This document shows, one piece after another, positions 1 through 64,000 of a stretch of DNA of 64,000 bases (its first letter is position 1; every line of letters begins with the position of its first letter). The notes under the pieces are model-generated. The model was not told where the DNA came from. It saw only the letters and a list, made by a program, of their open reading frames with translations, and made no database searches. The position numbers were made by a program, and so were the translations under genes. Origin of the DNA: Alkalihalobacillus sp. AL-G (lineage in GTDB: Bacteria > Bacillota > Bacilli > Bacillales > Fictibacillaceae); the NCBI RefSeq assembly GCF_030643805.1, contig NZ_CP094656.1, positions 3,906,001 through 3,970,000 of the forward strand. Reading direction: 5' to 3'.

Positions 1-756
<756 letters not shown>

Positions 757-805
757 TTAACAGTATGCCGAAAATAACAGCTTTCAAAACGGATCGGTAT
801 TGAAG

Positions 806-1166
806 TTTAATAAGTGTTCAAAAATCGACGAATCAGAAACAAGAAGTTCGAGGCACGACAGTTTTGAGGACCAGAGCGACGAGCGGTACTTGCATGAAGG
901 CTACGAGTTGTACCGAGGAAGCTTGCCTCTAGGAATGAACTAGTAGACGCAGGTACATATGGAACTTCGACTAAATACTTCACGTCCTGTGAAAACGTCG
1001 AAGTCAGCACGTCCATGTGCAAGTCCGGAAAAACCAAGTAACGAAGAAATTCGCCGTTTATCAACGAGCGGTACTTGCACGAAGACTACGAGTTGTACCG
1101 AGGAAGCTTGCCTCGAAGCAATCTCTCGTAGGCGCAGGTACATGTGCTCTTGGTAACTTTTTAAAC
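806..1166. repeat. Composite intergenic repeat with an internal duplication
   Basis: The pyrG-rpoE gap holds no gene but is repetitive. An ~80-bp unit at 879-959 (begins ACGAGCGGTACTTGCA) recurs at 1064-1144 with a few changes. Between them is a 39-bp hairpin at 965-1003 (CTTCGAC paired with GTCGAAG, inner TTCAC/GTGAA). The ends carry GTTCAAAAA (left) and AACTTTTTAAAC (right), which look like degenerate terminal inverted repeats. The motif TTCGACTAAA followed by TCACGTCCTG recurs in the hairpin repeat at 10672-10775, so this is a dispersed, probably non-coding element. Short frames inside lack ribosome binding sites. Confidence 0.6.
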
Positions 1167-1179
1167 TTCCTATAAAAAT

Positions 1180-1238
1180 AAAAAAACAAAAGCGAGACCA
1201 CCCCTACTAACAAACAGTGGGGGGCGCTTTTGTTTTGT
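1180..1238 (-). terminator. Intrinsic terminator after rpoE
   Basis: Nested stem: ACAAAAGCG pairs with CGCTTTTGT and CCACCCC with GGGGGG. On the minus strand it is followed by a T-rich run, and it lies downstream of the rpoE stop. Confidence 0.8.
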
Positions 1239-1362
1239 AATATACGTAAACTTTTTCAAATTGCATCCAAGACTATAAGTGAAGCCCAAAAATGATTTTA
1301 TCGACTTTGCACACAAAAGTCAAGAGTAACTATTTATCTTTCTTAGAGTCTTCCTTTAAATC

Positions 1363-1824
1363 CTATTTGTCTTCAACTTCTTCTTCCTCTGTTTCATCAT
1401 CGTCATCGTCTGTATCCTCATAATCGACGAATGCCTCATCATCAAGATCATCAAAATCGTCATCCAGCTCTTCTTCGAAGTCTTCGAAATCCTCATCGTC
1501 GTCTTCAATTTTAGCCTTTGCCTTTTTACGCTTTTTTGGCTTGATCGTTGTTGCAAGCTCTTCTTCACTGCTTTCAACAGGGTACCATGATTTTAATCCC
1601 CATTGGTTGTCGCCGATACATACGAAACGACCGTCAATATTAATGTCTGTGTAAAATTGAGCAATACGTCGTTTTTGTTCCTCTTTACTCATTTGACGTA
1701 TTTTTGCAACCTGATCCGCCAATTCTGTAAATGGGATCGGTTTCTTATTTTCTCGGAAAATAGTAAGTGCGATGTCTAGCATTGAAACTTCTTTTATTTC
1801 TTGCTTCGAATACGTATCCAACAT
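1363..1824 (-). CDS. rpoE: DNA-directed RNA polymerase delta subunit
   Basis: Delta is a Gram-positive accessory RNA polymerase subunit that promotes recycling and raises promoter selectivity. The 153-residue product has the expected two parts: a folded N-terminal HARE-HTH domain (about residues 8-90, with the hallmark AQFYTDINIDGRF and WGLKSWYP) and a C-terminal tail that is almost only Asp and Glu (about 105-153). A short basic stretch (KPKKRKKAKAK) separates them, as in B. subtilis RpoE, which is a little longer. The ATG at 1824 is preceded by AAAGGA at suitable distance. It is monocistronic with its own terminator. Confidence 0.97.
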   Translation of the reverse strand: MLDTYSKQEIKEVSMLDIALTIFRENKKPIPFTELADQVAKIRQMSKEEQKRRIAQFYTDINIDGRFVCIGDNQWGLKSWYPVESSEEELATTIKPKKRKKAKAKIEDDDEDFEDFEEELDDDFDDLDDEAFVDYEDTDDDDDETEEEEVEDK

Positions 1825-2006
1825 ATAGGCACGTCCTTTCTACTCATCTATCGAATCAATTGGTCTTTAATAAATAGGTTCAAAAAGGAGGAATCCTCTC
1901 AATTTGCAAACAAAATGCAATCATACCATTCATTATAAACAATTTTTCCTAAGATATGCTATAGCTAAACATCATTTTTTTCAGCTCTCGTACAAAAACT
2001 GAAAAT

Positions 2007-2055
2007 GAAAAGAACCACTTCTTTCAAAAACTGCATCGAAGTGGTTCCTTTTGTT
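2007..2055 (-). terminator. Intrinsic terminator after icmF
   Basis: AAAAGAACCACTTC at 2008-2022 pairs with GAAGTGGTTCCTTTT at 2038-2052. On the minus strand the 3' side is T-rich. It lies about 20 bp past the icmF stop and ends the acyl-CoA cluster. Confidence 0.85.
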
Positions 2056-2074
2056 TGATTCGTATGCCTTAGCC

Positions 2075-5000
2075 TTACATATTTCGACGATATTTTCCGC
2101 CTACCTCATAAAGTGCTCGGGTGATCTGCCCAAGACTTGCATAACGGACCGTTGTCATTAATTCATCAAACAGGTTTCCACCCGATAGGGCTACCTGCTT
2201 CAAGTTACGTAGTGCCTCTGTCGTTTTATCTTCGTTCTTTTGCTGGAATTCTTTTAGGTTTCGAATCTGTTGTTCCTTTTCCTCTTTTGCTGCCCGCGCC
2301 AGCTGGATGTTGAATTCTTCCTCTGATGGCGGATTCGGATTCAAGTAAGTGTTGACCCCGATAATCGGCAATGAGCCATCATGCTTTTTCATTTCATAAT
2401 GCATCGATTCTTCCTGGATTTTTCCGCGCTGGTACTGGGTTTCCATTGCCCCGAGAACCCCTCCTCGCGAATTGATCCGTTCGAATTCCTGTAAAACGGC
2501 TTCCTCGACAAGGTCAGTCAGCTGTTCAATAATAAACGATCCCTGTAAGGAGTTTTCATTTTTGGCAAGACCGTGCTCTTTCGTAATGATCATTTGGATC
2601 GCCATTGCTCGACGAACTGACTCCTCTGTCGGTGTCGTGATTGCTTCATCATAGGAATTCGTGTGTAGCGAGTTACAGTTATCATAGATCGCCATCAATG
2701 CCTGTAATGTTGTACGGATATCGTTAAAATCGATTTCTTGTGCATGCAGTGAACGACCTGACGTCTGAATGTGATACTTCAACTTCTGGCTTCGCTCATT
2801 ACCTTTGTATTTATTTTTCATAATCGTCGCCCATATTCTTCGAGCAACCCGACCGATCACCGTATATTCTGGATCAAGTCCGTTACTGAAGAAGAAAGAT
2901 AGGTTCGGCGCAAAGCTATCAATGTCCATTCCACGGCTTAAATAGTATTCCACATACGTAAACCCATTGGCAAGAGTCAGTGCCAGCTGTGTAATCGGGT
3001 TCGCTCCGGCTTCTGCGATATGATAGCCGGAAATCGATACAGAATAATAGTTTCGGACTTTATGGTCAATGAAGTACTGCTGGATATCTCCCATTAACCG
3101 CAACGCGAACTCCGTTGAGAAGATACACGTATTTTGACCTTGGTCTTCTTTTAAAATATCCGCTTGGACGGTACCGCGGACAACTGCCAACGTCTTTTCC
3201 TTGATGTCGATCGCTTCGGCATCGGTTGCCTTTCGACCATTTTCTTCTTCAAAACGATTTAGCTGCTGGTCGATCGCCGTGTTCATGTACATCGCTAGGA
3301 TGATTGGCGCTGGGCCATTGATCGTCATTGAAACCGATGTGGAAGGTGAAATCAGGTCAAAGCCGTCATAAAGCTTTTTCATATCCTCGAGCGTACAAAT
3401 GCTTACTCCACTCTCGCCGACTTTCCCATAAATGTCCGGACGATAATCAGGATCCTCCCCATATAACGTGACCGAATCAAATGCTGTACTTAAGCGTTTT
3501 GCTTCGTCATCCTTTGAAAGGTAGTGAAAACGACGGTTCGTGCGTTCTGGGGTTCCTTCTCCGGCAAATTGACGCTTCGGGTCTTCGCCTTTTCGTTTAA
3601 ACGGGAAAACGCCTGCTGTAAATGGGAATCGTCCAGGGACATTTTCAAGCATTGACCAGCGGATGATTTCGCCCCAATCCTTATACTTCGGAAGTGCGAC
3701 CTTTGGAATATCAAGACCGGACAAGCTTTTCGTCTTCAATTCTGTGATGATTTCTTTGTCACGAATTTTCGTAACGAATTGGTCCTGGCTGTATTGCTCT
3801 TGAAGCGTATCCCATCCATCGAGGATTTCCTTTGTTTCCGGATGGATTTTCTTTTCATAACCGCCTTTTATATCAGTTAGCGTTTTAACCGTAATCTTGC
3901 CGTTCTCATTCGTTTCTTCAATTGCCTCAAGTGTCCCGTCAATTTGGTATACCTTTCTCGCTGTCTCTGATTGCTCAGAGACAAATTCGTGGTAGTTGCG
4001 AACCGTCTGAACGATTTCATTCAAGTAACCGGTTCGATCGGGAGGAATAATCATATTCTGCTTTTCGACCTTGCCCTCACTACTGAAGGATGTCGTCCAG
4101 CCAAGCTCGAACTTTTCGTTCAACACATTTACGAGTGCATTGAAAAGGATATTTGTTCCTTCATCGTTAAATTGACTGGCAATCGTTCCGAAAACGGGCA
4201 TTTCATCAAGGTCTCTGTCAAAGAGCATGCGGCTGCGCTGGTATTGCTTTTTCACATCTCTTAGTGCATCCTCTGAGCCTTTTCGGTCAAACTTATTGAT
4301 CGCAATCAAGTCGGCATAGTCAATCATGTCGATTTTTTCAAGCTGGGATGGAGCACCGAACTCACTCGTCATGACGTACATGGAAGCATCTGAAATGGCC
4401 GTAATTTCAGCATTCCCCTGGCCAATACCGCTCGTTTCAACGACGATCAGGTCGTAACCGGCTGCTTTCACGACTGCTAACGCCTCCGTGATGGCTTCTG
4501 AAAGCTCAGTCTTAGAGCCACGTGTTGCCAGACTGCGCATATACACTCGTGGTGAGTGGATCGTATTCATCCGGATCCGGTCTCCGAGCAGTGCGCCACC
4601 CGTCTTTTGCTTGGTCGGATCTACCGATATGATCGCAATCGTTTTATCTTCATATTCATTTAAAAAGCGCCTGACCAATTCATCGGTCAGTGAGCTTTTC
4701 CCTGCTCCCCCAGTCCCGGTAATCCCGAGGACAGGAACGTTGTGGGCCATTTCCTTCATTTGCGTAAGTGCTTTTTCAGCAGTTGCAGCCATTTCCGTAG
4801 CCGCTTCCCTCTGGTTTTCTGCTACGGTAATCAATCTTGCTACCGCTTGAGGGTCACGTGCTGGCAATCGATCCAATTCATCTCGGAGCTGTGTGAACGT
4901 CGGGAAGTCGCAGTCCTTGATCATCTGATCGATCATCCCTTGAAGTCCTAGTTCACGCCCATCATCAGGTGAGAAAATGCGAGCAACACCGTATTCATGA

Positions 5001-5335
5001 AGCTCCTTGACCTCTTTAGGGATGATGACGCCTCCACCGCCTCCATAAACACGGATATGTGGAGCTCCGTATTCCTTAAGAAGGTCGATCATATATTTGA
5101 AATATTCAACATGCCCGCCTTGATATGACGAAATTGCGATTCCTTGAACATCTTCCTGGATCGCCGCCTGGACTACTTCGTCGACGGATCGGTTATGCCC
5201 AAGATGAATGACTTCTGCACCGCTCGCCTGAATGATTCTTCTCATAATGTTGATCGAAGCGTCGTGGCCATCGAATAAACTTGCTGCTGTGACGAAACGA
5301 ACATGGTTTTTCGGTTTGTAAATTTCAGTTTGCAT
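2075..5335 (-). CDS. icmF: Fused isobutyryl-CoA mutase (IcmF), B12 dependent
   Basis: IcmF interconverts isobutyryl-CoA and n-butyryl-CoA (often also pivalyl/isovaleryl-CoA) with adenosylcobalamin, linking branched-chain and straight-chain acyl-CoA breakdown. Domain order in the 1086-residue product is diagnostic: B12-binding domain (about 10-145, cofactor-ligand motif DGHDAS with His24), MeaI-type GTPase (P-loop [12 protein letters not shown] at about 204-215, NKFD), linker, and mutase large domain (from about 560 to the end). I chose the ATG at 5335 because AAAGGAG lies 7 bp upstream. The frame is open further 5' but without a binding site. It is the last gene of a cluster that also supplies thiolase, dehydrogenases and MeaB. 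Confidence 0.96.
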
Positions 5336-5448
5336 CAGTCTAGCTCCTTTCTGTGAAAAACTGGATTGAAAATACGGCTTTAGGTTAAAATCCTTTTTAA
5401 ATTGTAGATTTACAGATGTGAACCTTTCCGACTGAAGGCTCAACCATA

Positions 5449-5508
5449 GAAATACATATCTAATTTGAAAAATACATGTCTAACTTCGAAAATACATGTC
5501 TAACTGCA
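5449..5508. repeat. Three tandem 20-bp repeats upstream of icmF
   Basis: Three consecutive 20-bp units resembling AAATACATGTCTAACTTCGA lie between the TetR gene and icmF. Units 2 and 3 differ only near the end. The period, though not the sequence, matches other intergenic arrays near 12061, 17753, 25310 and 29911. Confidence 0.8.
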
Positions 5509-5542
5509 GGCGTGAATGGTTCCATATGCAGAAGTTCGATCA

Positions 5543-6187
5543 CTACACCGAACTCTTTTCAACCCGTCCTAATTCAATTCCGTGCAAAAGTAGTTGAATT
5601 TGCAGATCGGTGTATTCCTCGAGCGTATACACTTTTTGCAGTGCCCAGCGGCGGAAAGTCCACATTTGACCTTGAATCAAAATGTTATGCCCCAACAGAC
5701 TTACTTCATTTTCAGACAGAGTCAGGTGTCCTGCATCCACTGAGCGCTGAATCAATGCTTCGAACATTCCAGTCATCTCGATTTCCTTCTGAAGCACATA
5801 TGGCAATGCCTCATTGGAAAGAGACTTCACTTCCTGATACATGACGAGAACCTCATCCTGCATCTCATCCATTACTTTAAAATACGCAGCAATCGCTTCT
5901 GTGAGCCTGTTTATACCAGGCTGGTCCATGACGATTTCGCTTTGTAATCGCGTTCGAACCTCGTCGTAAATCGAATCACATACAAGGTAAAGAACATCTT
6001 CCTTCGTACGGATATATTCATACAGCGTCCCGATGCTGAATCCTGCTGCTTTTGCAATTTCTCTTGTTGTTGTCCGGTGAAACCCTTTATCCTTGAAAAG
6101 GTTGACGGCTGCTTTTACCATTTCTTCACGACGTTGTTGAATGAGTTTCTCGTCTTTGACTAACGATGGTACATTCTTTTTTCCCAA
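5543..6187 (-). CDS. TetR/AcrR-family regulator of the acyl-CoA cluster
   Basis: A one-component repressor of about 214 residues. The N-terminal helix-turn-helix (about 20-65) reads FHRTTTREIAKAAGFSIGTL followed by YEYIRTKEDVLY, typical of TetR and close to Bacillus regulators of fatty-acid genes. The C-terminal half is the variable ligand-binding domain. I favour the TTG start at 6187 because it places AAAGAGG about 7 bp upstream and gives MGKKNVPSLVKDEKL, an N-terminus I associate with this family. An ATG two codons earlier sits too close to the binding site. It lies between meaB and icmF in the same direction, so acyl-CoA-responsive control of the cluster is a reasonable inference; the ligand is unknown. 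Confidence 0.88.
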   Translation of the reverse strand: MGKKNVPSLVKDEKLIQQRREEMVKAAVNLFKDKGFHRTTTREIAKAAGFSIGTLYEYIRTKEDVLYLVCDSIYDEVRTRLQSEIVMDQPGINRLTEAIAAYFKVMDEMQDEVLVMYQEVKSLSNEALPYVLQKEIEMTGMFEALIQRSVDAGHLTLSENEVSLLGHNILIQGQMWTFRRWALQKVYTLEEYTDLQIQLLLHGIELGRVEKSSV

Positions 6188-6329
6188 CCTCATCCCTCTT
6201 TCGTGTTCATATCGTTTTAATCGCTTGATTGAGGCGGCTTCCATCTATCGGGCGGACAAACTCTATAGCAACCGTACTACATTCCGTTTCTCTGCCTCAT
6301 CTAGAGCGATTCCTCTGAATCCTATCTGT

Positions 6330-7265
6330 CTAAGTCTCCCTTTCCCATTCCGACAAAATGTTCTTTGCAGCCGTATATGGATCCATTTCTCCCGAGCCTA
6401 CTTGTTCTCTCCACTCTCCATGCTCATGCTTCTCATTTATTTTTTGCATCAGCTCATACTGAACGACCTCAAGGACCTCCTGCTGCATGATTCGGGTACG
6501 CTTTCGCTCACCTTCTCCACTTTCTTGTAAGTAATTCTGGTGCACCTTAACCTGTTTCCAAAGCCCATCCAACCCTGTATTCTCAGTCGAAATCGTCTGA
6601 ACAATCGGAGGACGCCAAGGTGAATCGTGCTTAACAAGATCAAGCATCCCTTCAATCTCGGTGATCAGTTTGGAAACCCCAGGTAGATCCGCTTTATTTA
6701 TGATAAAAAGGTCGGCGATTTCCATGATCCCGGCTTTAAAAACTTGAACGACATCACCGCTCCCAGGATTCAAGACAACAGCAGTCGTATCTGCCACCTT
6801 CATGATATCAAGCTCCGATTGGCCAACTCCGACTGTTTCAACGAGTATGACATCAAAGCCATAGGCGTCCATCAGACGGACAGTTTCCTTGGTCGTTCTA
6901 GCAAGGCCACCGAGACTTCCGCGGGTTCCCATGCTGCGAATGTAAACTCCTTTATCTGTAAAATGCTCAGCCATACGGACACGGTCCCCAAGCAACGCCC
7001 CCCCACTAAACGGGCTTGTAGGATCAACTGCTACGATGCCAACAGTCAACTTGACTGAGCGCAAAAAATGGACGAGGCGATTGACGAGCGAGCTTTTTCC
7101 AGCACCAGGCGAACCTGTAATTCCGATGACATGAGCACCCTTACGATGCGCATGCAGGTCCTGCAAGAGTTTCAACTTTTCAGGATGATCATTTTCAATA
7201 TAGCTGATTCCTCTTGCCAAGCCTCTTAAGTCTTTTTTTACAATTCGTTCGGCGAGGGCGTTCAT
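6330..7265 (-). CDS. meaB: MeaB-type GTPase chaperone of a B12-dependent acyl-CoA mutase
   Basis: MeaB (ArgK family) is a GTPase that loads adenosylcobalamin onto methylmalonyl-CoA-type mutases and protects them from inactivation. The 311-residue product has P-loop GITGSPGAGKSS, a switch region with [28 protein letters not shown] and the guanine-specificity NKAD. The start ATG at 7265 has AGGAGG 7 bp upstream; the frame extends to a TTG at 7349 without a good site. IcmF already carries a fused GTPase domain, so a free MeaB suggests either a second mutase elsewhere (MCM) or a shared role. It lies between acdA and the regulator, all co-directional. Confidence 0.95.
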   Translation of the reverse strand: MNALAERIVKKDLRGLARGISYIENDHPEKLKLLQDLHAHRKGAHVIGITGSPGAGKSSLVNRLVHFLRSVKLTVGIVAVDPTSPFSGGALLGDRVRMAEHFTDKGVYIRSMGTRGSLGGLARTTKETVRLMDAYGFDVILVETVGVGQSELDIMKVADTTAVVLNPGSGDVVQVFKAGIMEIADLFIINKADLPGVSKLITEIEGMLDLVKHDSPWRPPIVQTISTENTGLDGLWKQVKVHQNYLQESGEGERKRTRIMQQEVLEVVQYELMQKINEKHEHGEWREQVGSGEMDPYTAAKNILSEWERET

Positions 7266-7374
7266 GAATGGTCCTCCTCTTACATTACTACTTTCCTTTT
7301 TTATAAGGGTTCCGGTCTGCTCGTCTTGATGGTTTGGGTCCTGGTGCAATTCCAGGTCCTGTTCACTTGTACGA

Positions 7375-8517
7375 TCAATCTGCTAAAAGCATTCTGGAAA
7401 TGACCAGTCGTTGGATTTCATTCGTTCCTTCGTAGATTTGAGTGATTTTGGCATCACGCATATAGCGTTCTACTGGATAATCCTTCGTATAGCCATACCC
7501 GCCGAACACTTGAACCGCTTCAGTGGTAACCTCCATCGCTGTGTCTCCTGCAAACAGCTTCGACATTGCTGATTCCTTACCGTATGGAAGACCTTCGCTT
7601 TCTCTCCAGGCTGCTTGGTAGGTTAGTAATCTGGAAGCTTCTACCTTTGTTGCCATGTCTGCTAATTTAAAACCGACGCCCTGTTGTAAGCCAATCGGTT
7701 TTCCAAACTGTTGACGTTCCTTTGCATAGCCTACAGATGCATCGAGTGCACCTTGTGCGATTCCGACTGCTTGAGCAGCAATTCCGTTTCGACCGCCATC
7801 TAGCGTCTGCATCGCTATTTTAAAGCCTTCTCCCTCATCTCCAAGACGATTTTCAGCCGGAACACGGCAATCCTCGAAAATGATTTCTAACGTCGGGGAT
7901 GAGCGAATTCCTAGCTTTTTCTCTTTTTTACCGAATGAAAAGCCAGGCGTTCCTTTTTCTATGATGAAAGCCGTAATTCCTTTATGCTTGCTTTCAGGAT
8001 CAGTGACAGCGAACACAACATAAATTTCTGCATCGCCACCGTTTGTAATGAAAATTTTCGAACCGTTCAGGATGTATTCCTCTCCATCACGTTTCGCGGT
8101 CGTTTTCATTTTTGCTGCGTCCGAACCAGATCCCGGCTCGGTCAATCCGTAAGCACCTAGCTTCTTCCCTTCAGCCATCGGACGAAGGAACTTTTGCTTT
8201 TGCTCTTCCGTACCGAATTTGTATACTGGCCAGCCAGCAAGTGATGTGTGCGCCGATAATGTTACCCCTGTTGAAGCACAAACGCGCGAAAGCTCTTCGA
8301 CTGCGATCACATAACTTAAATAATCGGCTCCGATTCCACCGTATTCTTCCGGCCAAGGAATACCGGTTAGACCAAGCTCTGCCATTTGATCAAACAGTCC
8401 TCGATCAAATCGCTCCTCTTCATCACGTTCTGCAGCTGTTGGTTCAACTTCATTTTTCGCAAAATCACGAACCATCTTTCGTAGCATTTCATGTTCTTCT
8501 GATAGTTGGAATTGCAT
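7375..8517 (-). CDS. acdA: Acyl-CoA dehydrogenase AcdA
   Basis: FAD enzyme for the first step of beta-oxidation (acyl-CoA to trans-2-enoyl-CoA), passing electrons to ETF. The 380-residue length and order are standard: N-terminal helical domain, middle beta domain with [12 protein letters not shown] and FITNGG, C-terminal domain with [19 protein letters not shown]. The catalytic base is the Glu in [12 protein letters not shown] near the C-terminus. Close in sequence to Bacillus AcdA, which sits next to fadF and rpoE there too. The ATG at 8517 follows GGGAGAGGAA. A second paralogue lies 70 bp upstream; the two probably differ in chain length or branching preference, which sequence alone does not settle. 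Confidence 0.96.
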
Positions 8518-8587
8518 AATTTCCTCTCCCTGACTAGTATTTTTTGTGTATGATAGCCAATTTCAATAAGCTTTTATGAATACCTTT

Positions 8588-9730
8588 TTAGCTGTTCATC
8601 AATTGTTTGCTGATGACGATACGTTGGATTTCACTTGTGCCCTCATAGATTTCACATACCTTCGCATCTCGGAATAGCCGCTCTACTGGATAATCCTTTG
8701 TGTAACCATAGCCGCCGTGAATCTGTACGGCCTCGATTGCGGATTTCATTGCATGCGTTGAGGAAAACAGTTTTGCCATTGATGATTCTTTCCCGCATGG
8801 TTTTCCGTTTGTACGCAGATTTGCTGCATGATAAGTCAACAGTTTTGCCGCCTCGAACTGAGTAGCCATGTCGGCAAGCTTGAACCCAAGTCCCTGCTGC
8901 AATCCGATTGGCTTTCCAAACTGTTTACGTTCCTTCGCATAATCGGTTGAATACTGAAGTGCTGCCTCAGTTATCCCAAGTGCTTGTGCAGCAATTCCAA
9001 TCCGGCCGATTTCGAGATTGGCCATCGCAATTTTAAAACCCATCCCTTCTTGTCCAAGACGGTTATCAATTGGAACCTTCGCATCTTCGAAAATAAGTTG
9101 AGATGTATTCGAGCCGTTCAAGCCCATTTTCTTTTCCTTTTTTCCGATTTCGAGCCCTGGTGTGTCTTTATCGACGATGAATGCCGTTATACCACGACTT
9201 CCTTCTTCCGGGTTTGTCACAGCGAAGACGATGTACGTATCGGCTTCCCCTGCATTCGTAATGAACACCTTTGAACCGTTTAAAACGTAATGATCGTCTT
9301 TCAGGACCGCCCGAGTTTTCAAGCCGGCTGCATCCGATCCTGCTGATGGCTCCGTCAACCCGAACGCTCCTAGATATTCCCCGCTTGCAAGCTTCGGAAT
9401 GTATTTCTGCTTTTGTTCCTCTGAACCGAAATAAAGGATCGGATTCGTTCCGACTGACGTATGAACGGATAAAATTACCCCAATCGTTGCGCTCACTCTT
9501 GAAAGCTCATGAATCGCAATGATATACGATGTAAAATCCATGCCAGACCCGCCATACTCCTCAGGAATCGGAATCCCCATCAGGCCGAGTTCACCCATTT
9601 TTTTAATGACTTCTTTCGGGAATTCATCCGTTTCATCCATTTTCTCGACAATTGGACGAATTTCCGTTTCGGCGAAATCACGGACCATTTTACGCATCAT
9701 GTCCTGCTCTTCTGTAAAACGAAGGTTCAT
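8588..9730 (-). CDS. Acyl-CoA dehydrogenase, MmgC-like paralogue
   Basis: Second 380-residue acyl-CoA dehydrogenase, same fold and reaction as its neighbour. Motifs: [39 protein letters not shown] and catalytic Glu in EIYEGTSEIQR. The region GLMGIPIPEEYGGSG and ILSVHTSVGTNPILYFG is closer to B. subtilis MmgC than to AcdA, so the pair is not a recent duplication. The start ATG at 9730 follows AAGGAGGACC. It lies 37 bp downstream of the 3-hydroxyacyl-CoA dehydrogenase gene and is surely co-transcribed with it. Confidence 0.95.
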   Translation of the reverse strand: MNLRFTEEQDMMRKMVRDFAETEIRPIVEKMDETDEFPKEVIKKMGELGLMGIPIPEEYGGSGMDFTSYIIAIHELSRVSATIGVILSVHTSVGTNPILYFGSEEQKQKYIPKLASGEYLGAFGLTEPSAGSDAAGLKTRAVLKDDHYVLNGSKVFITNAGEADTYIVFAVTNPEEGSRGITAFIVDKDTPGLEIGKKEKKMGLNGSNTSQLIFEDAKVPIDNRLGQEGMGFKIAMANLEIGRIGIAAQALGITEAALQYSTDYAKERKQFGKPIGLQQGLGFKLADMATQFEAAKLLTYHAANLRTNGKPCGKESSMAKLFSSTHAMKSAIEAVQIHGGYGYTKDYPVERLFRDAKVCEIYEGTSEIQRIVISKQLMNS

Positions 9731-9766
9731 TTTAGGTCCTCCTTTTTGAAAACGTACTCTAAGTAG

Positions 9767-10618
9767 TTAGTTGTACTCGTAGAAACCTTTTCCGGTTTTC
9801 TTGCCGAGCCACCCTGCTTTTACATATTTACGAAGCAACGGACATGGACGGTACTTGTCATCACCAAAGCCTTCGTGAAGCGTTTCCATAATATAGAGAC
9901 ACGTATCAAGCCCGATAAAGTCAGCAAGTGTAAGGGGTCCCATCGGATGGTTCATTCCAAGCTTCATCACTTCGTCAACCGCATCAGGTGTCGCTACTCC
10001 TTCATATACTGTAAAAATCGCTTCGTTAATCATCGGCATCAACACACGGTTGGAAACAAATCCTGGGAAGTCGTTTACTTCGACCGGGACTTTGTTCAGT
10101 GACTTTGTCGCTTGTTCGATTGTTTCGTAAACCTCGTCTGTTGTTGCGAGCCCGCGAATGATTTCAACGAGCTTCATGACTGGAACAGGATTCATGAAAT
10201 GCATGCCGATCACTTTTTCCGGACGTTTTGTAACCGCCGCCATTTCGGTGATCGGGAGCGATGACGTATTGGACGCGATAATGGCATGCTCTGGTAAGAT
10301 TTCATCTAATTGTGAAAATACCTTCGATTTTACTTCAAGGTTTTCAACGATCGCTTCCACAACCAAGTCGACGTCAGTGGCATCATTCAATTGTGTTGAA
10401 GGGGTCAGACGATTAAGGATCGCATCGGCTTCCTCTTTGGTCATTCGTTCTTTTTCCACCTGACGATTCAAGTTCTTCGAAATGTATGCCATTCCTTTTT
10501 GAACAAATTCATCCTTTAAATCATTTAACACAACTTCATAGCCGGCTTGTGCGAAAACCTGGGCAATTCCAGAGCCCATCTGTCCTGCACCGACAATCAT
10601 CACTTTTTTGATTTCCAT
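9767..10618 (-). CDS. hbd: 3-hydroxybutyryl-CoA dehydrogenase
   Basis: NAD(P)-dependent oxidation of 3-hydroxyacyl-CoA to 3-oxoacyl-CoA. 283 residues, the usual length of the free (non-fused) enzyme. The N-terminal Rossmann motif is VMIVGAGQMGSGIAQVFA; the catalytic His region is IGMHFMNPVPVMKLVEII, followed by PGFVSNRVLMPMINEA; the C-terminal domain ends GKGFYEYN. The start ATG at 10618 has GGAGGAGG just upstream. Its closest Bacillus counterpart is MmgB. Between it and the thiolase gene lies a ~100-bp hairpin repeat, so transcription from the thiolase may be attenuated or processed there. Confidence 0.95.
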   Translation of the reverse strand: MEIKKVMIVGAGQMGSGIAQVFAQAGYEVVLNDLKDEFVQKGMAYISKNLNRQVEKERMTKEEADAILNRLTPSTQLNDATDVDLVVEAIVENLEVKSKVFSQLDEILPEHAIIASNTSSLPITEMAAVTKRPEKVIGMHFMNPVPVMKLVEIIRGLATTDEVYETIEQATKSLNKVPVEVNDFPGFVSNRVLMPMINEAIFTVYEGVATPDAVDEVMKLGMNHPMGPLTLADFIGLDTCLYIMETLHEGFGDDKYRPCPLLRKYVKAGWLGKKTGKGFYEYN

Positions 10619-10671
10619 CGTTCTCCTCCTCCGGTATTGTAGATCACTATTTATCTGTAGGTTTAGTAAAG

Positions 10672-10775
10672 GAAGTTCGACTAAAAGCATCACGTCCTGC
10701 GCCTGCGGTTACTTGACGTAAAACCGTATAGAAGCATACAAGTACGTACGTGGTCTTGTGATGACGTCGAACTGA
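10672..10775. repeat. Long imperfect inverted repeat between thiolase and hbd
   Basis: AGTTCGAC at 10674-10681 pairs with GTCGAACT at 10766-10773, and GCATCAC at 10687-10693 with GTGATG at 10758-10763, giving a ~100-bp stem-loop. The left arm shares TTCGACTAAA and TCACGTCCTG with the repeat near 965, so both belong to one dispersed family. No coding frame explains it. Confidence 0.65.
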
Positions 10776-10787
10776 CTCACATCCTGC

Positions 10788-11966
10788 CTAAACCTTTACC
10801 ATGACTGCGTCACCCTGACCGCCACCGCTGCAAATTGCTGCGATACCGATTCCGCCGCCGCGACGCTTCAGTTCATGGATAAGGGTAATGATGATACGTG
10901 CTCCACTTGCACCAATCGGATGGCCTAGTGCTACTGCGCCCCCATTGACATTGACTTTTTCCGGATCAAGCTCAGCGATTTTCGAGCTGGCAAGCGCAAC
11001 TGCCGCAAATGCTTCATTTACTTCATACAGGTCGATGTCCGATAACGATTTACCTGTCTTTTTCAATAATTCGTTGATGACGACACCTGGTGTTTGCGGG
11101 AAGTTTTCCGGTTCCATCGCAATCGCGGTGTGGCCAAGGATTGTCGCCATTACTTCCTTGCCTTCTTTTTGGGCACGTTCCTCTGACATGAGGACGAGTG
11201 CTCCTGCTCCGTCATTGACCCCTGGTGCGTTCCCGGCCGTAATCGTTCCGTCCGCACCGAATACCGGCTTTAATTTTGCCAGTCGGTCTATCTGCGTATC
11301 TTTACGTGGTGACTCATCATCACTCACTACGATTGGATCGCCTTTTCTTTGCGGCACTTGTACCGCTACAATTTCTTCAGCTAACTTCCCTTCGCTGATT
11401 GCTTTTACAGCACGTTGGTGACTGCGGTATGCCCATTCATCCTGCTGTTCACGGGTCAGGTTGAATTCTTTCGCCGTCGAGTTTCCGTAGGTGCCCATAT
11501 GTACACCTTTAAATGAACAGGTCAATCCGTCATCGACCATGGAATCCTTTACAACCGCATCCCCCATTCGAAAGCCCCAGCGTGCTTTTGGCATTAAATA
11601 TGGAGCATTACTCATCGATTCCATACCACCCGCGACGATGACTTCCTCATCACCTGCGCGGATGATTTGGTCTGCCATCGTGACACTTCGCATTCCGGAG
11701 GCACATACTTTGTTGATCGTTTCGGTTTTCACTGCCCAAGGAATGCCGGCATGGTTTGCCGCTTGCCTTGAAGGGATTTGTCCTTGACCTGCTTGGAGGA
11801 CAGATCCGAAAATAACCTCACCGATATCTTCAGGTGAAACGTCTGCACGTTCCATCGCTTCTTTTATCGCGATTCCACCTAGCTGTGAAGCAGTTAATGA
11901 GCTTAGTGCTCCGCCAAACTTTCCGAATGGTGTCCTTACACCACTGATGATTACAGTTTTACTCAT
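10788..11966 (-). CDS. Acetyl-CoA C-acyltransferase (thiolase)
   Basis: Thiolase cleaves 3-oxoacyl-CoA with CoA (or condenses two acetyl-CoA). The 392-residue product has all three catalytic blocks: nucleophilic Cys in [11 protein letters not shown], His in [13 protein letters not shown], and the second Cys in [24 protein letters not shown] is the usual central block. Length and sequence fit the biosynthetic/short-chain type (MmgA-like). The ATG at 11966 follows AAAAGGAGG. A possible operator and promoter are just upstream, so it may start a transcript of its own within the cluster. Confidence 0.95.
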
Positions 11967-12008
11967 TTAAAATCCTCCTTTTTTGGCTCTGATCTTGTAA
12001 AATCTTGC

Positions 12009-12020
12009 GAACGAACGCTC
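12009..12020 (-). promoter_or_regulatory. Possible TetR-type operator upstream of the thiolase gene
   Basis: GAACGAACGCTC is a near-perfect 12-bp inverted repeat (GARCG/CGYTC half-sites) 43 bp before the start codon. On the minus strand TTGAGC and TACAAG with a 17-bp spacer could be the promoter it overlaps. Tentative, based on symmetry and position only. Confidence 0.3.
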
Positions 12021-12060
12021 AATCGGTGCAAAAGTAAGGGCTAAGCAGACTCAAGAAATG

Positions 12061-12121
12061 ATATATCAACCATCGAATCCAATATATCGACCACGGACCT
12101 CAATATATCGACCACGAATAG
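12061..12121. repeat. Three tandem ~20-bp repeats between fadF and thiolase
   Basis: Units of 20-21 bp resembling AATATATCGACCACGAATCC occur three times in a row. They belong to the same style of array as those at 5449, 17753, 25310 and 29911, with a different unit sequence. Confidence 0.8.
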
Positions 12122-12190
12122 TAAAATGGTCCTGTTTTTCCTTATGGTCTTCTTAGTCTGCCCCTACCTAATATCATGTTAGAAATCCGC

Positions 12191-14323
12191 TTACTGAGCA
12201 ATCTTCTGCTCTGTTCCGATTACGGATTTTTCAAGGATTTCAACGACGTCCAGTGTTTGGATGTGATCCTCTACCTCTTTCGCCTTCGTACCGTCGCTTA
12301 GCATTGTTAAGCAGTATGGACAGCCGCTTCCGATCATTGTCGGATTTACTTCCATCGCTTGCTCTGTCCGAGCGACATTGACACGGTGGCCTGAGTCTTC
12401 CTCCATCCACATCATTCCGCCGCCCGCTCCACAGCACATTCCGTTTTGGCGGTTTCGGTTCATTTCAACAACCGTAACACCAGGAATCGCTTTCAAAATT
12501 TCGCGCGGTGGTTCGTAAACTTCGTTGTAACGACCGAGGTAGCAGGAATCATGATACGTGATCGTTTCATTGACTTCATGTGTCGGGTTCAGACGACCTT
12601 CTCTGATCCATTGTGCCAGCAACTCAGTGTGATGGTGCACTTCAACGCCCTCAAGACCAAAGTCAGGGTATTCATTTTTAAACGTGTTATATGCGTGCGG
12701 ATCGATCGTAATGATCTTCTTAACATTGTGCTTTTGGAACAACTCGATGTTTTTCGTTGCAATCTCCTGGAACAAGAACTCGTTCCCAATCCGTCGAGGC
12801 GTATCTCCGGAGTTTTTCTCCTTATTACCGAGTATTGCAAACTTGATTCCAGCCGTGTTCATGATACGCGCAAGTGACAAGGCAATCTTTTGGCTTCGGT
12901 TATCATAAGAGCCCATTGAGCTGACCCAGAAAAGGTATTCAAAATCTTCACCGGCTTTTTCAACCTCTTTTACAGTTGGAATATGGACATCATCGTGCCC
13001 GTCGCGCCAGTTGTCACGCTCTTTACGGCTTAAGCCCCATGGGTTTCCTTGACGTTCGATGTTCTGGATCGCACGTTGACCATCAGAATCCATCTTGCCT
13101 TCCGTTAAAACAAGATAACGGCGCATATCGATTATTTTATCGACGTGTTCGTTCATGACCGGGCACTGATCCTCACAATTACGACACGTCGTACATGCCC
13201 AAATTTCTTCTTCAGTAATGACTTCACCGATCAAATCGATCGTATATTCAAATCCGCCGCTGCCTTCAGAGGCTGCAGCACTTTCTTCGACACCTTTACC
13301 TTGAGCTGCATAGGCGAGCTGGTTTCCTGTCGTGCCTTGAAAGGCGAAGCCAGGAACCCAAGGAGTACGCGACGTAACAGCTGCTCCTTTTTCAGTCAGG
13401 TGATCACGAATTTTAACGATCAGGTCCATTGGTGAAAGCATCTTTCCTGTGCCAGTTGCTGGACAAACATTCGTACAACGTCCACATTCAACACAAGCAT
13501 ATAAATCAACCAGTTGCTTTTGGTTGAAGTCCTCCACTTTTCCGACACCGAACGTTTCTTGGCTTTCATCCTCAAAATCGATCGCAGCAAGGCGTCCAAC
13601 TTTATGTGTTCGTCCGAGAAAGACGTTGAGTGGACCAGCGATCAAGTGTGCATGCTTGGATTGCGGAACATACACTAGGAATGTTAAAAGGATGAGCAAA
13701 TGGATCCACCAGGACACGTAAAACAACACTGCCGCTACAGTCTCTCCAACCCAGCTGAACAAGAATGCAATTGTACTTGCTACAGGCGCTGTCCAGCTGC
13801 CTTCTAGGTCATGCCAGATGATCTCCATTCCATTTCCGAACAGCACAGACAGCATTAGTCCACCGATAAATAAAAGGACAAGTCCTGCTTTAAATCCTCG
13901 TTTCAAGCGAACAAGTTTTTCAATATAACGACGATAAAACGCCCATATTACTGCAACAAGAATCATCAACGTAACGAATTCCTGGAATAAGGTAAACGCC
14001 GGATACAACGGTCCAAGCGGCAAATGAGATCCAGGTGCAAGACCCTTCCAAACCATATCGATCGCGCCGAATTGAACCATTAGAAAGCCATAAAACATCA
14101 TGACATGGATGATTCCGCTTTTTTTATCCTTCAAAAGCTTTTTCTGTCCGAATACGTTCACAAGAATTGCTTGCAAACGTTCTTTCATTGAATGATCAAA
14201 CTCAGCTTTTTTTCCAAGCTTGATATACTCGTATCTCGTTTTGACTACATAAGCAAATAAATAAATTCCGTAAGCGGTTACAAAAAGAAACGCAAGCCAA
14301 TTAATGATCAATAACGTCTCCAC
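12191..14323 (-). CDS. fadF: FadF: membrane iron-sulfur oxidoreductase for beta-oxidation electrons
   Basis: A 710-residue HdrD/GlpC-like protein thought to take electrons from reduced ETF to the quinone pool during fatty-acid oxidation. N-terminal part: five to six membrane segments (about 5-28, 75-95, 110-130, 150-170, 185-215). Then a ferredoxin domain with two 4Fe-4S motifs, CVECGRCTNVCP and CTTCRNCEDQCP, and a C-terminal pair of CCG domains (SCYLGR, CCGAGGGMMW, GSGCPYCLTM). The start is a GTG at 14323 with AAGGGAG upstream. First gene of the acyl-CoA cluster, directly behind a FadR-like operator. Confidence 0.94.
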   Translation of the reverse strand: METLLIINWLAFLFVTAYGIYLFAYVVKTRYEYIKLGKKAEFDHSMKERLQAILVNVFGQKKLLKDKKSGIIHVMMFYGFLMVQFGAIDMVWKGLAPGSHLPLGPLYPAFTLFQEFVTLMILVAVIWAFYRRYIEKLVRLKRGFKAGLVLLFIGGLMLSVLFGNGMEIIWHDLEGSWTAPVASTIAFLFSWVGETVAAVLFYVSWWIHLLILLTFLVYVPQSKHAHLIAGPLNVFLGRTHKVGRLAAIDFEDESQETFGVGKVEDFNQKQLVDLYACVECGRCTNVCPATGTGKMLSPMDLIVKIRDHLTEKGAAVTSRTPWVPGFAFQGTTGNQLAYAAQGKGVEESAAASEGSGGFEYTIDLIGEVITEEEIWACTTCRNCEDQCPVMNEHVDKIIDMRRYLVLTEGKMDSDGQRAIQNIERQGNPWGLSRKERDNWRDGHDDVHIPTVKEVEKAGEDFEYLFWVSSMGSYDNRSQKIALSLARIMNTAGIKFAILGNKEKNSGDTPRRIGNEFLFQEIATKNIELFQKHNVKKIITIDPHAYNTFKNEYPDFGLEGVEVHHHTELLAQWIREGRLNPTHEVNETITYHDSCYLGRYNEVYEPPREILKAIPGVTVVEMNRNRQNGMCCGAGGGMMWMEEDSGHRVNVARTEQAMEVNPTMIGSGCPYCLTMLSDGTKAKEVEDHIQTLDVVEILEKSVIGTEQKIAQ

Positions 14324-14419
14324 TATTCCAACTCCCTTCAGTTGTTCATGCAGTTATTTTAATAACGAAAGAATTCCATTAGGTCATCTATTCAGAATGA
14401 AACTAATTTTCTGACACCA

Positions 14420-14456
14420 ATTATAGCATAAATTGAACTGAATGAGCATTCAGTCA
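14420..14456 (-). promoter_or_regulatory. fadF promoter with FadR-type operator
   Basis: Minus strand: an extended -10 (TGCTATAAT, hexamer at 14420-14425) with an 18-bp palindrome TGAATGAGCATTCAGTCA at 14439-14456 covering the -35 region. The palindrome fits the published Bacillus FadR box (TGAATGAnTAnTCATTCA) at 15 or more positions. A TetR repressor bound here would block fadF. The likely binder is either the TetR protein at 5543-6187 or a FadR encoded elsewhere. Confidence 0.65.
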
Positions 14457-14592
14457 ACGTATTTTTTTAAAAAAATTCTGTCACCACCCCTCTATCTCCT
14501 TGATGTTGGGGATGAAGTGAAACATCGACGCTTATGTGTAATACATCGCTCTCAAAAGGAGATACTACATTCATTAAGTCTGTAAACTGGAG

Positions 14593-15789
14593 GTGAGGAG
14601 CATATTCGTCTTATTCGTTATTTTATTTGCGATCATTGTCTGGTTTGCTCTTGACTTCTATTTCGGCCGGCAGCAGCACTTTTCAGAAAAAAATACGCTC
14701 TTCCACCCTCCGAGAAAGGGAAATGCTGAATTCTTCTCAGTAGGCACTCAGTTTTTCTCAACCTTATTTCAAGATTTAAAGCATGCAAAGTCGTTCATTT
14801 TTGTGCAGTTTTACATTATTAGAAACGATCCGATCGGAAATGAATTGCTTCAAATATTAAAAAACCGGGCGGCTGACGGGGTCGAGGTCTACTTGCTGGT
14901 CGATGCAGTCGGAAGTCATAAATTACCTAAGAAAACGATCAAGCAGCTTAGGGAATCCGGCATATTTGTAGCCTATTCACAGCGTCCGAAACTTCCATAC
15001 CTCTTCTATTCACTTAATCGAAGGAACCATCGAAAAATCACGGTTGTCGATTCCAAAGTCGGTTACATTGGGGGCTTTAATGTCGGTGAAGAATATCTAG
15101 GTCGTGATCCGAGGCTTGGGCAATGGCGTGATTACCACCTCAGACTGACAGGCGATGTACTCGAAAGCTTTCTGGAGGTAATCAGATTTGACTGGAAAGT
15201 GGCTACGAGTGAGGATCTATTTCCCCCCGTAACTGAACCTGTAGAAAACGGTGCTCAGAGCTTTCAAATATTTGCGACAAACGGAGCATACATGGCTCAT
15301 TTTTTTCTCGAGTATATCGAAAACGCCGAGCAATCCATCTTTATCGGAACCCCGTATTTTATCCCTGGTCGAAAAATGGTACTGGCACTGATTGCTGCTG
15401 TTAAACGTGGTGTTAGAGTGACGATTCTTATTCCGATGAAAGCGGATCATGCTTTTGTAAAAGAGGCGGCTTTTCCCTATTTGTTGCCGTTGTTACATGC
15501 TGGAGCCGATGTGTATCGTTACTATCCGGGATTTTACCATGCAAAGGTGATGATGATCGATCGGAAGGTTTGTGATATCGGTACAGCGAACTTCGACAAA
15601 CGAAGCTTTTATTTAAATGATGAAGTGAACTGTCTTTTTGATTCACCTGATTTGATTCATAAAATTGAAAAAATCCTAGAATTTGATATCCAAGAATCAG
15701 AACGGTTAACCTTACCTGATTTAGGGAATCGATCGATTATTGATCGAGGAAAAGAAATGTTCGCTTTGTCAATATCAAGGTTCTTATGA
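14593..15789 (+). CDS. Cardiolipin synthase (ClsB/YwjE type, phospholipase D family)
   Basis: Condenses phosphatidylglycerol to cardiolipin at the membrane. 398 residues, the length of B. subtilis YwjE and shorter than ClsA. One N-terminal hydrophobic segment (about 2-20) and two HKD motifs: HRKITVVD near residue 140 and HAKVMMID near 318, each followed by the usual GG/GT and N residues (YIGGFNVGEEYLG, DIGTANFDKRS). The start is uncertain: GTG at 14593 is the only standard start codon before the hydrophobic segment, but GGAG abuts it directly. Divergent from fadF and followed by a ZIP transporter 44 bp later. Confidence 0.92.
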   Translation: MRSIFVLFVILFAIIVWFALDFYFGRQQHFSEKNTLFHPPRKGNAEFFSVGTQFFSTLFQDLKHAKSFIFVQFYIIRNDPIGNELLQILKNRAADGVEVYLLVDAVGSHKLPKKTIKQLRESGIFVAYSQRPKLPYLFYSLNRRNHRKITVVDSKVGYIGGFNVGEEYLGRDPRLGQWRDYHLRLTGDVLESFLEVIRFDWKVATSEDLFPPVTEPVENGAQSFQIFATNGAYMAHFFLEYIENAEQSIFIGTPYFIPGRKMVLALIAAVKRGVRVTILIPMKADHAFVKEAAFPYLLPLLHAGADVYRYYPGFYHAKVMMIDRKVCDIGTANFDKRSFYLNDEVNCLFDSPDLIHKIEKILEFDIQESERLTLPDLGNRSIIDRGKEMFALSISRFL

Positions 15790-15833
15790 TATGTTTTTTG
15801 ATCGAGGTTTGAAACATACTTACAAAGGAGGGA

Positions 15834-16568
15834 ATGCCGGTGTGGCTGGCCTTAGCAACAGGGGCGATCGCAGGATCCTCCGTATTTCTTGGTGCTCTTA
15901 TTGGAATTTTTGTAAAGCTTCGTGAAGCTTATATTGCGATGATCATGGCATTCGGAACAGGGATACTGATTGGCGCATCGGTATTTGAACTTTTGAAAGA
16001 ATCAGCCGAAAAAGGCGGTCTCGTTTATACGAGCGTCGGTTTTTTGTCCGGCAGCTTGGTTTTTACGAGCTTTAATCTCTATTTAGCTAAAAAAGGCGGG
16101 CAAAAGCGGAAAAGCTCTGAAAAAAAACCGGCGGGTCATTCTGGAACAGCCATTTTTTTCGGTACTATACTCGATGCAATTCCTGAGTCTGTCATAATAG
16201 GGCTCGCCATCCTTCAAAATGGTACAATTGGCTGGCTGCTCGTGATCGCTGTTTTTATCAGTAATTTTCCTGAGGGTTTATCAAGTAGTGTCGGTCTAAA
16301 AAAGAACGGTTACTCGAATCTGAAAATTTTAGTTATGTGGGGAATCGTTTGCGTGTTGGCTGGGCTAAGCTCGCTAGCAGGCTATTTTTTCTTAGAGGAT
16401 ACCAGTCCCGAAACGATTGCGGTGATCAGTTCATTTGCCGCGGGTGGAATTATTGCAATGGTTACTGATACGATGGTCCCGGATGCATTTCGTAAAGGTG
16501 GACCGCTTGTCGGGTTTGTTACCTCCCTCGGGCTTTTAACATCGCTGATCCTGACACATTTTCAGTAA
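15834..16568 (+). CDS. ZIP-family metal transporter
   Basis: Inner-membrane divalent metal permease of 244 residues with about eight hydrophobic segments. The metal-site helices are recognisable: LDAIPESVIIG (about 113-123) and ISNFPEGLSSS (about 145-155), where NFPEG replaces the classic HNxPEG. A basic loop (GGQKRKSSEKKP) lies between helices 3 and 4. AAAGGAGGG precedes two in-frame starts, ATG at 15834 (very close) and GTG at 15840 (better spacing). Either gives nearly the same protein. Metal (zinc, manganese or other) cannot be told from sequence. Likely co-transcribed with the cardiolipin synthase. Confidence 0.88.
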   Translation: MPVWLALATGAIAGSSVFLGALIGIFVKLREAYIAMIMAFGTGILIGASVFELLKESAEKGGLVYTSVGFLSGSLVFTSFNLYLAKKGGQKRKSSEKKPAGHSGTAIFFGTILDAIPESVIIGLAILQNGTIGWLLVIAVFISNFPEGLSSSVGLKKNGYSNLKILVMWGIVCVLAGLSSLAGYFFLEDTSPETIAVISSFAAGGIIAMVTDTMVPDAFRKGGPLVGFVTSLGLLTSLILTHFQ

Positions 16569-16571
16569 AAA

Positions 16572-16612
16572 GAGGCAAGTGATCAATAAATTATCCTGGT
16601 GCCTCGTTTCCA
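16572..16612 (+). terminator. Weak hairpin after the ZIP transporter
   Basis: GAGGCA at 16572-16577 pairs with TGCCTC at 16600-16605, followed by GTTTCC. The stem is short and the T-run poor, so termination here is only probable. Confidence 0.4.
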
Positions 16613-16741
16613 TAAAATAAAGGGGCTGACCCAAAAGAAAAATCCCTTCAAATTGTTTCAGCCTTCCTACCATTGCCAGAAATTTTATATCATTGATGAA
16701 AAGTTCAAGTTGTAAGTGCAAATTCTTATTTATGAAAGTGG

Positions 16742-17521
16742 TCACGGATTATCACGCAATACTTTCGAGTTGATGAACGAGTCAATCAAGTGGTTGAGCT
16801 CTTTCCAGTGGCGTGTCGGCAGTTCATGGAAAGCATGCCGAACAACCGCAATACTGCAGTTCCGAACATGCAGCTGGTAGTCGGATGCATGTGCCCTCGT
16901 ATGGCGGGCGAACTGACCATACACAACAAGCATCGGAGCATCAATTTCCTGTAATCGATCGAGACAGGAATACGTGTAGGATGTTCGATAAAATTCGTGC
17001 CAAACCGATTGATCCGTCTGCAGCATCGATTGAATCAAGTGTTCGCGTTCTGCCTTTGATTGTGCATGTGCCGTTGCAATAATCATCGCAAGCTGTAACG
17101 GCGCTGATTTCGAAAGCAGGAGGCCGCCCTGATATTCTAAGTTTAAAAGAAAAGACTTCACTCGTGGATAACCGCCGCTCAACACAATACCCAGCGTGCG
17201 TTCAGGATAAGAAAGAGCGAAGTGTTGTACGACCGAACCCCCTGCCGAGTACCCGATAAGCACCGCTCTTTGTATGTTCAAGGCATCAAGAAGATCCTTC
17301 AATTCAGCCGCTAACGCCTCCATTGTGGGAGATTGTTGGCACGACTCACTTTCCCCGTGCCCGCACATATCGTATGTGATTATCCGGTAGTTTTTAGAAA
17401 GCTCGAATTGTTTATGAAAGACAGCTTGCCCCATGCCGGGCGGGTGTAAGAAAACAAGCGGTAACCCTTGGCCGGAGTCTTTATAACTCACTTTTCGATT
17501 ATGTACAGAAACAAAAGTCAA
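16742..17521 (-). CDS. Alpha/beta-fold hydrolase, substrate unknown
   Basis: A serine hydrolase of about 259 residues. The core pattern is clear: FLHPPGMG (oxyanion loop), DMCGHGESE, nucleophile elbow LIGYSAGGSVVQ (Ser about residue 105), a cap region, APMLVVYG with the acid-strand position following, and a C-terminal HAFHELP with the catalytic His. The start is uncertain. I prefer TTG at 17521, 6 bp after GGGAGAGG, over ATG at 17527 (abutting the site) or 17539 (no site). It lies 58 bp behind a tiny XapX gene in the same direction. Substrate could be an ester, lactone or peptide; nothing here tells which. Confidence 0.85.
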   Translation of the reverse strand: MTFVSVHNRKVSYKDSGQGLPLVFLHPPGMGQAVFHKQFELSKNYRIITYDMCGHGESESCQQSPTMEALAAELKDLLDALNIQRAVLIGYSAGGSVVQHFALSYPERTLGIVLSGGYPRVKSFLLNLEYQGGLLLSKSAPLQLAMIIATAHAQSKAEREHLIQSMLQTDQSVWHEFYRTSYTYSCLDRLQEIDAPMLVVYGQFARHTRAHASDYQLHVRNCSIAVVRHAFHELPTRHWKELNHLIDSFINSKVLRDNP

Positions 17522-17579
17522 GTCCATCCTCTCCCTCATGTCAGTTCATCATTAAAGGTAACACTGAAATGACAAATTT

Positions 17580-17711
17580 ATACCCTAAATAAATACCGAC
17601 AATACCGAGAATTCCCGCTAAGGCAGGCGGTGCTGGAATCGGCAATTTCAACAAGGCAAAAACAACCCCTACGCTAAAGCCGGTTACAATTGATAAGAGT
17701 AAAATCTTCAA
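17580..17711 (-). CDS. XapX-domain (DUF1427) mini-protein, C-terminus shortened
   Basis: A 43-residue hydrophobic protein beginning MKILLLSIVTGFSVG and containing KLPIPAPPALAGILGIVGI, the XapX signature. The TTG start has GGAGG 8 bp upstream. XapX proteins are short membrane proteins of unknown function. The frame stops (TAA at 17580-17582) right after GIYLG, where homologues usually continue. Adding one base in the GTAAAATTT run would continue into YKFVISVLPLMMN and a TGA at 17542, so a one-base deletion (real or sequencing) near 17577-17581 is plausible. Co-directional with the hydrolase. Confidence 0.65.
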
Positions 17712-17752
17712 TTTTAAAACCTCCGTTTTTTACGAAATGCTGATATCCCTAG

Positions 17753-17841
17753 TTTCGCAGTTAATTTTTGACGTCGCAGTTATTATTTCAATTTCGCAGT
17801 TTATTTTTGATTTTCGCAGTTAATGCCGCAACTTTCACAGT
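17753..17841. repeat. Five tandem ~20-bp repeats between XapX and argS
   Basis: CGCAGT occurs at 17756, 17775, 17795 and 17815, with a degenerate CACAGT at 17836: spacing 19, 20, 20 and 21 bp. The unit is roughly TTTCGCAGTTAATTTTTGAC. Its core is the reverse complement of the AACTGCGAAA core of the array at 29911-29970, so the two loci carry the same repeat type in opposite orientation. Confidence 0.8.
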
Positions 17842-17986
17842 AGCCCCTATCCTGATGGTCCCTTTTTTAAGTTTAGCGATCTGATAATCACCAATTGGCC
17901 AACCCTCCAAAAAAGGGTGGCCCGAACAGTGGAAGAAATGAATTATCATCAAACATCCCCTTGTCTGAGTCACCCTAAAATAGTAT

Positions 17987-19657
17987 TTACATTTTCTTTG
18001 GAGCAGAAACGCCGATCAGCTTCAGTCCGTTCTGAAGCGTTTGTTGAACAGCCTTCATGAGAGCATACCGCGCATTACTTTGATCTGGATTTTCATCGTC
18101 CAATACCCGTTCAGCATTGTAAAAGCTGTGTAACGTTGAGGCTAATTCAAATAAATAATTAGTCATACGATGGGTCGAAAGTGTCAGGGCTGCTTCTGTT
18201 ACAGCAACTGGAAACTCGCCGAGCTTTTTCAACAAGTCATATTCTTTTTCCGACTGGATTGGAGAAAGATCAACCTGCCCATCATACGTATAGCCTTTAT
18301 CCGCACCTTGACGAAGCATGCTGCATACCCGTGCATGTGCATATTGTACGTAATAGACTGGATTTTCATTCGAATGCGAAACGGCTAGGTCCATATCAAA
18401 ATCAAGATGGGAATCCGAGCTTCGCATTGCAAAGAAATAACGCATTGCATCAATACCGACTTCCTCCATCAATTCCCTCAAAGTCACCGCTTTTCCGGTC
18501 CGCTTACTCATTTTCACTTTCTCGCCATTTTGGAACAGGCTGACGAGCTGTATAATCTGAATCTCCAGCTGTTCTCGATTATATCCGAGCGCCTCAAATG
18601 CCGCCTTCATCCGTGGAATATAACCGTGATGGTCCGCACCCCAAATGTTGATCACCGTTTCAAATCCACGCTGCAGCTTGTCAAAATGATAGGCAATGTC
18701 TGGCGTCAGGTAGGTGTAGGTTCCGTCGTTCTTAATTAAAACACGGTCTTTATCATCGCCAAAATCGGTCGTCTTGAACCAGGTAGCCCCGTCCTTCTCG
18801 TAGGTGACTCCCTTACTGTTCAGCAATTCCAGTGCCTGATCGATTTTACCAGAAGTATAAAGAGATGTTTCAGAATACCACTCATCGAAGTCAACACGGA
18901 AATCAGCCAGATCCTTTTGAATTTTCTCAAGCTCTTTTTTCAAACCGAACTCCCGGAAAAACCGCAAGCGCTCCTCTTGATTTAGTTCAACGTACTTATC
19001 TCCGTCTTGATCGACAATTTCCTTTGCAAACCCGATGATATCCTTGCCGTAATAGCCATCCTCAGGCATTTGCACCTCTTTACCGAGCTGTTCAAAGTAC
19101 CGTGCTTCAATCGAAAGAGCGAGGTTATGTATCTGATTACCTGCATCGTTGATATAATATTCCCTTGAAACGTCAAAGCCTGCTTTATCTAACAGATTAC
19201 ACAGCGTATCCCCTACTGCCGCTCCACGTGCGTGGCCGAGGTGCAGGCTTCCAGTCGGGTTGGCGGAAACGAACTCGATCTGGATCTTCTTACCCTTGCC
19301 CTCGTTTGTCTCACCATACTCCTCTCCAGATTGAATGATGGCTGGAATCAATTCGGTCAAATAGTGATTATCTAGGTAAAAATTGATAAACCCTGGCCCT
19401 GCAATTTCAATTTTCTCAATCGACGCTTTCGAACGGTCAAAGCTGGCGACCAATTCCTCTGCAATCTGGCGTGGCGCCTTTTTGGCGATTCGTGCGAGCT
19501 GCATCGCCATATTGGTTGCGTAGTCACCGTACTCTTTATTTTTCGGAAGCTCAAGAACAACCTCTGGGAGTTCCTCTTTAGATGCCAATCCGGCTTTTAA
19601 AACCGCCTCAGCAATTTCCGTTTTCAATTTTCTTTGTACTTGTTCAACGATGTTCAT
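17987..19657 (-). CDS. argS: Arginyl-tRNA synthetase
   Basis: Class I synthetase charging tRNA-Arg. 556 residues, normal for Bacillus. N-terminal additional domain (about 1-115), Rossmann core with the HIGH variant [12 protein letters not shown] after SANPTGS, KMSKS-loop [12 protein letters not shown], and the DALR anticodon-binding domain (about 435-556, ending [12 protein letters not shown]). The ATG at 19657 overlaps the stop of ywiB by four bases, so translation is probably coupled. No T-box leader is present, as the gene follows ywiB directly. Confidence 0.97.
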
Positions 19658-20088
19658 GTTCTTTCCCCTTTCAGCCTGATTGACAATTGGTGGTTTCCGG
19701 TCTCTTCGCCTTCAAATAATACGCGGTACTCGAGTGAAAGAGCTCCGACCTTTGTCCTTTCATCCCACTTGAAGTCCATCGATTTGGTGTCCGTCCCGAT
19801 TTTGATCGGTCCATACAAGCTTCCATATGTCCCATCGGTCTGTTCACCTTGTATGAACTGCTGCCGCATCGAGACTGCTCCGCGTCGAATAATGGTGGCA
19901 TCCCCGTCCGTTATTTTAATCGTAGTGTTCACCTTGTCCGTTTCGTTTATAACTTCCTCGTAACGTACATATGTAGCCGATTCCTTCTGATACAACGTTC
20001 CTGGAGCAGAAAACCGGATTTCTTCCTGTTCCCCTGATTGATCAGAGATTGAATGCAGCGATATAGTTATGGGTGTTGAATCGTCCAA
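19654..20088 (-). CDS. ywiB: YwiB-family protein (DUF1934)
   Basis: Small beta-barrel-like cytosolic protein of unknown function, conserved next to argS in Bacillus. About 144 residues: TPITISLHS at the N-terminus, [15 protein letters not shown] in the middle, and [20 protein letters not shown] near the end, the usual DUF1934 pattern. The start is not certain. I take TTG at 20088, eleven bases after AAAGGGG, which matches the family's N-terminus just before TPI; GTG at 20097 and TTG at 20118 are also in frame. It overlaps argS by four bases (ATGA). Confidence 0.85.
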
Positions 20089-20298
20089 GCCGTTCACATC
20101 CCCTTTAGTGGTGTTCAATTTGTATAAGTGGCGTTCATTGGTTACCTGATGATTAACAAAATTTCTGTAAGCCGTTCCTGTACACGCCTTCTTTAACCTT
20201 GCTATTATAACAAAGAAAACTCTGTAAAGCCAAGCCTTGGCGTAGGCTCATCCTAAAATGAACTAATACTTTTTTTAAACTCTCTGAACATAAAAAAA

Positions 20299-20337
20299 AC
20301 CCTTTCTTTTCCAAGCCAGTCGGGAAAAAGGAAGGGT
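20299..20337 (-). terminator. Intrinsic terminator downstream of the PAS kinase
   Basis: ACCCTTTCTTTTCC pairs with GGAAAAAGGAAGGGT, and the minus-strand side continues into a run of eight T. It lies about 160 bp past the kinase stop. Apart from this hairpin I see nothing defined in 20089-20494. Confidence 0.7.
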
Positions 20338-20494
20338 CATCCAGTATAAGAAGGCGGCTTTTATATGAAATGGACTCGTCTCGACTGTTAATTTCGATCT
20401 ATCAGCGTTTCGCCTGATTTATGGTCAGCTTATTTCTATTTTTCATCGATGATACACGTGTAAATGTAGAAGCCCTTATAGAATAGGGGCCCAT

Positions 20495-22957
20495 TTAGGG
20501 GAGCAGGATGTCAACCGTTGTTCCGTCCTGCTCACTACTTGAAAATTGAATCGATCCTTTGTGATCCTTAATAATTTTGAAACTGATCATCAGCCCTAAG
20601 CCGGTACCTTTTTCCTTCGTTGTATAAAACGGCTCACCTAGTCTGGTCAACAGCTCTTTTGGAATTCCAGGACCTTGGTCTCGAATCCGGATCAATAACT
20701 GCCCTGTGTCGGTTTTCTTGCAGCTGATATAGATCTTCCCTCCATCTGGCATAACCTCAATTGCATTTTTGATCAGATTGATGAATACCTGCTTGATTTG
20801 GTTTTCCTCACACTCAATTTCTTCGTTCGCCGCTTCAAGGTCTGTTACGAAGCGAATATTGTTCATGTTGGCCTGTCCTTCAAGAAGCTTCAGGACATGG
20901 CGAATCATCGAACCGATTGGTTTCTTTTCATAGCTGATACTTTGCGGCTTGGCTAAAACGAGAAGTTCACTGATGATCAGTTCGATTCGATCCATTTCTG
21001 ATAAGATAATTTGATAATACTGTTCCTTCGCACCGAGCCCAAGCCTCATCATTTGAATAAAACCTTTTATTGATGTTAACGGATTTCGGATTTCATGTGC
21101 GACTGCAGCTGCAAGCTCCCCAACGACTGTCAGTTTTTCGGACCTTCTTAGCATCTCCTCAGAACGCTTTTCATCTGAAATGTCCCTTAAAATGCCATAC
21201 ATGCCAATAATGATATTGTCTACGATCATTGGGAAACCTATTACTCTGACATTTATGATTACGCCATCTTTACGCAGCATCCGTTTCTCAAATTCAATCG
21301 GCTTTCCTTTAAAGATCTGTTTATAATTTGTTACGATTTCAGTTCTTTCCTCTGGTAAAAGAAAATCCGTGTATGATTTTCCGATTTGTTCTTCCTTCGT
21401 ATACCCTGTTATTTTTTCAATTGCGGGGTTGACACTCGTCAGTTCCCCTTTTAAATTGATAGAATAAATTCCATCAGGATTATGTTGAAAAAGAGACCGG
21501 TAGCGGCGTTCACTTTGTTGTAACGATCTTTTCGCACGATTCTTTTCGGTTTCATCCCTGAACACAGCTAGAACATACGTTTTGCCTTTATGCTTAATCG
21601 GGATCGATTTCCCTTCCATTTCAAGAATATCCCCATCAGGGCGAACGATTTTCATCGGAAACAATCGTTCAAAGCGAAGCCCGCCCATCACATGTTGAAC
21701 ACGTTCTCTAGACTCAACCTGATGCTGAATATGAATGAATTTTGAGATTTCCTTTCCGATTACATCCTGTTTGTTTTTTACACCGAGCATTTTGATAGCG
21801 ACATCGTTCACATAGACGATTCGATTTGAATCATGAAGACAGATCGGGTCTGGTGAATTTTCAACTAGTTGACGATACCGATGTTCAGATTCCTGAAGCG
21901 CCTCCTGAGTCCTTTTTAGGTCGGAAATGTTCCTTGCGACTCCGTACGCACCAGAGAGCTTCCCATCGATAAAAATCGGAATGTGACGGAAATGAAACTC
22001 GATGTCCTTACCCGATTTCGGTTTTAAAAGCATCTCACAAGAGACCCTTCTCCCTTTCTTAACCTCCTCTAAACAGATGATCGCTGCCCGATCCTTCGAA
22101 GACAATAGATGCTTCTCAAAGCTTTTACCGATCAACTCTTCCTTTTTATAGCCAATTGCCGCGACTACTGCAGGATTTACATCGATAATCGTACCTTCTA
22201 GATCAATTGAAAAGATGGGAACCGAGTTTTGATAAAATAATGATTCATATTGCTGATAGGTCCGTTCAATCAGCTGTTCATTCAGCTTTCGCTCATGGAT
22301 ATCACGTGTAATTGATAATACCGCGATGCCATTAGTGTGGAATGGAATGATTTTGCAAGTCGATTCACTCCATCGGTACTCCCCATTAGAATGCAACATT
22401 CTATATTCAATCGGTGGGGTTTCACCGGCTTTTTTTAACTTCTCAAAATTATCAAGGATTTTCGTGCGATCCTCTGGATGCACGTAATCGACATCTAACT
22501 TCCCAATCAAACCTTGGACCTTATACCCGTAAAGCTTATGGATAGATGGCGAGGCATAAATATAACGACCCTCGAGATCATGAATGGCTATCTTATCCGC
22601 TGCAAAATCCGCAAGAAACGTTGGGTTGTTCAGTTCACATTGTATTTTTGATAAGACGTCAATCCTACCATTCTCTCTTAGGTAGTAACAGACAGAAACA
22701 TCAAGGCCTGTTTGATTCGGTTTCAAAGCAACTGAATGCTGCCACTCCCCATTATTTATTGAATTGAATTCTATGACAGGAAAAAAGTGTGTAACCTTCT
22801 CCCCGATTAATTCCCTATAATCGGTCTCTAGTAAATCCATCATAGCTTGATTCGCATAGACAATCCTAGAGTCATTGTCCAACTGGATAAACCCATCCGT
22901 AATGCAGTCCAAAAGGGATTGATCAAACTCTAACGATACCGCTGACATCCGTTCCAC
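20495..22957 (-). CDS. Multi-PAS sensor histidine kinase (sporulation-kinase-like)
   Basis: Soluble histidine kinase of about 820 residues with no membrane segment. Five PAS domains in tandem occupy about residues 10-600 (for example ITDGFIQLDNDSRIVYANQA and SPDPICLHDSNRIVYVNDV), with PAC-type ends such as ISRDIHERK-like joints. Then HisKA with phospho-acceptor His in AAAVAHEIRNPLTSIKGF (about 610-675) and HATPase_c with N-box NLIKNAIEV, DQGPGIPKE and KGTGLGL. The architecture resembles KinA/KinE-type phosphorelay kinases. I take GTG at 22957 (AAAGGAG 9 bp upstream). No response regulator is nearby, so it is an orphan that may feed Spo0F; that is inference. Confidence 0.9.
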   Translation of the reverse strand: MERMSAVSLEFDQSLLDCITDGFIQLDNDSRIVYANQAMMDLLETDYRELIGEKVTHFFPVIEFNSINNGEWQHSVALKPNQTGLDVSVCYYLRENGRIDVLSKIQCELNNPTFLADFAADKIAIHDLEGRYIYASPSIHKLYGYKVQGLIGKLDVDYVHPEDRTKILDNFEKLKKAGETPPIEYRMLHSNGEYRWSESTCKIIPFHTNGIAVLSITRDIHERKLNEQLIERTYQQYESLFYQNSVPIFSIDLEGTIIDVNPAVVAAIGYKKEELIGKSFEKHLLSSKDRAAIICLEEVKKGRRVSCEMLLKPKSGKDIEFHFRHIPIFIDGKLSGAYGVARNISDLKRTQEALQESEHRYRQLVENSPDPICLHDSNRIVYVNDVAIKMLGVKNKQDVIGKEISKFIHIQHQVESRERVQHVMGGLRFERLFPMKIVRPDGDILEMEGKSIPIKHKGKTYVLAVFRDETEKNRAKRSLQQSERRYRSLFQHNPDGIYSINLKGELTSVNPAIEKITGYTKEEQIGKSYTDFLLPEERTEIVTNYKQIFKGKPIEFEKRMLRKDGVIINVRVIGFPMIVDNIIIGMYGILRDISDEKRSEEMLRRSEKLTVVGELAAAVAHEIRNPLTSIKGFIQMMRLGLGAKEQYYQIILSEMDRIELIISELLVLAKPQSISYEKKPIGSMIRHVLKLLEGQANMNNIRFVTDLEAANEEIECEENQIKQVFINLIKNAIEVMPDGGKIYISCKKTDTGQLLIRIRDQGPGIPKELLTRLGEPFYTTKEKGTGLGLMISFKIIKDHKGSIQFSSSEQDGTTVDILLP

Positions 22958-22982
22958 TATACACTTCTCCTTTAAAAGGTTG

Positions 22983-23033
22983 TTCAAAAAGGATCAGACC
23001 GGACTCATGGATTCCATTACCCCTTTTGAACAC
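22983..23033. repeat. Inverted repeat in the kinase leader
   Basis: GTTCAAAAAGG at the left pairs with CCCTTTTGAAC at the right around a ~28-base loop. GTTCAAAAA also marks the ends of other intergenic repeats in this window (806, 47868), so this may be a remnant of that family. Otherwise 22958-23170 shows nothing I can name. Confidence 0.45.
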
Positions 23034-23174
23034 ATCTCTAATTAAAACTCTTCTAATCTAAATATTAGACCTTTAGACAGCTTTTTCCTTTATTTGTCGA
23101 GATAACCAACATTTTTTACCACTTTTAATTAGGCACATTGTCCTGCACGGGGTGGAATAGATTTAAAACGAATC

Positions 23175-23231
23175 AAAAAGTAGACTGACCCATCGTGTAC
23201 CTGATCCCCGCCACATAGCAGGTGTCAGTCT
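23175..23231 (-). terminator. Intrinsic terminator after speB
   Basis: AGACTGAC at 23182-23189 pairs with GTCAGTCT at 23224-23231, with an inner ACCTG/CAGGT stem. The minus-strand 3' side runs into ACTTTTTGATT. It lies 70 bp past the speB stop. Confidence 0.75.
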
Positions 23232-23303
23232 TTATTACACTCTGAGTCAGCCTCATTTTTCTGATTTTCAGTTAGAGCTCATCTGCCTTAAAGGTCGATA
23301 CCG

Positions 23304-24176
23304 TCATTTCACCCATCCAAGCAGCATTTCGCGGATAAACTTGCTGGCAGCGATCGGTGTTTGTTCTGTCGGATCATAGATTGGTGCAACCTCGACAAGA
23401 TCGGCACCGATGACGTTGACATTTGAGTTTGCAATTAAGTGAATCGCCTCAAGCAGCTCTTTTGAAGTGATACCGCCAGCTTCAGCTGTACCTGTTCCTG
23501 GTGCGTGGGCCGGATCGAGTACATCAATATCGATCGTTACATACACATTTCGCCCTTTTATCTTAGGTAAGGTTTTCTTCAACGGTTCCGCTACATCGAA
23601 TTTCGTCATATGCATTCCCGATTCTTTAGCATATTGAAATTCCTCCTGCATGCCGGATCGGATACCAAACGAGTATACATTTTCCGGTCCAATCAATTCA
23701 CACGCTTTTCGGATCGGTGTCGAGTGTGAGAGTGGCTCGCCTTCGTATTCCTCTCTTAGGTCGGCATGGGCATCGATATGAATGATTGCGAAGTCGTCGT
23801 ACTTTTTATGCAATGCTTTAAAAATTGGCCATGATACGAGATGCTCGCCGCCGATTCCTAGCGGGAACTTCCCGGCATCGAGGATTTTAGTGACGTATTC
23901 CTCGATCATATCAATACTTTTTTGCGGGTTTCCGAACGGCAGAGGAATATCTCCCGCATCATAATAGTTTACATCCTCTAAAACTCGATCCAAGTATGGG
24001 CTGTATTCTTCTAGACCTAATGAAACCTCACGAATTCGTGCAGGACCAAAGCGTGAGCCCGGTCGGAAGCTGACCGTCCAGTCCATCGGCACCCCGTAAA
24101 TGACAGCCTTACTTTCTTCTATACTCGGATGACTTTTAATAAACACATTACCTGAGTATGCCTCTTCAAAACGCAT
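23304..24176 (-). CDS. speB: Agmatinase
   Basis: Binuclear manganese ureohydrolase that turns agmatine into putrescine and urea. 290 residues, the Bacillus SpeB length. Metal-ligand motifs are complete: GIGGEHLVSWP (His), IHIDAHADLR (Asp-x-His-x-Asp) and TIDIDVLDPAHAPGTGTAEAGG-type block (two Asp). Start ATG at 24176 has AGGAGGGTC upstream. It sits 11 bp behind speE, forming the two-gene polyamine operon found across Bacillus. Confidence 0.96.
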   Translation of the reverse strand: MRFEEAYSGNVFIKSHPSIEESKAVIYGVPMDWTVSFRPGSRFGPARIREVSLGLEEYSPYLDRVLEDVNYYDAGDIPLPFGNPQKSIDMIEEYVTKILDAGKFPLGIGGEHLVSWPIFKALHKKYDDFAIIHIDAHADLREEYEGEPLSHSTPIRKACELIGPENVYSFGIRSGMQEEFQYAKESGMHMTKFDVAEPLKKTLPKIKGRNVYVTIDIDVLDPAHAPGTGTAEAGGITSKELLEAIHLIANSNVNVIGADLVEVAPIYDPTEQTPIAASKFIREMLLGWVK

Positions 24177-24187
24177 GAAAGACCCTC

Positions 24188-25015
24188 CTATTCGACGAGT
24201 TCACGGACAAACCTTGGCAGTGCAAAGGATGCAGCGTGAAGCTCTTTCGTATAATATTTCGTATCGATTTCAACAAAGCGATCGGCTTCCACTTTCAATG
24301 GATCGTATTTTTTCGAGGCAATCGTAAACGTCCAAAGGCCGCTTGGGTACGTAGGAATGTTCGCTGTATACAAGCGAGTTATCGGGAATATTTCCTTCAC
24401 ATCGCGAAAAACTTGGGAAATCAGATCTGCCTTGAACCAAGGATTGTCTGTCTGCGCGACCAATATCCCTTCTTCTTTTAACGCTTTAGAAATCCCCTCA
24501 TAAAACCCCTTTTCAAATAGCTTGACCGCCGGGCCGACTGGTTCTGTCGAATCAACCATGATGACATCATAGGCGTTTTCACTTTTAGCGATATGCATGA
24601 ATCCGTCATCCACCTTCACTTCGACACGCGGATCATCGAGATCACCAGCGATTCCAGGCAAATACTTTTTCGAATACTCGATGACTTTTCCATCAATCTC
24701 AACGAGCACTGCTTTTTCTACGGAAGGATGCTTTAAGACCTCACGAATGACACCGCCGTCTCCTCCACCGACTACAAGGACATGCTTTGGCTCAGGATGG
24801 GTGAAAAGCGGAACATGAGCGACCATTTCATGATAGACGAATTCATCCTTTTCGGTTGTCATCACCATTCCATCGAGAACGAGCATATTTCCGAATTCTT
24901 CTGTATCAATCATGTCGAGCCGTTGAAAATCGGTTTGCTCTGTATGTAGAGTCCGTTTTATTTTGGCGGTAATTCCAAACTTTTCCGTTTGCTTTTCTGT
25001 ATACCATAATTCCAT
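24188..25015 (-). CDS. speE: Spermidine synthase
   Basis: Transfers aminopropyl from decarboxylated S-adenosylmethionine to putrescine. 275 residues. N-terminal beta domain starting [19 protein letters not shown]; Rossmann domain with [18 protein letters not shown] (cofactor loop), VEIDGKVI, and the catalytic [21 protein letters not shown] is the conserved late block. ATG at 25015 follows GAGGTGATCCAC. First gene of the speE-speB operon. Confidence 0.96.
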
Positions 25016-25467
25016 GTGGATCACCTCAAATTTATTTTAATAGACGGTCTATTTGAAACTTATTTAAGCATTTTAACATAGTCCACCTGTCGTATTCGAG
25101 CAAGTGAATATCAACTGGTCGTATGTGTTGATTTCGCCCGTACTTCAGCGGAACATTATCTCTTATTTTCATAACGTGCAAGAAAAGTATACTCGAATCG
25201 GTGATTTTTTCAACTACTTTATGTGCCCCTCGTCTATTTTTGATAGTTTGCGGTTCCGCATCGACATATATTAGGGAAAAAACAACCCTTGGCAGGGTCT
25301 ATTTCCGATAATTCGGCCGCGAATCCAATTAATTCGGCCACGGGTAGTAAAAATGACATAAAATTTGATCAAAGGCGCATTAAGAGGCTTATATATCACA
25401 ATTCCACCGTTTAGAAATGGCGAAACCCTCCCATACTAGTAAAAGGATAAGGAGGGGGATTTGCCTT
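25016..25467. other. Divergent intergenic region between speE and pbpG
   Basis: Gene-free stretch of about 450 bp that must hold both divergent promoters. The only feature I can point to is the short tandem array at 25310-25352. No clear sigma-A promoter, riboswitch or coding frame stands out. Confidence 0.5.
25310..25352. repeat. Two tandem 21-bp repeats upstream of pbpG
   Basis: AATTCGGCC occurs at 25310 and again at 25331, 21 bp apart, in units resembling AATTCGGCCRCGRRTC. Same period and style as the other short intergenic arrays in the window. Confidence 0.6.
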
Positions 25468-27546
25468 ATGGAAATCATAACCGCCGATGGCTTGATGAAA
25501 ACGTGGAGATGGGTCTGGCTTTGGCTTCGTACCCTATTATTATTTTCCCTTCCGATCGTTTTAATCGGCATGGCTTTTTTAATCTATATACATATACTCG
25601 GTCCACCGCCGTTGCAAGTCCCACAGACAACGGTTTTTTATGGTGCAGACGGAACGATTATCGGCGAAAATGAACCATCTGGCCACAACCGATACTGGGT
25701 CAAGCTTGACGACGTTTCACCTAACATGATCGATGCCACCATTGCAATTGAGGATAGAGGATTTTTCGAGCACAATGGATTTGATTATAAAAGGATCGCC
25801 GCTGCCTTAATTGCAGATATAAAAGCAGGGGCAAAGGTTCAAGGAGCAAGTACGATTACCCAGCAATACTCTCGGAATCTATTTTTAGTTCCGGATAAAA
25901 CGTGGGAACGAAAGCTGAAGGAAGCTTATTATACTGCGAGAATTGAGGCCAATTATACGAAAGATGAAATTCTCCAAGGTTATTTAAATACGATTTACTA
26001 CGGGCACGGAAATTACGGGATTGAAGCCGCAGCCAGGTATTATTTTGGAAAGTCTTCCGAAGATCTGAACATTGCGGAAGCCAGTTTGCTCGCCGGGGTT
26101 CCAAAGGGCCCTTCCTACTATAGTCCAGTCGACCATTTTAAAAAGTCAAAGGAACGTCAGCAAATTGTCCTCGATGCGATGGTCGATACGGATAAAATCA
26201 CTCGTAAACAAGCAGAAGTGGCCTATCAACAACCGCTTGAAATCATTGGAAAAAGCTCGTTACCAAAAGATAAGGCCTCTTATTTTCAAGATTCGGTCGA
26301 GTATATTCTTAAAAACGAAATAGGAATTGATAAGGATAAAGTGAAGCTCGGGGGCTATCATGTCTATACGACGCTTGATGCAGACATGCAGAAAAAGGCG
26401 GAGCAATGGGTTGAAAAAGTGATCCCGAATACGTCAAGCATCCAAGTTGCTCTCGTTGCGATGGACCCGAGATCCGGGAACGTAAAGGCGATGGTCGGAG
26501 GAAGGTCGTACGCTGAGAGCTCTTACAACCGGGCAACCCAGGCAAGGCGTGCACCGGGATCAACATTCAAACCATTTTTATATTATGCAGCACTTAAAAA
26601 TGGATTTACACCTTCGACCGTTTTACGAAGTGAAGAAACGACATTCCGGACCAGTGAAGCAAAAAGCTATACCCCACAGAACTTTGGAAACCTTTATGCA
26701 AACGATGACATTACGATGGCACAAGCAGTGGCATTATCTGACAACGTATACGCGGTAAAAACCAATCTGTTCGTTGGACCTGAAAAACTTGTTGATGCGG
26801 CGAAAAAGCTCGGTATCGAAAGTAAGCTTGCCCCGATCCCGTCGCTTGCCCTAGGTACAAAGCCGGTCGGAGTACTTGAAATGGTGTCTGCGTATGGTGT
26901 CTTTGCTAACAATGGAAAAAGGGCCGAGCCTGGTTTCATTACAAAGATCGTCGATTACAAAGGAGACGTGATCTATGAACGAGAGACCGAAGAGACTCAA
27001 ATCATCGAACCTAAATATGCTTACGTGATGACAGACCTTTTACGCGGCGTATTTGATGAACGGTTGAACGACTATTCGAGAGTCACTGGTGCGTCGGTCA
27101 GCCACCTGATTACACGGCCAACAGCTGGCAAAACCGGGACGACGAATTATGATAGCTGGGTGATCGGCTATACTCCGAAGCTCGTTACCGGGGTTTGGAC
27201 TGGGTATGACAAAGGAAAACAGATTCATCCATTCAATGATATGTTGTATTCAAAGAACATCTGGGCTCATTTTATGGATGATGCGTTAGAGGATACACCA
27301 GTAGGAAAATTTCAAAAACCCGATGGCGTTGTCGGCGTTTACGTCAACCCGGATAATGGATTACTCGCGACAGAGGATTGTCCGGTCAAAAGGCTTTCAT
27401 ACTACATCGCCGGAACAGAACCGACTGAATATTGTAAGGAACACTTGCCAAACCAGCATCAGGAAAAAGATAACACTCGTGAGAATTTGAAAAAAGAGGA
27501 CGCTGGGTTGTTCAAGGGAATTTGGAATTGGTTAAAAGGCGACTGA
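25468..27546 (+). CDS. pbpG: Class A penicillin-binding protein (PBP2d/PbpG)
   Basis: Bifunctional peptidoglycan glycosyltransferase-transpeptidase; in B. subtilis PbpG acts in the forespore with PbpF for spore cell-wall primordium. 692 residues (B. subtilis 691). One signal-anchor at about 20-45. GT51 motifs: IEDRGFFEHNGFD, GASTITQQ and RKLKEAYYTARIE. Transpeptidase motifs: SxxK as PGSTFKPF, SDN in ALSDNVYA, KTG in GKTGTTNYDSW. Start ATG at 25468 with AAGGAGGGGG 9 bp upstream; an earlier in-frame start at 25417 has no binding site. Confidence 0.95.
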   Translation: MEIITADGLMKTWRWVWLWLRTLLLFSLPIVLIGMAFLIYIHILGPPPLQVPQTTVFYGADGTIIGENEPSGHNRYWVKLDDVSPNMIDATIAIEDRGFFEHNGFDYKRIAAALIADIKAGAKVQGASTITQQYSRNLFLVPDKTWERKLKEAYYTARIEANYTKDEILQGYLNTIYYGHGNYGIEAAARYYFGKSSEDLNIAEASLLAGVPKGPSYYSPVDHFKKSKERQQIVLDAMVDTDKITRKQAEVAYQQPLEIIGKSSLPKDKASYFQDSVEYILKNEIGIDKDKVKLGGYHVYTTLDADMQKKAEQWVEKVIPNTSSIQVALVAMDPRSGNVKAMVGGRSYAESSYNRATQARRAPGSTFKPFLYYAALKNGFTPSTVLRSEETTFRTSEAKSYTPQNFGNLYANDDITMAQAVALSDNVYAVKTNLFVGPEKLVDAAKKLGIESKLAPIPSLALGTKPVGVLEMVSAYGVFANNGKRAEPGFITKIVDYKGDVIYERETEETQIIEPKYAYVMTDLLRGVFDERLNDYSRVTGASVSHLITRPTAGKTGTTNYDSWVIGYTPKLVTGVWTGYDKGKQIHPFNDMLYSKNIWAHFMDDALEDTPVGKFQKPDGVVGVYVNPDNGLLATEDCPVKRLSYYIAGTEPTEYCKEHLPNQHQEKDNTRENLKKEDAGLFKGIWNWLKGD

Positions 27547-27612
27547 TTGGGGCTGAAGTAAACCAAGTAGCTGGGCTCGGTTATTTCCATGTAATGTCTT
27601 ACCAATAAATGA

Positions 27613-27648
27613 AAACGGGGCTAACCCATTATGAGTCAGCCCCGCTTT
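27613..27648 (+). terminator. Intrinsic terminator after pbpG
   Basis: AACGGGGCTAAC pairs with GTCAGCCCCG, followed by CTTTCG. GC-rich stem, modest T-run, about 70 bp past the stop. Confidence 0.65.
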
Positions 27649-27780
27649 CGTGTCCTAGTAAATTGTGTGTAAAAAAGATTAACTTAAGTTTACTCCAAAT
27701 TGAAGCTATCGCACAGACCTTTCAGCCATTGTTCAAAAAAGGTTCAAAAACACGAAAAAACAGCTCTAGACATTCTAGAA

Positions 27781-28332
27781 TTAATCGTTCTCTGAAAGTG
27801 CCCCTTTTAATTCATCGCTGGATTGAGTCCAAAATTCCTCATTATGGTCAATTAGGAATTGTTTTAACAGTTGCTTCGATTTGGCATCCATATGATTGAC
27901 GACGATGCGCTTTTTCATAGCCTTATCCATATTGTTGACATGCTCTGGCATGCTTTTGTAGCCTCTTCTTGCTTCCGCATCAATTTGGAGCTCACAGCCT
28001 CCAAGACCTGCGTAGTGTGGACCTTCACCTGAGGCATCAACCATCACCCAAACCAGCCAGTACAGCTTCGGGTTCGGAGCATCCTCTCGATTTGATGTGA
28101 ACTTTATTCGTTTTTCTACAGAACTCCGGGCATGCAGGGCGCCCATATCGATGAATACTTCCTCATCCTCTGGATTGACGAACACCGGGGTCAGATTATT
28201 CAAACTGATCGTCCCTACACCATAGCCACCATGACCATCCGTAGAGTCACCGCTTAAAATTGTGAAGCCTTGCTTCGCTTTTGGCTTGTTTTCATTTTTT
28301 TTATTGTTGTTATTATTGAAGAGATCTTTCAC
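27781..28332 (-). CDS. ywhD: YwhD-family protein
   Basis: Conserved Bacillus protein of unknown function, about 183 residues. An Asn/Lys-rich start (KDLFNNNNNKKNENK) is followed by the family core: GDSTDGHGGYGVGTISL, FIDMGALHARSSVEKRIKF, LYWLVWVMVDASGEGPHYAG, and YKSMPEHVNNMDKAMKKRI. GTG at 28332 sits 8 bp after AGGAGG; a TTG two codons earlier is too close. No membrane segment or signal. It lies next to pbpG as in B. subtilis, and converges with it. Confidence 0.92.
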   Translation of the reverse strand: MKDLFNNNNNKKNENKPKAKQGFTILSGDSTDGHGGYGVGTISLNNLTPVFVNPEDEEVFIDMGALHARSSVEKRIKFTSNREDAPNPKLYWLVWVMVDASGEGPHYAGLGGCELQIDAEARRGYKSMPEHVNNMDKAMKKRIVVNHMDAKSKQLLKQFLIDHNEEFWTQSSDELKGALSEND

Positions 28333-28460
28333 GTTCAAAACCTCCTAAAGTTACAGACGAATGATTTGATTTTATCTTATCATACTAAGGGTCGTTGGAA
28401 AAAGGCTGAAGTGTGCATACTGGATGAAAATGAAATCGAATAAACTTTTATGGGATTCCC

Positions 28461-28519
28461 TTGCATTTATCATAGAAAGCGAATATTATATTGGTTGCGT
28501 CATATAAATGTTCGTATTT
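28461..28519 (+). promoter_or_regulatory. NCS2 permease promoter with two PurBox-like sites
   Basis: TTGCAT (28461-28466) and TATTAT (28484-28489) are 17 bp apart. Two inverted sites resemble the PurR box AwwwCCGAACwwT: plus-strand GAAAGCGAATATT at 28475-28487 (10 of 13) overlapping the -10, and minus-strand AAATACGAACATT at 28507-28519 (12 of 13) downstream. PurR repression would fit a purine permease. I find no purine riboswitch. Confidence 0.5.
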
Positions 28520-28533
28520 GGGGGTATTTTCTT

Positions 28534-29844
28534 ATGATATCAAGATTTTTTAAACTAGAAGAGAATGAAACAACGTTTAAAACCGAATTGATAGCTGGTT
28601 TAACAACGTTTTTAACAATGGTTTATATTATCGTAGTGAACCCAGTCATACTAAGTGATGCAGGTGCACCATTCAATGCAGTCTTTTTGGCAACAATCAT
28701 TGCAACTGTAATTGGAACACTTTGGATGGGTTTGTTCGCAAATTATCCAATTGCAATCGCACCTGGAATGGGGCTTAATGCATACTTCGCATATTCAGTC
28801 GTCGGTGGAGGGGATATATCGTATACGGTTGCCTTCGGAGCTGTTTTCGTCTCTGGTATCCTATTCGTCATTCTTTCACTGACTCCATTTAGAGAAAAAT
28901 TAATCGAAGCAATCCCGTCAAACTTGAAGTATGGAATTACAGCCGGAATTGGATTGTTCATTGCTTTTATCGGATTACGTTTGACAGGTCTCATCGTTGC
29001 ACACCCGGTCAACCTTGTCGTACTCGGAGACCTTCACTCACCTACCGTCATTCTAACGCTTGTCGGACTTGCGATTACACTCGTGTTGATGGCGTTGAAT
29101 GTAAATGGTGCATTGTTTTTTGGAATGATGGCAACTGGAGTGATCGCATATTTTACAGGTCAATTAGACTTTACAGGGAGTCCAATCGAGCTGCCTTCTG
29201 CTCCTGAAGCGTTTATTTTCGGAAGTCCGATCGCAGCTTTTACAGATATCATTCAATACGGTTTATATGCGGTCGTCTTTTCATTCTTACTGGTCACGAT
29301 CTTTGATACAACTGGAACGATGATCGGAGTTGCTGAACAAGCTGGTTTGATGAAGGGGAATAAAATGCCACGTGCTCGTCAGGCGTTATTAGCGGATTCC
29401 GTTGCAACATCGGTCGGAGCGATTTTCGGGACAAGCCCGACAAGTGCATACATCGAGTCCTCTTCAGGGGTTGCTACAGGAGGGCGTACTGGTTTGACCA
29501 ATATGGTTGTTGCAGTACTATTCATCTTGGCTGCATTCTTTTTACCGGTTGTCGAGGCCATTTCCGGACTTGCTGCGATAACTGCTCCGACGTTGATCAT
29601 TGTCGGAAGCTTTATGCTCGGCAGTCTTGCGAAAATTGACTGGAACACACTTGATGAAGCATTCCCTGCATTCCTGATCATATTGACAATGCCTTTAACC
29701 TCCAGCATTGCAACTGGAATCGCACTCGGATTTATTTCGTATCCGTTACTGAAGATTGTAAAAGGAAAATGGCGTGAAGTTCATCCGCTCGTATTGGTGT
29801 TTACAGTATTATTCTTCATCCAGCTCGCCTTTTTACCGCATTGA
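28534..29844 (+). CDS. NCS2-family purine permease (AzgA/PbuG-like)
   Basis: Proton-coupled nucleobase importer of about 436 residues with 12-14 membrane segments. Diagnostic AzgA-type stretches: FLTMVYIIVVNP, ATIIATVIGTLWMG, APGMGLNAYFAY (substrate helix), LFDTTGTMIGV-type FDTTGTMIGVAEQAG, and FGTSPTSAYIESSSGVA. These define the hypoxanthine/guanine/adenine group rather than the uracil/xanthine group. I chose ATG at 28534 (GGGGGT 9 bp upstream), which gives MISRFFKLEENETTFKTE, a usual N-terminus; the frame opens at 28450. Two PurBox-like sites cover its promoter. Confidence 0.92.
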   Translation: MISRFFKLEENETTFKTELIAGLTTFLTMVYIIVVNPVILSDAGAPFNAVFLATIIATVIGTLWMGLFANYPIAIAPGMGLNAYFAYSVVGGGDISYTVAFGAVFVSGILFVILSLTPFREKLIEAIPSNLKYGITAGIGLFIAFIGLRLTGLIVAHPVNLVVLGDLHSPTVILTLVGLAITLVLMALNVNGALFFGMMATGVIAYFTGQLDFTGSPIELPSAPEAFIFGSPIAAFTDIIQYGLYAVVFSFLLVTIFDTTGTMIGVAEQAGLMKGNKMPRARQALLADSVATSVGAIFGTSPTSAYIESSSGVATGGRTGLTNMVVAVLFILAAFFLPVVEAISGLAAITAPTLIIVGSFMLGSLAKIDWNTLDEAFPAFLIILTMPLTSSIATGIALGFISYPLLKIVKGKWREVHPLVLVFTVLFFIQLAFLPH

Positions 29845-29910
29845 TCTAGAAAACATTTTATTATGGCGCCAAATCCCATTTATGCGGGTACGGCGTCATT
29901 TGATTTAGGC

Positions 29911-29970
29911 AGATAACTGCAATAATCCGAAATGAACTGCGAAAATCGAAACTAAACTGCGAAACTGAAA
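29911..29970. repeat. Three tandem 20-bp repeats in a convergent gap
   Basis: AACTGC occurs at 29915, 29935 and 29955, exactly 20 bp apart, in units resembling ATGAACTGCGAAAATCGAAA. Core AACTGCGAAA is the reverse complement of the array at 17753-17841. Confidence 0.8.
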
Positions 29971-30024
29971 ATTCAATAACAATAAGAATAGCTCCAAGCT
30001 TCAAAGGTCTAAAGTGACCCGAGA

Positions 30025-30064
30025 GGTAAAAAACGTCCTGCATGCTTCCGATTGCATGCAGGAC
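30025..30064 (-). terminator. Intrinsic terminator after the DUF1992 gene
   Basis: Perfect stem GTCCTGCATGC/GCATGCAGGAC (30035-30064), followed on the minus strand by GTTTTTTAC. Confidence 0.85.
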
Positions 30065-30074
30065 ATTCCTTTTA

Positions 30075-30491
30075 TCATTCACTATCAGGTAAATAATCCT
30101 CTAGCTTGATCATCCGCTTTTGTGTTGACGGCGGACAGCTCAGATTATAATTGAAAATCTTCTTGTTGATCTCTTCAACAGATTTCCTTATGTTGTATTC
30201 GTTTTTATACTCAGCAAGCTCAAGCTTACGTTTTTCAATTTCCTTGTCTAGTTGGATCCACGGAGGTAGTACATTATTGTCTTTTAAAACTTTATTCAAC
30301 TGACGCTCTGGATTGTAGGTCCAATCCCCGTCGAGATCGAGCGGCTTTCCTTTGCCCTTCAGGTTGTCAAAGGCGCCTTCTTTTTCTGCACGCTTGATGA
30401 TTTCACCGATATGATCCTGGTATTGGATCTCATCCCCCAAAAGATGCTTACGACCGTGATGCTTTTTGGACAACTCATCATTTTCGTTCAT
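30075..30491 (-). CDS. DUF1992 (DnaJ homologue C28-like) protein
   Basis: 138-residue cytosolic protein of unknown function. The DUF1992 core is clear: GEIIKRAEKEGAFDNLKGKG followed by KPL, then a helical basic/acidic region (DKEIEKRKLELAEYKNEYNI). In eukaryotes the domain occurs in DNAJC28, but no J-domain is present here. I take ATG at 30491, six bases after AAGGAGGG; an ATG two codons earlier abuts the site. Single gene with its own terminator. Confidence 0.88.
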   Translation of the reverse strand: MNENDELSKKHHGRKHLLGDEIQYQDHIGEIIKRAEKEGAFDNLKGKGKPLDLDGDWTYNPERQLNKVLKDNNVLPPWIQLDKEIEKRKLELAEYKNEYNIRKSVEEINKKIFNYNLSCPPSTQKRMIKLEDYLPDSE

Positions 30492-30627
30492 ATTCATCCC
30501 TCCTTACTTTATTTATACGCTTTTTAGAGGGATGTTCCTGTATGATAATCGTGCAAAACTGTGGCAAAGTCATGAACTTATATTAAGGTTTCAGCTCAGC
30601 TGACCTTTTTCTGTGTATCAGGCTCTT

Positions 30628-31680
30628 CTAAAGGTCATCAAACCCATTGTCCTCAGACACTTTCGTATATTGTCTGGACTTCTGCTCAAAGAAATCACTT
30701 TTCCCATCATTAATCGATTCGTACGCCTTTATCCATGGCATTGGATTTTTACGGTGTTCTGGAAAAGGCCGCTCTCCTCCAAGCTGATTCACACGTTTAT
30801 TTGCGATGAACTTAATATAAGCATCTAATTCAGAGTACGTGATCCCGACAAATCGATCTCCTAAAATATAGTTACCCCATTTAATCTCCAAATTCGCTGC
30901 TTCAATAAAGGTTTTCTCGACAAAATGGTTTGCCTCCCGCATATCTAGTGAAAATTCGTCGCATACAGCTTGATAAATTTTCGTAAAAAGGTGTACATGG
31001 AGCTGCTCATCCCTGTTGATGTAATTAATCATCGTGGACGTTGACACCATCTTTTGGTTGCGTGCAAGATTGTAAAAGAAACTGAACCCTGAATAAAAAT
31101 TCAATCCTTCCAAAACGACATCATAGACGATTGATCGCAAAAACGTTTCAGGTGTCGGATTGCTTACAAATCCCTCGTATCCATCGATGATAAATTCATT
31201 CCGCTCTCGTAATACGCCATCATGTTTCCAGTACTCGAAAATTTCATCCTGCTTCGATTTATCAACTAGGCTCGATAACACATATGAATAAGATTGATTG
31301 TGGACAACCTCTTGAAAAGATAACACAGTCATGAGTGCCGTTAAACTGGAGTCCGTCAAATAATTTGCGACACGGTTCGCATAATCAGTCTGGATGCTAT
31401 CCAAAAATGCTAGTAACCCAATAATTTTGTTAAATGAGTCTTGCTCTTCAGCTGATAGCTCCGCATATTGTTTCCGATCGCTTGACATATTGATCTCGAA
31501 CGGTGTCCAAAAGTTGGCGAGCATTTGCTTATATAGCGGATAAGCCCACGTGTATCTCACATCATCCCAGTTCAACACATTCGAGCTCTTCCCATTCAAA
31601 ATACGTGTCGATGCATTTGGCGAATCGGGGGCATAAATCCTCCGTTCGGACAAGTTTTCAAAGGTACGATCAGCTTTCAC
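30628..31680 (-). CDS. nrdF: Ribonucleotide reductase class I, small (R2) subunit
   Basis: Carries the di-iron/tyrosyl radical that starts ribonucleotide reduction. About 350 residues. Ligands appear in order: Asp in FLDSIQTDYANRV, Glu and His in EVVHNQSY, Glu in VLEGLNFYSGF, Glu and His in RDEQLHVHLF. The radical Tyr follows the His at the E. coli Y122 position (HNQSY). I take GTG at 31680, ten bases after AAGGA; this overlaps the end of nrdE by eleven bases, so the two are translationally coupled. No nrdI lies nearby, which argues against a canonical NrdIEF set. Under the cobalamin riboswitch upstream. Confidence 0.94.
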   Translation of the reverse strand: MKADRTFENLSERRIYAPDSPNASTRILNGKSSNVLNWDDVRYTWAYPLYKQMLANFWTPFEINMSSDRKQYAELSAEEQDSFNKIIGLLAFLDSIQTDYANRVANYLTDSSLTALMTVLSFQEVVHNQSYSYVLSSLVDKSKQDEIFEYWKHDGVLRERNEFIIDGYEGFVSNPTPETFLRSIVYDVVLEGLNFYSGFSFFYNLARNQKMVSTSTMINYINRDEQLHVHLFTKIYQAVCDEFSLDMREANHFVEKTFIEAANLEIKWGNYILGDRFVGITYSELDAYIKFIANKRVNQLGGERPFPEHRKNPMPWIKAYESINDGKSDFFEQKSRQYTKVSEDNGFDDL

Positions 31681-33916
31681 AAGAATCACATCCTTCAAAA
31701 TCCTCTTGGGAAGTTGAACGTACATAGTAGGTCGTTTTTAATCCCGATTGCCATGCAGACAAGTGAAGATCCAGCAAATCTTTTGCCTTTATATCGTGAC
31801 GAACATAAAGATTGAACGAAACCGATTGGTCGATGTGACGCTGACGCGCGGCATTTTGACGGATACTCCACTTTTGGTCGATGTCGTAGGCACTTTTGTA
31901 ATACCAGGTAGTTTCCGCCGATAAATCTGGTGCTGTGACTGGGATTTTAAAACTTTTCTTTTCTTCGGCATATTGCTTGCGGAAAATTGGATCGATACTT
32001 GCCGTCGATCCCGCAATGATACTGGTAGACGCATTCGGCGCAACTGCAAGTAGCCAGCCGTTTCGGATCCCTGTATCAGCAAGCTTTTCTTGAACCGATT
32101 TCCACCTGATACTCGTATACCCCCTATTTTCAAAGTATCGACCTGATTCCCAATCGCTGCCTTTAAAAACGGGATAAGCTCTTTTTTCAGCCGCAAGCTC
32201 AACGCTCGCCTTCACCGTCAAATAATGAATGTCCTCGTAAAGCCGATCAGCGAAAACGACTGCTTCCTCTGACTCCCATCGTATTCCCTGCTTTGCTAAC
32301 AGATGATGCCACCCGAACGTCCCAAGGCCGATTGCACGGTATTTTTCATTCGTTTGGACCGCTTGTTTCACCTCGATTTTTGTGGAATTCAAGTCGATGA
32401 CATTATCGAGCATCCGTACTTGAACTGGAATGACACGCTTAAGTACATCATCCTCAACCACACGTGCCAGCGAAAGACTTGATAAATTACAGACGACAAA
32501 ATCTCCTGGCTGCTTTGTAACAATGATTTTTCCGTCGACTGTCGTTTCCTCTTCCACTATTGTCGGTGATTGATTTTGTGTGATTTCAGTGCACAAATTC
32601 GTACAATAGATGATTCCCTCATGACGGTTTGTATTCCAACGGTTCACCGTATCCTTGTAGAACATGAACGGTCCGCCTGTTTCAAGCTGAGAGACCATGA
32701 TTCGCTTCATAATCTCGATTGCGGGAACACATTCCCTCGAGAGAAGCGGATGGCTTACGCATTGCTCGTACTTCTCCCGAAAGCTGCCCTTACCTTTTTC
32801 CTCATCATAAAAGTCGTCCAGTTCAAAGCCCATGACGTTCTTTACTTCATGTGGGTCGAATAAGTTCCATTCCTCACGATTTTCGACTTTTTCCATAAAA
32901 AGATCTGGAATGGCAACCCCGGTAAAAAGATCATGCGTCCGTTGGCGTTCATCTCCATTGTTCAATTTCGCATCCAGAAACGGAAAAATATCTTTACCGA
33001 ATACAGGATAATAGACAGCAATCGCGCCGTTCCTTTGACCGAGTTGATCGACATTCACAGCTGTCGTGTTCAGTTGCTTCATCCAGGCAAGTACGCCGCT
33101 CGATGTATTTTTGAATCCTCTAATATCCGAGCCTTTACTACGGATTTTTCCGAGGTAGACACCAATTCCACCACCTGCTTTACTCAGCATCGCAATATCG
33201 GTGTTCGAATCATAAATTCCTCTTAAACTGTCATCAACCGTATCGATAAAGCAAGAGCTTAACTGGCCGTGTGCTTTCCCGGCATTTGCGAGAGTCGGGG
33301 TTGCCACTGTCATATACAGGTTCGATAGAGCCCAGTAGGCTTCTTTTACAAGCTTAAGACGTTTCGGTTCCGGCTCAGGAATCATCAATGTCATCGCAAT
33401 GATCATCCACCGTTCCTGAGGCAGCTCGTATAATCTCCCATCATGATCACGGGCCAGATAACGATCGGCAAGCATCCGTAAACCTGCGTAGGTGAACTGT
33501 TCATCTCGTGAAGGCACGAATATAGATTCAAGCTCATCAATCGCTTCCCTAGAATAAGCTTCCAACAATGTAGGATCATAAATTTTCATCGCCACCAATT
33601 GCTCGATCAATCCATAAAAATCCCCGTATCCCATTGCTTTTTTACGATTTTCCGCTGCCTCCCTATATAGGATTTCGCTGTAGAAACCAGCACACACATA
33701 TGTCCAACCCGGCTCATCCTGGGTCACATTGGAAAGTCCATTTAAAATGAGCTGGTTGAGAAGCTCCAAATCACCCTGAATGCTCGTTTCATTTGCTTGT
33801 CCGATAACCTTGCCAGAAAACCCTTTTACATCTAATTCTGGAAATCTAATTGTGAGTTTTTCCAATAAACCTTGAAGTTCGTTTGAGATTTCCTTCTTAA
33901 CCGGTAGTGTAGTCAT
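31670..33916 (-). CDS. nrdE: Ribonucleotide reductase class I, large (R1) subunit
   Basis: Catalytic subunit reducing ribonucleoside diphosphates. 748 residues. Redox Cys pair: QLSSCFIDTVDDS and DFVVCNLSSLSLA; active-site CTNLCTEIT holds the thiyl Cys with its Asn and Glu; tyrosine pair TTYYVRS takes the radical from R2; C-terminal EGCDSCES is the shuttle Cys pair for thioredoxin-type reductants. The N-terminal ATP-cone appears short or absent. ATG at 33916 follows AGGAGGAGAGCG. A terminator and a cobalamin riboswitch precede it, so B12 should switch it off. Confidence 0.95.
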   Translation of the reverse strand: MTTLPVKKEISNELQGLLEKLTIRFPELDVKGFSGKVIGQANETSIQGDLELLNQLILNGLSNVTQDEPGWTYVCAGFYSEILYREAAENRKKAMGYGDFYGLIEQLVAMKIYDPTLLEAYSREAIDELESIFVPSRDEQFTYAGLRMLADRYLARDHDGRLYELPQERWMIIAMTLMIPEPEPKRLKLVKEAYWALSNLYMTVATPTLANAGKAHGQLSSCFIDTVDDSLRGIYDSNTDIAMLSKAGGGIGVYLGKIRSKGSDIRGFKNTSSGVLAWMKQLNTTAVNVDQLGQRNGAIAVYYPVFGKDIFPFLDAKLNNGDERQRTHDLFTGVAIPDLFMEKVENREEWNLFDPHEVKNVMGFELDDFYDEEKGKGSFREKYEQCVSHPLLSRECVPAIEIMKRIMVSQLETGGPFMFYKDTVNRWNTNRHEGIIYCTNLCTEITQNQSPTIVEEETTVDGKIIVTKQPGDFVVCNLSSLSLARVVEDDVLKRVIPVQVRMLDNVIDLNSTKIEVKQAVQTNEKYRAIGLGTFGWHHLLAKQGIRWESEEAVVFADRLYEDIHYLTVKASVELAAEKRAYPVFKGSDWESGRYFENRGYTSIRWKSVQEKLADTGIRNGWLLAVAPNASTSIIAGSTASIDPIFRKQYAEEKKSFKIPVTAPDLSAETTWYYKSAYDIDQKWSIRQNAARQRHIDQSVSFNLYVRHDIKAKDLLDLHLSAWQSGLKTTYYVRSTSQEDFEGCDSCES

Positions 33917-33943
33917 ACGCTCTCCTCCTAAACTGTTTTCGCC

Positions 33944-33973
33944 AAATAAAAAAACCACCCGGGATCGAGTGGT
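33944..33973 (-). terminator. Riboswitch expression-platform terminator before nrdE
   Basis: On the minus strand AACCACTC pairs with GGGTGGTT (one G-T), followed by seven T. It lies between the B12 aptamer and the nrdE binding site, as expected for transcriptional attenuation. Confidence 0.85.
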
Positions 33974-34099
33974 TGAAACGTAGACATTAGGATAAACGAA
34001 CGATTGACTCATAATGATTTTGACTTCTTATGAAATAGAAGCCACAGTCCAGTCCTGACGCCAACGTTTCAGCCCTCAATCCCCGAAGAATTGAAACGG

Positions 34100-34345
34100 T
34101 CGAAAGCAGGCAGGTCTACTGACTTATGCTTCTTCCTACTAGGATCCTTCCCATATAAGTGCCTTACCTTAAATAATAGTTCAAAAAGAAGAACTATCTC
34201 TTAAGACTGACTTATACAGTGGTATGTATCCGTTCGTCCACAATTACAGTTGCGGGGACAGTTCTGGATTTTCACCAAATTCCCTATTATGAGGTGGTTT
34301 GGAATAGCAGAATTTCCGTATACATCGGACGATTCCGATTCCCTT
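34100..34345 (-). promoter_or_regulatory. Cobalamin (B12) riboswitch
   Basis: Read on the minus strand, the leader of nrdE holds the conserved blocks of the cobalamin aptamer in order: AGGGAATTTGGTGAAAATCC, then CTGTCCCCGCAACTGT (B12 box, about 34245-34285), a CCACTG block, ATGGGAAGG (34147-34155), AAGCATAAGTCAGTAG and GACCTGCC (about 34110-34135). A variable hairpin near 34181 is a peripheral stem. Ends are approximate. Followed about 130 bases later by a terminator and nrdE. Binding of adenosylcobalamin should stop transcription of nrdEF. Confidence 0.93.
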
Positions 34346-34494
34346 AACTCACTCTCACCTGTCAATCGATTACAACATATTGTATTGTTATATTTACTTT
34401 CGCACTAAATATAGTGTGCGTCAAGTGTTTCCTTTTAAAAATAATAGCCGGTCAACCATGATAATACTAGTTGACAAAGCTCTTAAACTATCTT

Positions 34495-35004
34495 TTAGGT
34501 AGTTGGAATGTTCGCTCTAAGCTCTTCAATATATTGGAACGCTTCTTCAATCTCTTCATCCGTATATTTCTGCTTCTGTTTAACGGTTTTAACCTTTTCA
34601 GCAATCTCTTCCTTTTGAAGGTGGTCAAAATACATAATCGTCGAAATCAGCTCTAAAATCCGGGAAGGCTGCTCGTTCATTAATGTGACACATGCCTTTA
34701 ACGATGAGAGATCGAGCTCATAATGCTTCAGAAAGCTTCCACCCTCTTCCGTCAGCGCATAACGATACTGGTAATAGCCTCCAACCTTCTCCTTCATCTC
34801 CTCGAGAAAACCTAGATTGCAAAGCTCCTCTACACGCAATGTCAGCTCTTCGGAATAAGGTCCGTAAAAGTGAAACTGATACTTTTCACAAAATGGAAAA
34901 TTTAATTTTTTGGCGATATAAACCATCTTCTGCAGCTTCTTACGCCCCACTACTTCCCTCGCATAATCGAACAAGGCAATCAATCGTGCATGATCTTCTA
35001 GCAC
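34495..35004 (-). CDS. ywgA: YwgA-family protein
   Basis: 169-residue conserved Bacillus protein of unknown function. Begins MLEDHARLIALFDYAREVVG, then KLQKMVYIAKKLNFPF, FHFYGPYSEELTLRVEEL and LTEEGGSFLKHYE. The KLQKxxYI...YGPYS arrangement resembles antitoxin-like SocA/Panacea-type folds seen in YwgA, but no toxin is adjacent. It is 13 bp downstream of the HD hydrolase gene, so the two form an operon, as ywgA-ywfO does in relatives. Confidence 0.88.
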   Translation of the reverse strand: MLEDHARLIALFDYAREVVGRKKLQKMVYIAKKLNFPFCEKYQFHFYGPYSEELTLRVEELCNLGFLEEMKEKVGGYYQYRYALTEEGGSFLKHYELDLSSLKACVTLMNEQPSRILELISTIMYFDHLQKEEIAEKVKTVKQKQKYTDEEIEEAFQYIEELRANIPTT

Positions 35005-35017
35005 ACCGAGTCCCCTC

Positions 35018-36310
35018 CTATAATTCTAAAAATTCTCCGATCTTTTTCTTTAATGCTTGATTTTTTATTTTCTCAATTAAGTCGGCTGGATAATAAAGCT
35101 TATGATCTGTCCGTTTTTTTCCGGATATCGATTCAACTACGGTTGATTCCCGCGAAAGCTCCCTGTATTCCCCGGATTTCGTCAGCAGGTGTATCGGCAA
35201 ACGTTCTTCCTCTTCTCCTGGCCGGTAAAAATCGTAGGGAAGGTCTGATGAAGAATCGACAACTAGGTAATAATCAGGGTCGATCCCCGCCTGGACAAAA
35301 TACGTATGAAGCTTATGCCAAGCACTCATATGAACGGTCGGGTTAAACTCCATATACTTGAAGAGTCGTCGATTCGAAAACCGTTCACACAGATCCCTTA
35401 GGATTTCGTCCTCTTCCTCCTGCCACGCTTGGAAGTAGTATTGTATAATACCTTCATCAAGTTTTATGTAATCGTCTAGGTCGACTTTTCCATTAAATAA
35501 AGTAATAAAGTGGAGCGGTTCAAGCTTAAAGGTGTATCCTTCCTTATATAGCGCCTTGGCACGATGAAGGATCTTGGATAAAATGACCTCTGCACTTCTA
35601 GTAACAGGGTGAAAATAGACCTGCCAGTACATCTGATACCGACTCATAATATAATCCTCGACTGCATGCATTCCGCTCTGCTTGATCACCACTTGGTCCT
35701 CCTGCGGGCGCATCACACGCAAAATACGCTCAATATCGAACTGACCGTAACTGACACCTGTAAAATAAGCATCGCGTAGCAAGTAATCCATTCGGTCGGC
35801 ATCGATTTGGCTTGAAATCATACTGACGACAAGTTTATTTTCGTACGTTTTTGCGATGACCTCTGATACCTTTTTCGGAAAATCAGTATCTACCTTTTTT
35901 AAAACTGTGTTGACCTCCGTATCCCCGAGGATGATCTGTTGGGTGAATTGTTCATGATCCAAACCGAATACTTTTTCAAATGAATGGGAGTAAGGACCAT
36001 GGCCGACATCATGCAACAATGCTGCTGAAAGACAAAGTAACCGTTCCTCATCATTCCAGTTGGGCTTCCCTTGAAAGATTTCTACTATACGACGTACAAT
36101 CTCATAGACACCAAGTGAGTGACTGAACCGACTGTGCTCAGCACCATGAAACGTCAAAAATGTCGTACCAAGCTGCCGGATCCTCCGTAACCTTTGAAAT
36201 TCTTTCGTTCCGATCAGGTCCCAAATCAATCGATCGCGTACGTGGACATAACGATGGACCGGATCTTTAAATACTTTTTCTTCCTCTAATTGTTGCAGCT
36301 TGTAGCTCAT
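35018..36310 (-). CDS. ywfO: HD-domain phosphohydrolase YwfO
   Basis: Metal-dependent nucleotide phosphohydrolase of about 430 residues (dNTPase-like family). HD-domain ligands: AEHSRFSHSLGVYEIV (first His), LLHDVGHGPYSHSFEK (HD pair) and SSQIDADRMDYLLRD (Asp). KVFKDPVHRYVHV is the conserved N-terminal block. I take ATG at 36310 (MSYKLQQLEEEKVF), matching the B. subtilis start; AAAGGAG is 13 bp upstream. The frame opens 24 codons earlier without a site. Co-transcribed with ywgA. Confidence 0.92.
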   Translation of the reverse strand: MSYKLQQLEEEKVFKDPVHRYVHVRDRLIWDLIGTKEFQRLRRIRQLGTTFLTFHGAEHSRFSHSLGVYEIVRRIVEIFQGKPNWNDEERLLCLSAALLHDVGHGPYSHSFEKVFGLDHEQFTQQIILGDTEVNTVLKKVDTDFPKKVSEVIAKTYENKLVVSMISSQIDADRMDYLLRDAYFTGVSYGQFDIERILRVMRPQEDQVVIKQSGMHAVEDYIMSRYQMYWQVYFHPVTRSAEVILSKILHRAKALYKEGYTFKLEPLHFITLFNGKVDLDDYIKLDEGIIQYYFQAWQEEEDEILRDLCERFSNRRLFKYMEFNPTVHMSAWHKLHTYFVQAGIDPDYYLVVDSSSDLPYDFYRPGEEEERLPIHLLTKSGEYRELSRESTVVESISGKKRTDHKLYYPADLIEKIKNQALKKKIGEFLEL

Positions 36311-36711
36311 TTTCCGTCTCGTTCTCCTTTCGTACACGCAAATCCTTCTATAATGAAAACGTAGATGTTTTTTTATCGACAATATCTAAATTATATATTC
36401 TTCAAATCAAAATGAAAACCTTCCTCACGATTCGATTTGTTTCGAGTCTGCTCGCCGTGCCTATTCTGACTTTGAAAATAAGTTTTGCAAGTACTCAATT
36501 ACTATAAACGCTTTTTTCTACACCAATAAAAGCCCCGCGCCGGATCGCTCTGTGAAGTAATAGCACGTTTTCAGGACACTATCTCCTAGAATGTGTTTTC
36601 TCCTGTGATATCTATTAGAAGTTACGCTAAACAATTCAAAAGTGACCCAGCAGCAGATCTGTGCCACTGGGTCACTTTTGAATTTATAATTTCTGGATGT
36701 CACCATTCCCA
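36311..36711. other. Gap between ywfO and the symporter gene
   Basis: About 400 bp with no gene. It holds the terminator of the symporter gene at 36635-36682 and presumably the ywfO promoter. I see no other defined element. Confidence 0.5.
36635..36682 (-). terminator. Intrinsic terminator after the dicarboxylate symporter
   Basis: A 16-bp perfect stem, TTCAAAAGTGACCCAG paired with CTGGGTCACTTTTGAA, 30 bp past the stop. It could act in both directions. Confidence 0.8.
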
Positions 36712-37959
36712 TTAAATATCGAGTTCAGGTTCTGTCTGCGGTTTCCCGCCGTGCTTCTCTTCCGACTTACTCACAATGACAGCGCACGATGCATCTCCTG
36801 TGATGTTGACTGCAGTCCGTGTCATGTCAAGTAAACGGTCGACACCGAGCACAAGCCCAATCGCCTCGACTGGTAAATTCACCGACTTTAACACCATCGC
36901 GAGCATAATCAAGCCGACTCCCGGCACACCCGCTGTACCGATACTAGCAAGCACTGCGGTCAAAACAACTGTAATCAGCTGAGGCAGTGAAAGATCCACC
37001 CCATAAACCTGCGCGATGAATACCGTAGCTACACCCTGCATGATTGCGGTACCGTCCATGTTGATCGTCGCACCAAGCGGTTGAACGAAGCTGCTGATCT
37101 GCTTCGGAACCTTCAAGTTTTCCTGGGCCGTTTTCATGGATACTGGCAAAGTGCCGCTGCTGCTGGACGTACTGAATGCTACCGACATAGCTGGAGCAAA
37201 CCCTTTGAAGAATGCAATCGGATTCATTTTACCGAGCGTAGAAACAGCCGTTCCATACGTCAGGATCGCATGAATGAATAAGCCTAGTAAAACCGTACCG
37301 AAATAAAGCCCCATCGCTTTCAGAGCATCGAGTCCGAAGCTTCCGACCGCAGATGCAATCAACGCAAATGCACCATAAGGAGCAAGCAGCATGACAATAT
37401 TGACAAGATACATGAGAATATCGTTACCTTCTTCTAAAAACCGATGAACCGTCTTCGTCTTTTCCTTCAGAACTGCCACTGCAAAGCCGACAAAAATAGC
37501 GAAAGCGATGATTTGCAGCATGTCCCCTTTTGCCATTGCGTCAACCGGGTTTGTCGGAATGATATTCAAGATCGTCTCGACAACAGGCGGCTTTTCGGAA
37601 TCTTCCTTAAAGGTCGCTTGTTCAGTATCGAATCCTCCGCCTGCACCAGGCTGAATCAAAAGTGCTAATGAAAGTGCAATCGCAAGAGCAATCGTCGTCG
37701 TGATCAGAAAATAACCTATCGTCTTCCCACCGATCCGACCGAGCTTTTTCGGGTCTCCGATTCCCGCTGCACCAAGTGCGATCGAGAAAAACACAATCGG
37801 GACTACAAGCATTTTAATCAGGTTCAAAAATAGTGTCCCTACTGGGCTGAATACGTATTTATCGAGCACCTCGAATGCTCCAGGTGCAAATAGGTTAAGT
37901 ATAATACCTAGAACGATACCTACAACTAGTCCAATTACGATTTTTATACTTAATTTCAT
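36712..37959 (-). CDS. Sodium/proton dicarboxylate-glutamate symporter (DAACS family)
   Basis: Secondary transporter importing glutamate/aspartate or C4-dicarboxylates. 415 residues, eight membrane helices plus two re-entrant loops. Signature motifs: SSSSGTLPVSM (HP1), QPLGATINMDGTA (helix 7, NMDGT), and LLDMTRTAVNITGDA (helix 8 substrate site, with the Arg and Asp typical of acidic-substrate carriers). Start ATG at 37959 follows GGGAGGAACGCAG. GltT/GltP-like; exact substrate not decidable. Confidence 0.93.
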   Translation of the reverse strand: MKLSIKIVIGLVVGIVLGIILNLFAPGAFEVLDKYVFSPVGTLFLNLIKMLVVPIVFFSIALGAAGIGDPKKLGRIGGKTIGYFLITTTIALAIALSLALLIQPGAGGGFDTEQATFKEDSEKPPVVETILNIIPTNPVDAMAKGDMLQIIAFAIFVGFAVAVLKEKTKTVHRFLEEGNDILMYLVNIVMLLAPYGAFALIASAVGSFGLDALKAMGLYFGTVLLGLFIHAILTYGTAVSTLGKMNPIAFFKGFAPAMSVAFSTSSSSGTLPVSMKTAQENLKVPKQISSFVQPLGATINMDGTAIMQGVATVFIAQVYGVDLSLPQLITVVLTAVLASIGTAGVPGVGLIMLAMVLKSVNLPVEAIGLVLGVDRLLDMTRTAVNITGDASCAVIVSKSEEKHGGKPQTEPELDI

Positions 37960-38225
37960 CTGCGTTCCTCCCATCGATGTAATGTTCCACGGTACATTTT
38001 CTAACGCATTTAAATACTTGTCAAATGTAAATATCAAGGAATTCGTATGTTCATTCGTCCTTCATCGCGTTAACATACTGATATGAAAGCGTTTGTAAAT
38101 TTCTACCTTGCTAGAAACTAACAGTTAAATAAGCCTACTGAACTATATTTTTTTATTAGAATTAACGTATTTATTCCCTAAAACCCCAATATGAAACCAT
38201 TTTATTTTCAACATTCATACCAATA

Positions 38226-38253
38226 TAATGTCCATAAGTCATTGTGATATAAT
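38226..38253 (+). promoter_or_regulatory. Likely lipL promoter (extended -10)
   Basis: TGATATAAT gives an extended -10 with hexamer TATAAT at 38248-38253, 34 bp before the lipL start. The -35 region is poor. Nothing else defined is visible in 37960-38286, which also must hold the symporter promoter. Confidence 0.45.
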
Positions 38254-38286
38254 TAAACGGTTGAACTAGTAAAAGGGGTAGGATGT

Positions 38287-39138
38287 ATGATTAAGCAGCA
38301 TTCCTCCATAACGGAGCTTTTCAAACAGCCAACTTGGCGTATTATAGATCAATCGACACTCGGATCTTCCTTCCACGCTCTGCAGTCGTTTGCGATGGAT
38401 GATACGTTGTGCACCTCGATCGGTAGTGAAGATGCACCTCCGACTGTAAGGGCATGGGTCCATCCGAAAACCGTCGTGCTCGGCATACAGGACAGTCGTG
38501 TTCCCTTTTTGACTGAAGGCTTACAGTTTTTACAGAACCAAGGCTATGAAGTGATTGTACGAAACTCTGGAGGTCTTGCAGTCGTGTTGGATGAAGGGGT
38601 TTTGAACCTCTCACTCGTTGTTCCAGAAAAAGAACGGCGAATTGGGATTGATTCCGGGTATGAAGCAATGGCACACTTGACGGCAAACCTGCTTTCCCCA
38701 TACGGCCTCACGTTTGATACAAAGGAAATTGCCACCTCGTATTGTCCGGGAAAATTCGATTTGAGCGTCGATGGAAAAAAATTCGCTGGCATTTCGCAGC
38801 GCCGCTTACGCGGAGGAGTTGCAGTACAGATTTATTTATGTGTTAACGGGTCTGGAGCTTCACGAGCTGAATTAGTCAAAGGTTTTTACAATCGGGCACT
38901 TCAAGAGTCTGAAACGAAATTCACCTACCCATCTGTTGATCCGAATGTAATGGCATCGCTTGAGGAGCTTACCGGAAAGTCCGTTCAAGTATCCGACCTT
39001 ATGAAAGGGCTTCTCTCCTTTTTAAAAATGCAAGGGGCTGAACTGCTCTCATCCCAGTTATCGGTGTCCGAGATCAACCTGTATGATTTTTATTTGAAAC
39101 GTGTCGTCGAACGGAATGAAAAAGCGATGAACTCCTAA
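38287..39138 (+). CDS. lipL: Octanoyl-[GcvH]:protein N-octanoyltransferase LipL
   Basis: Amidotransferase that moves octanoyl groups from GcvH to E2 subunits of 2-oxoacid dehydrogenases, essential for lipoate synthesis in Bacillus. 283 residues of the biotin/lipoate-ligase fold without the adenylation signature. RNSGGLAVVLDEGVLNLSL is the lipoate-binding region; the catalytic Cys is in TSYCPGKFDLSVDGKK. ATG at 38287 has AAAGGGGTAGG upstream. Converges with pta as in B. subtilis (ywfL-pta). Confidence 0.94.
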   Translation: MIKQHSSITELFKQPTWRIIDQSTLGSSFHALQSFAMDDTLCTSIGSEDAPPTVRAWVHPKTVVLGIQDSRVPFLTEGLQFLQNQGYEVIVRNSGGLAVVLDEGVLNLSLVVPEKERRIGIDSGYEAMAHLTANLLSPYGLTFDTKEIATSYCPGKFDLSVDGKKFAGISQRRLRGGVAVQIYLCVNGSGASRAELVKGFYNRALQESETKFTYPSVDPNVMASLEELTGKSVQVSDLMKGLLSFLKMQGAELLSSQLSVSEINLYDFYLKRVVERNEKAMNS

Positions 39139-39163
39139 ATAGAGTCCATCGCTTTTGTTTTTG
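39120..39163 (+). terminator. lipL terminator overlapping the stop codon
   Basis: AAAAAGCGATGAACTC, which includes the last codons, pairs with GAGTCCATCGCTTTT and is followed by GTTTTTGG. The left arm of the stem is coding sequence. Confidence 0.75.
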
Positions 39164-39183
39164 GTAAGTTTTTGATTTTATAG

Positions 39184-39318
39184 CATAGATGTACTGTCTA
39201 GCTGCAGCGCCTAGGTGCTCGATTCTTCCACAAACACAAAAATCGTGTTGTGTTGCAGAATCTCCAGCGCTTGCACTCACAAGCACAAGTGCAACTAAGC
39301 TAGGCGCTTTCGCTTTTC
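39184..39318. repeat. Intergenic hairpin repeat between lipL and pta
   Basis: AGCGCCTAG near the left end pairs with CTAGGCGCT near the right end; the element begins TGTCTAGCTGCAGCGCC and ends in GGCGCTTTCGCTTTTC. Such CTAGCTxCAGCGCCTAG elements are, to my knowledge, common between Bacillus genes. AGTGCAACTAAG inside it recurs (inverted) near 47243. It probably also terminates pta transcription. Confidence 0.6.
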
Positions 39319-39322
39319 TAAA

Positions 39323-40300
39323 TTATCTCTGTAATGCCTGCATTGCCGTTATCAACGCGAGCTTGTACACATCCTCAGCATCACAGCCTCTTGAAAGGTC
39401 GTTGACCGGCTTGTTGAGTCCTTGCAATACAGGACCTATCGCCTCATACCCACCGAGTCGCTGAACCATTTTATATCCGATATTACCCGCTTCAAGCCCT
39501 GGAAAAACAAACACATTCGCCCTTCCCTTAAGTGGCGATTTCGGTGCTTTCTTTGCTGCCACATCCGGTACGAAGGCAGCGTCGAACTGCAGCTCCCCAT
39601 CAAAAGCAAAATCAATCTCCAGTTCTTCTAACAGCTGTACCGCTTCTCTTACCTTATCTGTCTCAGCCGATTTTGCTGACCCTTTAGTCGAAAAGCTGAG
39701 CAACGCAACCTTAGGATCGATTCCAAACACTCTGGCTGTTTCCGCACTTGTTGATGCAATTTCGGCAAGGTCCGATGCAGAGGGATTGATATTGATTGCA
39801 CAGTCGGCAAACACATATTTTTCATCCTCTTTTACCATTAAAAAAGCACCGGACGTACGTTTGATTCCTTCTTTTGTTTTGATAATTTGTAATGCCGGGC
39901 GAACCGTGTCAGCTGTGGAATGTACGGCACCACTTATGAGACCATCCGCTTTCCCTGAATAAATGAGCATCGTTCCGAAGTAATTGACGTCCTGTAAAAT
40001 TTCCCTCGCTTCATGCTCATTCACTTTACCCTTTCGACGTTCCACAAACATCTTTACAAGTTCCTCAAAGCCCTCGTAGGTTTCTGGTGTCAACATCTCT
40101 GCATTCTCCAAACTCACACCAGATTCCTCAAGACGCTTCTGTATTGTGTCCTTGTCCCCGATCAAGATCGGCTTAAGGATTTTTTCTTTCGCAAGACGAA
40201 TTGCAGCTTCTAAAACCCGTTCATCTGTACCTTCCGGAAAAACAATGGTCGGGTAAGCCGCCTTCAGCCTATACTCCATTGTTGAAAACATGGTACTCAT
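39323..40300 (-). CDS. pta: Phosphate acetyltransferase
   Basis: Interconverts acetyl-CoA and acetyl phosphate in overflow metabolism. 325 residues, the short Bacillus form without N-terminal regulatory domains. Conserved stretches: YPTIVFPEGTDERVLEAA, YSGKADGLISGAVHSTADT, INPSASDLAEIA, LSFSTKGSAKS and FVFPGLEAGNIGYK. ATG at 40300 has AGGAGGGG upstream; the frame extends 13 codons further without a site. Confidence 0.96.
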   Translation of the reverse strand: MSTMFSTMEYRLKAAYPTIVFPEGTDERVLEAAIRLAKEKILKPILIGDKDTIQKRLEESGVSLENAEMLTPETYEGFEELVKMFVERRKGKVNEHEAREILQDVNYFGTMLIYSGKADGLISGAVHSTADTVRPALQIIKTKEGIKRTSGAFLMVKEDEKYVFADCAININPSASDLAEIASTSAETARVFGIDPKVALLSFSTKGSAKSAETDKVREAVQLLEELEIDFAFDGELQFDAAFVPDVAAKKAPKSPLKGRANVFVFPGLEAGNIGYKMVQRLGGYEAIGPVLQGLNKPVNDLSRGCDAEDVYKLALITAMQALQR

Positions 40301-40440
40301 CGTACCCCTCCTACTACTTCTAATTTCAAATCTAACCAATGATTATTTGACTAGCTATTCCATACATTTCCTAGATTACTCTTTTTTAATCATCCACGAA
40401 ACCGATAAATTTTGAAGAAGGAGATTTTCCGAAGATTTTC

Positions 40441-40467
40441 TGAAACCTGTTCTAAGGACAATTCGTA
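40441..40467 (+). promoter_or_regulatory. Sigma-W-type promoter of spo0M
   Basis: TGAAAC (40441-40446) and CGTA (40464-40467) are separated by exactly 17 bp, the ECF sigma-W pattern. It lies about 50 bp before the spo0M start. spo0M in B. subtilis is a known sigma-W and sigma-H target. Confidence 0.75.
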
Positions 40468-40516
40468 AACATAGGAGAACGAAAAGGTATGTTCAAAATT
40501 GAGAGGAGAATGTTAC

Positions 40517-41293
40517 ATGTCATTTGTAAACCGTATGCTTGCAAGTGTTGGAATCGGATCAGCTGTTGTTGATACAAAATTGGAAGGGAACACTTTTTAT
40601 GCCGGTGAAACGATTGAGGGTGTCGTCGAGATTAAAGGAGGTAAAGTCGATCAACACATCGATGAAATAAACCTCTATCTCATGACTCAATATGTTCGTG
40701 AGGTAGATGATCGAAAAGTGACGCAATCTCATACCCTAGACTCGTTCCAGGTTGCTCAGGATATTACCGTTTCAGAGGGTGAACAAAAGAAAATCCCATT
40801 TAAGTTACCCCTTCCACTTGATGTTCCCGTTACGATTGGAAAAACACCCGTATGGTTAAAAACAGGACTGGACATCAAACAAGCTGTTGACCCGAAGGAT
40901 GAGGACTATATCACAATCAAACCGACCGAGCTTTCTGAAAAAGTTTTGGATGCAATTGAACAACTCGGTTTCAGACTCCGTAAATCAAGTTGTGTCCATG
41001 TTAAAAGACATCTGCAAAATAACAGACCTTTCGTACAGGAATTTGAATTCATTCCGACGTCGGGACCATTCAACCGTGACTTGGATGAGCTAGAGGTCGT
41101 GTTTTTCCCTGAACAAGATCGTGTCCGTTTAATGATTGAGGTTGATAAGCGCGGAAAAGGATTATTCGGGCTTTTAGAGGAAGCACTCGATGTCGATGAG
41201 CAAAAATCAATGCTCACCATTACTCGTGCAGAGGTATCGGATACTGGGTCATTGCAAAGAACACTCGAAAACCACATTCGACGTTACGTTTAA
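40517..41293 (+). CDS. spo0M: Sporulation-control protein Spo0M
   Basis: Arrestin-like cytosolic protein that influences sporulation and stress response. 258 residues, the same as B. subtilis Spo0M. Starts MSFVNRMLASVGIGSAVVDT; GNTFYAGETIEGVVEIKGG and VWLKTGLDIKQAVDPKDEDY are family blocks; the C-terminus has RGLFGLLEEALD-like KGLFGLLEEALDVDE. ATG at 40517 follows GAGAGGAGAA. A near-perfect sigma-W promoter lies upstream, tying it to the envelope-stress regulon. Confidence 0.94.
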   Translation: MSFVNRMLASVGIGSAVVDTKLEGNTFYAGETIEGVVEIKGGKVDQHIDEINLYLMTQYVREVDDRKVTQSHTLDSFQVAQDITVSEGEQKKIPFKLPLPLDVPVTIGKTPVWLKTGLDIKQAVDPKDEDYITIKPTELSEKVLDAIEQLGFRLRKSSCVHVKRHLQNNRPFVQEFEFIPTSGPFNRDLDELEVVFFPEQDRVRLMIEVDKRGKGLFGLLEEALDVDEQKSMLTITRAEVSDTGSLQRTLENHIRRYV

Positions 41294-41429
41294 ATACATT
41301 TTTTGTGCAGCCAGACCGAAATTTGATGGTTTTGTGTCAGCTTTTAATGTCAGGGACAAACTGTGGTATGATAGAAACGGCAAAGCATAATTAAACATTT
41401 TATAGTCTATATAAAAGGAGTGTCTTGTG

Positions 41430-42176
41430 ATGAGCGAAGCTGCCAAAACATTAGATGGCTGGTATTGTTTACACGATTTCCGTACTATGAATTGGGCTGC
41501 ATGGAAAGCCTTGTCAAGTGAAGAGCGTGAGCAAGCAACAAATGAGCTGCTAACCTTTCTGGAAAAATGGGAAGTAACAGAAGCCCAAAAGAACGGGAGC
41601 CACGCATTGTATTCAATAGTAGGACAAAAAGCTGACTTTATGATCATGCTTCTCCGCCCTACTGTGGAAGAACTGAACGAAATCGAAACTGCATTCAATA
41701 AAACAACATTCGCTGAATATACGTTACCTGTCTATTCGTATGTTTCAGTTGTTGAATTGAGTAACTATATGGCTTCTAAAGACGTAGATCCGGAAACAGA
41801 CCCGATGATCCAAGGGCGGCTTAAGCCTGCACTTCCGAAGTGGAACCATGTGTGCTTCTACCCTATGGATAAGCGCCGTGAAGGCAGTGATAACTGGTAT
41901 ATGCTTTCTATGGATGAGCGTCGTGATATGATGCGCAAGCATGGTATGATCGGCCGAGGCTATGCAGGAAAGGTTAAACAAATCATTACCGGATCAGTTG
42001 GATTTGACGACTGGGAGTGGGGAGTAACCTTGTTTTCGAACGATGTACTCCAATTCAAGAAACTCGTTTATGAAATGCGCTTTGATGAAGTGAGTGCACG
42101 CTTTGGCGAGTTTGGTTCCTTCTATGTCGGGAACATCCTGCCAAAAGAAAAAGTAAGCTCTTACCTTGCTATATAA
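41430..42176 (+). CDS. hemQ: Coproheme decarboxylase HemQ
   Basis: Chlorite-dismutase-fold enzyme making heme b from coproheme with peroxide in the Gram-positive heme route. 248 residues. The radical Tyr is in [11 protein letters not shown], the proximal His in [15 protein letters not shown], and the C-terminal half has the [23 protein letters not shown]-type block. ATG at 41430, AAAGGAG nine bases upstream (a GTG one codon earlier is also possible). Follows spo0M, ends in a good terminator. Confidence 0.95.
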
Positions 42177-42195
42177 AACTGAATGTACGTTTAGC

Positions 42196-42226
42196 AAGCA
42201 CCTCTTTCATTAAGGGGTGCTTTTTT
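42196..42226 (+). terminator. Intrinsic terminator after hemQ
   Basis: AAGCACC(TC) pairs with (GG)GGTGCTT and is followed by TTTTTT. The rest of 42227-42550 shows no defined element. Confidence 0.85.
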
Positions 42227-42560
42227 ATGTACTACTGGACTCTTGCTTCGGGGTGAAGGCGGTTCAACTAGATGATTTACGAGCGTAAATCTACCTTTAA
42301 CCGGTACATCAAATTGCCATGCGGACACTTTTACCGTGATTCCGCTTGAAACTGTCTCCTTAAACCCGCAGAACCCCGAAATATACATCAGAACCTATCA
42401 TTCGGATTGGATAAAAAGTCATCTTTAAAATGTTCCCTTTTCCTCGAGCTCCTCGTAACCCACGCTTACTGTAGACTGTCATCATTTTGCCTATGCAAAC
42501 ATAAGAATAGTATGTGTAATTTGTGCAGATATGTAGTGGATAATCAAGGAGGTGACACGT

Positions 42561-42992
42561 TTGGCAGTCATAAAAGCACCCCCATCTGCTGTCAAGCTAC
42601 TCGCAAGGCTCATGCGTGCAGAGGCTGAGGCCGATGGTAAGCTTGGAATGTTGATGGTTGGTAATACTGGAGTCAATCGCGTACGAGGGGATTGCATGGA
42701 TTTTAAAAACATTGATACGGTTCGCGATATGGTGTTTCAGTCACCCGGAGGATTTGAAGCTACCCAAAAAGGTTATTTTTATCAGCGGGCAAGGCAAAGT
42801 GAAATTAAACTTGCGAGAAAGGCGGTTGCAGGGAAAAGATATCACCCTGCATCGTACTCCCTTTGGTTCTTTAAGCCTGCAGGAAGCTGCCCTGCTCAAT
42901 GGTTCAACCAATGGAACACTGGGCGCTTTAAATCACATTGTTTCTATAAACCGACTGAATCAAATTGTCCTGGGGTTTATTCTACCTATTAA
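42561..42992 (+). CDS. cwlJ: Spore cortex-lytic cell-wall hydrolase CwlJ
   Basis: Hydrolase_2 family enzyme in the spore coat that degrades cortex peptidoglycan during germination, especially with Ca-dipicolinate. 143 residues. Catalytic-region motifs: LLARLMRAEAEADGKLGML (Glu), FEATQKGYFYQRARQSE, YSLWFFKPAGSCPAQW and FKSHCFYKPTESNCPGVYSTY. The start is TTG at 42561, eight bases after AAGGAGG; the GTG at 42552 overlaps the site. No signal peptide, as usual. GerQ, needed for its spore localisation, is the next gene. Confidence 0.94.
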   Translation: MAVIKAPPSAVKLLARLMRAEAEADGKLGMLMVGNTGVNRVRGDCMDFKNIDTVRDMVFQSPGGFEATQKGYFYQRARQSEIKLARKAVAGKRYHPASYSLWFFKPAGSCPAQWFNQWNTGRFKSHCFYKPTESNCPGVYSTY

Positions 42993-43151
42993 AACATCAC
43001 CGCATCGTTGAACTGACTCACATTGTGTCAGCCCAAAAGTTGACTTAGTTAACTTCCTATTAACACGAAACTTTCTTTTAAGTGTCATAACTTAAACGAG
43101 CTCGGAGTATATCTGATTAATAGAAGTCTCATTGAAATAGGGAGGTCTTTT

Positions 43152-43634
43152 ATGAATTATCCGTATTATCGGCAAGGTCAAGGAGGAATGGGCGGTTTTC
43201 CGATGGGCATGAATCAGGGCGGTATGAACCAAGGGGCGGGTTTTCCGATGGGTACCAATCAAGGAGCGGGTTTTCCGGCGGGCATGGCTCAACCTGGAGC
43301 ACCTGGAGCCTTTCCATCAGGGATACCAGGGCAAGTAGCGGAACAGCTTCCTGTCGAGCAGTCTTATATCGAGAATATTTTACGGCTCAATCGTGGAAAA
43401 GTCGGAACCTTTTATATGACATTTGAAGGTAATCCGAAATGGACTGCGAAGATTTTTAAGGGAGTTATCGAAGCTGCTGGACGGGATCACATTATTATCA
43501 GTGATCCTGAGACAGGGAAAAGGTACCTGCTGTTGATGGTTTATCTTGATTATGTAACTTTTGATGAGGAAATTGAGTATAGCTATCCTTACGGTGGTCA
43601 AAGTGAACAAATTACAACGTATTCACCTAGGTGA
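43152..43634 (+). CDS. gerQ: Spore coat protein GerQ
   Basis: Coat protein that anchors CwlJ and is cross-linked by transglutaminase. 160 residues: N-terminal Gly/Met/Asn/Gln-rich repeats (GGMNQGAGFPMGTNQG, about residues 10-60), then the conserved C-terminal domain with EQSYIENILRLNRGKVGTFY and RDHIIISDPETGKRYLLLM. ATG at 43152 has AGGGAGG upstream. The cwlJ-gerQ pairing follows B. subtilis; expression should be mother-cell specific, though I could not identify a convincing sigma-E promoter. Confidence 0.94.
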   Translation: MNYPYYRQGQGGMGGFPMGMNQGGMNQGAGFPMGTNQGAGFPAGMAQPGAPGAFPSGIPGQVAEQLPVEQSYIENILRLNRGKVGTFYMTFEGNPKWTAKIFKGVIEAAGRDHIIISDPETGKRYLLLMVYLDYVTFDEEIEYSYPYGGQSEQITTYSPR

Positions 43635-43702
43635 TGATTCGTTATAGCACCTGGTCAGGAGCTATTAACGGGATTATTTGTTCAACATAACATTATAATT
43701 AT

Positions 43703-43735
43703 GAAAGAGATGCCTCCCTGAGAGACATCTCTTTT
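43703..43735 (-). terminator. Intrinsic terminator after ywdK
   Basis: AAAGAGATG pairs with CATCTCTTTT; T-rich on the side facing away from ywdK (minus strand). It may serve gerQ as well. Confidence 0.7.
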
Positions 43736-43746
43736 AGCGTTTGTGG

Positions 43747-44118
43747 CTATGCTTTCAACACAGCAATAACAATTAATAGCCAGCCGACAATAAATGCCAT
43801 TCCGCCAAACGGGGTAATGATCCCAAGCTTCGAAATTCCAGTTACGCTTAGAACATAAAGACTTCCTGAAAAAAGGACGATCCCGATCAACATGAGCCAC
43901 CCTGCCCAATGAATCAATGCAGAACCAGTGAATTTATCTGCTAAAAAGGCGACGACAAACAGACCGAGTGCATGAAAGATATGGTATTGCACCCCTGTTT
44001 TAAACACTTCCATCATTTTGGCAGAAAGCTTCGATTCGAGTCCATGGGCACCAAACGCTCCTAAAATAACCGACAATCCAGCGTTGACCGCACCGAGTAA
44101 AATAAACAATTTGAACAT
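43747..44118 (-). CDS. ywdK: DUF423 membrane protein YwdK
   Basis: 123-residue integral membrane protein of unknown function with four hydrophobic segments. The family signature is LGAFGAHGLESKL plus QYHIFHALGLF and TPFGGMAFIVGWLLI. I take ATG at 44118 (MFKLFILLGAVNAG) with AGGAGAAG upstream; the frame opens 15 codons earlier without a site. Gene order cwlJ-gerQ-ywdK follows B. subtilis. Confidence 0.92.
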   Translation of the reverse strand: MFKLFILLGAVNAGLSVILGAFGAHGLESKLSAKMMEVFKTGVQYHIFHALGLFVVAFLADKFTGSALIHWAGWLMLIGIVLFSGSLYVLSVTGISKLGIITPFGGMAFIVGWLLIVIAVLKA

Positions 44119-44216
44119 TTCACTTCTCCTACCTATTCGTTCTATATTTTGGGTTTTTTTCAATCAAGATAACGAGTACATGCTTTCATGTTAAATCATC
44201 CACTGGTTCTTGCCAA

Positions 44217-44540
44217 CTAATCGCCGCATAGATTCGAAGTATTGTCACCTTTTTTCTTAGATGAAAACGATTGTTCAGCAGAGTTTTCAACCTTCTCTAA
44301 CAGCTCACGACCTTCCTTCGACTTTTGCAGCATGTCCCGTAACGATGGAATGCGATCTGTGTCGTAAGTGCTAACAGCTTCAAATATTTTAAGTTTAACC
44401 TCCTGCTCCACATCCTCCTGATATCTCGTTTCCATCGATTTCACCGTTTGCTTGATTTTCGGTTCAAACCGATCAATCAGTTCCTGGAAGGCATCAGGAT
44501 CATTTTGCTTTGCGCTTTTTACTAACTGAAGCAGGTTCAT
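44217..44540 (-). CDS. RsoA-like co-sigma protein (sigma region-2-like)
   Basis: 107 residues. The N-terminal half, MNLLQLVKSAKQNDPDAFQ then ELIDRFEPKIKQTVK and EDVEQEVKLKIFEAVSTYD, has the pattern of a sigma-70 region 2 / HTH_16 helical domain. The remainder is acidic-basic helix with no HTH of region 4. By analogy with B. subtilis RsoA (YvrHa), which pairs with SigO to make a working sigma factor, this could be the partner of the protein two genes upstream. ATG at 44540 has GGGGAGGAACACG upstream and overlaps the yvrJ-like gene by 41 bases. The functional call is inference from fold pattern and operon. Confidence 0.7.
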   Translation of the reverse strand: MNLLQLVKSAKQNDPDAFQELIDRFEPKIKQTVKSMETRYQEDVEQEVKLKIFEAVSTYDTDRIPSLRDMLQKSKEGRELLEKVENSAEQSFSSKKKGDNTSNLCGD

Positions 44541-44712
44541 CGTGTTCCTCCCCTCGTTGCTTCTGGATCAGTTCACTCAACACCTCTATCGATTGTTCAA
44601 GCTTATAAAGTCGTTTGTCATTCTGAAGCAACAGATAGAGGGCCACAACAGCAGGGAAACCGACATTCGGTATTAAATTAAACCAGCCCACAATACTTGT
44701 TCCATCAAGCAT
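44500..44712 (-). CDS. YvrJ-family small protein
   Basis: 70 residues: an N-terminal hydrophobic segment (NLIPNVGFPAVVALYLLL, about 12-29) followed by a helical, charged tail (KRLYKLEQSIEVLSELIQKQ). VGFPxxVxxYLL is the YvrJ signature; in B. subtilis yvrJ lies with sigO and rsoA. Function unknown, probably a membrane-bound partner. ATG at 44712 follows GGAGGGG. It overlaps both neighbours, so the three genes are translationally coupled. Confidence 0.8.
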   Translation of the reverse strand: MLDGTSIVGWFNLIPNVGFPAVVALYLLLQNDKRLYKLEQSIEVLSELIQKQRGEEHDEPASVSKKRKAK

Positions 44713-45232
44713 ATTTGTTCCCCTCCATCCGTAATTGAAGCTGTTCTAACGCACGGCGGTGTGTCTTTGATATCGATTGTGGACTAACACGAAGATGGTT
44801 GGCGATTTCCTTCAGCTTCCATCCCTCCTGGTAGTAGAGTTCAACAATTTTTTTCTGGTTGGTTGTCAAGCCATTGATCGCTTCAAATAGGGTCGGGCAA
44901 GCGATCTGATTTTGATCCAACGCAGAATTCATCCAGATTCCTACCTGCTCCATTTCAACCGGTTGATCATCTAAAATTCGGGACTGGCCTCTCCGTTGCT
45001 TTCGGATGTAATTAATGGCTTGGAAATAAATCATTCGTGATACGTAATGAACAAAGCGACATTCGAAGCAAAAAGCTCTAAATTGAACATCTATCCGTTT
45101 AAATTGTTCCATCGCAGGGTTTTCAATCAGTTTCATCATCTCTCTCTTGTTTTCTGGACATTGTAAAAATGCAGATAAGAAATCTTGTTGACCTGCGATT
45201 TCATTAAAGAGCCGCTGTTTGGTCTTTGTCAT
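44705..45232 (-). CDS. Sigma-70-family factor, SigO-like
   Basis: 175 residues. The C-terminal part is a clear sigma region 4: LTTNQKKIVELYYQEGWKLK followed by EIANHLRVSPQSISKTHRRALEQL. The N-terminal part (FLSAFLQCPENKREM...YVSRMIYFQAINYIRKQRRG) is short and Cys-containing (FCFECRF), not a complete region 2. This matches SigO-type factors that need a separate region-2 partner. ATG at 45232, AAAGGAG eleven bases upstream. First gene of an operon with the YvrJ- and RsoA-like genes; no YvrL-type anti-sigma gene follows. Confidence 0.75.
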   Translation of the reverse strand: MTKTKQRLFNEIAGQQDFLSAFLQCPENKREMMKLIENPAMEQFKRIDVQFRAFCFECRFVHYVSRMIYFQAINYIRKQRRGQSRILDDQPVEMEQVGIWMNSALDQNQIACPTLFEAINGLTTNQKKIVELYYQEGWKLKEIANHLRVSPQSISKTHRRALEQLQLRMEGNKYA

Positions 45233-45292
45233 GTTCGAATCAACTCCTTTATCTGTAAAGCAAGTCCACGGGTTAAAAAAACAAACAAAATA

Positions 45293-45343
45293 CGAACATT
45301 TGTTCCTGTTTTTTAGTATAAAAAACGAACACACTTTTAGCAA
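45293..45343 (-). promoter_or_regulatory. Promoter of the sigma operon with LexA-like boxes
   Basis: Minus strand: TTGCTA (45338-45343) and TATACT (45315-45320) with a 17-bp spacer. Just downstream of the -10 lies CGAACATTTGTTCC (45293-45306), 13 of 14 against the Bacillus LexA consensus CGAACRnRYGTTYC. A weaker half-conserved CGAACACACTTTTA (45326-45339) covers the spacer. Confidence 0.5.
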
Positions 45344-45542
45344 TGAGGCTTTTTGGGTGTTCTTTATTTGCATCTAATGACCTGGCTGTTCCAAAAATGG
45401 TGTTTTTATGTCTTCTCTTCAAAGTGTGGTGCCCTCCTCCCCCCGTCCGTTCCAATATGTATGGATTCCCTCAATAAACCACTTTACACGTCGGCTCTTA
45501 CCACCGATAATTGACAATAACTGTACAAAGGAGGCGGAGGAT

Positions 45543-47183
45543 ATGAAACGAACATGGTGGAAGGAGGCTGTCGTCTATCAAGTGTATTGGCGCAGCTTCA
45601 ATGATACGGATGGAGACGGTTATGGTGATTTACGCGGTGTAATCGAAAAGCTAGATTATATTAAAAAATTAGGTGTTGACGTCATCTGGTTGAATCCCGT
45701 GTATGATTCTCCAGATAAGGATAATGGCTATGATATCTCTGGCTACGAGGAGGTTATGGAAAAAGCAGGTACGATGGAGGATTGGAAGAAGCTTCTAAAA
45801 GAGGTCCATTCAAGAGACATGAAGCTGATCATGGATTTAGTCGTAAATTATACATCCGATCAGCACCCTTGGTTTAAGGAATCACGTTCATCAATGGACA
45901 ATCCAAAGCGTGACTGGTACATATGGAAGGATCCGAAAGCAGATGGCTCAGTTCCTAACAACTGGCGCTCTTACTTCACCCCATCTACGTGGGAGTTGGA
46001 TGAACAGACTGGTCAATATTATTTCCATTCATTTGCGACCGAGATGCCAGACCTGAACTGGCGAAACCCGGAAGTCCGTGAAGCGATATTCGAAATGATG
46101 AAATTTTGGCTTGAAAAAGGAATTGACGGATTCCGTATGGATGTCATCAACCTGCTTGCCAAATTGGAAGGGTTTCCTGATGCAAACAATCCTGAAAACA
46201 TCAACTACCTTGGAAACAATCCAGGTATCCACCAATACCTTCAGGAAATGAACGAGAAGGTGTTACGGCATTATGATGTGATGACAGTCGGTGAGATTCC
46301 ATTCGTTACTCCTGAAGACGGACTAAAATATGTAGGAGAAGACCGGAATGAACTTGATACGCTGTTTCATTTTCAAGTTGCTGACGACATGCCGAGCTGG
46401 GATATGCTTCAATTTAAAGAAATCCAGAAAACGTGGCATGAAGGGCTATATAAAAAAGGCTGGAACTCTCAATTTCTGAACAACCATGACCATACTCGAC
46501 AGGTAAGCCGCTATGGAAGCGATGGCGGCTACCGGAAGGAATCAGCTAAGCTGCTTGGAACGATGATTCATACCCTCCCTGGAACCCCATACATTTATCA
46601 AGGGGAAGAAATCGGTATGACTGGCGTCGATTTTAATTCGATAGACGATTACAACGATATCGCTATGAAAAATAAATATGAGGAGGAAATCAGTAAAGGC
46701 AGGAATCCTAATGAGGTGTTAAATGAGCTTAAACCACTTAGCAGGGATAACTCCAGAACTCCTGTACAATGGAATGACAGGAAAAATGCTGGTTTTACTG
46801 AAGGAAAGCCTTGGATCAACGTAAACCCGAACTACAAAACCATCAATGTTGAAAATGCACTCAACGACCCTGATTCTATCTTTTACTATTACCAGAAACT
46901 GATTGCACTACGAAAAAACCATGACGTAATGGTTTATGGCGATTACAAGGACTTATCTGATGGTGATACACATTTATACATGTATACGAGGACATTAGAG
47001 GACACAACCTGGCTCGTTCTTCTCAACCATTCTGATGATTCATACTCTCTTGAACTCCCAGAGTCATTTATAGGCAAAAACAATGAGCTGATCATTGCGA
47101 ACTACAACGACGTAAGTGACGATGAACAGATAGATGTAATAAAGCTCCGCCCACATGAGGCTAGAATCTATAAATATAAATAA
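45543..47183 (+). CDS. Oligo-1,6-glucosidase / alpha-glucosidase (GH13_31)
   Basis: Cytosolic exo-acting glucosidase on isomalto-oligosaccharides. 546 residues. Catalytic triad: nucleophile Asp in DGFRMDVINLL, acid/base Glu in VGEIPF, and Asp in LNNHDHTR. A-domain start WWKEAVVYQVYWRSFNDTDG and calcium-site-like DTDGDGYGD are typical. Val after the nucleophile Asp favours alpha-1,6 specificity; trehalose-6-phosphate hydrolase is a less likely alternative. ATG at 45543 with AAAGGAGG eight bases upstream; the frame opens 45 codons earlier in a region with no coding look. No transporter or regulator is adjacent, which is unusual for such genes. Confidence 0.92.
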   Translation: MKRTWWKEAVVYQVYWRSFNDTDGDGYGDLRGVIEKLDYIKKLGVDVIWLNPVYDSPDKDNGYDISGYEEVMEKAGTMEDWKKLLKEVHSRDMKLIMDLVVNYTSDQHPWFKESRSSMDNPKRDWYIWKDPKADGSVPNNWRSYFTPSTWELDEQTGQYYFHSFATEMPDLNWRNPEVREAIFEMMKFWLEKGIDGFRMDVINLLAKLEGFPDANNPENINYLGNNPGIHQYLQEMNEKVLRHYDVMTVGEIPFVTPEDGLKYVGEDRNELDTLFHFQVADDMPSWDMLQFKEIQKTWHEGLYKKGWNSQFLNNHDHTRQVSRYGSDGGYRKESAKLLGTMIHTLPGTPYIYQGEEIGMTGVDFNSIDDYNDIAMKNKYEEEISKGRNPNEVLNELKPLSRDNSRTPVQWNDRKNAGFTEGKPWINVNPNYKTINVENALNDPDSIFYYYQKLIALRKNHDVMVYGDYKDLSDGDTHLYMYTRTLEDTTWLVLLNHSDDSYSLELPESFIGKNNELIIANYNDVSDDEQIDVIKLRPHEARIYKYK

Positions 47184-47185
47184 AA

Positions 47186-47290
47186 CTTTGCTAGCGCCAA
47201 GCCTTAGCCCTAAAGGATGACCTAAAGGCCTCGCAGGCGATCGACTTAGTTGCACTTAAACTAGGAATTAAACTTTTCTACGGCGTCGAT
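47186..47290. repeat. Intergenic repeat after the glucosidase gene
   Basis: Begins TTTGCTAGCGCCAAGCCTTAG and contains CTTAGTTGCACTT, the reverse complement of AGTGCAACTAAG in the repeat at 39184-39318. GCCAAGCCTT also occurs near 20232. It looks like a degenerate member of the same Bacillus intergenic repeat family. Confidence 0.45.
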
Positions 47291-47349
47291 TTGCATACTA
47301 GTTGAAAAGTAATACTTTCCTTACGTGTAAAGAATAAACAGCACGTATA

Positions 47350-47395
47350 ATGACCCACAGTCGTTGATCAGGCGAACTGTGGGCCTGTTTTTTAT
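47350..47395 (+). terminator. Intrinsic terminator after the glucosidase gene
   Basis: CCCACAGT (47354-47361) pairs with ACTGTGGG (47376-47383), followed by CCTGTTTTTTATT. The rest of 47396-47537 has nothing defined. Confidence 0.85.
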
Positions 47396-47537
47396 TTGAA
47401 AGCTGGATTATGCCGTCCGATTGCTCCAGCTTTTGGTTGTCTTCATGCATAATAGTTGAAGTGAAAATCAGAAAAATCCCGATTGGATTCTAATTTTCAC
47501 GTAAAACACTATTGTTTAACCTTGATAGTGCATATTT

Positions 47538-47822
47538 TTAGAAATCGAAAATGGAATCTCCGTTCACATCATCCTCTTCATCCGGTTTTTTTTTCGACCA
47601 GTTTTGGACAGGCTGATGAGGCTTGGGTTTAGTTTTTTCCTTAGCAGCAGGTAGCTTTGAAGAGCGCATGGATGTTGTGTCCATTAACAAATCACAGTAA
47701 GCTTTCACTGCACTTAACTCTTCTTTTACCTTGCTAGATGAAGGACTTTGGTCCACATCGCCTTTAATTTTCTCCAGTCGGTCAATCATTTTTTGTATAA
47801 TGGAGCTTGATTGTATACTCAA
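47538..47822 (-). CDS. ywdI: YwdI-family protein
   Basis: A 94-residue protein of unknown function. N-terminal helix (SIQSSSIIQKMIDRLEKIK), a conserved central VKEELSAVKAYCDLLMD, then a Lys/Pro-rich linker (KEKTKPKPHQPVQNW) and an acidic end (DEEDDVNGDSIFDF). These match YwdI. The start is probably TTG at 47822, six bases after AAAGAGGG; an ATG 12 codons earlier has no site. Single gene, no signal peptide or membrane segment. Confidence 0.82.
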   Translation of the reverse strand: MSIQSSSIIQKMIDRLEKIKGDVDQSPSSSKVKEELSAVKAYCDLLMDTTSMRSSKLPAAKEKTKPKPHQPVQNWSKKKPDEEDDVNGDSIFDF

Positions 47823-47865
47823 GGTTATCCCTCTTTTCTCAAATCGTTCTCCATCCATTATAGAG

Positions 47866-47960
47866 GATGTTCAAAAAGTCACCAAATGAAAGCGACGAAT
47901 GTTGAACATACACTTGATAGAAACAGCACAAAAAAACTGTGTGAGAACGATATTGAAGGG
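47866..47960. repeat. Degenerate GTTCAAAAAG-type intergenic repeat
   Basis: TGTTCAAAAAGTCACC at 47868 is followed by GCGACGAATGTTGAAC, resembling the ends of the repeat at 806-1166 and the inverted repeat at 22983. The remaining gap 48213-48550 is AT-rich and shows nothing I can name. Confidence 0.35.
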
Positions 47961-47993
47961 CCCTTTCACCATAAGCTGTGTCAACTATATATT

Positions 47994-48212
47994 TTAAGAG
48001 GTATCCCAAAGCACATCCCCCTTCTGACAAAAAAGATCCTCCCTTAATCTACAAGTTAACCGAATGATGTTTCGAATCCCTGACTTCACATTCACAACAT
48101 AAGAGGAATCGTGTGCAGCTGTACTAAAGAAGTTCGATTCATGTTGTTTTGTCCGAACCATATGAATTATTGCAACCCACAATACCATACAATACGTTAC
48201 CAAATCGACCAT
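47994..48212 (-). CDS. Hypothetical small membrane protein
   Basis: A 72-codon frame starting MVDLVTYCMVLWVAIIHMV, one hydrophobic N-terminal segment and then a polar tail. I do not recognise it. AAGGGAGAAGGG lies a few bases before the ATG at 48212, a credible binding site, and a six-codon frame (MKKARF) with its own GGGGG site ends just before it. The frame runs into repeat-like sequence at its 3' end. Real gene or chance frame cannot be settled from one sequence. Confidence 0.3.
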   Translation of the reverse strand: MVDLVTYCMVLWVAIIHMVRTKQHESNFFSTAAHDSSYVVNVKSGIRNIIRLTCRLREDLFCQKGDVLWDTS

Positions 48213-48550
48213 TGAATCCCTTCTCCCTTCAAAATCTAGCTTTTTTCATCCGATCCCCCTTGTGTTGCACCTCCTTCAAATCGGAACCTATTATTCTATG
48301 TGATTGATAGTATGAGTATACTGATTCCGATTCACAATGTTTGTCACAATCTGAACGAAAATCAAAAAAGTTCTCAACAAAAACCAATCGCATTTGCTAT
48401 AACTGGTCAAACTATCAAATTCTTTTTTCAATTCAATAGCAAAAAAACTCGTAAAGCCACTTCTTTAGGCAAAACAAGTCTAATGAAAGATATCTAATTA
48501 GGTTTGTGCGGGAAATAGGTTTAGTAATGAAGGGATAGAAAAGGTGAATG

Positions 48551-49000
48551 TTAATAGATGGCACATACGATCTTCAGCTGACCAGAGTCAAATTGCAATG
48601 GAACGGAAACGATTTTCGTTGCATCCGTAATTGAAGCCTCAGTAACGACCCTAGGTGGTGTAATGTCAATGGTAATTTCAAGTTTAGATAGATGTGTCGC
48701 AATGTTTCCGGCTATAATATTTCCAAATTCACCGATAAAGGATTGAAGCATTTCGCCTTCGAAAGGCATCCCATACATTTGCTGACCAAACTGGCTAAAG
48801 AGCGTTTCTTTGCCATGTAAAATCAACGATCCATTGATGTCCTTCTCTAATCCGATCATAACTCCAATTTCGCCCGCTAAATCTAAATCTGCGCCTGTAG
48901 TAGGCATTCCGAGCTGAAACTTAAGCGGTATCATAGATTTGGATACTTCTATTGTTCCGTTTAGTAGATTTGTAATGTGCTGTGTAGCTGTAACAGACAT
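48551..49000 (-). CDS. CheX-like chemotaxis protein
   Basis: 149-residue protein of the CheC/CheX/FliY phosphatase fold, which removes phosphate from CheY. The active-site helix motif is visible: SFIGEFGNIIAGNIATHLS, with Glu and Asn in CheX-like positions, and SVTATQHITNLLNGTIEV and a late SVPLQFDSGQLKI strand. Only one such helix is present, as in CheX (CheC has two). ATG at 49000 follows GGGGGG. No chemotaxis gene is adjacent, so it may act on another CheY-like regulator. Confidence 0.8.
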   Translation of the reverse strand: MSVTATQHITNLLNGTIEVSKSMIPLKFQLGMPTTGADLDLAGEIGVMIGLEKDINGSLILHGKETLFSQFGQQMYGMPFEGEMLQSFIGEFGNIIAGNIATHLSKLEITIDITPPRVVTEASITDATKIVSVPLQFDSGQLKIVCAIY

Positions 49001-49089
49001 TTTCAGCCCCCCCGAAAGCCGTTTTTACCGATATTTCTATTTATATCGACATAATTCCACAAAACTAAAGGGTTTATATTGAAAATGTA

Positions 49090-49134
49090 TAAAAAAGAGA
49101 TTGACTCAAAAGCGAGAAGCTCCTCGTCAATCTC
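49090..49134 (-). terminator. Intrinsic terminator after the DsbA/FrnE gene
   Basis: GAGATTGAC (49097-49105) pairs with GTCAATCTC (49126-49134), followed by TTTTTT on the minus strand. Its presence shows the full transcript unit of the gene above is intact. Confidence 0.85.
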
Positions 49135-49155
49135 GTTCATTCAATATGTTTGATG

Positions 49156-49800
49156 TTAGCAGCCGTCAATTCCACAGGACATACCGTTCATATCGGAATC
49201 ATCGTTCGATTGTTTCTCCAGCTCGCTATCAATTATAGCTTCAAGTCGATCGGCTGGATAAAGACCTTGTAATTTGCGATCACCGATGAAAAAGGATGGT
49301 ACCGCGGCTATGTTTTGCTCTCCCGCTTCCTTCAGCGCTTGTTGGTGCTCTTCCCTAAACCTTCTTGATTCAACAGCTTCACGATAATCGTCCCTATTTA
49401 GACCTACATCGTCCGCAAGATCGGTTAACACATCAAGGTCTCCAATGTCTTTCCCTTCCACAAAATAAGCTGTAAACATCCTGTGGTTGTATTCATTGGC
49501 AAGCTCTTTTGTTTTCGCATATTGAAACCCTTCAAACGCTAGATGTGTATGTGGCTGAACAGGGGGAAGGTTCATTTCTACACCAAGCTTTTGCGAGAGC
49601 GGCTGCACGGACTGTCGCCAACCATTTTGGATATAGTCGCCTTTCGGGTCAAGCGTCGGTGTCGGGTAAGGTCGAAGCTCAAACGGCTTCCACTCGATTT
49701 CAACATCCTTGCCTTTCATCGCTTCCTGTAGCGGAGCCTCCGCTAAATAACAGAATGGTCAAACATAATCCGAATATATTTGAATCTTTAGAGTCATCAT
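49156..49800 (-). CDS. DsbA/FrnE-family thiol oxidoreductase with in-frame UGA at the active-site Cys (candidate selenoprotein)
   Basis: Thioredoxin-fold disulfide oxidoreductase of 214 residues if the TGA at 49759-49761 is read through. The start ATG at 49800 (or 49797) has AAGGAGGAG directly upstream. Translation begins MMTLKIQIYSDYV, then TGA, then PFCYLAEAPLQEAM: family members have SDYVCPFCYL here, so the TGA replaces the first Cys of CPFC and would give UPFC. After it the frame is intact to 49156, with the cis-Pro loop NIAAVPSFFIGDRKLQGLY and a Cys-rich end MSCGIDGC. A hairpin 13 bases after the TGA fits bacterial SECIS rules. Alternatives: a nonsense mutation or read error (TGT to TGA), or a restart at ATG 49719 that would lack the redox site. 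Confidence 0.75.
49726..49753 (-). promoter_or_regulatory. SECIS-like hairpin after the in-frame UGA
   Basis: Counting from the base after TGA, bases 14-20 (UAGCGGA) pair perfectly with 24-30 (UCCGCUA) around a GGC loop. A lower helix CUG (6-8) with CAG (31-33) is separated by a U-rich bulge. The apical loop starts with G, 20 bases after the UGA, within the range described for bacterial SECIS elements. Confidence 0.55.
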
Positions 49801-49887
49801 TTCTCCTCCTTTTTTGTTTCCTCTCATTGTACTCCTTTTGAAGTTGGGCAAAAAGAAAAACGAACTGATCTGGTCTCTTTCCACAGT

Positions 49888-50298
49888 CTATCTATCGAAC
49901 TGAAATGGGTTAGACTTCTTGGAATCCGTGACGGTCCAATCCTTTAATAACGGTCGCTGGTTAATCGAGCTTTTCGGAAAAACAAATGTCCAGGGCATGG
50001 AGGTATTTGCTTCGGTGATGATTTCCGGTAGATTAAAGCTGTTTTGCGCAACCACCCCTCTCCCCCTTTCTTCATATTGAAGGGTGAGATCTTGAATCGA
50101 AAATGCCTCCTCGGTTCCATTCTGTACTAAAACCATAGCAAGTAAGGCTCCGCGATGGTTCATCGCAGCTCGTATTTGTGTATAAATAACTCTGTTCTGT
50201 ACCGGTGTGCTGTTTTCAAAAATGTCCGTGATTGATTTTCGGTCGATCGGTGAAATCGCTTTTTGCCAGGAGGGCTCAAACATTAATTTATGATTCAT
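49888..50298 (-). CDS. SLAP domain-containing protein
   Basis: 136 residues that are essentially one SLAP (S-layer-associated) domain: LMFEPSWQKAISPIDRKSI, then RVIYTQIRAAMNHRGALLA with MVLVQNGTE, and MPWTFVFPKSSINQRP. No signal peptide is visible, so it is either cytosolic or exported by another route; in Bacillus, similar single-domain proteins lie near accessory Sec (SecA2) S-layer genes, which are not here. ATG at 50298 follows AAAGGACC. Function unknown. Confidence 0.78.
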   Translation of the reverse strand: MNHKLMFEPSWQKAISPIDRKSITDIFENSTPVQNRVIYTQIRAAMNHRGALLAMVLVQNGTEEAFSIQDLTLQYEERGRGVVAQNSFNLPEIITEANTSMPWTFVFPKSSINQRPLLKDWTVTDSKKSNPFQFDR

Positions 50299-50351
50299 TT
50301 CATGGTCCTTTCACAATGGCTGGAAATCTATGTCCAACAACCTCTCATAGT

Positions 50352-50387
50352 AAAAGGATTGACCCATTTGAATCGGGCCAACCCTTA
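50352..50387 (-). terminator. Terminator after the FdhF/YdeP gene
   Basis: Minus strand AAGGGTTGGCCC pairs with GGGTCAATCCTT (two mismatches), followed by TTTAC. Confidence 0.6.
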
Positions 50388-50404
50388 CCACTTACTAACT
50401 TACT

Positions 50405-52756
50405 TCATCCGACTTCCTGCTCCAATTCCTCTACCCTTTTTTCAAGGTATTTCGTGTCCTTTTGGGCATGGAAGGTTTCAGATTTTTCAACAATGACTGC
50501 TGTGTTGTATTCAGGGATTCCCGCGTGCTTTTCATAAACACCTTTCGGGATAAGGACATTCCCCTCTGGCCAGTGAACCTCGATATTGCCAGGCTTTACA
50601 TCAACGAATTTTGCTTTCCCGTGGAATAGACCGAACTTATTGTAAACGACGATTGCTTCACCTGCTTGAATGCCGTACTTTCCTCCGTCTTCAGCATTCA
50701 TCAGCACATCATAACGGTCCGCATCATTGAACGGATCTTTTTCAGAGTAGACCATCGAGTTGAATTGCTTGCCGCGTCGTGTCGTGACATAGAACAAACC
50801 TTCTGCTCTTCGCAATTCCGGGATATCCATCGCGATCAAGTTCCCGTTCCCGTCTGGTGTTGGGCAAACACCATCTTCACAAAGCCATGCACCACCCCAC
50901 TGGAACACATCTCCCTTTTCCTTAAGGTGTTGGATACCGTCATAATTCGGTGCCGCTTTAGCAATTTCGTCGCGGACTTCCTGTGCATTGTTAAAATCTA
51001 TCAGATGCTGCTGCTCCGGTTTCACCCGTTTTGCAAGATCAACATAGATTTCCCATTCGGAACGAGCCTCTCCGATACGAGGTCCTTTGATTTCAGGGGA
51101 AAAATAGACCATCCGCTCCGTCGAGGTCGATGTACCTCCGCCAGGCTGCTCATAACGTGTCATCGCCGGAAGGACAATGACTGCTTCCTTCGCATCGGCA
51201 AACGTGGACGTATTGAAGATGATGTCCTGATGCACTCGGATGTCAACGCCTTCAAGGCACTCTTTTACAAAGTCCGGATCCGGCATCGTTTCCAAGAAAT
51301 TTCCGCCAGACATATAGTAAAGCTTCAGCTTCCGTTCATGGTCCTCTGGAAGCAAGGCGTTTTCAAGACTGACGCCTACAATATCACCTTGCCATTTCGG
51401 AATATCAAAGTTCCAAACCTGCTCAAGCCGAGAAACATTTTTTTCATCAAAACCACCGCCAGGAAGGACGAAAGGATCTGCACCCATCTCCCCGGAGCCC
51501 TGTACACCTGAATGACCGCGGATCGGCATCACACCGCAATGCTCCTTACCGATATAGCCTTGTAAAAGAGCAAGGTTCGCCACTTGGGATACATTATCTG
51601 TACCAAAACGATGCTGGGTCAAGCCCATCGACCAGACGAATACCGCTGATTTCGATTTTGCAAGAAGAACAGCAAGCTCCTCCATCCGACCTTTGGAGAG
51701 CCCGGATGATTGTTCAAGGGTTTCCCAATCGTAAGACTGCACTTTCACTTTGAGCTCATCTAATCCGTTCACATGCTCTTGAATGAACTCGTGATTGATC
51801 GCAGAACCTGGCTCAGATGCTTCCATCTCAAACCAATGCTTCATAATTCCGTGCATGAAGGCGATATCACCACCAATGTTCACCTGATACACATCGTCTG
51901 CGATTTTCGTTCCGAACAAGGCAGACTCGGCAATTGACGGAATCCAGTATTGATCCATCGAAGGCTCATGGTACGGGTTGATGACGATTATCTTTGTCCC
52001 TTTACGCTTTGCTGCATACATGTATTTTGTAGAAACCGGCTGATTGTTTGCAGCTACCGAACCCCAGAATACGAGGACGTCGGTACCGATCCAATCCTTA
52101 TAATTACAGCTCGATGCCCCGATTCCCATCGAACGGCTCAAAGCTGTTTTAGAAGGTGAATGACAAATTCGAGACGCATTATCGATATTGTTCGTGCCGA
52201 GGAAACGTGCTACTTTCGCTGCTGTGTAGTACGATTCATTCGTTATCCCGCGTGACGTCAAGTAAAAACCGTATTGCTTCGCGTCGATTTTCTTAATTTT
52301 TTCAGCAATCGTAGTTAAGGCTTCATCCCATGATAGACGGCTGAATTTCTTCTCTCCTGGTTTACGGATAAGCGGATATGGGATTCTTCCAAGCTTCCGA
52401 AGCTCAGTACTGCTTTTTTTCCTAAGCTCATCAATATCTGCATGAACAACTTCCGGCTTCATTTCAGACATTGTATTAAGGCGAAGTACATTTAGGCGGG
52501 TTGTGCATAAGTGCGGCCCCTGGAGAGTTTGATCCTGTAGCCCCGCAACCCCGAGTGCACATCCGTCGCATACCCCCTGTGTCAAAATCCGTGTTGCGTA
52601 AGGTAGGTTATCCTTGTTTTCCCATGCAACCTTAATGGTGTCACGAATATGATGCGGTTTGATTTTACCGAGGCCAAATGGAACCTTACTGGCCCATAGC
52701 GAGGGATCCGGCGCTTTTGAGATTTTCATCGGTCCAGTGTGTTTTGTTTTCCCCAT
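50405..52756 (-). CDS. FdhF/YdeP-family molybdopterin oxidoreductase
   Basis: Molybdenum enzyme of the formate-dehydrogenase-H-like YdeP group, about 783 residues; role and substrate not established (YdeP is tied to acid resistance in E. coli). N-terminal Cys pattern GVCDGCALG with HLCTTRL later fits a 4Fe-4S site of this group. At the molybdenum-ligand position it has RICHSPSKTAL, so Cys where FdhH has Sec. MPIRGHSGVQGSGEMGADP and the C-terminal molydop-binding domain (FYVTTRRGKQFNSMVY) complete it. ATG at 52756 with GGAAGGGG seven bases upstream; another ATG is two codons earlier. No twin-arginine signal, so cytosolic. Confidence 0.9.
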   Translation of the reverse strand: MGKTKHTGPMKISKAPDPSLWASKVPFGLGKIKPHHIRDTIKVAWENKDNLPYATRILTQGVCDGCALGVAGLQDQTLQGPHLCTTRLNVLRLNTMSEMKPEVVHADIDELRKKSSTELRKLGRIPYPLIRKPGEKKFSRLSWDEALTTIAEKIKKIDAKQYGFYLTSRGITNESYYTAAKVARFLGTNNIDNASRICHSPSKTALSRSMGIGASSCNYKDWIGTDVLVFWGSVAANNQPVSTKYMYAAKRKGTKIIVINPYHEPSMDQYWIPSIAESALFGTKIADDVYQVNIGGDIAFMHGIMKHWFEMEASEPGSAINHEFIQEHVNGLDELKVKVQSYDWETLEQSSGLSKGRMEELAVLLAKSKSAVFVWSMGLTQHRFGTDNVSQVANLALLQGYIGKEHCGVMPIRGHSGVQGSGEMGADPFVLPGGGFDEKNVSRLEQVWNFDIPKWQGDIVGVSLENALLPEDHERKLKLYYMSGGNFLETMPDPDFVKECLEGVDIRVHQDIIFNTSTFADAKEAVIVLPAMTRYEQPGGGTSTSTERMVYFSPEIKGPRIGEARSEWEIYVDLAKRVKPEQQHLIDFNNAQEVRDEIAKAAPNYDGIQHLKEKGDVFQWGGAWLCEDGVCPTPDGNGNLIAMDIPELRRAEGLFYVTTRRGKQFNSMVYSEKDPFNDADRYDVLMNAEDGGKYGIQAGEAIVVYNKFGLFHGKAKFVDVKPGNIEVHWPEGNVLIPKGVYEKHAGIPEYNTAVIVEKSETFHAQKDTKYLEKRVEELEQEVG

Positions 52757-52989
52757 GCTCATTCCCCTTCCTAAAAAAATAAAAATATTTATATGTGTTT
52801 TATCTAATGTTAAAAAATACGAACTATTTATTAGTTTAATAGTAGTATGAAAGCGGCTTCAACGCAACTTCTGTCATTTGGATGAAACGTGTTCGGGAAT
52901 CAAAGATCAGTCGTTTCTCATTTTGAATCAGTGGGTTTGCAGCTGGGCCGTTCGTTCATACTGTTAAAAAGGAAATTCGCTTACCGCTG

Positions 52990-53125
52990 TGGAAAATATA
53001 AGAAGGTAGAAGTGCCTGGGTAGCCGTGAAGGAGACTGGAGGACTACCGGGGAAGCTGCCGCCTTAGTGTGCCAATAGTGTGATCCAAGGGGATAGGCGC
53101 CAAGGCTAGACATTCTAGAGAAGGG
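52990..53125 (+). ncRNA. Possible structured leader upstream of the amidase gene
   Basis: A GC-rich, hairpin-dense stretch in an otherwise AT-rich gap (52757-53137). GGTAG (53019-53023) pairs with CTACC (53044-53048); TAGCC (53021-53025) could instead pair with GGCTA (53104-53108); ATCC/GGAT forms a small hairpin near 53083-53094. I could not match it to a riboswitch family known to me. It may be a regulatory 5' leader or a degenerate repeat. Confidence 0.3.
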
Positions 53126-53137
53126 GAAGGAACCAAC

Positions 53138-54610
53138 ATGAGGGAAAGCTATAAATTACGAAATAAGGATTGGCTGGAGCAAGCAACGATTCTTGAGCTT
53201 CAGAAGGCGATGAGCAATGGGGAACTGACCTCGATGCAGCTCGTCAGCCGTTGTCTTGAATACATATCACGCTTAAACCATAAGGGTCCGAATCTGAATG
53301 CTGTGCTTGAAGTTAATCCTGATGCCCTGCACATTGCGGAAACATTGGACTCTGAACGGAAAGTAAAAGGGATGCGCGGCCCGCTGCACGGAATTCCAGT
53401 TTTAGTAAAGGACAATGTTGAAACGGGTGACCGGATGCATACGAGTGCAGGGTCTGTTGCACTTGAGAGCCATTATGCTGTGCATGATGCGACGATTGTC
53501 CGTAAGCTTCGTGATGCAGGAGCAGTGATCATCGGAAAGGCGAACATGACAGAATGGGCTAATTTCATGAGTGAATCGATGAAAAACGGATACAGTTCAA
53601 GAGGCGGACAGGTCAGAAATCCGTATGGCGCAACGTTTGATTGCGGCGGTTCCAGTTCAGGGTCTGCGGTAGGCGTTGCGGCACATTTTTCCACACTTTC
53701 GATTGGTACGGAAACATCCGGCTCGATTCTAAGTCCTGCAAGTCAAAATAATGTTGTCGGAATCAAACCGACCGTTGGGCTCGTAAGTCGAACCGGGATC
53801 ATTCCACTATCACACAGTCAGGATACAGCTGGTCCAATTGCACGGTCTGTGACAGATGCGGCTATCCTTTTAGGGGCATTGACTGGTATTGATCCAGCAG
53901 ATCCGATTACGAAAACGAGCGTTGAGCGGAACTACCGAGATTACACTTCATTTCTGAATTCAAAGTCACTGCACGGTGCCAGGATTGGGGTTGCACGTTC
54001 GCTTTATTTTGATGGATTGACGAATGAGCAAAAAGAGGTAATGGAACAAGCGTTACGTGATCTTGAAGGAGAAGGAGTGACGATCATCGAGCTTGAGTCC
54101 ATCTCGCCAATGGAAAAGGATGAAGCTTGGGATTATAAAGTGTTGCTGCATGAATTCAAATCCGATTTGAACCATTATCTTGCAGGGCTCGGACGGGGTT
54201 CGGCTGTGCAGTCACTATCCGATGTAATCGCCTTTAATGAGTCCCATTCAGAACGTGCCATGAAATATGGCCAGGACATATTGATCGCTTCCGATAAAAC
54301 CTCTGGAATGATGACAGAATCCGATTATTTGGATAGCCGTCTTCGTGACCTTGAGCTGTCACGTACACGAGGAATCGATGTCGTCATGGAAGAGCATCAA
54401 TTGGACGCCCTCCTTTTTCCAAACTCCAATGGCGCAGGAATACCGGCAAAAGCAGGTTATCCTTCCGTAACTGTTCCAGGTGGATTTACAAAGGATGGCG
54501 AACCGGTTGGAGTGACATTTACAGGTCTAGCCTATAGCGAGCCTGCCTTAATCGGGCTTGCCTACGCTTATGAGCAAGCGACGAAACACCGAAAGGCTCC
54601 TGCTTTTTAA
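53138..54610 (+). CDS. Amidase (amidase-signature family)
   Basis: 490-residue amide hydrolase. The Ser-cisSer-Lys triad is present: Lys in GIPVLVKDNVETG, Ser in GGSSSGSAVGVAAH, and the nucleophile region IGTETSGSILSPAS. The GatA-like core is followed by a C-terminal NSNGAGIPAKAGYPSVTVPGG block. No GatB or GatC lies nearby and the sequence diverges from GatA, so it is a stand-alone amidase of unknown substrate. ATG at 53138 follows GGGGAAGG. It has a strong terminator of its own. Confidence 0.9.
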   Translation: MRESYKLRNKDWLEQATILELQKAMSNGELTSMQLVSRCLEYISRLNHKGPNLNAVLEVNPDALHIAETLDSERKVKGMRGPLHGIPVLVKDNVETGDRMHTSAGSVALESHYAVHDATIVRKLRDAGAVIIGKANMTEWANFMSESMKNGYSSRGGQVRNPYGATFDCGGSSSGSAVGVAAHFSTLSIGTETSGSILSPASQNNVVGIKPTVGLVSRTGIIPLSHSQDTAGPIARSVTDAAILLGALTGIDPADPITKTSVERNYRDYTSFLNSKSLHGARIGVARSLYFDGLTNEQKEVMEQALRDLEGEGVTIIELESISPMEKDEAWDYKVLLHEFKSDLNHYLAGLGRGSAVQSLSDVIAFNESHSERAMKYGQDILIASDKTSGMMTESDYLDSRLRDLELSRTRGIDVVMEEHQLDALLFPNSNGAGIPAKAGYPSVTVPGGFTKDGEPVGVTFTGLAYSEPALIGLAYAYEQATKHRKAPAF

Positions 54611-54616
54611 TTAGAG

Positions 54617-54648
54617 CAAAGCCGACGTCTTAGTGGCGTCGGCTTTTT
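54617..54648 (+). terminator. Intrinsic terminator after the amidase gene
   Basis: AAAGCCGACG pairs with CGTCGGCTTT, followed by TTTG. Confidence 0.85.
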
Positions 54649-54690
54649 GTGTACCGGAAAAATAATGATGCATAAGTCTAGTTGCAGTCA

Positions 54691-55380
54691 TCATATATGG
54701 ATCTCATCACTTTGATTGATGTGACCTGATCTTACAACCGTTGCATAGACACCGAAGGTCATTTTATTTTCTACCATGACGATTTTTAGAACTCCGGTAT
54801 CAATTTCCTGGGTTGCAGGATCCACGTTGACATAAGCACAACGCTCGCAGCCCTTTTTTACATACAATATGACCTCACCCATCGTAATTACTTTTCCGAT
54901 CCAAGATTCCTCCTGAAATGGTGTATTATCCGCTAGCTCCACAATAAGATTCGGGCGAAAGCGGAGAATATCCAGGTCATCACGGCGACTTGCCTTCTCA
55001 ATCTCTTTTAATGAGGCGGTCGTCGTTATAAGTAACGGTGAGTCCCAATATGCAGGCCCATTGCCGTTCGGATCAATGTCTACTAAATTTACATTCGTGC
55101 CAGACTTCCGGGAAAGTTCCTCTTCAAGTTGCGAGACGGAACACGATTGACTGCCTTTTAATATGGATAGCTGTTGATTTTGATCCAAACGAACTTTATA
55201 GCTTAGAAGTGATGGAAGCTCCGGGATTGTAAGGTGTTTGCCAGGACTGTTTTGCTTTTCCCATGCAAAAATCCGATCCCCCTCGATACCATATTCCTTG
55301 GTTACAGCCTTTTCTAGTTTCTCACCCTGCATCGATTTTACAGGATATCTGAAGATCGCCTCAATCGTTCCAGCTTTCAT
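54691..55380 (-). CDS. MOSC-domain protein
   Basis: 229 residues with MOSC N-terminal beta barrel (IEAIFRYPVKSMQGEKLEKA, about 5-115) and MOSC domain (about 120-225). FRPNLIVE, and the Cys-containing GCERCAYVNVDPAT, match mARC/YiiM-like molybdenum-cofactor proteins; the first Cys is a candidate Mo ligand. Such proteins reduce N-hydroxylated or S-oxide substrates. ATG at 55380 (MKAGTIEAIFRYPVK) follows GGGGGTGC. Together with the FdhF-like gene 2 kb away this implies an active Mo cofactor supply, encoded elsewhere. Confidence 0.88.
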   Translation of the reverse strand: MKAGTIEAIFRYPVKSMQGEKLEKAVTKEYGIEGDRIFAWEKQNSPGKHLTIPELPSLLSYKVRLDQNQQLSILKGSQSCSVSQLEEELSRKSGTNVNLVDIDPNGNGPAYWDSPLLITTTASLKEIEKASRRDDLDILRFRPNLIVELADNTPFQEESWIGKVITMGEVILYVKKGCERCAYVNVDPATQEIDTGVLKIVMVENKMTFGVYATVVRSGHINQSDEIHI

Positions 55381-55484
55381 ACATTGCACCCCCGAGACCC
55401 AATATCTTACTATCAGTATTCGAAATAGCAGGTCTGTACTCCTTCATTTGTGAAAGATTTGAAAACGCCTAACTGGAAATAACT

Positions 55485-55513
55485 AAAAAACAACCGCATC
55501 CCGCGACTGTTTT
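55485..55513 (-). terminator. Intrinsic terminator after yczE
   Basis: Minus strand AACAGTCGC pairs with GCGGTTGTT (G-T allowed), followed by TTTTAG. Confidence 0.65.
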
Positions 55514-55519
55514 TAAAAG

Positions 55520-56122
55520 TCATGTTTGCAATTTATTTTGAAGCCTTGGTGCGAAAAACTGTACAAGAGGGCCTATCGTAAAGGTGATAATCAATGTTCC
55601 GAGACCGATTGGACCACTGAACAGGAACGCTACAATCAGTGCAGATATTTCACCGATTGTTTTTGCCGTCCCAAGGCTTACTCCTAAGCGTTTCTGGATC
55701 GAGATCATCAGGTTATCAATCGGAATCAGTGGAAATTTTGCCTGAATGTAGAGGGCTATCCCAAATGAAAGACTCAGAATTCCACCTATGAAGGTTATGA
55801 GCTGTGAAGCGAATCCATCAGCCGCAAAATCTTCAAGTACAATCAAAAGCCAACTGTCGATAAAGACACCTGTTAAAAAGATGGTGATCACCGCTAGGAA
55901 ATCAGGTCGAGCTTTTATCAATATTGCGTTCAAAGCGATAAGTACAATCCCGACAATGAACACCCAGCTCCCAACCGTTAAACCGATCGTCTTGGTAAGC
56001 CCGACGTTCAATGCATCCCAAGCACCTGTTCCAAATTCAGCTTTTATCGTTAAACTGACCCCAAAACCTAATAACGCAAGGCCGATTACATAATAAACAA
56101 TTCGAGTAATGATAGATTTCAT
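55520..56122 (-). CDS. YczE-like membrane protein (YitT/YyaS family)
   Basis: 200-residue integral membrane protein with five hydrophobic segments. GLALLGFGVSLTIKAEFGTG and AWDALNVGLTKTIGLTVGSW are the family signature; IPIDNLMISIQKRLGVSLGTAK follows. Function unknown; in B. subtilis YczE is needed for full surfactin/bacillaene production through Sfp-linked systems, but nothing of that kind is here. ATG at 56122 has CGGAGGAAC upstream. Single gene. Confidence 0.87.
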   Translation of the reverse strand: MKSIITRIVYYVIGLALLGFGVSLTIKAEFGTGAWDALNVGLTKTIGLTVGSWVFIVGIVLIALNAILIKARPDFLAVITIFLTGVFIDSWLLIVLEDFAADGFASQLITFIGGILSLSFGIALYIQAKFPLIPIDNLMISIQKRLGVSLGTAKTIGEISALIVAFLFSGPIGLGTLIITFTIGPLVQFFAPRLQNKLQT

Positions 56123-56194
56123 GATGCCGTTCCTCCGAATTACGATTTATATTTAGACATCATAACACGTTTGTACCCGTTTAGCACCGTTAAG

Positions 56195-56707
56195 TTATGC
56201 CAATATCGCATTTCGCATCCGAATCATCGAATAGGCTAAAGACGATTCCAATACGTCGTCTCGTAATGATTTTAATGAATTCACCAACCTTAGCTCCACG
56301 TTAGATTCAAGCAGTTTTTCAGGTAGGTTGTCGATCATCGTCACCTCAATAGGTTCTACACTCTCTTGAGATATATAATATCCCGCATTCTCATCAAAGC
56401 ATTGAAACGTTTTTCCTGCAAACGAATATTCATGAATGATCGTCTTCTCTAATGCTTGTAACCATCGCTTTTCAATTGTAATCACCATTCTTATATTGAC
56501 CTGAAACCTGTTCATATCAAGCTCCGATGTCTCGTTACCCCTCCAAATTGCAATTCTTGGACAATCTCTTGGGAAATAATACAGCGGGGCATGTTCCTTA
56601 TCGATAGCCCAGACAACCGGTTGCAAATCTGGAAATGTAGAGTTCTTTCTTGGTATGAACTGGTCAATACCAGGTTCTTCACTATAATGATAGTAAACGT
56701 TATTCAC
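56195..56707 (-). CDS. DUF6886-type protein
   Basis: 170-residue cytosolic protein. YYHYSEEPGIDQFIPRKNST, PVVWAIDKEHAPLYYFPRDC and PRIAIW are the conserved N-terminal pattern; the rest is variable. Function unknown; the HYSE...F.PR pattern is reminiscent of ADP-ribosyltransferase-like folds but I see no catalytic triad to support that. GTG start at 56707 overlaps the end of the phosphatase gene by eight bases, so the pair is coupled. The family name is from memory. Confidence 0.75.
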   Translation of the reverse strand: MNNVYYHYSEEPGIDQFIPRKNSTFPDLQPVVWAIDKEHAPLYYFPRDCPRIAIWRGNETSELDMNRFQVNIRMVITIEKRWLQALEKTIIHEYSFAGKTFQCFDENAGYYISQESVEPIEVTMIDNLPEKLLESNVELRLVNSLKSLRDDVLESSLAYSMIRMRNAILA

Positions 56708-57293
56708 TTTTATGCTCTTCTTGCTTTGAGAGGTGTTTGCAGCAATTAAGCAGCTTTAATTCCCAATGTTCTTTACGTGTTAAAACTGTTACAGATGTAT
56801 TGTCCAGTCGGCCTCGCTTATACTGTTCTTTTAAAAGGATTCCAAAAAGATCGTTTAACAAGGCACCGTGACTCACGACGATTACATTGCCATCCGGATG
56901 TTCCTCGACAATTTCTTTTATAAAGGGATCGACACGTTCTAGGACGGCCGTATCGGTTTCAACTCCAAGGTCTAGATCCTTCCAATTCGGACCCCATTGG
57001 GCGACTCGTTCTTGTTCGTTCGTCCCCTCCATTATGCCAAAGCCTATCTCCCGTATACGTTGGTCCTCTATTACTGGTAAGTTTAATGCCTCACAAACTG
57101 CTTCAGCTGTCTTTTTTGCGCGCTGTAAATCACTACTGTAAATCGCATCCCATTTTTCGCCGTTAAACCGTCTACCTAATGCCTTCGCCTGAAGAATTCC
57201 GTCCTCATTCAGAGGGATATCTGTTTGCCCTTGTGCCCGGCGTTCTAGGTTCCAATTCGTCGTGCCGTGCCTTATGAATGCAATCGTTGTCAT
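56700..57293 (-). CDS. Histidine phosphatase family protein
   Basis: 197-residue phosphoglycerate-mutase-fold phosphatase. The phosphohistidine is in FIRHGTTNWN; second Arg in SSDLQRAKKTAE; acid Glu in IREIGFGIMEG; second His in VVSHGALLND. The short size and motif spacing point to a broad phosphatase (PhoE/CobC-like) rather than a glycolytic mutase. ATG at 57293 has AAAGGAGTG upstream. Followed by the overlapping DUF6886 gene. Confidence 0.9.
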   Translation of the reverse strand: MTTIAFIRHGTTNWNLERRAQGQTDIPLNEDGILQAKALGRRFNGEKWDAIYSSDLQRAKKTAEAVCEALNLPVIEDQRIREIGFGIMEGTNEQERVAQWGPNWKDLDLGVETDTAVLERVDPFIKEIVEEHPDGNVIVVSHGALLNDLFGILLKEQYKRGRLDNTSVTVLTRKEHWELKLLNCCKHLSKQEEHKSE

Positions 57294-57427
57294 ATGTACC
57301 ACTCCTTTTGTTTTGCTCAGAACAATGATAATTCGATAATATAGGCTCACGTTCCTTCTAATCTCGGAAGAAAATCGTTAATCAAGAGAATTTGGCGTAT
57401 AATCCGGTACCTTCCTAAAATCAAAAG

Positions 57428-57472
57428 GCTGTACCGCAACATCAACTCCACTGATGTTTAGGACAGCCTCGA
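57428..57472 (-). terminator. Intrinsic terminator after the GGDEF gene
   Basis: GGCTGT pairs with ACAGCC, enclosing AACATCA/TGATGTT, followed on the minus strand by TTTTGATTTT. It starts one base past the stop codon. Confidence 0.75.
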
Positions 57473-58540
57473 TCATCCCGTTTTCACTTGGTTCTTTCCG
57501 CTTCTTTTCGCCTTATACAGCAGCGAATCTGCTTTTTCGAAAAATTGTTCTTTTTCAACGCTCCGGTGGTAATCCTTCACCCCAATACTTACCGTGACAT
57601 GGGAGCCATCTAAAGCCGAAAATGAAAGCTGCTCGATTTTGGTCCGGATCAATTCGACAAGCTCCATCGTCCGCTCCATTGGTTTTCCGATAAACAGCAC
57701 TATAAATTCCTCACCACCGTATCGTGCTGCAAAATCATCGGGCGTTATTTCGCGTTTGATCAAATCAGATAGTTCCTTTAAGACTTGATCTCCTGCCCTA
57801 TGACCGTATGTATCATTAACTTGTTTAAAATTATCTAGGTCAAAAATCGCCATTTGTAATGAAAAACCGTGCTGGGCATGATGTTTTAGCAACTCATCCA
57901 AATACTGATGAAACGATATTTGATTGTATAACCCTGTTAACGAGTCCGTCTTTGCCAGCTTCTCCATCAGTGTATTTTCAACGATAAGCTCCTCCTGCTT
58001 TTCAAGGGAACGCCGGTAATGATCTGCAATCTCAAGACCACGAACCATCACACCTGTTACCGCCAATGCTGCAATCGGAAGCATCGAAAGCATCATAAAA
58101 TGCTCAGTGTATCCAACATTCGCATTCAAGTATGGGTGTAGAAAATACAACATGATGTAACTGAGAAATGAAGAAACCGTTGCAAGCCTGATCGATCGTT
58201 TATTGAAATAAGCACCGGATACAAGAATCGGTAAAAATAAGGACGCACGTAATACCGCAACATCCGGACGTATGCATATAAAAACGACAGCAATAAGAAG
58301 ACCTGTCACGACGACAAAATCGTTAGCCCTTTTCGGAAAATAGGATCTACCCCATTCACAAACCAGCATAATAAGAGAAGTTAGTATAGTAGGCAGAACA
58401 ACATCATACAAAGCATATTGTTTAAATGGGAGAGTGGTGAATGTATAATTCACAAGCTCAATCACAGATGAAAGTCCGATAATAACCCAATACACATTCA
58501 ATATTTTACGATTAAGACGGGTCGAATCGAGTTGCTCCAT
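57473..58540 (-). CDS. Membrane GGDEF protein (probable diguanylate cyclase)
   Basis: 355 residues: five to six N-terminal membrane helices (about 15-170), a short coiled linker (EKQEELIVENTLMEKLAK), then a GGDEF domain (about 190-355). The signature is RYGGEEF, an active form, with TDSLTGLYNQISFHQYLDEL and FDLDNFKQVNDTYGHRAGD. The inhibitory-site RxxD before it is replaced by TPDD, so product feedback is probably absent. ATG at 58540 has AGGAGG eight bases upstream. 17 bp behind ctaM, so possibly co-transcribed. Confidence 0.92.
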   Translation of the reverse strand: MEQLDSTRLNRKILNVYWVIIGLSSVIELVNYTFTTLPFKQYALYDVVLPTILTSLIMLVCEWGRSYFPKRANDFVVVTGLLIAVVFICIRPDVAVLRASLFLPILVSGAYFNKRSIRLATVSSFLSYIMLYFLHPYLNANVGYTEHFMMLSMLPIAALAVTGVMVRGLEIADHYRRSLEKQEELIVENTLMEKLAKTDSLTGLYNQISFHQYLDELLKHHAQHGFSLQMAIFDLDNFKQVNDTYGHRAGDQVLKELSDLIKREITPDDFAARYGGEEFIVLFIGKPMERTMELVELIRTKIEQLSFSALDGSHVTVSIGVKDYHRSVEKEQFFEKADSLLYKAKRSGKNQVKTG

Positions 58541-58557
58541 CTGCCCCACCTCCTATC

Positions 58558-59097
58558 TTAATAATAAGGAGAAATTAAAATGTAAACTAAAACACCTGTT
58601 AAGCTGACATAAAGCCAAATCGGCATCGTCCAGCGCGCAATTTTCCGATGCTTTTCAACCTGCATGCTTAAGCCCCTGAATAGAGACAGCAAGGCAAGCG
58701 GGACAATGGCCGCTGCAAGAATGATGTGTGTAATCAGGATAAAATAATAAATATATCTCAATGGCCCTTCTCCGCCATAGGAGGTAGATTCAGCCAAATA
58801 ATGATAGCTTACATACGAGACTAGAAAAAGTCCTGTCGTCGTGAAGGCAGCAAAGATGAATCGTCGATGCAGCTTAATGTTTTTCCGTAAAATGAACCAC
58901 AATGCAGCTAGCAAAAAGACAAATGTAAAACTATTGAAAACCGCATTCAATAGCGGCAATATCGTAATATCGAATCCTGTTTCCCCGCCGTATTCTGGTA
59001 AAAAGAAAAGGACAACGACGAGCGCATTTACGACAATAGATAAAATGACGACAATGCCTGTATAGCTTTTATTACGAGCATGTTCCTTTTGAGACAT
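58558..59097 (-). CDS. ctaM: DUF420 membrane protein CtaM (YozB)
   Basis: 179 residues with four to five membrane helices. DUF420 is the CtaM/YozB family, needed for assembly of heme-copper (aa3/caa3) oxidase in Gram-positives. Conserved His residues are visible: KLHRRFIFAAF, VSYHYLAEST, ITHIILAA and EKHRKIARWTMPIWLYVSLTG. ATG at 59097 follows AGGGGAGATC. In B. subtilis ctaM lies apart from the cta operon as here. Confidence 0.9.
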   Translation of the reverse strand: MSQKEHARNKSYTGIVVILSIVVNALVVVLFFLPEYGGETGFDITILPLLNAVFNSFTFVFLLAALWFILRKNIKLHRRFIFAAFTTTGLFLVSYVSYHYLAESTSYGGEGPLRYIYYFILITHIILAAAIVPLALLSLFRGLSMQVEKHRKIARWTMPIWLYVSLTGVLVYILISPYY

Positions 59098-59389
59098 GAA
59101 GATCTCCCCTGTTCTATTAACCAATTCTATTATAAGGATATAAGAAGTCTATCTGTATCGGCAACCTTTTACCATCTAATCCACATAACGTTCACATACA
59201 GGAAGGAGAAATTTGATTGTTTTTCATACCTTTAAACATACAACATTTGCACTTTATATGAAAGAATTTTCTGAAACTATTTTCAAGCTCCATCATTAAA
59301 GTAACCCTCGAATTTTTCCATTGCACTAGCAAACTTCCACAACCAACCTATACGATACAACAACGTTCGATTGAAGTTTCCTTCGGTTC

Positions 59390-60979
59390 TTAAAGCTGTA
59401 CCATTTCGCTCAGGATTCGATCTACATTTAAGAGACGTCCCTGCTCATCGCGGTAAGTTATATGCTTGGATTCAAACTTGGTAGGCGACTCAATCCCTGC
59501 TGCTGCAGCCAAATAAAATAGACCCTCTCGTAATGAGAGTACATAGTTACATACCCGATAAGATTTTTCCTCAATACTTAGTGCCTTTTGTAGATTCGGG
59601 TCTGTTGTTGCGACTCCGACAGGACAATTGTTCGTATGACATACCTGTGCCATGATACAGCCAACACTGAACATGAAACCTCTCGCAATATTGACAAGAT
59701 CTGCTCCCATCGCAAGTGCAATAGCAATTTTATCTGGAGTGATCAGCTTTCCTGCCGCAATGATTTTAACCTGGTCCCTAACCTTATACTCACGTAAGAT
59801 ACGATCAAGTAATGGTAAAGCAGTCAGAAGCGGCAAACCAGCCGAATCCGCGAGTTCCTGATACGATGCTCCCGTTCCGCCTTCACTTCCATCAACCGTG
59901 ATAAAATCCGGGCCTTTCCCCGAAGTCTGCATATGTACCGCAAGCTCCTCAAGCTTTTCCAAATCTGCAACAACAATCTTCATACCGATTGGTTTTCCAC
60001 TTATTTCTCTAAGTCGCTCCATAAATTCGAACATTGATGGAATATCGTGAAACTCACGGAACCGATTCGGGCTATCCACCGTTTTCCATGGCTCAACGTT
60101 ACGCATTCTTGCAATTTCTTCATTGATTTTCGATCCGTCGACATGACCGCCTCGTGTCTTCGCTCCTTGTGCAAGCTTCAATTCAAAAGCCCTCACCTGC
60201 TCAATTTCACTCTTTTTCTTAAATTCCTCCCAAGAAAATTGACCGTCTTTCGTCCTCACCCCAAACAATCCCGGTCCAATCTGCATGATGATGTCAACGC
60301 CGCCCTTTAGGTGATGATCGCTTAATCCGCCTTCCCCTGTGTTCATCCACGTTCCACCGGCAAGCCCAAGTCCTGTTGAAAGAGCGGTTATCGACCGGTC
60401 ACCGAGTGAACCAAAGCTCATTGCCGATTGGCCAACCAACCCGCGTACTTTAAAAGGCATCCGAGAAGTGTTTTTGCCGATTACCACAGCATCCTCCTCA
60501 TGAAGAAGATACGGAGATCGCTCCTCCGTTTCACGATGCTCTTTCCTGTTGAACAATTTATCATTATCAATATGGTAAACCTTTGTTGTAATTTTAGGTT
60601 CCTGTACATCCCGCATCTCTTCCCGCTGTTTGGGGAAAAATGCATTCTTAATGTAATAGCCTGGTTTACTAAAGTCCCGTTCAGAACCGAAACCAATCAT
60701 TCTTGTTACATACTTACCTGCTTTTACAACGTTTACATAATCATTCCGCGAAAAGGGCTTACCCTCACTATTGTTGCTAAATAGGTACTGTCTAAGCTCA
60801 GGACCCATTTTTTCCATAATATATCGAGCTTTACCCAGAACTGGATAATTCCTGAGAACTGAGTGCTCATCCTGTCGTGCATCTTCAAGGTATAGCCAGA
60901 TAAATAAGACCATCGGGACGAGAAAAGCCAACCCCATGACCGTCAAAATGATCGTGACCAAAATATCCGTCAAATCCAA
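59390..60979 (-). CDS. FMN-binding glutamate-synthase-like protein (YerD-like)
   Basis: About 529 residues, resembling the central and FMN domains of glutamate synthase but lacking the amidotransferase; true reaction unknown. One N-terminal membrane helix (about 5-30), then GQSAMSFGSLGDRSITALS, GEGGLSDHH, QIGPGLFGVR, VDGSEGGTGASY and the 3Fe-4S Cys triplet CIMAQVCHTNNCPVG. I take TTG at 60979 (GGAGAGG seven bases upstream), which gives the length of B. subtilis YerD. The frame stays open another 72-81 codons to 61195/61222 with sequence that looks coding, so a longer protein is possible. Single gene; no GltD partner nearby. Confidence 0.88.
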   Translation of the reverse strand: MDLTDILVTIILTVMGLAFLVPMVLFIWLYLEDARQDEHSVLRNYPVLGKARYIMEKMGPELRQYLFSNNSEGKPFSRNDYVNVVKAGKYVTRMIGFGSERDFSKPGYYIKNAFFPKQREEMRDVQEPKITTKVYHIDNDKLFNRKEHRETEERSPYLLHEEDAVVIGKNTSRMPFKVRGLVGQSAMSFGSLGDRSITALSTGLGLAGGTWMNTGEGGLSDHHLKGGVDIIMQIGPGLFGVRTKDGQFSWEEFKKKSEIEQVRAFELKLAQGAKTRGGHVDGSKINEEIARMRNVEPWKTVDSPNRFREFHDIPSMFEFMERLREISGKPIGMKIVVADLEKLEELAVHMQTSGKGPDFITVDGSEGGTGASYQELADSAGLPLLTALPLLDRILREYKVRDQVKIIAAGKLITPDKIAIALAMGADLVNIARGFMFSVGCIMAQVCHTNNCPVGVATTDPNLQKALSIEEKSYRVCNYVLSLREGLFYLAAAAGIESPTKFESKHITYRDEQGRLLNVDRILSEMVQL

Positions 60980-61332
60980 ACTTAATCCTCTCCATTTCAC
61001 CCATTCATTATAAAAATGACCTATCCGACAGAGCGTTGACTGTTGCTTGCACTGTAATATAAATTCCATAAAAAGATCATCATCCCTGCCGATCTTACTG
61101 ATCATGTTCAATCCGCCGAGTCTATCCTCAGGCGAATCAAGACTCATAAAAGCTACTAAAACCTTAGAAAATTCTTCAAATACCCATGTATTCATTCCCC
61201 TCTCATTTAAAAAACTAAACAAAACTGAAAAAGTTCAATTTAATAGGAAAATAATCGTAAAAAGTAGTTCCATAGAATACTAAATTATGACAAAATAGGT
61301 AGAGGAATCGAAAAGTGAAGTGAGGGGAAAAG

Positions 61333-62475
61333 ATGTATTGTTCGAATTGTGGAAACCAGCTTCAACATGAGGAAAAGTTTTGCCAATCATGCGGGGCAAA
61401 ACGGTCATCCAATGTTGAAACATCACCGCCACCCAGACGTAAATGGTACTGGCTTGTTCCTTTACTGACTTTTTTTATTATTGCAGGTAGCCTCGGAAGC
61501 TACGTATTTGCCGAACGGGCGGAAACGGATACCGCTAACGATGCGTTTGAAAAAGGGGAACAACTCGCACTTAAAGGCGATTATAAAAAGGCAAAACAGT
61601 CGTTTCAATACGCCCTCACGCTGCGTGGGAATTTTGATGCCGCAAAAAGGAACATCACGTTAATGGAAACCGCTATTAATATTGAAGAGCGTTTACATAA
61701 AGCAAAGCAGCAGCAAGAGGATCATGCCTTTGAAAAAGCGATCAACGAGATTAAACATGCTGAAGCCATGATTTCAGGCTTTTCTGGTGAATTGATCACT
61801 CAAATCGAGCAGGAAATTAAAAAATCGAGGATCACAACAAATGTTGCTCAGCTGCGTTTTGAAATGAAAGGAAAGTCTTCGATTGAAGAGCTGGAGCCTA
61901 TCTTAGTAAAAGCAGAAAGACTAGATATACCGGAAGCAGAACAAATTGCTAATAAGATCCGAATGCAAATTGCCGATTTCGCTTATACGATAGCTAGCGA
62001 TCTTTTAAAAGATAAGCAATTTTCAGCAGCACTTGCCTCTGTAACGAAAGGGCTATCCTATGAACCGGATAATGGAAAGCTGTTAAACTTGAAAACTACG
62101 ATTAAAAGCGAACAAGAGGCTTTTGAACAAGCAGAACAAAACAGGATTGAACAGGCACTCTTAGCCGCATCCAAAGAAAAGGAACACAATCTGAACAACG
62201 CAATCGAAGTAACTGAAATCCAAGCTTCGTTGAATGAATTTGGAGATATTATCGTAGCCGGAACTGTAAAAAGCAACGCAACGGTTCCTGTTACTTCAAT
62301 TATGATTTCTTATACACTTTTTCAAAAAGATGGCCAAGAATATGGTGAGAATGAGGCTTACGTCTTTCCGGATGTTTTGTATCCAGGTGAAACTGGCTCA
62401 TTCGAATACACGCATTTTCTCGTAAATGAGGCCTTAAACGTAAAGCTTAATGAAGCAACCTGGTATCTTCAGTAG
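61333..62475 (+). CDS. Zinc-ribbon membrane protein with TPR-like and FxLYD-like regions
   Basis: 380 residues. N-terminal zinc ribbon with two CxxC pairs (MYCSNCGNQL and FCQSCGAK), a membrane helix (about 38-58), a long helical, TPR-like region (about 65-285, AFEKGEQLALKGDYKKAKQS and similar), and a C-terminal beta domain (DIIVAGTVKSN, VTSIMISYTLFQKDGQEYGEN) of FxLYD type. The topology puts ribbon inside and the rest outside. Function unknown. ATG at 61333 has GAGGGGAAAAG upstream. 48 bp ahead of an HtrA-type protease in the same direction, so the two probably act together. Confidence 0.82.
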   Translation: MYCSNCGNQLQHEEKFCQSCGAKRSSNVETSPPPRRKWYWLVPLLTFFIIAGSLGSYVFAERAETDTANDAFEKGEQLALKGDYKKAKQSFQYALTLRGNFDAAKRNITLMETAINIEERLHKAKQQQEDHAFEKAINEIKHAEAMISGFSGELITQIEQEIKKSRITTNVAQLRFEMKGKSSIEELEPILVKAERLDIPEAEQIANKIRMQIADFAYTIASDLLKDKQFSAALASVTKGLSYEPDNGKLLNLKTTIKSEQEAFEQAEQNRIEQALLAASKEKEHNLNNAIEVTEIQASLNEFGDIIVAGTVKSNATVPVTSIMISYTLFQKDGQEYGENEAYVFPDVLYPGETGSFEYTHFLVNEALNVKLNEATWYLQ

Positions 62476-62523
62476 ACCACACTGATCAAATGACCAAAAA
62501 CATTATGAAAGGTGGGTAAAGTC

Positions 62524-63684
62524 TTGCAACGTCCTGCCATCTTATCTCTCGTTGTTACCGTCCTGTTCCTTGCAGCAGGCGCAGGAGGCTTTTATGCCCT
62601 CCATGATTATTTTAATGGATATCACGTTGAGGCGACCTCCTCATTAGGAAAAGTAGTCGAAACAACAAATCAACCCAAGCCCGATGAACCGAAAGAACTG
62701 AAAACGATTATTTACGAAAGTCAAAAGAGTGTCGTTCAGCTTGAAGTGACCACTTCAACTGGGGAAAGTGTCGGTTCAGGGTTTCTCTATAATGATAAAG
62801 GCGATATCGTTACCAATGCCCATGTCGTTAAAGGGGCAACGGAAATTATCGCGAAAACAGCAGATGCACAGCAATATGAGGGATATTTAATCGGAATGGG
62901 TGAAACAACCGATGTTGCTGTCGTTCGATTTCCAGAGCTTGCCGGAAAAATGCCGTTGCCGCTCGAAAATAAAACACCTGCCGAAGTCGGAGATGAAGTC
63001 ATCGCCCTTGGAAGCCCAATCGGATTACAAAACACTGTCACAACAGGAATCATCAGCGGAGTAAACCGGCAGTTCACGATTGATAATTACACCTACTTGG
63101 ACGTATACCAAATATCTGCACCGATCGCTAAAGGAAACAGCGGTGGGCCATTAATCGATCAGACGACTGGAAAGGTGTTAGCAATCAATTCTGCTGGAAC
63201 AGAGGAAGGATCTATCGGTTTCAGTATTCCGATTCGCAATGTGTACGAAAAAATCATCGAATGGTCGGAGAACCCGGATGAAGTCCCTCCTGAAATGATG
63301 ACTGATGACGATCCCTCCCCCTCGAAGGAACCTTCAAAGCTTTTTCCTGGAGATGGCGAATACATCGTTGGATATTTTTATGAAAGCCTCTCAATTGGTG
63401 ATTATGTAACCGCCTATTCTTTACTCGGCAGCAAATGGCAAACGAGCATATCCTATGAGAAGTTTCGGGAAGGTTATATTCATACCGTTGATGTGACGAT
63501 CGATAAAATTAGCAGTATACGTTCTAAAGAAAACGAAGAGGCAACCGTCACCGTATTCATCAATGCACTAGAACGAGAAGAAAATCAAAAAACCAAATCA
63601 GTCCTGTATAAATGCACGTACCAGGTCGGATTTGAAAACAACCAATTGAAAATTCTTAGCGGTCAGGCTGAAGAGGTCGAATAA
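62524..63684 (+). CDS. HtrA-type trypsin-like serine protease without PDZ
   Basis: About 386 residues: signal-anchor (about 5-25), trypsin-like domain (about 60-245) with the full triad: His in IVTNAHVVKGA, Asp in TTDVAVVRFPE, Ser in KGNSGGPLIDQ. No PDZ domain follows; instead an acidic Pro/Ser linker (MTDDDPSPSKEPSK) and an NTF2-like domain (about 275-386, YIVGYFYESLSIGDYVTAYSLLG). TTG at 62524, AAAGGTGGG about seven bases upstream; the GTG at 62512 overlaps that site. Second gene of a two-gene unit with the zinc-ribbon protein; likely extracytoplasmic quality control. Confidence 0.9.
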   Translation: MQRPAILSLVVTVLFLAAGAGGFYALHDYFNGYHVEATSSLGKVVETTNQPKPDEPKELKTIIYESQKSVVQLEVTTSTGESVGSGFLYNDKGDIVTNAHVVKGATEIIAKTADAQQYEGYLIGMGETTDVAVVRFPELAGKMPLPLENKTPAEVGDEVIALGSPIGLQNTVTTGIISGVNRQFTIDNYTYLDVYQISAPIAKGNSGGPLIDQTTGKVLAINSAGTEEGSIGFSIPIRNVYEKIIEWSENPDEVPPEMMTDDDPSPSKEPSKLFPGDGEYIVGYFYESLSIGDYVTAYSLLGSKWQTSISYEKFREGYIHTVDVTIDKISSIRSKENEEATVTVFINALEREENQKTKSVLYKCTYQVGFENNQLKILSGQAEEVE

Positions 63685-63698
63685 GACATTCACTGTGA

Positions 63699-63745
63699 TG
63701 ACAAAGGGGTTATTTACTAACAAAGCTCCTTTGTCCTTTTCTTTT
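63699..63745 (+). terminator. Intrinsic terminator after the HtrA-type gene
   Basis: GACAAAGG (63700-63707) pairs with CCTTTGTC (63728-63735), followed by CTTTTCTTTTC. Confidence 0.8.
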
Positions 63746-63803
63746 CTGACAGGCTATTGCTATAATTTTTACAATGAGTGCTGGAAAAGGAGAGTCACCT
63801 GAG

Positions 63804-64000
63804 ATGAAAACGTTGTTGATTGATATGGATTCAGTAATCTGTGACCTGATGACCGAGTGGCACAGCCGATATAACCAAGAGTATGATGATACCCTTAGCG
63901 TACAGGATTTGAAATGCTGGAACAGTGAAAAATACGTGAAGGATGAATGCGGGACAAAGATCTATGACTACTTAGACGAACCAGGGATTTTCATAAAATT
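63804..64000 (+). CDS. 5'(3')-deoxyribonucleotidase-like HAD protein, N-terminal part (runs off the window)
   Basis: The first 65 codons of a HAD-superfamily nucleotidase: MKTLLIDMDSVICDLMTEWH has the DxDxV/T nucleophile motif of the NT5C family, followed by NQEYDDTLSVQDLKCWN. ATG at 63804 follows AAAGGAG by eleven bases. Such proteins dephosphorylate deoxynucleoside monophosphates. The remainder lies past the window edge. Confidence 0.85.
   Translation, partial: MKTLLIDMDSVICDLMTEWHSRYNQEYDDTLSVQDLKCWNSEKYVKDECGTKIYDYLDEPGIFIK

Follow-up and report, generated by a model that had tools for sequence, protein, structure and literature searches.

DsbA-like selenoproteins, in which selenocysteine (Sec, U) occupies the active site as U-x-x-C, were predicted in 2005 in the Sargasso Sea study, under the label COG2761 (PMC1088965), and tables from 2006 place them in Anaeromyxobacter, Desulfovibrio desulfuricans and Desulfotomaculum reducens (PMC1794560). 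A 2016 study counts 45 such proteins in 41 organisms and describes 40.4% of Sec users as aerobic and 35.8% as anaerobic (PMC5029168), and a 2026 review characterizes DsbA-like form 1 by PF01323 and UxxC (PMC13188914). The published members have in common with the protein described here the Pfam domain, the U-x-x-C motif and a bacterial SECIS after the UGA. Among proteins of known structure, the closest match to the protein described here is Deinococcus radiodurans FrnE (DR_0659; 5co3, 5cnw, 5xwh), with which it shares the DsbA-like fold, the CPxC site, a C-terminal C-X4-C and perhaps a cytoplasmic location, but which differs in carrying Cys in place of Sec and is 23–24% identical in structural alignments. 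The Deinococcus C-X4-C has been proposed to assist in restoring the active site (PMC8945050).

The window, a 64,000-nucleotide stretch of the Alkalihalobacillus sp. AL-G genome (NZ_CP094656.1, positions 3,906,001 to 3,970,000), contains a gene that, judged from sequence comparison, is very probably a real selenoprotein gene; since DsbA-like UxxC selenoproteins have been predicted from 2005 on, it adds to an already known family. Its features, in window coordinates, are as follows.

49156..49800, minus strand: predicted FrnE/DsbA-like selenoprotein coding frame (frame reading; PF01323 DSBA; FrnE fold), 213 aa from the ATG at 49797 or 214 from the ATG at 49800, with the stop codon at 49156-49158
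49803..49809, minus strand: ribosome-binding site GGAGGAG, from sequence
49759..49761, minus strand: in-frame TGA, putatively read as selenocysteine, aligning with Cys of relatives
49750..49752, minus strand: TGT, the second (resolving) Cys of U-P-F-C, invariant as C16 in alignments
49729..49745, minus strand: SECIS-like hairpin TAGCGGA-GGC-TCCGCTA, 7 bp with a 3-base loop
49159..49176, minus strand: C-terminal CGIDGC (C-X4-C), as in Deinococcus FrnE
49113..49126, minus strand: weak intrinsic-terminator-like stem-loop

The protein begins MTLKIQIYSDYV-U-PFCYLAEAPL..., with the TGA on the first Cys of CPFC, and the predicted Sec is residue 13 of the 213-aa form, in the U-P-F-C motif. This TGA is the only stop inside the frame, and the chance of an otherwise stop-free frame of 213 codons is about 4e-5 under uniform codon usage. 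The GGAGGAG lies 2 and 5 bases ahead of the two possible ATGs, while the table-11 ORF, with its start at 49719, excludes the active-site motif. On each of these points, namely a single TGA on the first Cys of CPFC in an otherwise open frame, a well-placed ATG with a ribosome site, and a standard annotation that starts at 49719 without the active site, our re-reading agrees with an earlier, sequence-only reading of this DNA; the terminator that it also proposed comes down to the single weak stem-loop listed above, no more than shuffled sequences yield (1 found, 0.9 expected). Upstream of the gene, at 50405-52762 on the minus strand, lies an FdhF/YdeP-family molybdopterin oxidoreductase (862 bits to TIGR01701) without an in-frame stop.

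The genome that contains the window is complete (4.16 Mb, a single contig) and encodes the full set of Sec genes that the sequence-only reading had proposed to look for: selA (561 bits, cut-off 268), selB (354.6 bits, cut-off 242), selD (419.3 bits, cut-off 125) and tRNA-Sec (57.7 bits, gathering score 47), the last also called by ARAGORN with anticodon tca. All four lie together in one locus, within about 9 kb. The selD gene has its own in-frame TGA (GG-U-GCK; L010:16907-16909, equivalent to C1:2046907-2046909 of this genome, G000, minus strand), so that SelD is probably itself a selenoprotein and, by its sequence, a second Sec-coding example in the same genome. The formate dehydrogenase model searched, TIGR01591, has three matches here, none over the cut-off and none with an in-frame stop, and therefore the Sec machinery probably serves other proteins. 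The selB-selD interval (L010:12353-15867) holds a family-4 glycosyltransferase that weakly matches SenB (90.7 bits, cut-off 300) and a PhnCDE-type ABC transporter. The binding protein of the transporter also scores 174 bits (cut-off 250) to TIGR04553, a putative selenate binder; going by these resemblances, a function of the interval in selenium uptake or selenosugar metabolism is possible.

The protein has a match in 33 of 34 genomes of its family. Within the genus of the window, seven of eight genomes carry the gene, each with one TGA, and the six other than AL-G encode proteins 67–73% identical to the window protein; the eighth (G028) has selA and no match to the protein. The 30 family loci kept for comparison comprise 12 TGA forms, seven from the same genus and five from Fictibacillus, and 18 Cys forms, and Fictibacillus species alternate TGA and TGT at the Sec codon. 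Among the best 80 of 588 GTDB relatives, 25 loci have TGA, in Aneurinibacillus terranovensis, Bacillus dakarensis, Neobacillus piezotolerans, Mesobacillus zeae, Mesobacillus subterraneus, Salipaludibacillus and Salinibacillus, among others. The Cys orthologues of Fictibacillus and other Bacillales reach 61% identity with the window protein (in Parageobacillus caldoxylosilyticus) and have the same P14 and C16 in the motif, two residues that do not vary in the alignments. They differ in the codon, which is TGT or TGC, and in the hairpin, which 71 of the 72 distinct forms lack. Relatives thus exchange TGA for TGT or TGC at exactly this codon and keep the hairpin with TGA while nearly always losing it with Cys, as the checks suggested by the sequence-only reading had anticipated. 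In a tree of 126 proteins with the active-site and SECIS columns masked, the best topology implies nine Sec/Cys changes, of which the well-supported branches force only one, and there are too few independent pairs for a pairs test; repeated switching between Sec and Cys is suggested by these sequences.

Several TGA forms carry labels from outside the Bacillota. They occur in metagenome-assembled genomes labelled Planctomycetales/Planctomycetota and Acidobacteria (L068, L072, L077, L074), and one labelled Pseudomonas sp. ISL-84 (L067) groups with Bacillaceae and is perhaps mislabelled; either mislabelling or transfer would account for such labels. Bacillus sp. V5-8f holds a Cys copy and a Sec copy in one genome (L051, L084).

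A bacterial SECIS is a hairpin with a short apical loop containing G, located shortly downstream of the UGA, and the hairpin behind the TGA of the window gene matches this definition in both its loop and its position. The 7-bp stem begins 14 bases past the TGA, the GGC loop begins 21 past it, and the folding energy is -9.2 kcal/mol. The seven base pairs and GGC loop described in the sequence-only reading stand, while the hairpin start that it placed 20 bases downstream is in fact about where the loop begins. Its bulged lower stem lacks conservation: at positions 8 and 9, beneath the hairpin, pairing differs freely from one to another of 54 TGA forms. For comparison we used 140 loci, 30 of them from a pattern search that fixes part of the stem and leaves wobble bases free, which reduce to 126 distinct 60-mers (54 TGA forms and 72 Cys forms). 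Scored as present at five or more pairs, the hairpin occurs in 53 of 54 TGA forms, whereas a single one of the 72 Cys forms has it (Fisher 2e-33, relatedness ignored). All 34 matches of the pattern search carry GCGGAG, and the reversed pattern has no match in the same 397-genome search. The codons GCG-GAG-CCG for Ala-Glu-x-Pro are used in all 54 TGA forms versus 3 of the 38 Cys forms that share this residue pattern, from which we infer that the hairpin RNA is under selection beyond that on the protein.

The loops of the 54 TGA forms are GGC (27), GGT (15), GTT (11) and GTC (1). In L015, the sole TGA form without a scored hairpin, an A-A mismatch takes the place of the closing pair, and by eye five pairs still form around a larger loop. 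Conversely, the sole Cys form with a hairpin, that of Fictibacillus phosphorivorans AMY 19.1.2 (L023/L092), combines TGT with an intact 7-bp stem and a changed loop, and its sequence is probably that of a SECIS relic, a fossil of a recent Sec-to-Cys change. Compensatory covariation was not found in the stem, where pairs 2–4 are identical in all 54 TGA forms of this family; since the stem core is invariant, covariation is uninformative within the family, and it is the synonymous constraint that speaks for the RNA element. Folding energies of TGA and Cys forms differ (p 3e-7), a comparison to which we attach little weight because some Cys forms also fold strongly, to -19 kcal/mol.

Across the order, represented by 397 genomes, the pattern search finds the TGA form in 34, and the 30 of these matches that were read are 49–100% identical to the window protein. 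The gene selA is over its cut-off in 181 of the 397 genomes, so that the rarity of Sec in Bacillaceae, stated in the sequence-only reading, cannot be extended to this order. Of the 34 genomes with the TGA form, 33 match selA strongly, at E about 2e-138 or better (Fisher 2e-11, relatedness ignored). The exception, Pseudalkalibacillus salsuginis EGI L200015 (G030), has in its assembly no selA match, no selB over the cut-off, no tRNA-Sec over the gathering score and no isopentenyl-isomerase match, and a search of it for SelD, SelU, thermonuclease and LexA returns only three distant partial matches at 28–33% identity. In its sister G031 these genes, LexA included, lie on one 35-kb stretch. Because LexA is gone from G030 along with the sel genes, the sequence comparison makes a missing contig, that is, an assembly gap, the most likely explanation, rather than loss of the trait. 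G031 also encodes a tRNA 2-selenouridine synthase, MnmH/SelU, near its sel locus (L181:1781-2845). For each of selA, selB and tRNA-Sec, G031 has a pair of matches over the cut-off, spread over contigs C81 and C89; they may be a second copy or a contaminant (listed contamination 5%).

These comparisons bear on three readings in which the TGA does not encode Sec. A standard-code reading does end at the TGA, as it would in a pseudogene in which a once-Cys gene has suffered a nonsense mutation, leaving the ORF from 49719 either dead or with a fragment as its product, but the same single TGA persists in the six other gene-bearing genomes of the genus at 67–73% protein identity, and the constraint on hairpin and codons and the co-occurrence with selA also argue against decay, leaving this reading hardly credible. 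A sequencing error or assembly artefact that turned TGC or TGT into TGA has nothing observed in its favour and a practically negligible chance, as the same codon recurs in independent genomes (34 of 397 in the order, and 25 of 80 among the best of 588 GTDB relatives). Readthrough of UGA is known in bacilli, and a reading in which general reassignment or leaky readthrough inserts Trp or Cys could point to the TGA form in G030 without a selA match; yet G030 also lacks close matches to LexA, SelU, SelD and the nuclease, as expected of an assembly gap, the genome of the window has a complete sel locus with tRNA-Sec, the hairpin is tied to TGA, and it is the redox Cys whose place the codon takes, so that we regard decoding without Sec as very unlikely. 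All three were rejected on these grounds. Nothing that the sequence-only reading had named as telling against it was found: the sel genes are there, the re-read codon is neither TGT nor TGC, and relatives show no other disruptions at the locus. Its central claim, that the gene is decoded with selenocysteine, is supported by the sel genes, the codon alternation and the TGA-linked hairpin.

The remaining alternative accepts a selenoprotein and questions its role, and here the fold is informative. With the Sec position given as C, the protein scores 111.7 bits to PF01323 DSBA (cut-off 25.6), so that the U-x-x-C arrangement and a PF01323 score over the gathering threshold are both found; it reaches no NCBIfam cut-off. 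Its AlphaFold2 model (pLDDT 94.5) has as its five best PDB fold matches only structures of Deinococcus radiodurans FrnE (TM 0.83–0.86 on the query; 0.86 to 5co3), and FrnE is also its best PDB match by sequence, which bears out the FrnE label given in the sequence-only reading as far as fold is concerned. The model also resembles 2-hydroxychromene-2-carboxylate isomerase (E 6.6e-10), YjbH (E 3.2e-8) and kappa-class GST (E 1.2e-7), as would be expected if the selenoprotein were a YjbH-like adaptor or an isomerase- or GST-like protein instead of a disulfide reductase. FrnE is nevertheless closer both by fold (E 4.8e-14) and by sequence (E 1.5e-14 vs 5.5e-6 for the isomerase), and the U-P-F-C motif and C-X4-C tail suit a dithiol enzyme; we consider such another role unlikely.

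We therefore return to the FrnE-like reading, in which the gene product is with high probability a cytoplasmic thiol-disulfide oxidoreductase of DsbA fold whose attacking residue, the N-terminal Cys of C-P-F-C, is selenocysteine. In the model the MTLKIQIYSDYV start sits directly on the first beta strand, which would leave no room for a signal peptide. By the known bacterial Sec pathway, SelB would bind the hairpin 14–30 bases past the UGA on the ribosome and deliver Sec-tRNA to the UGA. In the mature enzyme the selenolate would attack a substrate disulfide, Cys16 would resolve the mixed selenide-sulfide, and the active site would be re-reduced by the C-X4-C tail, thioredoxin or bacillithiol, the first of these being modelled on what has been proposed for Deinococcus FrnE and its tail. 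Many, not all, FrnE members are described as having the C-X4-C. The window protein ends SCGIDGC, and 26 of the 54 TGA forms have the motif, as do 31 of the 72 Cys forms. The other 28 TGA forms lack it, and in 25 of these the final 25 residues contain no Cys; with Cys forms so similar in frequency, a tail step would be neither general nor tied to Sec. Most likely the enzyme would reduce or isomerise cytoplasmic disulfides under oxidative or metal stress, its substrate, reductant and physiological role being inferred from homology.

A second predicted FrnE selenoprotein, MHIEMWTDFA-U-PFCYIGKKRLEDAIKQ..., has a TGA at the same active-site position and a hairpin of its own, AGCGTCT-GGA-GGACGCT, and occurs in Fictibacillus loci L164-L169, L171 and L172. 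It is 28% identical to the window protein and closer to FrnE (E 1.4e-48 to 3gl5 and 2.8e-48 to 5cnw; 167.8 bits to 5cnw vs 57.6 for the window protein). Its pattern matches 51 of the 397 genomes, all of which match selA strongly (Fisher 5e-20, relatedness ignored), and has no match in the genome of the window. Frames were read for 20 of the 51 matches and for the eight Fictibacillus loci, some of which come from genomes among the 51, and the resulting 28 distinct proteins are 62–100% identical to L166, 23 of them with a C-X4-C tail. Their hairpin has at least five pairs in 24 of 26 distinct 60-mers and only three in L208 and L210. Both FrnE selenoprotein patterns occur together in 16 genomes, and one or the other in 69 of 397.

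Set against the published DsbA-like examples, the present ones belong to Bacillales (the Pseudalkalibacillus group, Fictibacillus and others) and form two FrnE-type lineages about 28% identical; partial identity with published examples is possible, the comparison having been made by description, not by sequence. Our search of the literature, which excluded supplements and most subscription journals, returned no report on the spread of FrnE-type selenoproteins in Bacillales. Judged by title, papers on FrnE with selenoprotein include none on this gene and those on selenocysteine or selenoproteins in Bacillaceae nothing related, and a search for Fictibacillus with selenocysteine found none; broader searches brought up overview papers on selenoproteomes and work on other subjects.

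For this order of Bacillales, Sec genes are common (selA over the cut-off in 181 of 397 genomes), and the standard code strips the active site from genes such as this one during annotation. Many genomes of this spore-forming branch may retain Sec for the sake of FrnE-type cytoplasmic disulfide reductases and SelD, not of formate dehydrogenase, with Sec-to-Cys switches apparently under way between Fictibacillus sisters, a picture that we offer tentatively, as possible rather than probable. F. phosphorivorans, with its apparent SECIS relic, would have made such a switch, and the natural Sec/Cys pairs of Fictibacillus sister species would allow a direct test of the benefit of selenium to a disulfide reductase.
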